IMG/VR virus record: IMGVR_UViG_3300033149_003998
Span: 1 to 33,263 of that record
Source: a virus
DNA: 33,263 nucleotides
Strand: one strand, 5' to 3'
The position numbers and the translations under genes are program-made. Positions 1 through 33,263 of the stretch are shown one piece after another. The number at the start of each line of letters is the position of its first letter. Position 1 is the stretch's first letter. The notes beneath the pieces were generated by a model. That model was not told the origin of the DNA, made no database searches, and was given only the letters and a program-made list of their open reading frames with translations.

Positions 1-55
1 CTTTGCAACAAGTATTCTCTGAATATCCTGATTTGCATAATAACCACTATAAATT
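1..55. repeat. Exact 55-bp terminal overlap (circular contig)
   Basis: Bases 1-55 are identical to 33209-33263. A reading frame entering from the right end continues in frame and without a stop into the left end, so the molecule was assembled as a circle or is circularly permuted. The length is typical of an assembler k-mer overlap rather than a biological terminal repeat. Unique length is about 33,208 bp. Confidence 0.95.
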
Positions 56-852
56 ATTCCCGAACTAAAAATAATAAACTGATTGTCTCTAAAACCACAA
101 ACATTTATATTAGCAAAATGTTCTGCCCCTATCCCGTTAGGCAGTCCCGGGTCTATATTTTCACTTCCAATAACTGTCTCAACTTCTTTTGTAACCAAAT
201 TTATCCTTCGCCTAATATCAACTCGTAATAGAGCAAAAACATAAAGCCAATTGCCTGAAATATCTATATGTATATTATTAGTATCCTGAGACCAACCTAT
301 ATCATAGAAATCCTCAAGAAATTCTCCTTCTCTGGAATATTTCAAAATATGCCCTGTATAATTATCAATAACGTAGATGTTTTTATTTACATCCATACAG
401 GCACTTGAAAGTCTCCATGTTTCACCAAGTGCAGGGTCAGGGTTAGATGAGGTGGGAATAAATTGCCTCTTAAAATCACAAGTATCTAAATCATAAACCA
501 AACAATTATAACCACTATAATTTTGGGTTAAAAAAATAAAAAGTTCTCTATTGTCTTCGTCTATTATGCAATCTATGAAATATTTTCCAGAAAATTTTAA
601 AAGCAGATTACCATACCTATCAAAAACCTGTAGTCTTTGATTTCGAGAATCAGGACAGAAAAATCTTAAATCACTTGAAACCTGCCCGCCCCCTGTATTT
701 GCCTGTGTATTAAATTCTCCATCTGCTGTGCCAGTAGCAGCTTTATTTCCTAAAAGAACACAAGGGCTTGGTACTAAAGCCCCGTTTTCGTATAAAGCGC
801 CGTTCTCAAGTATTAATGTAGATAAATCAAAAACTATACGGTCAAGAGGCAT
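1..852 (-). CDS. Beta-propeller/Ig-like/tail-terminator-like fusion, N-terminal part (rest at 31952-33208)
   Basis: This is the 5' part (residues 1-284) of a 702-residue protein that crosses the contig junction. Translation starts at ATG 850-852 (MPLDRIVF), overlapping the end of the preceding gene by 11 bases. No in-frame stop occurs down to base 1, and the frame continues at 33208. Residues about 45-310 show repeating blade-like motifs (RLQVFDRYGNLL, IYVIDNYTGHILKYSREGEF) typical of NHL beta-propellers, which usually mediate protein or carbohydrate contacts. The gene sits between the tail completion protein and the tail tube, where tail terminators are normally encoded. The propeller call rests on motif rhythm; its role in the virion is inferred. 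Confidence 0.8.
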   Translation of the reverse strand, partial: MPLDRIVFDLSTLILENGALYENGALVPSPCVLLGNKAATGTADGEFNTQANTGGGQVSSDLRFFCPDSRNQRLQVFDRYGNLLLKFSGKYFIDCIIDEDNRELFIFLTQNYSGYNCLVYDLDTCDFKRQFIPTSSNPDPALGETWRLSSACMDVNKNIYVIDNYTGHILKYSREGEFLEDFYDIGWSQDTNNIHIDISGNWLYVFALLRVDIRRRINLVTKEVETVIGSENIDPGLPNGIGAEHFANINVCGFRDNQFIIFSSGIIYSGYYANQDIQRILVAK

Positions 853-1156
853 TTAATACAGCACTCTCCTTGTTTAAAATAAACTGCTGGCTTGCCTTGC
901 CATTATTATAATCTGCTTCTATTATCTCAATTCCTCTTTTCTCTGTTGCATTCAAAAAAGCAGATTCGATTTCTGCCTGTAAGTCTAAGTTGTCAGTCTT
1001 AACAAAAACCTTGTTATTTTTCTCTCCAATTGTAGTATTTGTTAGAATTTCTGACATAATTAAATCTTTTAAAGCCTGTGATATATTTCCCCAGTCATAA
1101 AAAACAATACCTGTTTCATTTATTGCAAGTTTTATCAGCAAAAAGAAATACCTCAT
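842..1156 (-). CDS. Hypothetical neck/tail-joining protein (104 aa)
   Basis: I do not recognise this 104-residue protein. It starts at ATG 1154-1156 behind an AAGGTGAT ribosome binding site, five bases after the tail completion gene. Its last 11 bases overlap the start of the propeller gene, so translation is probably coupled. It is a small mixed alpha/beta sequence with no Cys, signal peptide or membrane segment. Position between tail completion and tail terminator/tube genes suggests a neck or head-tail joining role, by synteny only. Confidence 0.75.
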   Translation of the reverse strand: MRYFFLLIKLAINETGIVFYDWGNISQALKDLIMSEILTNTTIGEKNNKVFVKTDNLDLQAEIESAFLNATEKRGIEIIEADYNNGKASQQFILNKESAVLNAS

Positions 1157-1160
1157 ATTA

Positions 1161-1721
1161 TCACCTTATCTTTTTTTCTATTTCATCGGCTATTATAGCC
1201 GTTATTTGCTTTAAATCTTTGTTTGAAATTCCAACAATAGGTCTGCCGAGTTTATAATGCTGGTATGCTGCATATTTTAAATTAGAGCCAAATTCAACAA
1301 AAGCCTCACCTACTCTGAAGATATTACCTTTACCAAATCTTGAACCAACTGACATTCTCAAAGCCCCTGTATCCTTTAGTAACTGGCTTTTTAACCTTCC
1401 AGCGGGTCCATAACGGTATTGTTTATATTGTGTGTTCTTTACCCTTTTGCCTGGATTTCTAACATACCAGCTATATCTCAATTTCCAAATAACCTGCCCT
1501 GGTCTTCCTGCTCTATCTGTTTTTAAAACATACATAACAGAGTTTGGTTTATAAGGTTTCCAGTCTCTTTCATTGCCATTATCATCTACGCCTTTAGATT
1601 GTGTGAAACGCCTCATATTGTTTGCTAATAGCTGGATACCAAGCCTTGACATAAGGCTTTTACTAACAATCTTTTTGAGGCTATTATATAGTTCTGGTAA
1701 ATCGTTTTTAATAATCTTCAT
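1161..1721 (-). CDS. Phage virion morphogenesis / tail completion protein (Mu gpG/P2 gpS-like)
   Basis: The 186-residue protein resembles the phage virion morphogenesis family, whose members complete the tail or join it to the head. It has the family layout: an N-terminal helix, a central DWKPYK segment, an LLKDTGALRMSV motif near residues 115-126, a VEFGSNLKYAAYQHYKLG stretch, and a C-terminal GRPIVGISNKDLKQI segment that matches the usual 'RpflGls..D...I' ending. A basic linker (residues 60-110) is longer than usual. Start ATG 1719-1721 overlaps the upstream stop (ATGA), indicating coupling with the connector gene. Confidence 0.82.
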   Translation of the reverse strand: MKIIKNDLPELYNSLKKIVSKSLMSRLGIQLLANNMRRFTQSKGVDDNGNERDWKPYKPNSVMYVLKTDRAGRPGQVIWKLRYSWYVRNPGKRVKNTQYKQYRYGPAGRLKSQLLKDTGALRMSVGSRFGKGNIFRVGEAFVEFGSNLKYAAYQHYKLGRPIVGISNKDLKQITAIIADEIEKKIR

Positions 1722-2563
1722 ACTGCACCATATTTTAAGAATTTTGCCGAAAACCTATAACTTACTATTATAGAATCATCGGCTTTAATATAGTCTGTAT
1801 AATCGTTTAATGGAGTATCTGTTTTAATCCTGCCATTCATAAAATCGATTATCCAGCCTTGCCCGTCTCTGTATTCTGTGCCGTTTTTTGTTACAGTTAC
1901 AGAAAAAGGCACAATATTATTAAATTTCAAATTTGTCCAGGTGCTCTTGATTGTAACTGTTTCGGAATATCTAAATTGTGCTATATCAAAATCCTGGTTG
2001 AACATTGCTGACAGGTAAGTATAAGCGTCTTCCCTGTCTTTTTCTGCTGTCTCCATTATTCTTGAAATACCTTGTGCTGTCCTGTTTTTGTTTATAAAAT
2101 CAAAGATTGCTATTTTCAAGGCAACTGACAGTAAGACAGAAAAATTAAACCTGATATAATACTTATACCCTGAAGCAATAGTTATATCCTGGTCGTCTTT
2201 CGGCTTCAAGGTTATTGTTGTCGCTGTATTACTTACGACATCGGTCACGACAAAAAAGTTAGTACTGTCATTATAGATAACAGCTTCAGCATCATAGTAT
2301 TTTGTTAGAATATTAGCCTCAAGTGCAAGATTGCTATCGGAGATTAAGTTTGTTCCGCTGTTTGCGTCTGCTGTTCCTGAAACTTCAGAACCTAAAAAAT
2401 AATCCATGAAAAGCATTTCTATTTTATAATTGTCTGACAGGAATGCCAAAACTTCGCCTGTTGCAATCTCTGCACTTTTAGCAAAATCTATTAATGCAAA
2501 CCTGTTATCGCCTTCCAGTCTCAGCACTTTCCTAATTTGTCGTGGCTCGATTAATAGTTTCAT
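1718..2563 (-). CDS. Putative head-tail connector/adaptor protein
   Basis: This 281-residue protein lies between the capsid block and the tail completion gene, where head-tail adaptors are encoded. The N-terminus (AEIATGEVLAFLSDNY) and the long helical segment (VLLSVALKIAIFDFINKNR, about residues 143-161) resemble DUF1320/gp6-type adaptors. Between them lies a beta-rich insertion of about 60 residues, and the C-terminal 80 residues are also beta-rich, making it larger than typical adaptors. ATG 2561-2563 overlaps the upstream TGA and has an AAAGGTAAG ribosome binding site. Function is inferred mainly from position. Confidence 0.6.
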   Translation of the reverse strand: MKLLIEPRQIRKVLRLEGDNRFALIDFAKSAEIATGEVLAFLSDNYKIEMLFMDYFLGSEVSGTADANSGTNLISDSNLALEANILTKYYDAEAVIYNDSTNFFVVTDVVSNTATTITLKPKDDQDITIASGYKYYIRFNFSVLLSVALKIAIFDFINKNRTAQGISRIMETAEKDREDAYTYLSAMFNQDFDIAQFRYSETVTIKSTWTNLKFNNIVPFSVTVTKNGTEYRDGQGWIIDFMNGRIKTDTPLNDYTDYIKADDSIIVSYRFSAKFLKYGAV

Positions 2564-2769
2564 TTCTTACCTTTCACCTTCTTTTTTGACACTTCCTTTA
2601 CTACTTCTTTCTTTTCAGGCTCTTTTATAACTTCCTCAAGCTTTGTAATAGCTGGAGGCTCACAAATAACTTTTGCCACGCCCTCATCAAGAAGTATAAC
2701 ATCACCCTCTTTATAGGTGTCTTCTGCAATAGTTATACTTCCCTTTATGATCTTATATTTTTTTATCAT
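2560..2769 (-). CDS. Small head-associated protein with Lys-rich tail
   Basis: This 69-residue protein directly follows the capsid gene. A compact N-terminal half (IKGSITIAEDTYKEGDVILL..EGVAKVI) matches a short module often encoded next to phage capsid genes; I know of no assigned function. The C-terminal 25 residues are a charged E/K tail ending VKGKK. I place the start at ATG 2767-2769, behind a GAGGAG site, rather than at an upstream in-frame TTG that lies inside that site. It overlaps the next gene by ATGA. Confidence 0.72.
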   Translation of the reverse strand: MIKKYKIIKGSITIAEDTYKEGDVILLDEGVAKVICEPPAITKLEEVIKEPEKKEVVKEVSKKKVKGKK

Positions 2770-2800
2770 GTTTTCATCACTCCTCAAATAATTTTATGGA

Positions 2801-2817
2801 GCGGGGATTAACCCCGC
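2801..2817 (-). other. GC-only hairpin after the capsid gene
   Basis: A perfect 6-bp all-GC stem (GCGGGG/CCCCGC) with a 5-nt loop sits between the capsid stop and the next ribosome binding site. No U-run follows on the transcribed strand, so mRNA stabilisation or partial attenuation is more likely than full termination. Confidence 0.55.
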
Positions 2818-2826
2818 CCCCTGTTT

Positions 2827-5292
2827 TTAGAGTTTCACACTTTGAGCCAGTACGGCTTTCTCATTTTTAAGAACACCGAACAGATAGCTCTTGATATAGA
2901 AGCTTTCAAAGTCGCCAGTTTTGGCAAGCTTTACGAAAGTCTTGTATTCATTCACGCCGACTTCAAGCCCGTCATCTCCGCCTATTTTGACATAGATAAC
3001 TCTGGCTTGGTCTGTATTAAGTGGCTTTAATACAAGGCTTCCTATATCGCTGTCTGCTGTGAAATCTACATTCAAACTACCTGTTCCGACTGTGTTCTTA
3101 ACAACTTTTGCCAAAACTTCGGCTCCGGTAGAAGTAGCGATGTAAATCCTGTAATAAAGGTCATCTGCTCTTGCTGTAATTGTAACCCTTAAACCCTGTG
3201 AGCTGGTCGCTTGATTTGCTTCTGTTGATGCTTCAGTTTCCCCATCCTCTGTTACTGCTGCAACTCTGACATAATAATTAGCATCGGATAAAGCTCCAGT
3301 AATTGCCGATAATGCAACGGTAGGAGCACCAGATTCATAATCTCTTAACCCGTCCATTTCGACTATTGGTATATTGTCGAAAACAAGCGCTCTGTAAGCT
3401 ATACCGCCTACTGTTATTGTAGCTGTCTGCGATCGTCCAGAAAATTTAGCAAGCATGAGCTTCCTAATCGCTGAGTAAAGCTTCGTATCTACAAGGATAT
3501 GTGTCGGTCTTTTATTCTCGACTGAAGATTTTTTGAGATTGTTTTTATACTTCGCTAATCCATCTTCAAAAGCGTCAAGAGTAAATGAAGAAGTACCACT
3601 ATCCAGGAATAACCTACTGTTTGCAGATATATATTTTAAGAGTCCATTGTAAGCTTCAGACTCTACCTCGCTGTCAGCATTTATAAGAGCCCAGTTTTCC
3701 TGAATATCCATGTCGGTATTTTTTGCTTTAATTTCAATTGCCATATTGCTTATAGCACCAAGATTTTCAGCAAAATCGTTAACTTTCCCTGCTGCATAAG
3801 CAATCTTCATTGTAGCAGATTTCTTGGTATAGACGCTATCTCCAGGAGTAGGAGTAAAACCTTCAGCAGCAAATACTGCTCTACTTCTACCAGTCTTCTG
3901 ATACCATTCGTGAGTTTTAGAATCTCGTCTGACATGAGGAACAATTCTTGGTAATGGAGTTAAAAGCCCGTCCATTTCAATCGGTTGAGCTTCAAGAGAA
4001 GGCTCTTTCATTACACCTGTACTGGTGCTTATAGCTCTCTTGAACTCTTCTTCATCCCAAGAAATACCTGCTTTTTCAGCATGATATTTATAGACATCCC
4101 GCTTGCAGTAATCAAATTTTTCCTTACCAGATAAAACCTGCTTAATTAAATATTCAGCTTCAAGTTCCTCATAATCTCTTGTATCAAGGAATTTTATCTC
4201 ATCAACTAAAGTTCTTGTCTGCCCTGCTCCAGTAGTGCCTTCTCCAGGCTCTTTACTCATTCTTGCAGTAGGTTCTTCAAGCTTTGCTCTTAACTCTTCG
4301 ATTTCTTTTTCAAGCTTTTCTTTTTCCTCTTTATGCTGTCTTACTGCTTCATCTATTTTAGCCTGAAGTTCCTGCTCTTCTTTCATTTTCCTTTCCTTTT
4401 CCTCAAATTCCTTTTTGAATTTTTCAAGTTCTTCGATTTTCCTCATAAGTTCTTCGTTCATTTCAAAATCCTCCTTTATCTCTGATTTTTCGGCATAGTC
4501 GCCGACACCCAAAGCTTTCGCATGTTTTATCAGGTGTGCTTTTGCTTTTGCCTTTGCCTCTGCTGGCAGTTTAGTCTGTGGTAACCTTGCAAGAGCGTTT
4601 CTCAAATGTGGTAAGTCAACGGTTTTATTGTCATTCGAATTTGTTACATTTTCGTTGTGATGTGGCAAGTATCTTAAACTTCTCGGGACAGTCTTACCTT
4701 CCTCATCTTTTTTGCCCCCAGGTGCTATATATGCAAAAGCTGCGTCGGGTAAGTTATTTATATATTTTGTTGTCCATTTTGCCCGTAAACTCCGCATATA
4801 AGCCTCAAAAGTCGTGTAACTATTGGAAGGCACAGGAGTAACAGAAATCTCCATAATTGTCCTGACAGTTAAGACAGGCACTTTCTCACCGTTGATTTTT
4901 TCAAAATCTACTTCCACATCTGCAAATCTGATTGAGAGCCCTTTATAAATACCCTCTTTAATTTTCTCATAAATGCTTCTTTCTTCATCGGTGATAGGCT
5001 CTGCAATCACACCGTCAATAAAAACGCCCTTTTCATCTACGCTCCATGTTTCAACTTTCCCGATACCTCTATCAGGATTATGATTAAAAAGAATTGGTGC
5101 GCCTCTCTTTTCGTATATCTTCATAGCTTCCGATATACTTTCTCTTGTGGATGCGCTTGTTATAATAGTGCCATGACTATCAATAACTTTTTGCCCGTTG
5201 TCGTCAAACTCAACGGTAGCATAACCCCTTATCCGCAAGCGTTTCTTTCCGTCCGCCTGCTTCTCTTCAAAAATTCTAATAAGTTCTTCCAT
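2827..5292 (-). CDS. Prohead protease / scaffold / major capsid fusion protein
   Basis: One 821-residue frame carries three capsid functions. Residues 1-165 form an HK97-type (S78) prohead protease with a likely triad of H71 (ILFNHN), S120 (KGLSIRF) and E148 (IMEISVTPVPSN). Residues 172-265 are a phage module with LPHHN and LPHLRNALARLPQT motifs. Residues 278-345 are a highly charged coiled coil typical of a scaffold or delta domain. From about 355 on the sequence fits an HK97-fold capsid protein (DGLLTPLPRIVPHV, GGIAYRALVFDNIPIV), with a beta-rich fibronectin III-like insert at about 656-757. Protease and capsid genes are usually separate. Start is ATG 5290-5292; a GTG at 5299-5301 is possible. 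A strong internal ribosome binding site precedes M278. Confidence 0.85.
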   Translation of the reverse strand: MEELIRIFEEKQADGKKRLRIRGYATVEFDDNGQKVIDSHGTIITSASTRESISEAMKIYEKRGAPILFNHNPDRGIGKVETWSVDEKGVFIDGVIAEPITDEERSIYEKIKEGIYKGLSIRFADVEVDFEKINGEKVPVLTVRTIMEISVTPVPSNSYTTFEAYMRSLRAKWTTKYINNLPDAAFAYIAPGGKKDEEGKTVPRSLRYLPHHNENVTNSNDNKTVDLPHLRNALARLPQTKLPAEAKAKAKAHLIKHAKALGVGDYAEKSEIKEDFEMNEELMRKIEELEKFKKEFEEKERKMKEEQELQAKIDEAVRQHKEEKEKLEKEIEELRAKLEEPTARMSKEPGEGTTGAGQTRTLVDEIKFLDTRDYEELEAEYLIKQVLSGKEKFDYCKRDVYKYHAEKAGISWDEEEFKRAISTSTGVMKEPSLEAQPIEMDGLLTPLPRIVPHVRRDSKTHEWYQKTGRSRAVFAAEGFTPTPGDSVYTKKSATMKIAYAAGKVNDFAENLGAISNMAIEIKAKNTDMDIQENWALINADSEVESEAYNGLLKYISANSRLFLDSGTSSFTLDAFEDGLAKYKNNLKKSSVENKRPTHILVDTKLYSAIRKLMLAKFSGRSQTATITVGGIAYRALVFDNIPIVEMDGLRDYESGAPTVALSAITGALSDANYYVRVAAVTEDGETEASTEANQATSSQGLRVTITARADDLYYRIYIATSTGAEVLAKVVKNTVGTGSLNVDFTADSDIGSLVLKPLNTDQARVIYVKIGGDDGLEVGVNEYKTFVKLAKTGDFESFYIKSYLFGVLKNEKAVLAQSVKL
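4459..4477 (-). promoter_or_regulatory. Internal ribosome binding site and start for the scaffold-capsid product
   Basis: Inside the fusion gene, AAAGGAGG (4470-4477) lies exactly 8 bases before an in-frame ATG (4459-4461) that begins the coiled coil (MNEELMRKIEELEK). This is a better match to the 16S rRNA 3' end than the site at the gene's own start. Initiation here would give a 544-residue scaffold-plus-capsid precursor (2827-4461) without the protease. Whether it is used is inference. Confidence 0.65.
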
Positions 5293-5306
5293 ATCTAACA
5301 CCTACC

Positions 5307-7469
5307 TCAATGTATTATATCAAAGCCCGCTGTGTTGGCAATTATGCTCAGGATTTTATCCTTATCGGTAGTTTTAAAATCTTCTGGCTTCTCCTGAATA
5401 TCTATCTTTGTTACAGGTACAAGGATTGAACGGCAATTAAAATGCTGTGGAGGCTGAATTTCATCAAACAGGCTTGAATTTACCTCTGTAATAGTGCCGT
5501 CAAGTCTGGTACATCTTTCCGTTGTTCTACCGTCCAGGATAGCCGAATACTGCACTTTTGGCACAAAATCTTTCGCTGCATATATTTGATTGACATGGCC
5601 TTTATTATAGAAGCTTGTAGTATTAGTTCTTACAATTGTGTTTATTCTGGCAATATTCCTTTCAAAAACATCATTTACTATTGCCATAAGCTCGTTTTCA
5701 CTTTTTCCTTTTACCATTGCATTTGAAACAGCTATTTTGATTTGATTAAGCAAGTCTTCGGCCTCTTTCCTTGCTGATAGATCCGCCTGAGCTTTAACCC
5801 ACGATAAAATTTTTGCACCTGTATAAAAATCTTCTGGATTTAACCTTGCCATGCTGACTTGTGCCTTAAAGTCTGCCTTACCCTTTTCAAAAGCTTCTAT
5901 CGCTCCGTCTATATAGGCCTTTGCAAGATTAGACACAAACATAAGCTTTAAGTCTTTTATCTTAGTCGGGCTTTCCGTCCTGTAAATTGCAAGTGTCCGC
6001 TGTACTGCATTGTTCCTTATCTTTTCAAAAATCCTTGTAGCTTCTTTTATAACCTTTTCTTCTACGCTGTCCAGGCTTTTCTTTACCCTTACAAAATCCC
6101 ATTCACGCCGTACTATCTTCTTTTTAGCTCTCTGGCCGATGTAAGCTATCTTTTTTGTTTCTTTCTTCGGCTCCGGGATTTCTTTTGTATTTTTTAAGAA
6201 ACTTACATTTTCATTGAAGTCGCCTTTTAAATTCGGATAGAAAACACTCAGATTTTCCCTTGCTTCGTAAGGTGTCTCTATTCCCATATTCACAAGCTCT
6301 GTATGAGATTTAACTTCGTCTGCGATGTCAATATATTTCGGTTTAATAAAGCGTAATTCGTAATCATAGATTTGTAGCCTATCCCGAATATACTGTTTAT
6401 TAAACTGCTCCTCGATAACTTTTTGCCAGTTTGCGATAACCTTATAAAACTGTACAAGAGCCTCTTTATTTGCTCCAGCCTGACCTAAACCCTGCTGTTC
6501 TAATCCAAGCAGTCGTGGAGGTATTTCGTAAACCATAGCGACTTCTTCTATTGTAAACTTTTTGAGTTTCAGAAAGTCTATGTCCTTGAAATTCTCTGCA
6601 ATAGATTTATCAAGCTTTGCACCGCCGAACAACACAATCGGCTTGAAATTATTTGTTATCTCTCCGAAACCTGTCCGTTTTGGCACATAATTATTTTTTA
6701 TGTAGTTAAGTAATTTTAAAGCGTCCTTTTCTTTTGAAGTTTCCGGTAATACAAAAACCGCTCCAAAACTTGCAGCCTTGATAAATCTCATTTTATTAAA
6801 CTCTCTGCCAAATAAATCTGTCTCTATATCGACAAGAACAGGCAACAACGGGCTTTCTGGGAAAATAAACTGTGTTCTATCTGGGAATCTAAGAAAAATA
6901 ACATCTTCATTATCAAACCTTGTCTTTATTGTGCCGTCTATTATCTGCACCCAATCGCCTTTTCCGTCATGCTTGAAAAATCCATATTCGTTCATTCTTG
7001 GCCTCAAAGTACCGAAATCTATATCAGGCTGAATCCAGGCATTTTCAGGATTAATGAACATAACCTTAGCCCCATCAATAAAAAAATCCACAAGGCTTGA
7101 ATACATAATACTGTAAAAATCAAGGAAATCGTGTATTTTATACTTCTCATTTCTACCAAACAGGTCTTTTAAAAGTTCCCTGTTTGCTTCCCTTTTTACT
7201 TTTGCCTCAGTTTCAACTATTTCCCAGCCTCTACCCAGAATATTTCTAACAAGCTTATTGACACAAATAAAAACGGCTTTGTGCTTCTTGTAGGCTTCAC
7301 GGAAGCTTTTATAGTCTATAATCTCATCATTTCTAAGTATATCGCCCCAGAAAAAATGCCTGTAATCCTCAAAACCTTGCGTAATAACTTCTTGTGCTGG
7401 CTCTTTTATTGTTATATTTTTCTCTGTTGTTTTTTGCCTTGAAAATAAATTTTTAAAGAATTTAATCAT
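5307..7469 (-). CDS. Portal protein fused to Mu F-like head morphogenesis protein
   Basis: The 720-residue protein combines the DNA-entry portal with a minor head protein. Residues 1 to about 430 look like a phage portal: a basic N-terminus, the EEVAMVYEIPPRLLGLEQQG segment characteristic of portals, then ANKEALVQFYKVIANW and a C-terminal helical stem. Residues about 560-700 match the phage Mu F-like domain, including RTNTTSFYNKGHVNQIYAA, the TTERCTRLDG loop and the closing PPQHFNCRSILVPVT motif. The start overlaps the terminase stop (ATGA). In most phages these are two neighbouring genes; here they are one chain. Confidence 0.88.
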   Translation of the reverse strand: MIKFFKNLFSRQKTTEKNITIKEPAQEVITQGFEDYRHFFWGDILRNDEIIDYKSFREAYKKHKAVFICVNKLVRNILGRGWEIVETEAKVKREANRELLKDLFGRNEKYKIHDFLDFYSIMYSSLVDFFIDGAKVMFINPENAWIQPDIDFGTLRPRMNEYGFFKHDGKGDWVQIIDGTIKTRFDNEDVIFLRFPDRTQFIFPESPLLPVLVDIETDLFGREFNKMRFIKAASFGAVFVLPETSKEKDALKLLNYIKNNYVPKRTGFGEITNNFKPIVLFGGAKLDKSIAENFKDIDFLKLKKFTIEEVAMVYEIPPRLLGLEQQGLGQAGANKEALVQFYKVIANWQKVIEEQFNKQYIRDRLQIYDYELRFIKPKYIDIADEVKSHTELVNMGIETPYEARENLSVFYPNLKGDFNENVSFLKNTKEIPEPKKETKKIAYIGQRAKKKIVRREWDFVRVKKSLDSVEEKVIKEATRIFEKIRNNAVQRTLAIYRTESPTKIKDLKLMFVSNLAKAYIDGAIEAFEKGKADFKAQVSMARLNPEDFYTGAKILSWVKAQADLSARKEAEDLLNQIKIAVSNAMVKGKSENELMAIVNDVFERNIARINTIVRTNTTSFYNKGHVNQIYAAKDFVPKVQYSAILDGRTTERCTRLDGTITEVNSSLFDEIQPPQHFNCRSILVPVTKIDIQEKPEDFKTTDKDKILSIIANTAGFDIIH

Positions 7470-8683
7470 AGCACTACCCCAAACTCATTATTTCTTAGCC
7501 TTATTTCCTCAACGGCATATCTAAAAGCGTCCATAAGATGATCGTTGAATTTAACTGGCTCGTCAAGGTAATTGCCGTTCTTATCCTTCTTGAATTTGTA
7601 TTGCTGAATTTCATTTATAAATTCCTGACACTCTGGATTTATTATTGTTTTTCTACTTCTTATCCAGTCTATCCCTGCCATAACACTATTATTGCCTTTT
7701 TTTGTTGGAATAATATTAAATCCTAAATCTGAAAATTCTTTAATCCTGTCAGGTTCAGAGCTATCGGCAATCGCTAAAAATTCATCATAAGAATTACCCA
7801 ATCTATTTCTAACTATACCAGCAAACTCCGAGTTTGTCAATTTACTTTTTCTAAAGCAATCTAAAATATATAAAATTTCATCTTTTATGCCGACAAGTAC
7901 CCACGCACAAGGATTATTAAAGCCGAAATCAAGCCCCTGATAAACCTCATCAAAATCATCTAAACTGTAAGGGATTTCTCTAATTTCGTAATTTGTGTAA
8001 ATAGTTTCGCCTCTTGTACCCCACTTTCCAAGCGTGTAAACAGTATAAAAATAATCATCATCTATACTTTCAAGTACTTGCTTATATTCCTCATCAATAA
8101 AGAGGTTATCCTTGTATGTTGTACGCAGTACAAAAGAGTTTCTTTTTTCATTCTGGCAAAACATCTTATTTAGCCAGTGATTATAATCTATCGGATTGAA
8201 AGTTAAAATTATTTGCTTATAATGCCTGCCTCTACCTCTTAGCCTTAAATCTATTTGCTGAAAATCATCTTGAGTTAGCTCTGTTGCTTCCTCTATCCAG
8301 ATTGAAGTTATACCGGATATTGATTTTAGCTTTTCGACATCATCCGCACCTACAGTTATAATACTGGATTTTGTAAGTGGAAAATAAAAAGTCATTTCTG
8401 TTTTATTTTCTTTAATAATACTATTCCAGCCCCAAATATTTATGATTTCTTTTAATTGTGAAAAGACACTATGTCGTAAGGTTTTTGATACTTTTCGACA
8501 GATTAAAAACTTGCTTTTCGGTTCTAAGATACACCTTACAAGGATTTTCTTTGCAGTAAAAAAAGACTTCCCAGAGCCTGCTCCGCCGTATAGTACAAGA
8601 TACCTTGCTGTGTTTGAATAAAGAGGATAATAAATAGGATTAGTTATCTTCGGCAAATTGTTAAGGTTTATAGTGATTTTCAT
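7466..8683 (-). CDS. terL: Terminase large subunit (ATPase/nuclease)
   Basis: This 405-residue enzyme packages DNA into the prohead. Residues 33-40 are the Walker A motif (GGAGSGKS) and 127-134 the Walker B/catalytic Glu region (IWIEEATE). A coupling motif (LTFNPIDYNHW) follows. The C-terminal RNase H-like nuclease shows GLDFGFNNP, IADSSEPDR and FNDHLMDAFRYA, which supply the metal-binding acidic residues. Length is normal for the family. It starts three bases after the small subunit stop with a weak ribosome binding site, so coupling is likely, and ends overlapping the portal start. Confidence 0.95.
   Translation of the reverse strand: MKITINLNNLPKITNPIYYPLYSNTARYLVLYGGAGSGKSFFTAKKILVRCILEPKSKFLICRKVSKTLRHSVFSQLKEIINIWGWNSIIKENKTEMTFYFPLTKSSIITVGADDVEKLKSISGITSIWIEEATELTQDDFQQIDLRLRGRGRHYKQIILTFNPIDYNHWLNKMFCQNEKRNSFVLRTTYKDNLFIDEEYKQVLESIDDDYFYTVYTLGKWGTRGETIYTNYEIREIPYSLDDFDEVYQGLDFGFNNPCAWVLVGIKDEILYILDCFRKSKLTNSEFAGIVRNRLGNSYDEFLAIADSSEPDRIKEFSDLGFNIIPTKKGNNSVMAGIDWIRSRKTIINPECQEFINEIQQYKFKKDKNGNYLDEPVKFNDHLMDAFRYAVEEIRLRNNEFGVVL
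7812..7840 (-). promoter_or_regulatory. Candidate internal late promoter within terL
   Basis: On the minus strand TTGACA (7835-7840) is followed after exactly 17 bases by TATAGT (7812-7817), with a TG one base upstream of the -10 (extended -10). It lies in coding sequence, so it may be fortuitous, but it would drive the portal, capsid and tail genes. Confidence 0.4.
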
Positions 8684-8684
8684 T

Positions 8685-9038
8685 TTAGACTTTTGGCTTT
8701 AGGATGTCTGGAGGAGCTTTTACAGTAAGCTCTATATCTCCATGAATATCAAGATATGGCTTTTCGATGTAGCCTCTTTTCTTGCCTTTACATTTTAGAT
8801 AGAAGGCAATCGCCCAGGGCTCACCTTCTTTTATAGCTTGGATAAGCTTTGTTTCGCAGAGGTCAAGTGTTGTCTCTATTAATTCTTCAACAAGCTTCTG
8901 AAGTTTCTTACTTTTTTGTACTCGTCTTGTAATAGTACTACGATATACTCCAAGTAACTGAGCGGCACCGGCCATTATACCGCCTGCTTTTCTCAAGGCT
9001 TCTTCTACTTGTTTATTTGTTAGTTTTTTCTTATTCAT
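8685..9038 (-). CDS. terS: Terminase small subunit
   Basis: A 117-residue protein directly upstream of the large terminase, expected to recognise the packaging site. The N-terminal third contains a helix-turn-helix (residues about 20-45, AAQLLGVYRSTITRRVQK), followed by helices suited to ring assembly (VEELIETTLDLCETKLIQAI) and the EGEPWAIAFYLKCKGKKRGY segment seen in several small terminases. I choose ATG 9036-9038 over an upstream TTG because ATGAATAA here is the 8-base stop/start overlap that recurs elsewhere in this genome. The ribosome binding site is weak, so translation probably depends on the methyltransferase gene upstream. Confidence 0.82.
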   Translation of the reverse strand: MNKKKLTNKQVEEALRKAGGIMAGAAQLLGVYRSTITRRVQKSKKLQKLVEELIETTLDLCETKLIQAIKEGEPWAIAFYLKCKGKKRGYIEKPYLDIHGDIELTVKAPPDILKPKV

Positions 9039-10200
9039 TTTTAAATAATTTTTTCTCAATTTCAGCAAAATCTATCTTTTTATCATCCCGCATTAAGAAT
9101 ATATCTTTCCGTTTAACAAAATTATAATATCTTCTGATGATCATATCGCAGCAGTCTTCTTTAATTTCCATCATATAACACTTTCTATTTAATTTTTCAC
9201 AAGCAATTAATGTAGAACCATAACCTCCAAACAGATCTACAATAATATCATTATTTTCTGAATAATGTGAGATAAATTGTCCTGGCAAATTAATATTTTT
9301 CCCCATATTAAATTCTTTATGCTCTTTCGTTACTCTCATTGTCGGAACATCAATTATTGTAGAAAAGCCATCTCTTAAATTATTCATTTTAGTATTTCCG
9401 AATTTGCTTATTATATTATGTTTTTGCATTACTTGCTTATTTGAAATTAAAGTTGCATTTATAAAATTATGAACAAAAAAGTGACTAAATAAATCGTAAT
9501 ATTTCGATGCTAATAATACTTGTTGTTTATCGCTTCCCAGCCAAAACTGAATACAAGGTTTAATTTCCAGACAATTTTTGAATACACCATAAATATCATC
9601 TATGCCTAAATCAAATGGGGGGTCGTTAAATATTAGTTTTATTTTTTTACCGTTTACCAATTTATTTATATTCCCAATATCTCTTGAGTCATCACATAGC
9701 AATCTATGCTCACCTAACACCCACAAATCTCCTTTATGAGTAAAAGGTTTTCCTTCTGAAATTTCAGGGATTTCGTCATCTTTTTCTGTAATCTCAATAT
9801 CTTCTATTTTGAAACCGAAATCTTCAAAACCAATATCTTCAATATCAATCCCTATCTCCTGCAAACTTTCAAGCTCTATCGACAACAAATCTTTATCCCA
9901 TTCGCTCAATCTCGTAAGCTGATTATCTGCAAGCCTATAAGCTTTTACTTGTGCAGAAGTAAGATATTCAGCTTTTAGAACAGGCACTTTTTCAAGTTCA
10001 AGCTTTTTTGCAGCCAGCAATCGCCCATGCCCTGCAATAATTTCATTCTTTTTGTCTATTATTATAGGATTAATAAAACCGAAATTCTTTATTGAATTTG
10101 CGATTTTATTAATTTGATCTTCAGTGTGAATAACAGGATTGTTTATATAAGGAATAAGTTTGTCTATTTCAATATATTCAATTTTGAGTTTCTTATTCAT
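9031..10200 (-). CDS. ParB-domain DNA methyltransferase (N6-adenine/N4-cytosine type)
   Basis: The 389-residue protein joins two domains. Residues 1-95 are a ParB/sulfiredoxin-like N-terminal domain (LIPYINNPVIHTEDQI, EIIAGHGRLLAAKKL). Residues 185-365 are an amino-methyltransferase with the catalytic NDPPF motif (192-196) before the SAM-binding DLFGGYGST motif (322-330), the beta-class order. No restriction enzyme gene is nearby, so it is probably a solitary phage methylase protecting against host restriction or marking DNA for packaging; it sits directly before the terminase genes. ATG 10198-10200 is preceded by an in-frame GTG. A possible promoter lies just upstream. Confidence 0.88.
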   Translation of the reverse strand: MNKKLKIEYIEIDKLIPYINNPVIHTEDQINKIANSIKNFGFINPIIIDKKNEIIAGHGRLLAAKKLELEKVPVLKAEYLTSAQVKAYRLADNQLTRLSEWDKDLLSIELESLQEIGIDIEDIGFEDFGFKIEDIEITEKDDEIPEISEGKPFTHKGDLWVLGEHRLLCDDSRDIGNINKLVNGKKIKLIFNDPPFDLGIDDIYGVFKNCLEIKPCIQFWLGSDKQQVLLASKYYDLFSHFFVHNFINATLISNKQVMQKHNIISKFGNTKMNNLRDGFSTIIDVPTMRVTKEHKEFNMGKNINLPGQFISHYSENNDIIVDLFGGYGSTLIACEKLNRKCYMMEIKEDCCDMIIRRYYNFVKRKDIFLMRDDKKIDFAEIEKKLFKNE

Positions 10201-10205
10201 CACAC

Positions 10206-10412
10206 TTAAATCTTACCTTTATTCTTTCTATTTGTCAACCTCTCCTCTGCTTCCCTCTCCTGTATCCAGCAGCCTCTACAAAGAAGCCTTCCGTCAGCTA
10301 CTCTTGCCATGAAAGTCATGGCTCGGCTTCTACCGCATTTGTCGCAAGTTGGTAGATAGTGCAGTTCTATTCTTGGCTCTTTAATGTTTATATTTTCGTT
10401 TTTTAAAATCAT
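10206..10412 (-). CDS. Small zinc-finger-like protein (two CxxC pairs)
   Basis: A 68-residue protein with CDKCGRSRAMTF and LLCRGCW, two CxxC pairs about 20 residues apart, consistent with one zinc ribbon. The C-terminus is basic (TNRKNKGKI). It starts at ATG 10410-10412 behind the extended ribosome binding site GAAAGGAGCTGATAAC, which overlaps the end of the preceding gene. Zinc binding is inferred from Cys spacing; the molecular role is unknown. Confidence 0.75.
   Translation of the reverse strand: MILKNENINIKEPRIELHYLPTCDKCGRSRAMTFMARVADGRLLCRGCWIQEREAEERLTNRKNKGKI
10210..10238 (-). promoter_or_regulatory. Possible promoter before the methyltransferase/terminase genes
   Basis: Minus-strand TTGACA (10233-10238), 17-base spacer and TAAGAT (10210-10215, 4 of 6 consensus bases). 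It overlaps the 3' end of the zinc-finger gene and would start transcription just before the methyltransferase and the packaging genes. Confidence 0.35.
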
Positions 10413-10416
10413 GTTA

Positions 10417-10623
10417 TCAGCTCCTTTCTTTGTCTTCTAAAAATTTTTCTATATAATACGCCCCGTTTTTTTTCTTGGCAATAAAGTCCTCTTTCCAGGG
10501 CATACTTAAAAAGAAAACCTCTCTATTTGTTAAATCTCCGTATTTCTCAATCGCCTGCATTAAGGACATTTCTATAATATCTTTCTTATTCTGATTAGCT
10601 TTAAAACAAAAAAATATTTTCAT
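10417..10623 (-). CDS. Hypothetical protein (68 aa)
   Basis: Not recognised. The 68-residue protein is mixed-charge and soluble, with an EMSLMQAIEKYGDLTNREVF helix-rich centre. Its ATG overlaps the stop of the DnaQ-like exonuclease (ATGA) behind AAAGGTGATT, so it is co-translated with that enzyme. Its 3' end contains the ribosome binding site of the zinc-finger gene. Context suggests a small accessory DNA-metabolism protein, without direct evidence. Confidence 0.68.
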   Translation of the reverse strand: MKIFFCFKANQNKKDIIEMSLMQAIEKYGDLTNREVFFLSMPWKEDFIAKKKNGAYYIEKFLEDKERS

Positions 10624-11180
10624 AAAGAATCACCTTTAGCTTTTTTATAGATTTGATATGCCAGCATCGCATCTTGTAAGGCATTATGAAACCTATTTCT
10701 TGATAGATAGAATTTCCTGCAGGCTTCTGACATAGAGGTAACCTCTGGATAAAGAATCGGAGCAACATCATAATAATGGTAGTGGATATTATCGGCAACT
10801 GATATCCCATATCTCTGAGAATACTGCATAATAAAAAGAATGTCAAATGTGATATTCCAGCCCCAGAGCACAGAGCCTTTTATATAGCTTGCAAATTCAC
10901 GAAAAACCTTCCTGTTATCTATCTTTCTATTTTGTAGTTCGTCTATTGAATGTCCATTTATTTTAAGTGCTTTATAACTTGCAGTTTTCGAATTTTCTAT
11001 CTTGAATTCAAATATTTTTTCTCCAATAACTGCATTTTCTATCTGAAGTTTTCTAACAAGCTCCTCTTTCGCAAGCTTTACTACTCCGATTTCTATAATC
11101 TCATGTACATTCCAGTCAAGCCCTGTTGTCTCTATGTCTATGAAACACCGTGTTAAGGTTTTAGGATTGTCGGTTAGCAT
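10620..11180 (-). CDS. DnaQ-like 3'-5' exonuclease (DEDDh)
   Basis: The 186-residue protein carries the exonuclease I/II/III motifs of the DnaQ superfamily: FIDIETTG with D15 and E17, GWNITFDILF with D113, and HNALQD with H165 and D170. The histidine five residues before the last aspartate places it in the DEDDh class. It is freestanding, so it could proofread for the host polymerase or trim DNA ends during recombination. ATG 11178-11180 has a strong AAGGAGG site and overlaps the preceding gene by 20 bases. Confidence 0.9.
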   Translation of the reverse strand: MLTDNPKTLTRCFIDIETTGLDWNVHEIIEIGVVKLAKEELVRKLQIENAVIGEKIFEFKIENSKTASYKALKINGHSIDELQNRKIDNRKVFREFASYIKGSVLWGWNITFDILFIMQYSQRYGISVADNIHYHYYDVAPILYPEVTSMSEACRKFYLSRNRFHNALQDAMLAYQIYKKAKGDSL

Positions 11181-11418
11181 TTTTCAAAGCCTCCTTTATT
11201 GCCTCACAAGTCTGTTTATTTACTGGTCTTCTTTCTTCAGTCCAGCACTCAGGGTATTGCCAGACTTCCACGCTTTCTTCCGGGTTCACAAAAGCTAAAA
11301 ACATATACAAACCACATTTCGAACACTTCATTTTTCTCCTCCTTATACAGCTATAATCAAAATAATTAAAATACGGACAATATCTATATATCCCAATAGG
11401 ATTAATCGGGCATTTCAT
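11161..11418 (-). CDS. Cys-rich small protein
   Basis: An 85-residue protein with Cys at 3, 14, 24, 32 and 35 (MKCSKCGLYMF), suggesting a small metal-binding fold. Family not recognised. The frame is open further upstream, but the ribosome binding site GGAGG lies 9 bases before ATG 11416-11418, which I take as the start. ATG 11422-11424 is only 3 bases from that site. It overlaps the end of the RuvC-like gene by 17 bases. Confidence 0.68.
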   Translation of the reverse strand: MKCPINPIGIYRYCPYFNYFDYSCIRRRKMKCSKCGLYMFLAFVNPEESVEVWQYPECWTEERRPVNKQTCEAIKEALKNANRQS

Positions 11419-11896
11419 CTTCATTATCCTCCACAATCCTTGTTTCTGCATAAAGAAGCAATCCCAGAGCGTCGTAACAATCGTCTGGGAAAAACGGGTC
11501 GTACTCTATACCTGCTACCTCGCAAACTAAGGCAGCTACCTTGTTCTTCCCAGATTGTCTTTTAACATTAAAATAAGACTTCCATGTAGTATTTTGAATT
11601 CCATCCATAACAGGAATATTTCTTTTCCCTGCTGCAAGCTTGAAAAGTGCCTGCAGATAATGCGCTGCCTTGATTGCTCTTTGCCCCCGCATGAAGGTTT
11701 CCTCATAAAAAATACACTCAGGCTCAACTTTGTCTAATACCTTGCACATTTCATCAAAGAAATCAACCACCTTATCATCAACTGTTCTGTGTTTTTTCCT
11801 CTTAAATTCCAGAAAATCTAATCTGAACTTCCCATTATCTTCCCGCCAAGCCAGCCCTGTTACCTTACTGCCTGGATCTATTGCAAGGATTTTCAT
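11402..11896 (-). CDS. RuvC-like Holliday junction resolvase
   Basis: This 164-residue RNase H-fold nuclease resembles phage RuvC-like resolvases. It has D7 in MKILAIDPGS, the FYEET acidic motif at residues 63-67, and the C-terminal DDCYDALG motif with D138, D139 and D142. It would resolve branched recombination or replication intermediates before packaging. Length is normal for the family. It starts at ATG 11894-11896, overlapping the YopX-like stop (ATGA), behind AGGAG. Confidence 0.88.
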   Translation of the reverse strand: MKILAIDPGSKVTGLAWREDNGKFRLDFLEFKRKKHRTVDDKVVDFFDEMCKVLDKVEPECIFYEETFMRGQRAIKAAHYLQALFKLAAGKRNIPVMDGIQNTTWKSYFNVKRQSGKNKVAALVCEVAGIEYDPFFPDDCYDALGLLLYAETRIVEDNEDEMPD

Positions 11897-12372
11897 TTTT
11901 TTTCAACTCCTCTCTTTATTTTCTGTATTTCCTTTTCTATTAAGTTAGGCGTTTCATATACATTACCGACTACCTCGCTTCTTTTTGCTGTAAAAGAAGC
12001 TCTTGTAAAAAAGCATGGCTTATTTAGAGCTGACTCTTCTAATATTTCGCTATATGTTATATTATAAAATGGATTGTGTAAGTAACGACCAATAGAAAAT
12101 CCACATCTTACTTCTCCAATAATATATCCTTCCGATTCATTATGATATACCTCTTCTTTACTTCGTATAAAAAAATCCTTTTTAATAAAATCTCTCTCAT
12201 AAATTTCTTTTTTGTTTTTATCCATTCCAACAAATATATTTTTTTCATCATGTTTGATATATTTCCTTGTCCATATTTCACCGTCTTTTGAATAATACCA
12301 TCTCCCCTTAAAAAACCACTCGAAACCGACTATTTTTTTGTTCTTTATTAGCCGAAACTTAATCTCTCTCAT
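11893..12372 (-). CDS. YopX-family phage protein
   Basis: The 159-residue protein opens with MREIKFRLI and contains VGMDKNKKEIYERDFI and the C-terminal EVVGNVYETPNLI, the three hallmarks of the YopX family of phage proteins, whose function is unknown. The frame is open upstream to 12408, but MREIKFR at 12370-12372 matches the family start and follows AAGGAAGCTGATAAAA, a variant of the genome's recurrent start cassette. The start overlaps the end of the preceding gene by 14 bases. Confidence 0.85.
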   Translation of the reverse strand: MREIKFRLIKNKKIVGFEWFFKGRWYYSKDGEIWTRKYIKHDEKNIFVGMDKNKKEIYERDFIKKDFFIRSKEEVYHNESEGYIIGEVRCGFSIGRYLHNPFYNITYSEILEESALNKPCFFTRASFTAKRSEVVGNVYETPNLIEKEIQKIKRGVEKK

Positions 12373-12778
12373 TTTTATCAGCTTCCTTATTAAAATCAAC
12401 ACATCCATCTTTTTTTAATCTAACCAAATCTTTAGCCAACTCCTCGACTAATATACCCCTATATTCTCGATATATCCATTTTATTAACTCCCGACAAGTC
12501 GGTGCTTTGATAAGATGTAAGAATTCACAACTCCAGAATGTATTAGACACCCAGATTGTACATTCCCCATTAAATTCACAATCCCCCTTATACCCATCTG
12601 GGTCGTTAGATAACATAATGTGCGGACAACTATCAATCTCCTTAAAAAACTTTAAAACCCATTCGGTTTTCTCATCATCCTGTATCCAATACCACCCTCC
12701 ACCCCCTTGCGGGAATCCCAATTCTTTTAATTTCTTGCATAGTTCCAAACTCGGTACTTCTTTTTTAATATCAAACAT
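12359..12778 (-). CDS. Conserved-looking hypothetical phage protein
   Basis: The 139-residue protein has two segments that recall widespread small phage proteins of unknown function: an N-terminal VPSLELCKKLKELGFPQ with an aromatic GGGGWYWI following, and a later IKAPTCRELIKWI. Several Cys residues are present. The start, ATG 12776-12778, follows AAGGAGCTGATAATA. The C-terminus KEADKNERD is dictated by the next gene's ribosome binding site and start, which are embedded here. No function can be assigned. Confidence 0.72.
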   Translation of the reverse strand: MFDIKKEVPSLELCKKLKELGFPQGGGGWYWIQDDEKTEWVLKFFKEIDSCPHIMLSNDPDGYKGDCEFNGECTIWVSNTFWSCEFLHLIKAPTCRELIKWIYREYRGILVEELAKDLVRLKKDGCVDFNKEADKNERD

Positions 12779-12800
12779 TATTATCAGCTCCTTCCTTTAT

Positions 12801-12968
12801 TTATAGTTGCTCGGGTTGCAAGAATTTAAAAACTTTACATCTTCTTGCTAATCTTTTTTTCCACTTCCAATCCAGTTTCCCTTCCAGTTCCTTTTCCAAT
12901 TTTTTCTGTGCTTTTACACAATTTGGATAATGCCAACAAGCCAAACAATCTACTATTATTTTACTCAA
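12801..12968 (-). CDS. Small Cys-containing protein with TTG start (55 aa)
   Basis: A 55-residue frame fills an otherwise empty gap after the helicase gene. It starts at TTG 12966-12968, overlapping the helicase stop in TTGAGTAA, 9 bases after AAGGAG; this is the same geometry as the ATGAATAA junctions elsewhere. The product begins with DCLACWHYPNC (Cys 8, 11, 17) and has a basic, Trp-rich second half with Cys 44. It may bind a metal ion. An adjacent in-frame TTG is an alternative start. Family not recognised. Confidence 0.62.
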   Translation of the reverse strand: MSKIIVDCLACWHYPNCVKAQKKLEKELEGKLDWKWKKRLARRCKVFKFLQPEQL

Positions 12969-14307
12969 CAATATCAGCTCCTTCCTCTTCTAAATTAGAA
13001 ATAAACTGATTTTTAAGGTCAATATAAAGCTTGACCTCGCCTGTTTTTCCTTGCCTGTTTTTTCTAATATAACAATACAAAATATTCTTCAATCGCTCAT
13101 AATTTTCAAAATCTTTTTCTTTATCGAGATAATAAAGAGGTCTGAATAACATTAAAACCTTATCAGCATCCTGTTCTATCGCCCCAGATTCTCTTAAATC
13201 TGACAATATAGGTCTTTTGTCCGTTCTATGTTCAACACAACGGTTTAGTTGACTTAAAAGAACGATAGGAATATTCAATTCTTTAGCTAAGGCTTTTAAT
13301 GTTCGTGTAATTGTCTCTATTTCAGCATTTCTTGTTTGTTCCCGTCGGTCTGGTAAAATATAAGATAAATAATCTATATAAACAATATCGATATTATTAT
13401 ATTTTCTCCATTTTCGCATTTTGAAAATCAAATCTGACAATTTAATTCCACCAGAATCCTCAATAAATAGATTCCATGACAAATTATCATATATAGATTT
13501 ATTGATTTCCTGATATTCATTAAATTTTTTATAATTATGTTGTTTTTTCTGGAAAATTATTTCTCTTCTGCTTTTTCCACCTAATAATTTAATTACCCTA
13601 TCCATAATATTTGTTTTTGTCATTTCCAGAGACATAAAACCAACATTTAAGCTACATTCACAATTATTTTTAATAAGATTAATAGTAAACATTGTTTTAC
13701 CCATGCTCGGACGCCCTGCAATAATAATCAAGTCTCCTTTTTCAAATCTAATATATTTGTCAAGTATTAAAAACCCTGTTTTAATAAATTGTTTTTCTTC
13801 TTCTTTTTCTATAATCTCTTTTATCGTATCAAGATACTCTTTTATAACCATTTTAAAACTTTCATTGTCTTCTTTCTGAAAACCAAAATCAGAAATCTCA
13901 GTAAGTTTTTCTGTTATTTCAAAAGCAATTTTTTTAATATTTTCTTTCTCTTTTAATTTCTCCAGGTTTTGAATAAATAAGTCGTATATTTTTCTGGTTT
14001 TCCAATAATAAAATAAACTTTCTAATCTTTTAACAAAAATACATTCAGGAATATAACTCATTTCTATTTTCTCTAACATTCCAGCTAAATCTTCAATTCC
14101 TTTCTTTTTAATACTCTCATCAATAGCACAGTAATCCATTTTGTCATCTTTAGAAAATCTTTTGAAAATAACAAATAAGGTTTTTAGAAGATTATTAAAA
14201 AATAAGTCAGGAAAAAGATTATATTTAATAAATCCTTCTGGATTTTCATATAGGAAACATAGAACTTCAAATTCCAGTTGATCATCATTCATTTTAAAGT
14301 TTTCCAT
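12961..14307 (-). CDS. Replicative DNA helicase, DnaB-like
   Basis: The 448-residue protein is a RecA-fold hexameric helicase. The N-terminal domain (residues about 1-110) is followed by a linker and the ATPase domain: Walker A GRPSMGKT at 198-205, FMSLEMTKTN, Walker B region DIVYIDYLSYILP, then IVLLSQLNR, LSDLRESGAIEQDADKVLML and the C-terminal RKNRQGKTGEV motif carrying the arginine finger. Length matches DnaB. It lies directly after the initiator-like gene, giving an initiator/helicase pair. ATG 14305-14307 follows AAAGGAG. The 3' end overlaps a small gene by 8 bases. Confidence 0.95.
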   Translation of the reverse strand: MENFKMNDDQLEFEVLCFLYENPEGFIKYNLFPDLFFNNLLKTLFVIFKRFSKDDKMDYCAIDESIKKKGIEDLAGMLEKIEMSYIPECIFVKRLESLFYYWKTRKIYDLFIQNLEKLKEKENIKKIAFEITEKLTEISDFGFQKEDNESFKMVIKEYLDTIKEIIEKEEEKQFIKTGFLILDKYIRFEKGDLIIIAGRPSMGKTMFTINLIKNNCECSLNVGFMSLEMTKTNIMDRVIKLLGGKSRREIIFQKKQHNYKKFNEYQEINKSIYDNLSWNLFIEDSGGIKLSDLIFKMRKWRKYNNIDIVYIDYLSYILPDRREQTRNAEIETITRTLKALAKELNIPIVLLSQLNRCVEHRTDKRPILSDLRESGAIEQDADKVLMLFRPLYYLDKEKDFENYERLKNILYCYIRKNRQGKTGEVKLYIDLKNQFISNLEEEGADIVE

Positions 14308-14321
14308 TTTTACACTCCTTT

Positions 14322-15107
14322 CTATAACTCATCAAAAAAACTTTTTTTATCTTTTTCATACTCATCTTCCCAGCCCTTAGCATTTAGCCATGTAGCAGGA
14401 TAAGGGATAAATTGTCCATTGTTTTTAGTCCAGTCTTCACTTTTTTTAGCAATTTCTAAAGAAGACATAATTTTATTAAAGAGGTTTTTGTCTGGTTTGA
14501 TTTTATTCCAGACTTTTTCAGCTTTACCTTTAGCTCTTTTTTTAGGATAAGCTTTCCAGAATTCATTAAAGCGTTGCGCATATATATTATTTTTATTTTT
14601 ATTTACATTTACTTTTTCTTTTTCTTTTTCTTTTGTGTCATTCTTGCACGGATTTTGAACATTTATCGAATTATTGTTAACATTTATTGAATTAATGTTG
14701 ACATTTATTATATTATTGTAATTGGATATATCTATTAAAACATATTCATTTATCGCTTCTACCGCCTTTTTTCGTTTTGCTGCTTCAAAGTATCTTTTTT
14801 GAATACCTCTTGATGTTAGAATTTCGTATTTATCAAACAATTCTTTATTAAAAATATTGCGTACAATTAAAGTATTAATGCAAGCATTTATAGAATTAAT
14901 GTCAACATTAATTTCTTTTTTGATTAAAAGTGTTAAATCATTATTGAATTCTATATAATAACCTTTATTTCTGTAAATATGTTGAAGTAGAACAATCCAG
15001 ACAGCAAGTCCTATTGCCTCATGTTCAATCAAATACATTTTTAAATCATTATCAAAATTAACATCAAGAGGAAAATAATCTATTCCTGGCTTTGTTGTTC
15101 TTGCCAT
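14322..15107 (-). CDS. Replication initiator-like protein (DUF4373 / phage replication family)
   Basis: The 261-residue protein begins MARTTKPGIDYFPLDVNFDN and contains EILTSRGIQKRYFEA, diagnostic of the Lin1244/Lin1753-like N-terminal domain (DUF4373). A low-complexity Asn/Ile/Val linker follows (residues about 125-150). The C-terminal part (FNEFWKAYPKKRAKGKA, ending QFIPYPATWLNAKGWEDE) is typical of phage replication proteins that load DnaB-type helicases. The linker is encoded by tandem 21-bp repeats that may be the origin. I choose ATG 15105-15107; an upstream GTG at 15114-15116 lies too close to the AGGAG site. Confidence 0.85.
   Translation of the reverse strand: MARTTKPGIDYFPLDVNFDNDLKMYLIEHEAIGLAVWIVLLQHIYRNKGYYIEFNNDLTLLIKKEINVDINSINACINTLIVRNIFNKELFDKYEILTSRGIQKRYFEAAKRKKAVEAINEYVLIDISNYNNIINVNINSINVNNNSINVQNPCKNDTKEKEKEKVNVNKNKNNIYAQRFNEFWKAYPKKRAKGKAEKVWNKIKPDKNLFNKIMSSLEIAKKSEDWTKNNGQFIPYPATWLNAKGWEDEYEKDKKSFFDEL
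14655..14718. repeat. Three tandem 21-bp iterons (candidate replication origin)
   Basis: Three direct repeats with exact 21-bp period have cores CATTTATCGAATTATTG, CATTTATTGAATTAATG and CATTTATTATATTATTG, each preceded by (A/G)A. They lie in the initiator gene and encode the heptad SINVNNN and variants. AT-rich DNA lies on both sides. Arrangement recalls lambda-type origins inside the initiator gene; origin activity is inferred. Confidence 0.55.
14881..14914. repeat. Second iteron cluster in the initiator gene
   Basis: A further full unit (CATTTATAGAATTAATG) and a partial one (CATTAATT) with the same 21-bp spacing lie about 165 bp from the main array. They encode INVDINSINACIN. Together with the main array this gives five units in one gene. 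Confidence 0.45.
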
Positions 15108-15112
15108 TATTT

Positions 15113-15337
15113 TCACTCTCCTATCTTTCTATTAACAAAATCCCATAACTCTTCTTCTAATTCTTCAGAACATAAAAATATAAAAATCAATTCAATAAAT
15201 TCGTCTTTTGTTAAATCCCAACCAGCCATACCTCTACTCATTGTAATTCTTAAAGGAATATCTTCTGCAGAATTACTTGAATATAGAAAATCAGCAACCT
15301 CTATTAATCTTCTTAAGATTTTTGTTTTCAGGAACAT
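15113..15337 (-). CDS. Small acidic protein before the initiator gene
   Basis: A 74-residue, mostly helical, acidic protein (MFLKTKILRRLIEVADFLY... ending EELWDFVNRKIGE). Not recognised. It is the first gene after the structured leader and starts at ATG 15335-15337 behind GAGGAGGG. The stop falls just before the initiator start, so the two are likely co-translated. It might be a partner or modulator of the initiator, but only position supports this. Confidence 0.7.
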   Translation of the reverse strand: MFLKTKILRRLIEVADFLYSSNSAEDIPLRITMSRGMAGWDLTKDEFIELIFIFLCSEELEEELWDFVNRKIGE

Positions 15338-15351
15338 ATGAATCCCTCCTC

Positions 15352-15417
15352 AAAAGAAAGCCCGCTGGAGTTGTGAGAGAGAGGCTAAAAGAAAGGATAG
15401 CCTTGACACCAGCGGGC
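15352..15417 (-). terminator. Conditional terminator before the replication genes
   Basis: A 9-bp perfect stem GCCCGCUGG/CCAGCGGGC (15417-15409 with 15368-15360) is followed on the minus strand by UUUCUUUU (15359-15352). The 40-nt loop contains a nested 6-bp hairpin (AGGCUA/UAGCCU). It stands after the nuclease gene and immediately before the ribosome binding site of the replication genes, the position of an attenuator. Confidence 0.6.
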
Positions 15418-15431
15418 ATATTTCTTATAAT
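15403..15431 (+). promoter_or_regulatory. Consensus plus-strand promoter opposing the operon
   Basis: TTGACA (15403-15408), 17-bp spacer, TATAAT (15426-15431): a perfect sigma70-type promoter on the plus strand. It is the only such site I find on the strand that carries no genes. Expected start near 15438, giving RNA antisense to the leader's 5' end and to the nuclease gene. Confidence 0.65.
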
Positions 15432-15464
15432 TAGCATAGTTATACCTCTCTCTCACATTTATAT

Positions 15465-15492
15465 ATTATACATCTTCTTCTCCGTTTGTCAA
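15465..15492 (-). promoter_or_regulatory. Consensus promoter for the replication operon
   Basis: Minus-strand TTGACA (15487-15492), 16-bp spacer, TATAAT (15465-15470), both hexamers perfect. It overlaps the stop codon of the nuclease gene. Expected start near 15458, exactly at the left arm of the long inverted repeat in the leader. Confidence 0.7.
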
Positions 15493-17223
15493 GTTCTTAG
15501 ACAGCTCCAGAGCCGTCTCATAATATTGCTGTTTTTCTTCTTCTGTAAGTACAATCCAATTGTCAAAACCTAATATTCTTCTTACTTCCTTCAATCTATC
15601 TTTCGCACTCCATTCTTTCGGGATTCTAAGCATATCACAGATGTCATCAAGTCTGATTTTTTGATTCTTAAGTTCCTTTGTCTTTTGTATCCTTACAACA
15701 GTTATTTTATCTTCCGCAAGCTGTTTACAATCCTTTTTCTTATTAGCTTTTGCGAGAAATCTACCTGTCTTAATCTCTGTGGCTACCCAGATTTTGGGAT
15801 TTTGAATATCTTTATGCACGAAAAAATTAATTCCCTGAAAACTATATAAATACGCCTTTCCATATTTGCTTTGGAAATAGGGAATTGCTTCAGAATCTGT
15901 TTTAATAAAAAATAGAGGATATTCCGTAATATTTTCCTCTTCATCTCCTGTATTCTTCTGCTCGTTCTTTCCTATAGAAGTATTTTCTTTCTCTGATGTA
16001 GTCTCTGATATCTGTTCAGAAGAGTTCTCTTTAGTTTGCCCTATTTCTATTTGTTCAGTAGAGGTATTTTCTATTTGTTTTATCTCTGCTTTCCCTTCTA
16101 TTTCTTCAGGTACGACATCAATCACATTTTTCTTTTTTATTACTTTACTGCTCATTCGAGCAGGTTTTTTGTACATATCTATTTCAGACAAAATATGTTT
16201 GATCTCCTCTTTAGGATAGCCTTGTTTTTGTAGTAGTTTTTTAATCTTATCAGGTTTAATTTTAACATCTGCTATATCTGTTATGCTATATCTACATTTT
16301 GCCATTTTTAAAATATCTAATACAGGACAAAGTTCATGCTCATAAGCTCCAGGATACTCTTTAAGAATATATCTCCAATCACTGACAACTAATTCATTAT
16401 TATTTTCTCGTAGAATTTCTTTTTGCTTTTCCTGTAGCTCCTTTAGCCGATTATCTATAACAATAGAAATCGGTTTTAATTTCTCTATTTCTTCAAAGAG
16501 CTGTTTCACTTCTGCAGGCGGGTTATAATTTATTGTCTGGACATCGAAATTGAGGGCTTTTTTGTATTCTTCGCACTCATTACGAAGACCGCACCAATTA
16601 CAGAACTTATTGAGCTTCGGTTTGAATTCTTTGTCATTCAGATAAGCTTTTGCAACTTCCGACAACTCTTTTGCAAACTCAAGCAGGTCTTCTCTTTTAT
16701 ACCTCTTTCCATAATACTTGTTTTGTTTTGTGTAATAGAACCCTGCCTCGATGTTAGGATTTTTATATAGGAACAAAGCAGCTAAAGCGTAATATTTAAG
16801 CTGAAAATCATCATCCTGATATCCGCCTGTCTTCCAGTCAATAATCCTGAGTGTGCCGTCTTCCAGAAGATCTACTCTGTCAAATATCCCACGCAAGCCC
16901 CAGACGCCTTTTTCTATCTCTATTTGAAACATGTGTTTGTCGTGCAAAACTGTGTCCTGGTCTTCACTTTCGACACAAATTAAAGTATCAGGATTTAACT
17001 CCACATCTGGTTCTGTTATTATTCCTGCTATTTCATTTAAAACATCTGGTTCAATGTCTGCAGGTAAATCTAAAGTCTTGCTATAATGTGCAAGTGCCTT
17101 GTGTACCTTATTTCCGAAAATACTTGCCTCGCTCTCCTCGAACGGGGCAAAAACACTTTTCGGACACCTCATATATGCCTGAAGTTTTGACTGTGATAAA
17201 TAGGTTACTTTATTATTATTCAT
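15466..17223 (-). CDS. Cas4/AddB-like Fe-S PD-(D/E)XK nuclease with extra C-terminal domain
   Basis: The 585-residue protein is a RecB-family nuclease. Motifs: H41 (GNKVHKAL), RGIFDRVD with D115/D118, and IIDWKTG with D129 and K131. C20 in MRCPKS plus FCNWCGLRNEC (C208, C211, C217) gives the four-Cys 4Fe-4S cluster of Cas4/AddB enzymes. It lies two genes after RecT, so it probably makes the single strands that RecT anneals. Residues about 375-432 are a low-complexity Glu/Thr/Ser linker, and 438-512 are a domain shared with the 17415-17822 product. Start ATG 17221-17223 follows AAAGGAGCTGATAAGA; the frame is open further upstream. Confidence 0.88.
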   Translation of the reverse strand: MNNNKVTYLSQSKLQAYMRCPKSVFAPFEESEASIFGNKVHKALAHYSKTLDLPADIEPDVLNEIAGIITEPDVELNPDTLICVESEDQDTVLHDKHMFQIEIEKGVWGLRGIFDRVDLLEDGTLRIIDWKTGGYQDDDFQLKYYALAALFLYKNPNIEAGFYYTKQNKYYGKRYKREDLLEFAKELSEVAKAYLNDKEFKPKLNKFCNWCGLRNECEEYKKALNFDVQTINYNPPAEVKQLFEEIEKLKPISIVIDNRLKELQEKQKEILRENNNELVVSDWRYILKEYPGAYEHELCPVLDILKMAKCRYSITDIADVKIKPDKIKKLLQKQGYPKEEIKHILSEIDMYKKPARMSSKVIKKKNVIDVVPEEIEGKAEIKQIENTSTEQIEIGQTKENSSEQISETTSEKENTSIGKNEQKNTGDEEENITEYPLFFIKTDSEAIPYFQSKYGKAYLYSFQGINFFVHKDIQNPKIWVATEIKTGRFLAKANKKKDCKQLAEDKITVVRIQKTKELKNQKIRLDDICDMLRIPKEWSAKDRLKEVRRILGFDNWIVLTEEEKQQYYETALELSKNLTNGEEDV

Positions 17224-17422
17224 TCTTATCAGCTCCTTTCTTCCAATCATCTGGAATATCATTTGTTTTATGAAGTCCTGATTCAAGAGCATGTAAGACT
17301 TTTTGGTTTATTTTTGAAATTAATAACAGACCTTCTTTGATTACTAAGGCATCCTCATCACTAATTAGCCACCATTTTTTAAGGTTACTTGGTTTTCCAC
17401 TCTTCTTTTTATTATTATTCAT
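17216..17422 (-). CDS. Hypothetical protein (68 aa)
   Basis: Not recognised. This 68-residue protein has a basic start (MNNNKKKSGKPSNLKKW) and a helical body (ISDEDALVIKEGLLLISKINQKV). It starts at ATG 17420-17422 behind GGGGAGATGATAAGA, overlapping the preceding stop by 8 bases. Its C-terminus GADKNE is encoded by the nuclease gene's ribosome binding site and start. It lies between the recombination genes and is translated with them. Confidence 0.68.
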   Translation of the reverse strand: MNNNKKKSGKPSNLKKWWLISDEDALVIKEGLLLISKINQKVLHALESGLHKTNDIPDDWKKGADKNE

Positions 17423-17822
17423 TCTTATCATCTCCCCTTTTATTTTTTACTTTTTTAATTATCTTTTTGGTTTTATCGACTCCAACTTCATTTATTCTCC
17501 TAATTGCACTATGAAAAGCTGATTTCGCCGATTTATGCTTTGTCGCTGAAAGTCTGTAGCCTGTTGATTGTTCTGTCGCTACCCAACAAACGGATGTTTC
17601 GATATCCCTGTGTACAGCAAAAATAATATTTTCAAAATTATAAAATTTTGCTGAATAATCTTTAGAGCTATATGTTTCTGGTTTATTATTTTTGAGGGTA
17701 ACTATAAAATTAGGCTTGGTCTTTAATTTCATGGTTTTTATTATTTTCTGTAATTGCTCTTGTAAGGCTTTTAATTGTTTCTGTAAAGCTTTTATTTTAT
17801 TACTCAATTCTATTATTTCCAT
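17415..17822 (-). CDS. Small protein with coiled coil and nuclease-shared domain
   Basis: The 135-residue protein has an N-terminal coiled coil (residues 1-30, repeated ALQKQLKALQEQL) and a domain at 39-112 that aligns without gaps to residues 438-511 of the nearby nuclease. Shared core: NIIFAVHRDIETSVCWVATE here and GINFFVHKDIQNPKIWVATE there, followed by TGxxL. About a third of aligned residues are identical. I cannot name the domain. It sits between recT and the nuclease gene, so it may pair with one of them. Start ATG follows a GGAGGGG site. Confidence 0.75.
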   Translation of the reverse strand: MEIIELSNKIKALQKQLKALQEQLQKIIKTMKLKTKPNFIVTLKNNKPETYSSKDYSAKFYNFENIIFAVHRDIETSVCWVATEQSTGYRLSATKHKSAKSAFHSAIRRINEVGVDKTKKIIKKVKNKRGDDKNE

Positions 17823-17881
17823 TGCTTTTCCCCTCCTTTTTCTATTTGACAGGGACGGTGCGCCTGTCCGCCCCTGCCTGT

Positions 17882-18023
17882 ATTTTTATTAGACTGGAAA
17901 TTTTCTCGGATCAAATCTTTCAGCCTGACGAAGTTTTTTATCCCGTTCTACATCCCCAACAGTTTCCAGAATTTTTATCAGACTGGAAATTTGCTCTTGT
18001 GTCAAATCTTTCAGCCTGACGAA
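17882..18023. repeat. Imperfect direct duplication at the recT 3' end
   Basis: Segments 17882-17932 and 17971-18023 are near-identical over about 50 bp (shared CAAATCTTTCAGCCTGACGAA and AGACTGGAAAT), 89 bp apart. The copies are read in different frames: the upstream one encodes VRLKDLTQEQISSL, the terminal one LRQAERFDPRKFPV and the stop codon. Confidence 0.75.
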
Positions 18024-18857
18024 ATTTATTCCATTTTGCATTCCGACTAATTTTAGCTTAGCAGGAGTGTTATATCCTTTTTCTCTTGCAAGATTTTTCA
18101 AGTCTTCTAAGGTGTAGATTTCTGATTTCTCTGACTCTGGTACTGGTGTAGGCTCTGATTTTTCTTGTTGTAATTCTTTTTTTCCTTGCTCCAATTCCAT
18201 TTTTTGCCTTTTTTCCCTCATTCTTTGTTTTTTTGTTTCGGGCTTTGTCTGCAGAGCTTCTTTAATCTCTATAACATCAATAGGTTTTGATTTATCGAAC
18301 CATTCTTCGCCTTCTCCATAAGTGCCTTTAAAAATTCCTTGATAAGCTCCTCTTAAACCCTGACATTCTGCTACTTTTTTAATCATAGTTTCAGGCATTT
18401 GTCGCCATGAGCTTTGCCCTTTATTATATTCCGAAAATCTTATTCGGACGCAAAAAGGCATTTTTCCTTTCTTATATACAACGCAATAAGCCCCGACAAG
18501 TTTACCAGGATTTTTAAGATTCGGAATATGTTTTTTGAGAATGCCATTTTCAAATTCTATATGATCATTCTCATACAGGGCTTCAACAATATGCCCCTCA
18601 TAATCTTCCTGCTCCTGTGCTTTTCTCCGATAGAAATCTCTACCAAGAAAAATAGAAGCGGGTTTATCTTTTTGATACTTTACTGCCCAGATTTCCCGCA
18701 TAAACGGGTTGGCTTGCAGATATTTTCCCAGCTCGACAAAGAAGATAAACTCTGTTTCTGTCAGAGTTGGAGCAAATACTTTTCTTATTTCTTCCACATT
18801 TTCCCATACTGCTACGCTATACATATCTTTTTTAATTACGATTTCTTTATTATTCAT
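17889..18857 (-). CDS. recT: RecT-family single-strand annealing protein
   Basis: The 322-residue protein matches RecT/Bet annealing proteins. Residues about 30-180 contain TETEFIFFVELGKYLQANPF, REIWAVKYQKDKPASIFLGRD, the GAYCVVYKKGK strand, and EYNKGQSSWRQMPETMIKKVA with GLRGAYQG, the core of the family. A charged Gln/Glu/Lys linker follows (210-250), then a short C-terminal domain with KNLAREKGYNTPAKL. The last 14 residues come from a frame-shifted duplicate of the coding DNA just upstream. Together with the Fe-S nuclease it forms an exonuclease/annealing pair. ATG 18855-18857 follows AAAGGAGGCTGATAAAG and overlaps the upstream stop. Confidence 0.9.
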   Translation of the reverse strand: MNNKEIVIKKDMYSVAVWENVEEIRKVFAPTLTETEFIFFVELGKYLQANPFMREIWAVKYQKDKPASIFLGRDFYRRKAQEQEDYEGHIVEALYENDHIEFENGILKKHIPNLKNPGKLVGAYCVVYKKGKMPFCVRIRFSEYNKGQSSWRQMPETMIKKVAECQGLRGAYQGIFKGTYGEGEEWFDKSKPIDVIEIKEALQTKPETKKQRMREKRQKMELEQGKKELQQEKSEPTPVPESEKSEIYTLEDLKNLAREKGYNTPAKLKLVGMQNGINFVRLKDLTQEQISSLIKILETVGDVERDKKLRQAERFDPRKFPV

Positions 18858-19287
18858 CTTTATCAGCCTCCTTTATAACTTTTAATACTTCTGTAAGTTT
18901 CTTACTTTCTTCCTTAAAAGTCTTCAGCTTCGAAAGCTTTATAAGAAATTCAGCAAGACTTTCCAAACAAGCCGAAAGTTCTAAATAATCTAACTCTTTT
19001 ACTTCAACCTCTATTCTATCTTTATAATGTTCCTTTAGAATATCAGCCTTACCATTAATAAGCCCAAAAACACAATCTGTCTTTATATATATCCAATTTC
19101 TGCCATTCCAATAGGAATACTTTACTAAGAACATCGTATCAGAAGAATAACCTGTTATCTTGTCATCTTCAAACAAAGAAGAAATCCAGTCTAAAATCTC
19201 CTGAATTTCCTCTTTTGTTTTTTCTGTAACTCTCTGCCTTGTTTTTGCCTTCCTAATTATTTTTTCTATAACTTTCTTCTCAAACAT
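18850..19287 (-). CDS. Hypothetical early protein (145 aa)
   Basis: Not recognised. The 145-residue protein has a basic helical N-terminus (KKVIEKIIRKAKTRQRVTEK), a beta-rich centre (TMFLVKYSYWNGRNWIYIKTD) and a long helical C-terminus (LESLAEFLIKLSKLKTF). ATG 19285-19287 sits 6 bases after GAGGAG; a GTG immediately before it is an alternative. The last 8 bases overlap the recT start, so it is translated together with RecT and may modulate it. Confidence 0.72.
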   Translation of the reverse strand: MFEKKVIEKIIRKAKTRQRVTEKTKEEIQEILDWISSLFEDDKITGYSSDTMFLVKYSYWNGRNWIYIKTDCVFGLINGKADILKEHYKDRIEVEVKELDYLELSACLESLAEFLIKLSKLKTFKEESKKLTEVLKVIKEADKDE

Positions 19288-19312
19288 CACAATCTCCTCT
19301 TTCCTTTATTTT

Positions 19313-19468
19313 TTATACTCTGACAAATCCATTCCTTATTCCTTCTTTTAGAATCTGTCGCCGCACCCACTCCGACAAATTCACGCTTTCCTTTCTTGCT
19401 AACTTCTTTAGAACTTCCTTTTCCTGCCTGGTCATATAGACCATTATATACTCACTTTTATTTCTCAT
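19313..19468 (-). CDS. Ribbon-helix-helix DNA-binding protein (51 aa)
   Basis: A short gene with a clear ribbon-helix-helix (CopG/MetJ/Arc-type) signature: a strand (EYIMVYMT), helix A (RQEKEVLKKLARKES), a turn (VNLS) and helix B (EWVRRQILKEG). Such proteins bind operators as dimers through the strand. Start ATG 19466-19468 overlaps the upstream TGA and follows AAGGAGGTGAAAAG, an almost perfect Shine-Dalgarno sequence. It is the only recognisable transcription regulator in the genome; the early promoters and the 15.4-kb regulatory region are its obvious candidate targets. Confidence 0.82.
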   Translation of the reverse strand: MRNKSEYIMVYMTRQEKEVLKKLARKESVNLSEWVRRQILKEGIRNGFVRV

Positions 19469-19812
19469 CTTTTCACCTCCTTCTTTCCAAAATATAATTC
19501 AACGCTCACCTCCCATCCATCCTCGTAATTTGCTCTATATGTAACTTTCAGGGTATCAGGTGGAATAAAAACCATACTCCCACCATCATAATAATGATCT
19601 TCGATGTCGGGAATTAAGACAAAATCCTCAGGCATTCCCTTAAACCTGATTATTCGTCTTGCCATCTCTCGAAACTCCTCCCTATGTTCCCAAAAAGCAT
19701 TCTGAATATCTGTATCCTTATAGCTTTTTTTCTCACTCATACACCTCTTTAGAAGAGAGAAAAACTCTCTTCGTATAGTCTCGATTTTCTTGTCTATTAT
19801 TTCATATTTCAT
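19465..19812 (-). CDS. Hypothetical early protein (115 aa)
   Basis: Not recognised. The first 60 residues are helical and charged (KKIETIRREFFSLLKRC...EEFREMARRIIRFKG); the rest is beta-rich with DHYYDGGSMVFIPPDTLKVTY and WEVSVELYFGKK. ATG 19810-19812 follows AAGGAAG, just downstream of the terminator hairpin at 19836-19872. Its stop overlaps the ribbon-helix-helix start, so the two are probably co-expressed. Being paired with a DNA-binding protein could suggest a regulatory or toxin-antitoxin-like unit, which I consider unproven. Confidence 0.68.
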   Translation of the reverse strand: MKYEIIDKKIETIRREFFSLLKRCMSEKKSYKDTDIQNAFWEHREEFREMARRIIRFKGMPEDFVLIPDIEDHYYDGGSMVFIPPDTLKVTYRANYEDGWEVSVELYFGKKEVKR

Positions 19813-19835
19813 TTTATTCGCTTCCTTCTTTCCAG

Positions 19836-19872
19836 AAAAATAAACCTGCCTCTCCCTTACGGGAAAGACAGG
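19836..19872 (-). terminator. Rho-independent terminator or attenuator in the early operon
   Basis: On the minus strand CCUGUCUUUCCC and GGGAGAGGCAGG pair over 12 bp (two G-U pairs) around a GUAA tetraloop, followed by UUUAUUUUUC. It lies between the first early genes and the 115-aa/ribbon-helix-helix pair, so it probably limits read-through into the rest of the early operon. Confidence 0.75.
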
Positions 19873-19902
19873 CGGCTTTGTTTTACGGGCTGTCTTATTT
19901 TT

Positions 19903-19992
19903 TCACTTCTGGAGCTTCTGTTTTAATTGCTCCAGGAGTTTGAGAAGACCTAATACATGTCTCCTCAAAATTTCGAATTCTTTTTTAGTCAT
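19903..19992 (-). CDS. Small helical peptide (29 aa)
   Basis: ATG 19990-19992 opens a 29-residue leucine-rich amphipathic frame (MTKKEFEILRRHVLGLLKLL...). Its ribosome binding site AAGGGG is inside a GGGG-UGGU-CCCC hairpin that ends at the start codon, so translation may need an upstream ribosome to open it. The frame overlaps the stop of an upstream frame (19985-20119). No family recognised; the short length leaves real doubt. Confidence 0.45.
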   Translation of the reverse strand: MTKKEFEILRRHVLGLLKLLEQLKQKLQK

Positions 19993-20119
19993 GGGGACCA
20001 CCCCTTTTATACAGGAGATAATCTTTTCCATCCTTTTCTATTATCACTCCCTCTTCTTTGAAAATTTCTATTGCATTAAAGCAGATTTTATCTGCTCTAA
20101 TAAATTTTTTTATTTTATT
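19985..20119 (-). other. Protein-like frame without a normal start codon
   Basis: Directly after the stop of the preceding gene, in its -1 frame, an open stretch encodes KFIRADKICFNAIEIF followed by KEEGVIIEKDGKDYLLYKR, a convincing protein-like sequence ending at TAA 19985-19987. No ATG, GTG or TTG starts it. It could be a C-terminal extension of the 20119-20673 protein reached by a -1 slip on TTTTATTTTTC just before the stop, a gene with a rare start, or a decayed gene. Its stop overlaps the next ATG. Confidence 0.35.
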
Positions 20120-20673
20120 TAAGAAAAATAAAACCTCTGAACTCGCTCTTGAGGATTTCTAACGAGGATGAAATCCTTATAAACCTTGACTACGAAATTC
20201 TCAATCTCAAATTTTTTAATATAAGGTAGAGGCGTAACCGCCTCTACTATATACTCCCTGCCAGCAACAGGAAGTCCCCTGTTTCTGCAGACATCTATAA
20301 GAAAATCGAGGTCTGCTATGCTATGTAAAACAAAGTAACGTAATTTCCCGAACATGCTAAGATAAGCATATCTAATGATATGCTCTTCTTTTGCAATATT
20401 GAATTCTACTACTCGAAAAGAGTAGCGGGATTTTAGGATGTAAATACATCCACTCATCCCTTCTCTTGTCCAATATTCTCCGCCTGATGTAGCGGGGAAG
20501 TTTTTCTCTTGTAAAAATTCTCGAAGTTTCTCTAACTTCGGGATAATGTCTTCTGCTACCGGCCGATGCTCAGGCTGGGAACACCGACAAATCCCTAACT
20601 CTATATCTAAACAAAAATAGAGGTCTCCAATCTTGAATATTTCTTCTTTTTCCTGTCTTATAATTTCGCTCAT
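20119..20673 (-). CDS. Hypothetical early protein (184 aa)
   Basis: Not recognised. I start it at ATG 20671-20673 (MSEIIRQEKEE) because AAGGAGGTGAT, a full match to the anti-Shine-Dalgarno sequence, lies just upstream; the frame is open to 20712. The sequence is mixed alpha/beta with FPATSGGEYWTREGMSGCIYI, a charged core and a strand-rich end (FVVKVYKDFILVRNP). No membrane segment or catalytic motif stands out. As the second early gene with an optimal ribosome binding site, a host-takeover role is plausible but unproven. Confidence 0.75.
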   Translation of the reverse strand: MSEIIRQEKEEIFKIGDLYFCLDIELGICRCSQPEHRPVAEDIIPKLEKLREFLQEKNFPATSGGEYWTREGMSGCIYILKSRYSFRVVEFNIAKEEHIIRYAYLSMFGKLRYFVLHSIADLDFLIDVCRNRGLPVAGREYIVEAVTPLPYIKKFEIENFVVKVYKDFILVRNPQERVQRFYFS

Positions 20674-20695
20674 GTTATCACCTCCTTGTCTCGCA

Positions 20696-20720
20696 CCCGC
20701 CCGCATGAGCAACAGGCGGG
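20696..20720 (-). other. GC-rich hairpin between the first two early genes
   Basis: CCCGCCUG and CGGGCGGG form an 8-bp stem (one G-U) around a 9-nt loop. No U-run follows; instead the next ribosome binding site begins about ten bases later. It may protect or space the mRNA. Confidence 0.5.
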
Positions 20721-20732
20721 GGAGAGTTTATT

Positions 20733-21005
20733 CTATTTATGAAAAGTATATCTATAGCGTCTTAAAATCGCTGTAGGATATACTTTTACACTTTCGGGGC
20801 ATAAACCCCAGATTTCTCCCTCGAACTCCAAGATCTCGACTTCTTCTCCGTCGTCGAGAACTTGAGGAAGAAATTCCTCGAATAATTTTTTTTCTTCTTC
20901 TATTCTATAACAGCAGAGGCCTCCCTCTTCTTTTGCTTTCTCCTGCATTTCCGCAAGAGAAATATTGAAATCGTAATGTTTTCTAATGAATGTCTTTTTT
21001 TCCAT
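20733..21005 (-). CDS. First early gene, hypothetical protein (90 aa)
   Basis: Not recognised. A 90-residue acidic protein (MEKKTFIRKHYDFNISLAEM...) with GGLCCYRIEEEKKLFEEF and a C-terminal basic aromatic tail (RRYRYTFHK). The frame extends upstream to 21068, but that start falls within the -35 box of the early promoter (21040-21068), so the real start must be ATG 21003-21005, which follows AGGAAAGGAAG. Being first behind a consensus promoter suggests high expression immediately after infection. Confidence 0.75.
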   Translation of the reverse strand: MEKKTFIRKHYDFNISLAEMQEKAKEEGGLCCYRIEEEKKLFEEFLPQVLDDGEEVEILEFEGEIWGLCPESVKVYPTAILRRYRYTFHK

Positions 21006-21039
21006 GTTTTTCTTCCTTTCCTCAGCATTTTCTATATAT

Positions 21040-21068
21040 ATTATAACAGATTTTATAACAGATGTCAA
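21040..21068 (-). promoter_or_regulatory. Early promoter P1 (consensus, extended -10)
   Basis: TTGACA (21063-21068), 17-bp spacer, TATAAT (21040-21045), with TG one base before the -10 box. The spacer and -10 contain two direct copies of TCTGTTATAA (21053-21062 and 21041-21050 as complement), a possible operator. Start expected near 21033. Confidence 0.85.
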
Positions 21069-21151
21069 TACTTTTTTGAAATTTTTTTAAATTTTTTTTA
21101 TCTATTCAAAAAACCTGTATTTTCAGGCTTTCCCGACATCTGCTATAAAAT
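21050..21151. repeat. 17-bp inverted repeat at the early promoter
   Basis: GACATCTGCTATAAAAT on the plus strand (21135-21151) and GACATCTGTTATAAAAT on the minus strand (21050-21066) match at 16 of 17 bases. One arm covers the P1 spacer and the edge of the -35 box; the other lies between P1 and P2. In RNA from P2 the arms could form a long hairpin; in DNA they could be paired operators. Confidence 0.65.
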
Positions 21152-21177
21152 TTTCAAAAAGTAATTTTATTCTATAT

Positions 21178-21206
21178 AATATATAATATCTTATAATATA
21201 TGTCAA
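21178..21206 (-). promoter_or_regulatory. Early promoter P2
   Basis: TTGACA (21201-21206), 17-bp spacer, TATATT (21178-21183, 5 of 6 bases), preceded by an A/T-rich tract (complement of TTATTTTTTTTTA). It lies 138 bp upstream of P1 and reads in the same direction. Confidence 0.7.
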
Positions 21207-21526
21207 GTATTCTCTTATTTTTTTTTACAAAAAATATCCTCTTGCAATATTCATGCCAGGATTTTAGATAGTAAATCTCTAAAAAGCCTTGATTTTATTG
21301 AATTTTCATGGCTCAAATATTCGCTTGTTATGATGTTTTTTATGACATTTAGATAGTTTAATATAGACTTCTTAAAAAAAATGCCATATTGAGGAAATAT
21401 ATATATCGAAATTTCGCACAGAAATAGGGTAGATTTTTGAGTTCTGACTTCGACCTATATATTGATATATATCGAACAAAAAAAATGCTTTTATAGGGAA
21501 ATATGAGCTTCGATTTTAAACAGCAT
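21207..21526. other. AT-rich non-coding region between late and early operons
   Basis: About 320 bp without a credible gene on either strand; only frames of about ten codons occur. It contains ATATATATCGAA twice (21399-21410, 21465-21476), the 10-bp palindrome CGAAATTTCG (21407-21416), TTCGA/TCGAA arms around 21449-21476, and two copies of TTTAGATAGT. Candidate roles are UP elements, operators or a second origin. Confidence 0.6.
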
Positions 21527-21554
21527 AAAAAAAATACTGGCTTAAGAAGCCAGT
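21527..21554 (-). terminator. Late operon terminator
   Basis: On the minus strand ACTGGCTT-CTT-AAGCCAGT forms a perfect 8-bp stem with a 3-nt loop, followed by A and T8 (21534-21527). It lies about 65 bp after the last late gene and before the early promoters, separating the two operons. Confidence 0.88.
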
Positions 21555-21576
21555 AAAATAGAAGTGGTTTATGCAG

Positions 21577-21611
21577 ATTCTACAATCTAAGGAAAGGGGA
21601 GATTGTAGAAT
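21577..21611 (-). repeat. 12-bp perfect inverted repeat after the last late gene
   Basis: ATTCTACAATCT and AGATTGTAGAAT pair over 12 bp around an 11-nt loop (CCCCUUUCC-type on the transcribed strand), six bases after the last stop codon and upstream of the terminator. No U-run follows, so it may protect or process the 3' end. Confidence 0.65.
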
Positions 21612-21617
21612 AGAAGT

Positions 21618-22001
21618 CTATTTATTCGCCCAGAATGCCTTATCACCGCCCCATCTTACGGCAAGATAACATTGCCAGGTTCTCCACCTTCGTAAATAAT
21701 ATAATGGATTCATCGGCCACAGGCAAGAATAAAATCTTATTAGCTTCAGCATATTCCGGCCAAACCGTTTATCTGCCTGTATTTTGTCTTCCTGTATTTT
21801 TCCGTGATAATATTCCCAGTCGTGAATATCGGCAGCAGGTCTAAGCGATATACCCCAACAAAAGGCAGGAGAATTCAGAGCGTCAATAAGCCATTTCGGG
21901 AGAAAGGCAGCACCGACACCATTGCAGATTTTCGCTCTTTCCTGAGGAGTGGCCTGCCAATAGCTTTCTGGAGCTTCTAACTCAGGTTTCTTATGTGACA
22001 T
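21618..22001 (-). CDS. Phage protein with phospholipase A2-like HD motif
   Basis: This 127-residue protein resembles a widespread phage family found near lysis genes: KICNGVGAAFLP, then ADIHDWEYYHG (H60-D61, as in the catalytic HD of phospholipase A2 folds), IQADKRFGRNM with D77, and the C-terminal YLAVRWGGDKAFWANK. The first Cys of the motif is kept (C26); a second expected Cys is replaced by Val-Gly. Enzymatic activity is not established for the family. It is the last gene of the late operon, next to a lipoprotein and the endolysin, so a role in membrane disruption is reasonable. Confidence 0.7.
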   Translation of the reverse strand: MSHKKPELEAPESYWQATPQERAKICNGVGAAFLPKWLIDALNSPAFCWGISLRPAADIHDWEYYHGKIQEDKIQADKRFGRNMLKLIRFYSCLWPMNPLYYLRRWRTWQCYLAVRWGGDKAFWANK

Positions 22002-22002
22002 C

Positions 22003-22362
22003 TTAGAACCCCCTTAATAGTTCTGCTACACTTTTTAATATTATCGTTGTAGTTTTTAGCTTTGCCTGGATTTCGTAGGCATTCAAGGTCTTTTGTATCA
22101 CAACATCATTCCAAAGAGATTGAATAAGCCTGTCTGCTTCCTGTATTTTCTTGTCGGCTTTGGTAAGTTTATCCCGTATAGCCTTTTTAAGTTTGAGCTT
22201 TAAAACAATTTCCCTTTGTGCCTTGTAGATTTCCCTTTGTGCCTTATATACATCTTCAAGGCTTTTCATTGTGTTTAGAAACTTTACCTCGTTTAGTCCA
22301 GCCCTGCACCCGAACAGAAAAAAAGCACCTATTGCAAAAATACAAAAGATTTTAATCTTCAC
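22003..22362 (-). CDS. Lipoprotein with coiled-coil repeats
   Basis: The 119-residue protein starts with a signal peptide (MKIKIFCIFAIGAFFLFGC) ending in a lipobox with lipidated C19. The mature part is helical and charged, with the doubled unit VYKAQRE/IYKAQRE encoded by an 18-bp direct repeat. Position after the endolysin matches outer-membrane spanin subunits of Gram-negative phages, but the sequence lacks the usual Pro-rich character and no inner-membrane partner is obvious. It would sit in the cell envelope. Confidence 0.72.
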   Translation of the reverse strand: MKIKIFCIFAIGAFFLFGCRAGLNEVKFLNTMKSLEDVYKAQREIYKAQREIVLKLKLKKAIRDKLTKADKKIQEADRLIQSLWNDVVIQKTLNAYEIQAKLKTTTIILKSVAELLRGF

Positions 22363-22377
22363 AATATCAACCCCTTT

Positions 22378-22806
22378 CTATTTATCCCAAGCCCAGCATT
22401 TTCTTTTTCCAGGCCTCGTGTCGCAATGGCAGAAATTGCTTTTTTTATAATAGATTACCCGTGTCCAGAAAAACATTTTTGATAATTCACTATATAACTG
22501 GTCTATTGGAATATCCGGGCTCCAGATGTCTCCTGCGTCTGTTGGTCGTGGAACGGTAGGAAAGGATAAATGCCTGCTATGATTTACCCCGCCGACTTCT
22601 TTGTTGCGCTTTTTACATCGACAACAAGAGTTTACTATAAGCCTTATGTTTTTACCGAAAATATTGTTGAGCGCATACCTTGAAGCCTGCAAGGCAATTA
22701 AAAACTTATCCGAAATCTCACAAAGCCCACAACGGCACTTACACTCAAGCTCATGTACTCTGAAATTTTCAATTCTTGCAAAAATAATATCTTTTTTAAT
22801 AAGCAT
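22378..22806 (-). CDS. M15-family peptidase, likely endolysin
   Basis: The 142-residue protein matches the peptidase M15_3 family of D-Ala-D-Ala carboxypeptidase/endolysin enzymes: FRVHELECKCRCGLC, a central LIVNSCCRCKKRNKEVGG, metal-binding SRH (H79), D93 in TDAGDI, and H127 in FCHCDTR. The spacing between the first His and the Asp is about seven residues longer than usual (an inserted LSFPTVPRP stretch). Ten cysteines are present, unusual for a phage lysin. It follows the XhlA-like gene and presumably cuts cell-wall peptides. Confidence 0.82.
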   Translation of the reverse strand: MLIKKDIIFARIENFRVHELECKCRCGLCEISDKFLIALQASRYALNNIFGKNIRLIVNSCCRCKKRNKEVGGVNHSRHLSFPTVPRPTDAGDIWSPDIPIDQLYSELSKMFFWTRVIYYKKSNFCHCDTRPGKRKCWAWDK

Positions 22807-22817
22807 ATTCCACCGCC

Positions 22818-23075
22818 TTATAAGAATCTTAAAATAACATGTTTTAATATTTCTAAAAATTTAGCCGATAATGCACCTATACTTATCAGGAACACACAGA
22901 AAATATAAAATTTCAATGTAGAAGTTTTCTTCTGACAATCAATTTTTTTAACAAACTCTTCTTCCTGCTTTTCCAGCTTTTGCTGAATTAAAGCCATTTT
23001 TAATTTTATATCTGCGATGTCAAGAATAATCTTGTCCAGCTTCTCTTCCATTCTTTTAACTACCTCTCCACTCAT
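22818..23075 (-). CDS. XhlA-like holin or holin-associated protein
   Basis: The 85-residue protein has an N-terminal coiled coil (residues 5-45, repeated I/L heptads: KLDKIILDIADIKLKMALIQ) and one membrane segment near residues 54-72 (LKFYIFCVFLISIGALSA), the layout of haemolysin XhlA proteins that assist lysis. It directly precedes the endolysin gene. ATG follows AAAGGAT. A class III or XhlA-type holin is the best guess; a phage spanin-like anchor is less likely. Confidence 0.72.
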   Translation of the reverse strand: MSGEVVKRMEEKLDKIILDIADIKLKMALIQQKLEKQEEEFVKKIDCQKKTSTLKFYIFCVFLISIGALSAKFLEILKHVILRFL

Positions 23076-23104
23076 TTTTTATCCTTTATAAAAAATATCG
23101 TTTA

Positions 23105-25288
23105 TTAGTTTGCTATAAAAGTTTTTGTCGTACCCTTATCAATTATATTCCCTGCTGTATCTTCTACATTATTTACGACAAGGGCATAAATTTCACCAGC
23201 AGCAAGGCTTTCGGCAAGTGTCAATGTAACTGTCTTCTGGTCTGCTTCAAGTACTGCATTTGTAATTTCTATATTCTGAATAGGTGTCGCTCTGAAAGCT
23301 CCTACTGCCTGATAATCACCTTTAACTCCACCGCTTATTATTTCTGCCTCTCTATTATCAGGATTGTAGTTTCTACCTATTTTAAGCTGATTCCCGGAGA
23401 TATAATCTGTACCAGTCTGGCTTTCATCAAGAGTAAGCCCCATAAGCCCCGAATTGTTATCATTATCGGCTACGACATTTGTAACATCTGCAAAATAGGA
23501 ATTATAAGCCAGTATGTCGCTTGTATTTGCGCCGATGTTTGTTGTCGCTATGATATTTGAATATACTACAATGCAATTTACCTCCTGAACAAAGTTTTTG
23601 CAGTTTACATAACTTGATATAACCCTTGCTTCTATATCCGAAATACCAGCTGCATCTATAAAGAAATCATTTACATTTCTGATACCTCTAACTTTGTTCA
23701 AAGCTACATATTTTGTCCCGCCTGCATTTTCCTTTATATTTATTTTATCTATTGCACAATTTTGAAACTCAAAAATAACATTTTGTTTATTAATGCCAAA
23801 ATGAATATCTACTTCTTCAAGAGCAGAATTTTTTAAAATAAGTTCCTGATTTTGTTTTTGTGCTTCACGCCTGAAAAAGAAATCATCAATTATAATACTA
23901 TTTACAAAACCATACTTAAAAATGAATTTCGGTTTTGCTGTTATATCTGCTGAAATTGTGCTTTTTATATTATATTTGGTAAATCCAATATTGTCTATGC
24001 TAATATTCAAATTATATTCAGTACCACCGAAATTAATTACTATAACTGGAATTTCATAAATTTCAAGTTTATCGATTGAAAGATAAGAGCTTGCTGAAGA
24101 AGAATTTATATTAATTAATAAAGTGTCTGCATTGAATATCGGTTCGATTTCTATCTCAAATAAAACAAAATCCCCAGTAGTTTGTACTGAATCTACTTTT
24201 ATTATTTCCTTTATTGCATCACTTACAGAATCTTTATATTGTAAACTGATATAATAAGTAGAATTTGAAAGATTGCCGCTGTCTTTTGCATAAAAGCTTA
24301 TTTTATATTTTGCATTCTCTTTTAAACTTACGCTTTGTGATAAAGTTAATAAAGTAGATGATTGATTTGCTAAAGAATAACTACCTGAATAACTATCATT
24401 ATCCTGAACAGGAGTTCCAGATACGACACTCCAATTATCAGGAACGCCAGCAGTCCAATTTTCGAAATCCCCATTTGTAACAAGATTTGTTTTGTCAAAT
24501 TTAAGAAAAGCACCTATATTTATAGACTCGCCATTGTTTATAGAAACATTATTGTTATATTCAAGTATATCACCTATTCCTGCATTCGTTATTTTTTGCG
24601 CTTTTGTTCCAGAATATACATCTGTGTTCTCCTCACTTGGAGTTCCTGTTCCTGTAAAAGTCCAATTATCGTTTACCCCAGTTTGAACAGTTCCAAAAGT
24701 CCCCTCAAAATCATCACTTACAAGAGTTTCGGAATTTTCGTCTGCTTCAAAAGAATTTTTCAAAACTGCATTCTGAATTATTGTTGTATCATTATATCCA
24801 TTTATTTCATATCCACCATTTATACGACAATTTGAGAAATCCATTATAATATCTGCTGGTAAATAAAAAGTTACATCACCGATACTGCTTTTTGTCTCAT
24901 AATTTTGCATATTAAAAAATGTTGTATTTATTACATGCACTCTGATATTGTCTGTGTAAAGCATAGCATCACTATCAAGCCCGTCCTTGTCGTAAAAAGC
25001 CCCTGCTGTCAAGGCAATTTTTAAAACCTGTTTTTGAGCATTTGTTAAGCCTGCAATAGTACTTGCCAAAGCACTATCTATTGAAAGTCTCAAATACTTT
25101 GAATTTGTTGTTGTCTTTATCGTTGCCGATGTCGGCTGATATTGAGTAGCCCCGTTGTCGGCACTTAGAAAAATCTTTGTTACATCTACAAAAGAGTTAT
25201 CCATTATACTGTCAAACTCAATATCAAGATAATATTCCCCGTCAATGGCATGTTCTACTATCCACGCCCTTGTTGCTTTTCCAGCCAT
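23105..25288 (-). CDS. Tail fibre/receptor-binding protein with CBM-like and Ig-like domains
   Basis: The 727-residue protein is beta-rich throughout. Residues about 185-265 and 270-420 contain carbohydrate-binding-like modules (NLVTNGDFENWTAGVPDNW, as in CBM4/9-type domains). A repetitive segment with many Asn and aromatic turns (about 425-640) looks like a beta-helix. The C-terminus (LEADQKTVTLTLAESLAAGE, then NNVEDTAGNIID) matches bacterial Ig-like (SwmB-type) domains. It sits between the tail hub and lysis genes, so it is probably the distal fibre. Exact domain boundaries are approximate. Confidence 0.7.
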   Translation of the reverse strand: MAGKATRAWIVEHAIDGEYYLDIEFDSIMDNSFVDVTKIFLSADNGATQYQPTSATIKTTTNSKYLRLSIDSALASTIAGLTNAQKQVLKIALTAGAFYDKDGLDSDAMLYTDNIRVHVINTTFFNMQNYETKSSIGDVTFYLPADIIMDFSNCRINGGYEINGYNDTTIIQNAVLKNSFEADENSETLVSDDFEGTFGTVQTGVNDNWTFTGTGTPSEENTDVYSGTKAQKITNAGIGDILEYNNNVSINNGESINIGAFLKFDKTNLVTNGDFENWTAGVPDNWSVVSGTPVQDNDSYSGSYSLANQSSTLLTLSQSVSLKENAKYKISFYAKDSGNLSNSTYYISLQYKDSVSDAIKEIIKVDSVQTTGDFVLFEIEIEPIFNADTLLININSSSASSYLSIDKLEIYEIPVIVINFGGTEYNLNISIDNIGFTKYNIKSTISADITAKPKFIFKYGFVNSIIIDDFFFRREAQKQNQELILKNSALEEVDIHFGINKQNVIFEFQNCAIDKINIKENAGGTKYVALNKVRGIRNVNDFFIDAAGISDIEARVISSYVNCKNFVQEVNCIVVYSNIIATTNIGANTSDILAYNSYFADVTNVVADNDNNSGLMGLTLDESQTGTDYISGNQLKIGRNYNPDNREAEIISGGVKGDYQAVGAFRATPIQNIEITNAVLEADQKTVTLTLAESLAAGEIYALVVNNVEDTAGNIIDKGTTKTFIAN

Positions 25289-25303
25289 GAAATCACCTAC
25301 TTT

Positions 25304-27532
25304 TTAAATAATTTTATAAATTTTAAAGAAATCCTTATCGAAATTTTGAATTTTATTTGTAAAGGTTACCTTAATTTGATTATTAGAAATTTTAGTAATT
25401 GTGTTAATTAAAAAAGTTTTATATATGAAAATCCTGAAATCTTCCTCATCTATACTTAAAGCTTCAAGTAACCTCTTAAATTCTATTGTTGCCGTGCTCC
25501 CGCTACCAGCAAGGCTTTTTATAAATCCATCTATTAGATATGTCTTGAAAAAGTCTTTGTCTATCTCAATTATCTTTGCTCCGAAATCAATTATGATTGT
25601 AGTCCCCGAACCTGAAACATCTATAATCCTCAGACATGGAGGCGTAACTGCATAATTATAACGGCTTTCGGCAATAAGCTCTTTCAAATACCTATTAAAG
25701 ACAGCCTGAGAAGTTACACCTGAACCAGTAACACTTTCTAATATAAGCTTTTGGGAATTACTTAAAATGTCGTTTTGTCTTATATTTGTTAGTTCTGAGA
25801 ATGTATAAGGCTCTTCAAGTAGATACTCAACTGTTATACCTTCAACCCCAAGATAGAAGTCAAGCGCCCTGACTTCAAGCTTTTGGTCAACAAGTCCCAA
25901 GTCTGTATTTGTAACCTTTATTAAGTCGCCGATTTCGGCTATTGTATCAGGAGTATTGACTTTTAAACGATAGAAGTTCACGCCGTTTTTATAATGATTT
26001 AGAAAAGAAGTCCCGACATCCTGCAAAATCTGATAATTGCTAATAAACGGCAAATCAACTGTTATAGCCTCGCCTGAATAACCAGCATCGTATTCAAATT
26101 TTAGATTGAAGTCTGTAAATTCCTCTAAGGTGTTCTTTTCTGGATAAAAGGCAATATAGTCAATAAAAAATTCATGTGCTCCACTTTCGTTTTTAAGAAC
26201 GAATGTCATACTGGAAACTGTCCGTAAATCAAGTGTTCCACGAAAGCTTGAAAAGGCTATCTGCTTCGTGGTCTGGTAGTTTGTAGCAGGCAAATAGAAA
26301 TAAGCATCGTTAAGCTTAACAATTAATGGAGCAGTACTCCTATATAAAAGCTTTATGCCTGTATAATCTGACAAATCCGTTGCATCGCCTGAAGCTGTGA
26401 AAGTGCTTTTTAAGCCACATTCACCAGCACCGACAAAGTTTATATTTACCTTTGCGCCGTAATTTGCTTTTTCAAAGCTCGGATGCCATACCGGAGCAGG
26501 CTCTACCGTATTATCTTTGTTTGTATTTACTATTTCCCAGCGTCCACCCCAGTTATTTACATTCGCATTATCTTCAAAATCATCAAAAATATTATCCTGC
26601 CTGTTGTGCTTTTTTATAGTTAGAGTGTCGCCGTTTACAAAAACATTGTTTACAGAAAGATAACGCCTGTCAATGTCAATGCTTGTTTGCAAAGTTTCAT
26701 CTATGGATTGACTTTCAAGATCCGTGTCAATCTTAATCGGCTGAAACCTTATATTGCCGTCCTTGTCTGCGAAAACCCTGTAATTATAAATATTTGCAAG
26801 ATAAACAAGCCCTTTGTAAAAGCTCGTTCTTTTCCCGAAATATACGCTGTCAAGCTTTGTTAAGCTATCTGTTACAGTTCCACCAATAGTAACCCCTGGC
26901 TCTCTGGTAATTATATTTTCCACAATAGTTTTCAGGCTTTCCTTGTAATGCCCGACAAGTACAATCTTATCCGTTGCACTGTACCTTTTGAAAAAGACAA
27001 CCTTTTTAGTCAGAAAGTTATAAATCCAGAGGTTTTCAGATATTTTCCGGTCGTTTACTTTGACAGCAAAAACATCGGTTATTTCCTCTGGTAGCTCGTA
27101 CTCGTCAAGGCTTGTGTTGTAGTCGATTTCAACCTCTTTATAAAAATGATTGCCGTCTCCAAAATACCGTTGTGTAAGGAAACTAAGATTATTCCTTGCT
27201 CTAAACTGAACCTCACCTTTTGTATAGTCCTTTGTTTCGTCAAGTCCCTGTATCCTGCCGACAAATATCGTATTAAAGGTTACCTGGATTTCACTATTAA
27301 CAAGCTCTGTCGCCGTGCCGTATTGAATTTTGATAAACCTGCCATTTACGATATTGACATTGCCGTCGCTCTTGATTGTACAGTAAGGCACTTCATTGAA
27401 ATTTAAGCTGTCTTTTGAAAAATTGAATTGAGAAATACCAAAATGATTTATGCTTTTAACTTCCGGGAGTTCAACAAAATTGCCAGTAGCATCTTCTATC
27501 AAAACCCTTGCTTTGTAAAAAACTACTGACAT
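25304..27532 (-). CDS. Tail hub/tip protein with inserted carbohydrate-binding-like domain
   Basis: The 742-residue protein lies after the tape measure and a small adaptor, where siphophage tail hub (Tal/gp27-type) proteins are encoded. Residues 1-310 and 480-620 appear to be the hub fold (FVGRIQGLDETKDY, RVFADKDGNIRFQPI, AEIGDLIKVTNTDLG). Between them, about 330-475, is a jelly-roll-like module beginning DDFEDNANVNNWGGRWEIV and ending HEFFIDYIAFYPE, resembling CBM11/CIA30-type domains. Such insertions usually bind surface sugars. ATG 27530-27532 immediately follows the upstream stop behind GAGGTG. Confidence 0.72.
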   Translation of the reverse strand: MSVVFYKARVLIEDATGNFVELPEVKSINHFGISQFNFSKDSLNFNEVPYCTIKSDGNVNIVNGRFIKIQYGTATELVNSEIQVTFNTIFVGRIQGLDETKDYTKGEVQFRARNNLSFLTQRYFGDGNHFYKEVEIDYNTSLDEYELPEEITDVFAVKVNDRKISENLWIYNFLTKKVVFFKRYSATDKIVLVGHYKESLKTIVENIITREPGVTIGGTVTDSLTKLDSVYFGKRTSFYKGLVYLANIYNYRVFADKDGNIRFQPIKIDTDLESQSIDETLQTSIDIDRRYLSVNNVFVNGDTLTIKKHNRQDNIFDDFEDNANVNNWGGRWEIVNTNKDNTVEPAPVWHPSFEKANYGAKVNINFVGAGECGLKSTFTASGDATDLSDYTGIKLLYRSTAPLIVKLNDAYFYLPATNYQTTKQIAFSSFRGTLDLRTVSSMTFVLKNESGAHEFFIDYIAFYPEKNTLEEFTDFNLKFEYDAGYSGEAITVDLPFISNYQILQDVGTSFLNHYKNGVNFYRLKVNTPDTIAEIGDLIKVTNTDLGLVDQKLEVRALDFYLGVEGITVEYLLEEPYTFSELTNIRQNDILSNSQKLILESVTGSGVTSQAVFNRYLKELIAESRYNYAVTPPCLRIIDVSGSGTTIIIDFGAKIIEIDKDFFKTYLIDGFIKSLAGSGSTATIEFKRLLEALSIDEEDFRIFIYKTFLINTITKISNNQIKVTFTNKIQNFDKDFFKIYKII

Positions 27533-27877
27533 TTACAGCACCTCGACAATTATTTTATCATTGTTAAATCTGTTCGGTGCACCGCTGAAGTATCTCCAAG
27601 CTGAAACTGAAATTGTTTTGACTGTGTAAGTACTATCAAACGGACTAAAATCTATTACAAAGTTTGACTTATTTAAAGAAGCTACAAGTGTATCTCTTTC
27701 GGCTTGTGTCAAGTTCCTGACTGCAAACTCAAACCGTTTTTTCCTCTGACTCACAACTGTCCTGGAAGTATTTGCAAGTGTTTCGTGAGTTTCCCGATTT
27801 AGCCTTACATCATTGTCGGGATTACCATCTACAATAAAATCGTAAATGTCATAAGAATTACCATCTATTACAGCCAT
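27533..27877 (-). CDS. Small tail tip / distal tail protein
   Basis: A 114-residue protein between tape measure and hub. It contains RNLTQAERDTLVASLNKSNF and the strand-rich end SVSAWRYFSGAPNRFNNDKI, recalling small distal tail or minor tail proteins that cap the tail tube. Start ATG follows GGAGG 8 bases downstream of the tape measure's last codons. The family is not certain; function rests on gene order. Confidence 0.65.
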   Translation of the reverse strand: MAVIDGNSYDIYDFIVDGNPDNDVRLNRETHETLANTSRTVVSQRKKRFEFAVRNLTQAERDTLVASLNKSNFVIDFSPFDSTYTVKTISVSAWRYFSGAPNRFNNDKIIVEVL

Positions 27878-29971
27878 TTAGAAAGCCTCCAAGCTATATT
27901 TTTTTAATAGATTCAAAATATTTTCTGCTGCCTCTTTTGAGCTTCCAAGAGAAAACAGATTGTTAATGTTTATATTTATAGCTTGCCCGATGTCTCTTAA
28001 CCCTGATTTAACAAGCTCAACATCTCTTTCCCTAACAACACGCCTTGCTTCTAATTTCAATTCTTCAACAGGTCTGCCTGGAAATGCTTGTTGCAATACT
28101 GTAAAAACTTCTTCTTCAGAAGCTAAAGGAGCACCGTATTTTCTCATTTTTAATTCTTCTTTAATATCATTTAATCTTTCTTCTAATGCTGCATTTGGCT
28201 CGCCTGTTTCAAGTTTTTTATTTATACTTTTTAGCTCTTTTTCAAGGTTCTCTGTTGTCATCTCTGTTACAAATTGAGGCTCTTCTCCAACTTTTTTTCC
28301 TAATCTTGATAATCCACTTTTCTTTAAAGCAGCTCCTACATTTTCGAGTTCTGTTCCTACATTTCCTATATTTGCTCCTACATTTTCAAGTTCCTCTCCT
28401 ACATTTCCTATTACTGCTCCAACATTCTCAATATCTGCTACCTTTGCCCCGACTGATACTGTTATTTTTGGCTTCAAGGCTTCCTTTATTTCAAGCTCTT
28501 TTATCTTCTCGAAACCTTTTAGAAAGCCAGCCGAAGATATCTTCATAAGGTAATTTATTTTATCAATAACCCAGTTTATCATCTTAATCAAAGAATTTAT
28601 AATCCTGATGACAATATTCTCTATAACTCTACCAAGCGTGAAAAGTACAGCTTTAGCAAATTCCCAAAGTATCTTCATAAAGACAGGCGATCCTTTTTCT
28701 ATAATAAGAGGCAGCCATTTAGTAACAAACTCATCAACAAAAGGTATTACCATATCTAATATATCAAAAAATGTATCGACAATAAAATTTGCTACATCTC
28801 CAATCATTTTACCAACATTTCTTATAATTGAAACAACATATTTTGGAAGGTTTCTTATAAAATTCAAAATCGTTTTAACTATCCATTTGAAAGTATCAAC
28901 AATGAAATTTTTTACAGTTGTAAAGATTTTTTTTGTCTGTTTCGGGAATAACCCCATTAATGCAAGAATAGACATGACAACACCCGCTATTGCAGCAGGA
29001 GAAGCCAAAAATGCAGTGTAAACACCACCTATCCAGGCAGCGAAGTCTTTTATAACTGAAAAGGTAAGTAATAGTGCAGCTTTAATTTTTGTTAGATTTC
29101 CTAAAATTAGCGCAATAGGCACTCCGATTGTAGCCAGAGTAGTTCCAAGCATTGTGAAAGCTGCTACTGTAATTTTAATCGGTTTCGGTAAATCCATAAA
29201 GATTTTAATTGTTTTTGAAAATACTGTTAAAATCGGCTTTAAGCCTATTGCGACAAATTCCCCAAGTTCTTCTTTTAATTCGCCCCATAAATTACCGATT
29301 TGCACAAGCGTCCCCTCTGTTGTTTTCAGCATTTCTGTTGCCAGACCTCCATAGTTTTGTTTTATGATTTCTGCAAGGACATTAACTCTTTCCATTTGTG
29401 TCCCAGTTCTTAGAATTTCGGCTTGTGCATCATTGAAAACTATGCCTACCCGCTTTAATAAAGAAGGATAACCAGCAAGAGCCTTGCCAAGCATGTTTGC
29501 AGTCTGAATTGCTTGCTCTTGTGATACATTTACGCCGTATGTCGCAACTGCAAGGTCAGTTAAGGCAGGCATAAGTTTTTTTATTTGCTCTGTTGTTAAA
29601 GCATAGCTTGCTAACTGAGAAGCTCCAGCAGTAGCCACATCGTCAGCTATAACGGATATTTTTTGATATTCATTTGCAAGTTCTTTTATGCTTTCGATTT
29701 GCTCTCTGGTAGCATGAACAACTGTTGTCATTATAGTTTCAAGTCTTTTATTTGCCCTCTCTTGTACCTCAAACTCTTTTAACCAGCTTTTCATTGTCAA
29801 AATTCCTGCTGTGACCACACCTGTTAGAGCAAACCCGATTTTTCTGAAGCTTTCCTCATGCTTCTTTATTTTCGCGATAAAGCTGTCAGTTTGCTTTTCA
29901 TCTTCTTTTATCTTTTTTTTGAAATCCTTATCATCAAGAGTAAGCTTTACTTTTACTTCTTTTTCAGCCAT
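27878..29971 (-). CDS. Tail tape measure protein
   Basis: The 697-residue protein sets tail length and is threaded through the tube. It has a charged coiled-coil N-terminus (LTLDDKDFKKKIKEDEKQTD), a helical core typical of tape measures (TAGASQLASYALT, AIQTANMLGKALAGYP), hydrophobic stretches near residues 325-350, and a repeat block (VGAVIGNVG, VGANIGNVGTELENVGA) at about 530-570. At roughly 1.5 angstrom per residue it predicts a tail of about 100 nm. I choose ATG 29969-29971 because it overlaps the end of the frameshifted chaperone and follows GAGAGG; a TTG lies upstream. Confidence 0.9.
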   Translation of the reverse strand: MAEKEVKVKLTLDDKDFKKKIKEDEKQTDSFIAKIKKHEESFRKIGFALTGVVTAGILTMKSWLKEFEVQERANKRLETIMTTVVHATREQIESIKELANEYQKISVIADDVATAGASQLASYALTTEQIKKLMPALTDLAVATYGVNVSQEQAIQTANMLGKALAGYPSLLKRVGIVFNDAQAEILRTGTQMERVNVLAEIIKQNYGGLATEMLKTTEGTLVQIGNLWGELKEELGEFVAIGLKPILTVFSKTIKIFMDLPKPIKITVAAFTMLGTTLATIGVPIALILGNLTKIKAALLLTFSVIKDFAAWIGGVYTAFLASPAAIAGVVMSILALMGLFPKQTKKIFTTVKNFIVDTFKWIVKTILNFIRNLPKYVVSIIRNVGKMIGDVANFIVDTFFDILDMVIPFVDEFVTKWLPLIIEKGSPVFMKILWEFAKAVLFTLGRVIENIVIRIINSLIKMINWVIDKINYLMKISSAGFLKGFEKIKELEIKEALKPKITVSVGAKVADIENVGAVIGNVGEELENVGANIGNVGTELENVGAALKKSGLSRLGKKVGEEPQFVTEMTTENLEKELKSINKKLETGEPNAALEERLNDIKEELKMRKYGAPLASEEEVFTVLQQAFPGRPVEELKLEARRVVRERDVELVKSGLRDIGQAINININNLFSLGSSKEAAENILNLLKKYSLEAF

Positions 29972-30592
29972 TTCGACTATACCTCTCAAAAATATTCAAT
30001 ATCCCTTCTATATCTGCAACGACTTCATAAGGATATTGTAATACCTGCAAGCCGTATTTCTTAACCAGTAATGCCCTTTCTATCCTTGCAGCAAGTTCAG
30101 GTTTAATCTTCACATCAAACCCCTTTGCCAGACTTATTAAGTCTAACTGTTCTTTTTTTTTATTGCTTTCTGCTCAATGAATATATTTTTATTGTGCTCT
30201 TGTACAATCTTCGCTACCCATTGCCAGCCCTCTTGAGGTAGCTGATTAATTATATTTTTTATATCTTCCTTGCTATTAAACTTCTTGTTATTAACGATTA
30301 TGCTGTCCAGGCAATACAAGATTAAGCTTTCAGAAAAGGCTTTTAAACTGATTATCCAGTCAGATTTCTGGCTTAATATTTCGGCAAGTTTATCAATATC
30401 ATTATTTTCTGCTGCATTTATAATTTTAGATAAGTCGCCGCTTTTTGCATTCTTTAATATGTCAGCATATTTTAATCTTAGTTCTGTAAATTCACCTACT
30501 CCTATTTTGTTTACAAAAATTGATATTTCTATTGTGTGTTCATCAATTATAAATTTATTATCAAATCTTTTAGCTGGTATTAACCTATTCAT
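29964..30592 (-). CDS. Tail assembly chaperone G-T fusion by -1 frameshift
   Basis: After an A9 run on the coding strand (complement of 30153-30161), the -1 frame stays open for about 63 codons (KEQLDLISLAKGFDVKIKPE..., ending RYSRNG) and stops at TGA 29964-29966, overlapping the tape measure ATG. This is the classic G/GT arrangement before a tape measure gene: a minority of ribosomes slip on the A-run to make a longer chaperone. The extension has no start of its own. The exact slip codon and efficiency are unknown. Confidence 0.8.
30143..30592 (-). CDS. Tail assembly chaperone (G-like)
   Basis: The 149-residue protein between tail tube and tape measure corresponds to lambda gpG-type chaperones, which bind the tape measure during tail assembly. 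It is mostly helical and charged (LRLKYADILKNAKSGDLSKI, LAEILSQKSDWIISLKAFSE) and ends KAIKKKNS just after the A9 slippery run. ATG 30590-30592 follows AAAGGGGAG. Sequence similarity is weak in this family, so the call rests on order, size and the frameshift. Confidence 0.82.
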   Translation of the reverse strand: MNRLIPAKRFDNKFIIDEHTIEISIFVNKIGVGEFTELRLKYADILKNAKSGDLSKIINAAENNDIDKLAEILSQKSDWIISLKAFSESLILYCLDSIIVNNKKFNSKEDIKNIINQLPQEGWQWVAKIVQEHNKNIFIEQKAIKKKNS

Positions 30593-30615
30593 TCAAAACT
30601 CCCCTTTCATTTTAA

Positions 30616-31938
30616 TTAAGCTGTAAAGTTTGCGTCTTTGTTTACAAGTGTCATTGTAAGGTAATTATCATTGCTGTCTGCAATAGGCTCGGCCTCTATG
30701 GTAAAGGTTAAAATCCCGTCTTTGGCATCGTTTGGAGTTACCTTTGTTACATAGAGTTTCGGGATATTGATTGTTAATGAAGGATGTGTGTTTGAGCCTA
30801 TAATCTCGCAAGTTTCCATTTTCCAGATGAAGGCCTGTAAGGTGGCACCTCGCTTAATGTTAAACCAGCTTGTGTCTTCTGGATAGATGTCAAACTTAAT
30901 TTTTGGTAAAGCCGATGTTCTCTGTGGCTCATAAATATATTTGCTTCCGCTTCTTTCCTGAGTTAAGCCATTGTCTCCTGAAAGCTCTATATTTCTAACA
31001 AAGGATAAAACGCTGCCGTTGTAAGTGAAAGCACAAGAGCTCCAATAAAAGTCTTTTATGGAAGGCTTTACAAGTGTCTGGCCTGCAACTGCTGTTTCTG
31101 CGTTTGCGTTTGCATTTGTCAGGCTTGAGAATAGATTTGTATCAGTTATTGCGATTGTGCTTGAGCTACCCTCAGAATTGCTTTTTATTCGGATATAGCC
31201 ATTGTCTTGAGGATAGAAAACAGCCGTTGCCCCTGTAAGCTGTGCATTTATTTCTGAAATCAAAGCAGAAATAGTCTGTGCATTTGAGCCAGTTATAGTT
31301 ATTGTCTGAGCAGCACCGCCGTCAACGGCCACATCAAAAGAGTAAGTAGTAACATCGTTCGCAAGCCCTGTTGAGCTTGTTTCCTCTGTGCAAGCAGAAA
31401 AGCCCCAATCCTGATAACCGCTGTTCCAGGGGATACCTTTATACTCTGTTGATTTCCCGATAGCGTCAATTTTCAAGGTTACTGGATTGTCTTCTCCTGC
31501 TCCTGAAAGTGTCCAGGAATTACCCTTTAATCCAAGCAGCTCAAAAATAAAAGCACCTCTGTCTTCCTTGAGTGCAAAACTATTTGATAACTGATCAATA
31601 GCAGCCTTCAGAGTGAAAACATGCTGGTAAACCGTGCCTGCTTCAACCTCTGTTGTTACTGGTGCTCCAATTGTTGAAGCCAGTAATATCCCGTCTGTGT
31701 CCGGGCAAAATCTTTTCTCTAAAGAGCAAGCGCAAGTCTGGAAAATATCATTAAAAATCCTTGTCGGGCTTTCAACACCCGTAAAGGCTTCCCTATTGTC
31801 TGCATTTATAGAGCCGTCTTCAAAAGACAGGCTTGTTAGTTCTAATATTTTTGTATAGTTTCCACCTTTCGCCCAATTCGCACCGCTACCCTGATTTTTA
31901 ATTAATGCTTTTCTTAAAACATTTGAGAATACAGCCAT
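30616..31938 (-). CDS. Major tail tube protein with inserted hook-like domain
   Basis: The 440-residue protein lies between the terminator-like gene and the chaperones, the tube position. N-terminal residues (VFTLKAAIDQ, ELLGLKGNSWTLSGAGEDNP) and the C-terminal LPKIKFDIYPEDTSWFNIKR, TLTFTIEAEPI-like strands fit a tube fold. A segment of about 90 residues (TYSFDVAVDGGAAQTITITG ... SSSTIAITDTNLFSSL) resembles flagellar hook 'IN' motifs and seems to be an exposed insert. Start ATG 31936-31938 follows GGAG by 8 bases; the frame is open upstream into the previous gene. Confidence 0.75.
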   Translation of the reverse strand: MAVFSNVLRKALIKNQGSGANWAKGGNYTKILELTSLSFEDGSINADNREAFTGVESPTRIFNDIFQTCACSLEKRFCPDTDGILLASTIGAPVTTEVEAGTVYQHVFTLKAAIDQLSNSFALKEDRGAFIFELLGLKGNSWTLSGAGEDNPVTLKIDAIGKSTEYKGIPWNSGYQDWGFSACTEETSSTGLANDVTTYSFDVAVDGGAAQTITITGSNAQTISALISEINAQLTGATAVFYPQDNGYIRIKSNSEGSSSTIAITDTNLFSSLTNANANAETAVAGQTLVKPSIKDFYWSSCAFTYNGSVLSFVRNIELSGDNGLTQERSGSKYIYEPQRTSALPKIKFDIYPEDTSWFNIKRGATLQAFIWKMETCEIIGSNTHPSLTINIPKLYVTKVTPNDAKDGILTFTIEAEPIADSNDNYLTMTLVNKDANFTA

Positions 31939-31951
31939 TTTTAACACTCCT

Positions 31952-33263
31952 TTATTGTTTATTAATGAATATTGCCTTAAAATCAATGAAGTAGCTTACA
32001 AATTCGCTATCTTCATTATTTGCGCCCTCTGTTATGCTGCCAGAAATTAGCTCTGCCAAATAAAACAAGTTCCCTTGACTTCTCCAATCGTTTATAATAG
32101 CATCTCTCGCATAGGCAAGCAAGACAATTGCGCCGTGCTTGTTATCAAGTAGATTGATATCATCAAAAACGCCTTGTTCAAAGTCGTAAATGTCTTTTAC
32201 AAAAGCCTCAAGTGTAAATGTTATGTCTATCTCCTGCCCGCCTATGAATTGCGCTCTGACTGAAGTATTTATATCCCTCAAAACAATTGCAGGTGTATAA
32301 ACTTCGTGCCCTTCATAAACGATATTGTTTTTATTTACATAAGTTGTTAAAGTACTGTCATTTTTAAGTATATCAAGAATGTCCTGTTGTAGCTTTGTTA
32401 AGATATTCGCATTTATGATAGGTGTAAAAGCTTTGTCGTATCCAGTTATTGTTATCTCATTTGAAAAATCGCTTTTTACGCCGTCAAGGTTTTCGGCCTG
32501 TACTTTTATCAAGTTTTGCCCGTTCTGAATATCCACTTTTTTGAATAGAAAAGTTGTTTGTCCTGCTGATTTATAGATAGCTTCTTTTTCTACGCTGTTG
32601 TTGTAGAGCCTTATAATCTGTTGTGTGCTTCCACAAGTGCCATATATATCAAAATTTGGTTTTTTATAGAAAAATAAATCTTGACTTTGCGTAATAATGA
32701 TAGGAGTGTCAGGAACTGATATTTGCCAATCCACTATCGCCTCTATATTTTTTATGCTTATGCCTTCATCTTTTCTAACCGCATAAGGATTGCCATATTC
32801 AATTTTAAATTCCAATAAATCATTTTTAGCAAAAGAGGCATCTATAAGCTCGCCTGCTGTTAAATCATACTCTATCCAGTCCCCGCCATTTTTTCTCCAA
32901 AATAATCTTGTACTTACTCTATCCCCACCGTTGTCTATTTTGCCATCTATAACAAATTTTTTTAACGTTAGTGATTCTTGCACTGTATAACTTCCGATTG
33001 CCCTATGGTCTTCTGTTGTAGGAAAAAATAAATAATGACTCCAGCCAGAAATTGCAATATAATCACTCACTGGAGAATATTTCATTGATAATTCTTCTGT
33101 ATTACTACTGCCCCCCTTTTGGTTATAAAGAAAAGCTTTATCGTCATGTCCGAAAACAGTGCCCCAGCCTTCAAGTGTTCTAATTGCATTTTTATCTTCA
33201 CCAAAAAGCTTTGCAACAAGTATTCTCTGAATATCCTGATTTGCATAATAACCACTATAAATT
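31952..33263 (-). CDS. Beta-propeller/Ig-like/tail-terminator-like fusion, C-terminal part (continues at 1-852)
   Basis: Residues 285-702 of the protein that begins at base 852; 33209-33263 duplicate 1-55. Residues about 326-445 form a beta-rich region (ISGWSHYLFFPTTEDHRAIG), 448-541 an Ig-like domain (FDIYGTCGSTQQIIRLYNNS, GQNLIKVQAENLDG), and 545-702 a domain with ILTKLQQDILDILKN and TPAIVLRDINTSVRAQFIGG that resembles tail terminators in layout. Ending just before the tail tube gene supports that role. An internal ATG (33083-33085) has no good ribosome binding site, so the whole frame is probably one chain. Confidence 0.72.
   Translation of the reverse strand, partial: IYSGYYANQDIQRILVAKLFGEDKNAIRTLEGWGTVFGHDDKAFLYNQKGGSSNTEELSMKYSPVSDYIAISGWSHYLFFPTTEDHRAIGSYTVQESLTLKKFVIDGKIDNGGDRVSTRLFWRKNGGDWIEYDLTAGELIDASFAKNDLLEFKIEYGNPYAVRKDEGISIKNIEAIVDWQISVPDTPIIITQSQDLFFYKKPNFDIYGTCGSTQQIIRLYNNSVEKEAIYKSAGQTTFLFKKVDIQNGQNLIKVQAENLDGVKSDFSNEITITGYDKAFTPIINANILTKLQQDILDILKNDSTLTTYVNKNNIVYEGHEVYTPAIVLRDINTSVRAQFIGGQEIDITFTLEAFVKDIYDFEQGVFDDINLLDNKHGAIVLLAYARDAIINDWRSQGNLFYLAELISGSITEGANNEDSEFVSYFIDFKAIFINKQ
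33209..33263. repeat. Right copy of the 55-bp terminal overlap
   Basis: Identical to bases 1-55; marks the circular junction. Confidence 0.95.

Follow-up and report, generated by a model that had tools for sequence, protein, structure and literature searches.

A possible antisense-RNA-triggered transcription attenuator in front of the replication genes of a tailed phage

Antisense attenuation is a classic form of control for plasmid initiator genes and is already known from the satellite phage P4. In the plasmids pT181 and pIP501, an antisense RNA pairs with the leader of the rep gene, and as a result a terminator forms immediately before the start of the initiator gene (PMC5703833, PMC4981023). 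The antisense RNA is 87 nt long in pT181 and 136 nt in pIP501, and the leader region of pIP501 is 329 bp (PMC5703833, PMC4981023). The CI RNA of P4 is an antisense-acting RNA that causes premature termination upstream of the phage replication genes, is processed from a transcript of the same strand and pairs with seqA and seqC (cited in PMC4825925). In IS10, RNA-IN and RNA-OUT are produced from opposed promoters and their 5' ends are complementary over 35 nt, which results in multicopy inhibition; RNA-OUT is a structured 69-nt RNA and the control works by blocking ribosome binding (PMC5006887).

The window, that is, the whole stretch of DNA analysed here, is IMG/VR record IMGVR_UViG_3300033149_003998, one virus contig of 33,263 bp from a tailed phage. 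A 55-bp direct repeat is common to both ends (1-55 and 33209-33263; on the minus strand 33263-33209 equals 55-1), and these identical ends show that the contig is a complete circular phage genome with a size of about 33.2 kb. Every called gene lies on the minus strand, and those that could be named include tail and lysis genes, RecT, a PD-(D/E)XK exonuclease, a Lin1244-type initiator, DnaB, RuvC, YopX, a methylase, terminase, portal and a fused protease-capsid gene. The phage proteins that were scanned included no recognisable integrase or classical repressor, and the phage is apparently virulent. The closest terminases, those of Thermoanaerobacterium phage THSA-485A and two metagenome contigs, are 53% identical; amino-acid composition gives a rough estimate of the growth optimum near 50 C, and the host is probably a low-GC Firmicute. 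The early region is opened, after a non-coding gap of 550 bp, by two more strong promoters (21040-21210, minus strand; TTGACA-17-TATATT at 21206 and a 12/12 match at 21068), and it encodes a 51-aa ribbon-helix-helix protein of NikA/CopG-like type (19313-19468, minus strand), which by analogy with plasmid CopG/CopR is a possible partner regulator.

The replication operon contains the following features, listed from its far end towards its start:

12961-14307, minus strand: DnaB-type replicative helicase (PF03796, 3.8e-72)
14322-15116, minus strand: replication initiator (Lin1244_N, PF14297; phrog_2562)
14658-14719: array of three AT-rich direct repeats of 21 bp within the initiator gene, candidate iterons of an origin
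14863-14909: second 21-bp repeat array, also inside the initiator gene
15113-15337, minus strand: orf74 (74 aa), first gene of the operon, with its Shine-Dalgarno (SD) sequence GAGGAGGG at 15350-15343

No relatives of orf74 were found. The repeats within the initiator gene resemble a lambda-O/iteron-type origin and are a candidate for one, and because the 21-bp iterons are located there, it is likely that the origin lies within the operon that is under control. The leader as a replication origin is disfavoured, since the iterons sit in the initiator gene instead.

Facing promoters and an interlocked leader

The element covers about 130 bp just ahead of the replication genes, and the leader RNA has a length of about 120 nt. 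Its features are, in the direction of transcription of the operon and followed by those of the two overlapping products:

15465-15492, minus strand: promoter P-, TTGACA 15492-15487, 16-bp spacer, TATAAT 15470-15465, predicted start near 15458
15445-15457, minus strand: segment A, UGUGAGAGAGAGG, leader nt 2-14, inside the 21-nt RNA overlap and SD-like for the leader ORF
15403-15431, plus strand: promoter P+, TTGACA 15403-15408, 17-bp spacer, TATAAT 15426-15431, predicted start near 15438
15409-15417, minus strand: segment B, GCCCGCUGG, 5' arm of the terminator
15382-15403, minus strand: nested hairpin AGGCUA/UAGCCU, 6 bp (15403-15398 / 15387-15382), within the B:B' loop
15372-15384, minus strand: segment A', CCUCUCUCUCACA, pairs with A
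15360-15368, minus strand: segment B', CCAGCGGGC, 3' arm of the terminator
15352-15359, minus strand: U-rich tail of the terminator, UUUCUUUU
15291-15437, minus strand: candidate leader ORF of 48 codons, putatively coding, ATG at 15437, 7 nt after the GAGG of segment A
15438-15535, plus strand: predicted antisense RNA from P+, about 100 nt, 3' end weakly predicted

The minus strand runs from the end of the exonuclease gene through P-, the start near 15458, A, the ATG of the leader ORF (nt 22) and B to the nested hairpin, A', B', UUUCUUUU, the SD GAGGAGGG, orf74, the initiator and dnaB.

Both promoters are of the sigma-70 type with 12/12 matches. The initial annotation had described them as perfect and opposed, and base by base this proved correct at the same coordinates. 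P- overlaps the last part of the exonuclease gene, whose stop codon is at 15468-15466, and points toward the replication operon, and P+ is directed against it, with segment B inside its spacer. A scan of the whole genome returned only three 12/12 promoters (minus strand 21068 and 15492, plus strand 15403), when 0.03 are expected on both strands under a dinucleotide model. P+ is the sole perfect plus-strand promoter of the genome, and it has no gene to serve because all called genes are on the other strand.

Segments A and A' form a perfect 13-bp helix (15445-15457 / 15372-15384), which exceeds in length every other perfect inverted repeat of the 33 kb with a span under 130 and has arms of GA-rich simple sequence. 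B and B' pair over 9 bp, eight of which are G-C pairs, followed by TTTCTTTT. This is the only strong GC-rich terminator of the genome on either strand (at least 8 bp, at least 6 GC and at least 6 of 8 T), it has a 40-nt loop containing A', and it ends right before the ribosome site of the operon, the SD of orf74. The nested hairpin shares 3 nt with A' and is seen in the fold of the B form. The repeat, the terminator stem with its U-rich tail, the 6-bp hairpin and the order A-B-A'-B' had all been read from the sequence before, and each was recovered at the same position. When the 128-bp region was shuffled 3000 times with dinucleotides preserved, none of the shuffles (0/3000) contained a helix of 13 bp, a terminator resembling B:B' or a pair of interlocked helices of 9 bp. 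The A and B motifs are present as two inverted copies each, with no good matches elsewhere in the genome. If the leader does act as an RNA attenuator, its layout would be compact, as almost every base of the 130 bp would double as promoter and RNA element. Each of these sequence elements, with its position and rarity, is a direct observation, as is a switch in the nested folds of the leader.

Folds were calculated for the growing transcript as nested structures, with pseudoknots forbidden by construction. In these folds A is essentially free until A' has been made, after which A:A' prevails (nt 86-103). At nt 99-103, the nested fold gives A:A' a probability of 0.96-0.98 and B:B' at most 0.02 when A is free, and B:B' a probability of 1.0 when A is blocked. 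When the U-tract is complete at nt 107-109, the nested equilibrium between the two helices is near 0.4/0.6 even with A free, and therefore a model of antisense control depends on A:A' forming first. Because nested folding excludes pseudoknots, the exclusivity of the two helices is built into the calculation; they are interlocked with no base in common and both could form together, in which case termination would be independent of A. The possible H-type pseudoknot would have linkers of 27, 24 and 3 nt, and the 3 nt between A' and B' are a small correction to the initial annotation. The 3-nt overlap of the nested hairpin with A' makes a small direct conflict between the two forms. As the nested MFE of the whole leader has a z of only -1.3, it is the particular interlocked helices that stand out, rather than overall stability.

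The first 55 nt of the antisense RNA are predicted to be unstructured (its 5' region folds at 0 kcal/mol), and a weak hairpin (-6.6 kcal/mol) followed by a U-run near 15499-15540, about 100 nt from the start, is the candidate plus-strand terminator. Complementarity to the leader is restricted to 15438-15458, that is, to the first 21 nt of the leader containing A, which agrees with the previously proposed overlap of about 20 nt corresponding nearly to this segment. The predicted energy of the 21-nt duplex is -34.8 kcal/mol, and together with the unstructured 5' end of the antisense RNA this would be favourable for fast pairing.

Search for related leaders

Related leaders were searched for through proteins (exonuclease, DnaB, terminase, initiator and orf74) and through DNA, using the B:B' pattern, the opposed-promoter pattern and blastn with the leader as query against phage and plasmid sequences. 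Among the records open to searching, neither IMG/VR nor the phages, the plasmids or 790 sampled genomes yielded a homologous leader. The 790 genomes represent two classes and were reached through Paenibacillus and Clostridia loci, and their matches were mostly to generic -35/-10 sequence. None of the 83 loci with related initiators has opposed promoters upstream of the gene, and a long-loop terminator like B:B' is missing from all 98 loci with opposed perfect promoters. Loci that matched the B pattern were unrelated to this leader.

A leader with promoter and terminator was present upstream of one of the 83 related initiators, on contig L302 (3660-3817). There a promoter and a 10-bp long-loop terminator with T6 precede a Lin1244 initiator gene, and there is no antisense promoter. 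According to its sequence this could be a second attenuator-like leader in the Lin1244 initiator family.

An intergenic region of Geobacillus phage GR1 (OK896991.1 37477-37521; L367 2497-2569) gave a 45-bp blastn match with E = 0.006. Like the window, it has TATAAT-N33-ATTATA with equal spacing of the -10 boxes and an identical TATAAATGTGAGAGAGAG, and in its non-coding region two extended -10 promoters face each other as a palindrome (TGTGATATAATT in either direction). Unlike in the window, however, about 430 bp separate the region from the next gene, which encodes a sigma factor, and there is no counterpart of A' or B:B'. The GR1 region is a lead rather than a demonstrated relative.

In unrelated phage contigs, perfect promoters placed face to face, whose -10 boxes have a GC-rich hairpin precisely between them, were recurrent (L178 2279-2373, L191, L196, L198, L215, L217, L222, L235, L237, L254-L256, L258, L261 and L269). 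In some of these, for example L178, the hairpin is followed by a U-run, and RNAs of about 30 nt are thus predicted.

Proposed transcription attenuation and its alternatives

We give roughly even chances to the view that the element is an antisense-RNA-triggered transcription attenuator of the phage replication operon with copy-number feedback. Antisense-controlled attenuation fits the anatomy because a terminator precedes the SD, a competing helix lies upstream and the opposed P+ is geneless; in addition, the P+ RNA starts as a copy of A', and the operon encodes DnaB and an initiator with iterons. Polymerase starting from P- would make a leader in which the 5' segment A stays unpaired until A' is transcribed. 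If A is free, A:A' would close ahead of the emergence of B' and B would be trapped in the A:A' loop, giving read-through into orf74, initiator and dnaB. The RNA from P+ would accumulate in proportion to genome copies, and its 5' end, equal to A', would capture A during the approximately 55 nt of transcription that precede A'. With A captured A:A' would be lost, B:B' would form and transcription would stop at the U-tract just upstream of the SD. P+ and P- might also physically exclude each other.

We infer for this model that both promoters fire, that pairing of the two RNAs is fast enough, that B:B' is kept from forming by A:A' and that copy number feeds back on the operon. In our judgement the terminator is quite probably conditional, and the antisense control is the less well supported part of the model. 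The most specific form, in which a tailed phage limits its own copy number by means of a P+ RNA that mimics A' and thereby frees a terminator blocked by an interlocked helix of pseudoknot topology, is put forward only tentatively; if true, an ordinary tailed phage would sense its copy number in replicon style. Antisense-controlled attenuation had been suggested in the initial annotation, and the anatomy, the nested-fold switch and the initiator/DnaB operon give this suggestion partial support.

The start sites of P- and P+ face each other 20 bp apart, so that the polymerase footprints overlap, and firing of P- would itself occlude P+, which counts against the antisense model. So do the weak plus-strand terminator, the near balance of the two helices at nt 107-109, and the searches, in which neither a homologous leader that could show covariation nor opposed promoters ahead of the 83 related initiators came up. 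The facing start sites would suit a transcriptional interference switch in which P+ and P- are mutually exclusive and the choice between them falls to a DNA-binding protein of the phage or the host, the plus RNA being a by-product and the terminator fixing the level of read-through. The ribbon-helix-helix/CopG-like protein encoded by the phage could be such a protein, and opposed perfect promoters are also found in other phage contigs without an attenuator. However, interference leaves the 13-bp copy A', the interlocking of B:B' and the RNA overlap covering A all unexplained, and we consider it unlikely. A shared operator would be expected to recur, but the other promoters of the phage have no further A or B copies, and the shared-operator model was rejected.

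Segment A is also the candidate SD of the leader ORF, a point missed in the initial annotation, with GAGG at 7 nt from the ATG. The frame, which overlaps orf74 out of frame, is open through B, A' and B', and the 21-nt antisense overlap ends one base before the ATG. The element might accordingly be read as a leader-peptide attenuator, in which ribosomes on the 48-codon ORF would mask B, A' and B' and so keep transcription from terminating, and A:A' or the antisense RNA would hide the SD and let B:B' form, translation acting as the sensor with or without the antisense RNA. Against this, no homolog of the leader ORF was found and the SD match is GAGG only, making this reading improbable. It predicts that A:A' promotes termination, which is the opposite of the topological model.

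The recombination block of RecT and the PD-(D/E)XK exonuclease is located directly upstream of the replication operon in the same direction, and B:B' could be a plain terminator of its transcripts, with P- driving the replication operon by partial read-through, A:A' serving as a 5' stabilising hairpin and P+ being unimportant. The initiator leader of contig L302, with its promoter and long-loop terminator but no antisense promoter, would be consistent with such an arrangement. B:B' is, however, downstream of P- and would stop the P- transcripts too, a chance 12/12 P+ at this place is very unlikely, and a 40-nt loop with A' is unusual for a simple terminator; the plain arrangement therefore appears quite improbable. 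An invertible promoter, in which recombination between A and A' would turn P+ towards the replication genes and destroy B:B', has in its favour only the geometry of P+ between perfect 13-bp arms, and is very improbable as the proteins scanned included no recognisable invertase or integrase, the repeat is GA-rich simple sequence and the operon is already served by P-.

Comparison with described systems

The antisense attenuator proposed here has closest analogues in pT181 and pIP501, and the similarity to these plasmids suggested in the initial annotation holds for the logic. As in them, the leader of an initiator operon has an intrinsic terminator right before the start (here B:B' and TTTCTTTT, then the SD), an antisense promoter is opposed to the leader promoter with convergent transcription (here the 12/12 P+, identified from sequence), and pairing of a short antisense RNA would let the terminator form. 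The similarity does not extend to the layout. In pT181 and pIP501 the antisense promoter sits within the leader or in its downstream part, and the RNA pairs along its whole length, whereas here only the first ~21 nt pair (15438-15458), at the 5' end of the leader, and complementarity of the full antisense RNA to the internal leader is lacking. The competing helices of the plasmids share a strand, whereas A:A' and B:B' are interlocked with no common base, and A:A' may pre-empt the terminator although it overlaps only the nested hairpin, by 3 nt. The leader is also shorter (about 120 nt vs the 329-bp region in pIP501), and it belongs to a tailed-phage replicon instead of a plasmid.

The element would resemble CI RNA immunity of P4 in that an antisense-acting RNA would stop transcription into phage replication genes, and it differs in having a separate opposing promoter and the A and B motifs only as two inverted copies each. 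No similarity to P4 CI RNA was detected by sequence or in Rfam, and no Rfam family matched above the gathering score. With IS10 the element has in common the opposed promoters and complementarity at the mRNA 5' end (~21 nt here vs 35 nt), and multicopy inhibition would be the shared logic. In contrast to IS10, the target is followed by an intrinsic terminator, and no structure is predicted for the 5' end of the antisense RNA; about 90 nt separate the overlap from the SD of orf74 downstream, and the overlap covers only the candidate SD of the leader ORF, and the ribosome block of IS10 has thus no equivalent at orf74. Because both the plasmid layout and the IS10 type of ribosome block differ from what was found here, we regard the element as a variant that would work like pT181, pIP501 and P4 CI RNA rather than as a member of these groups.
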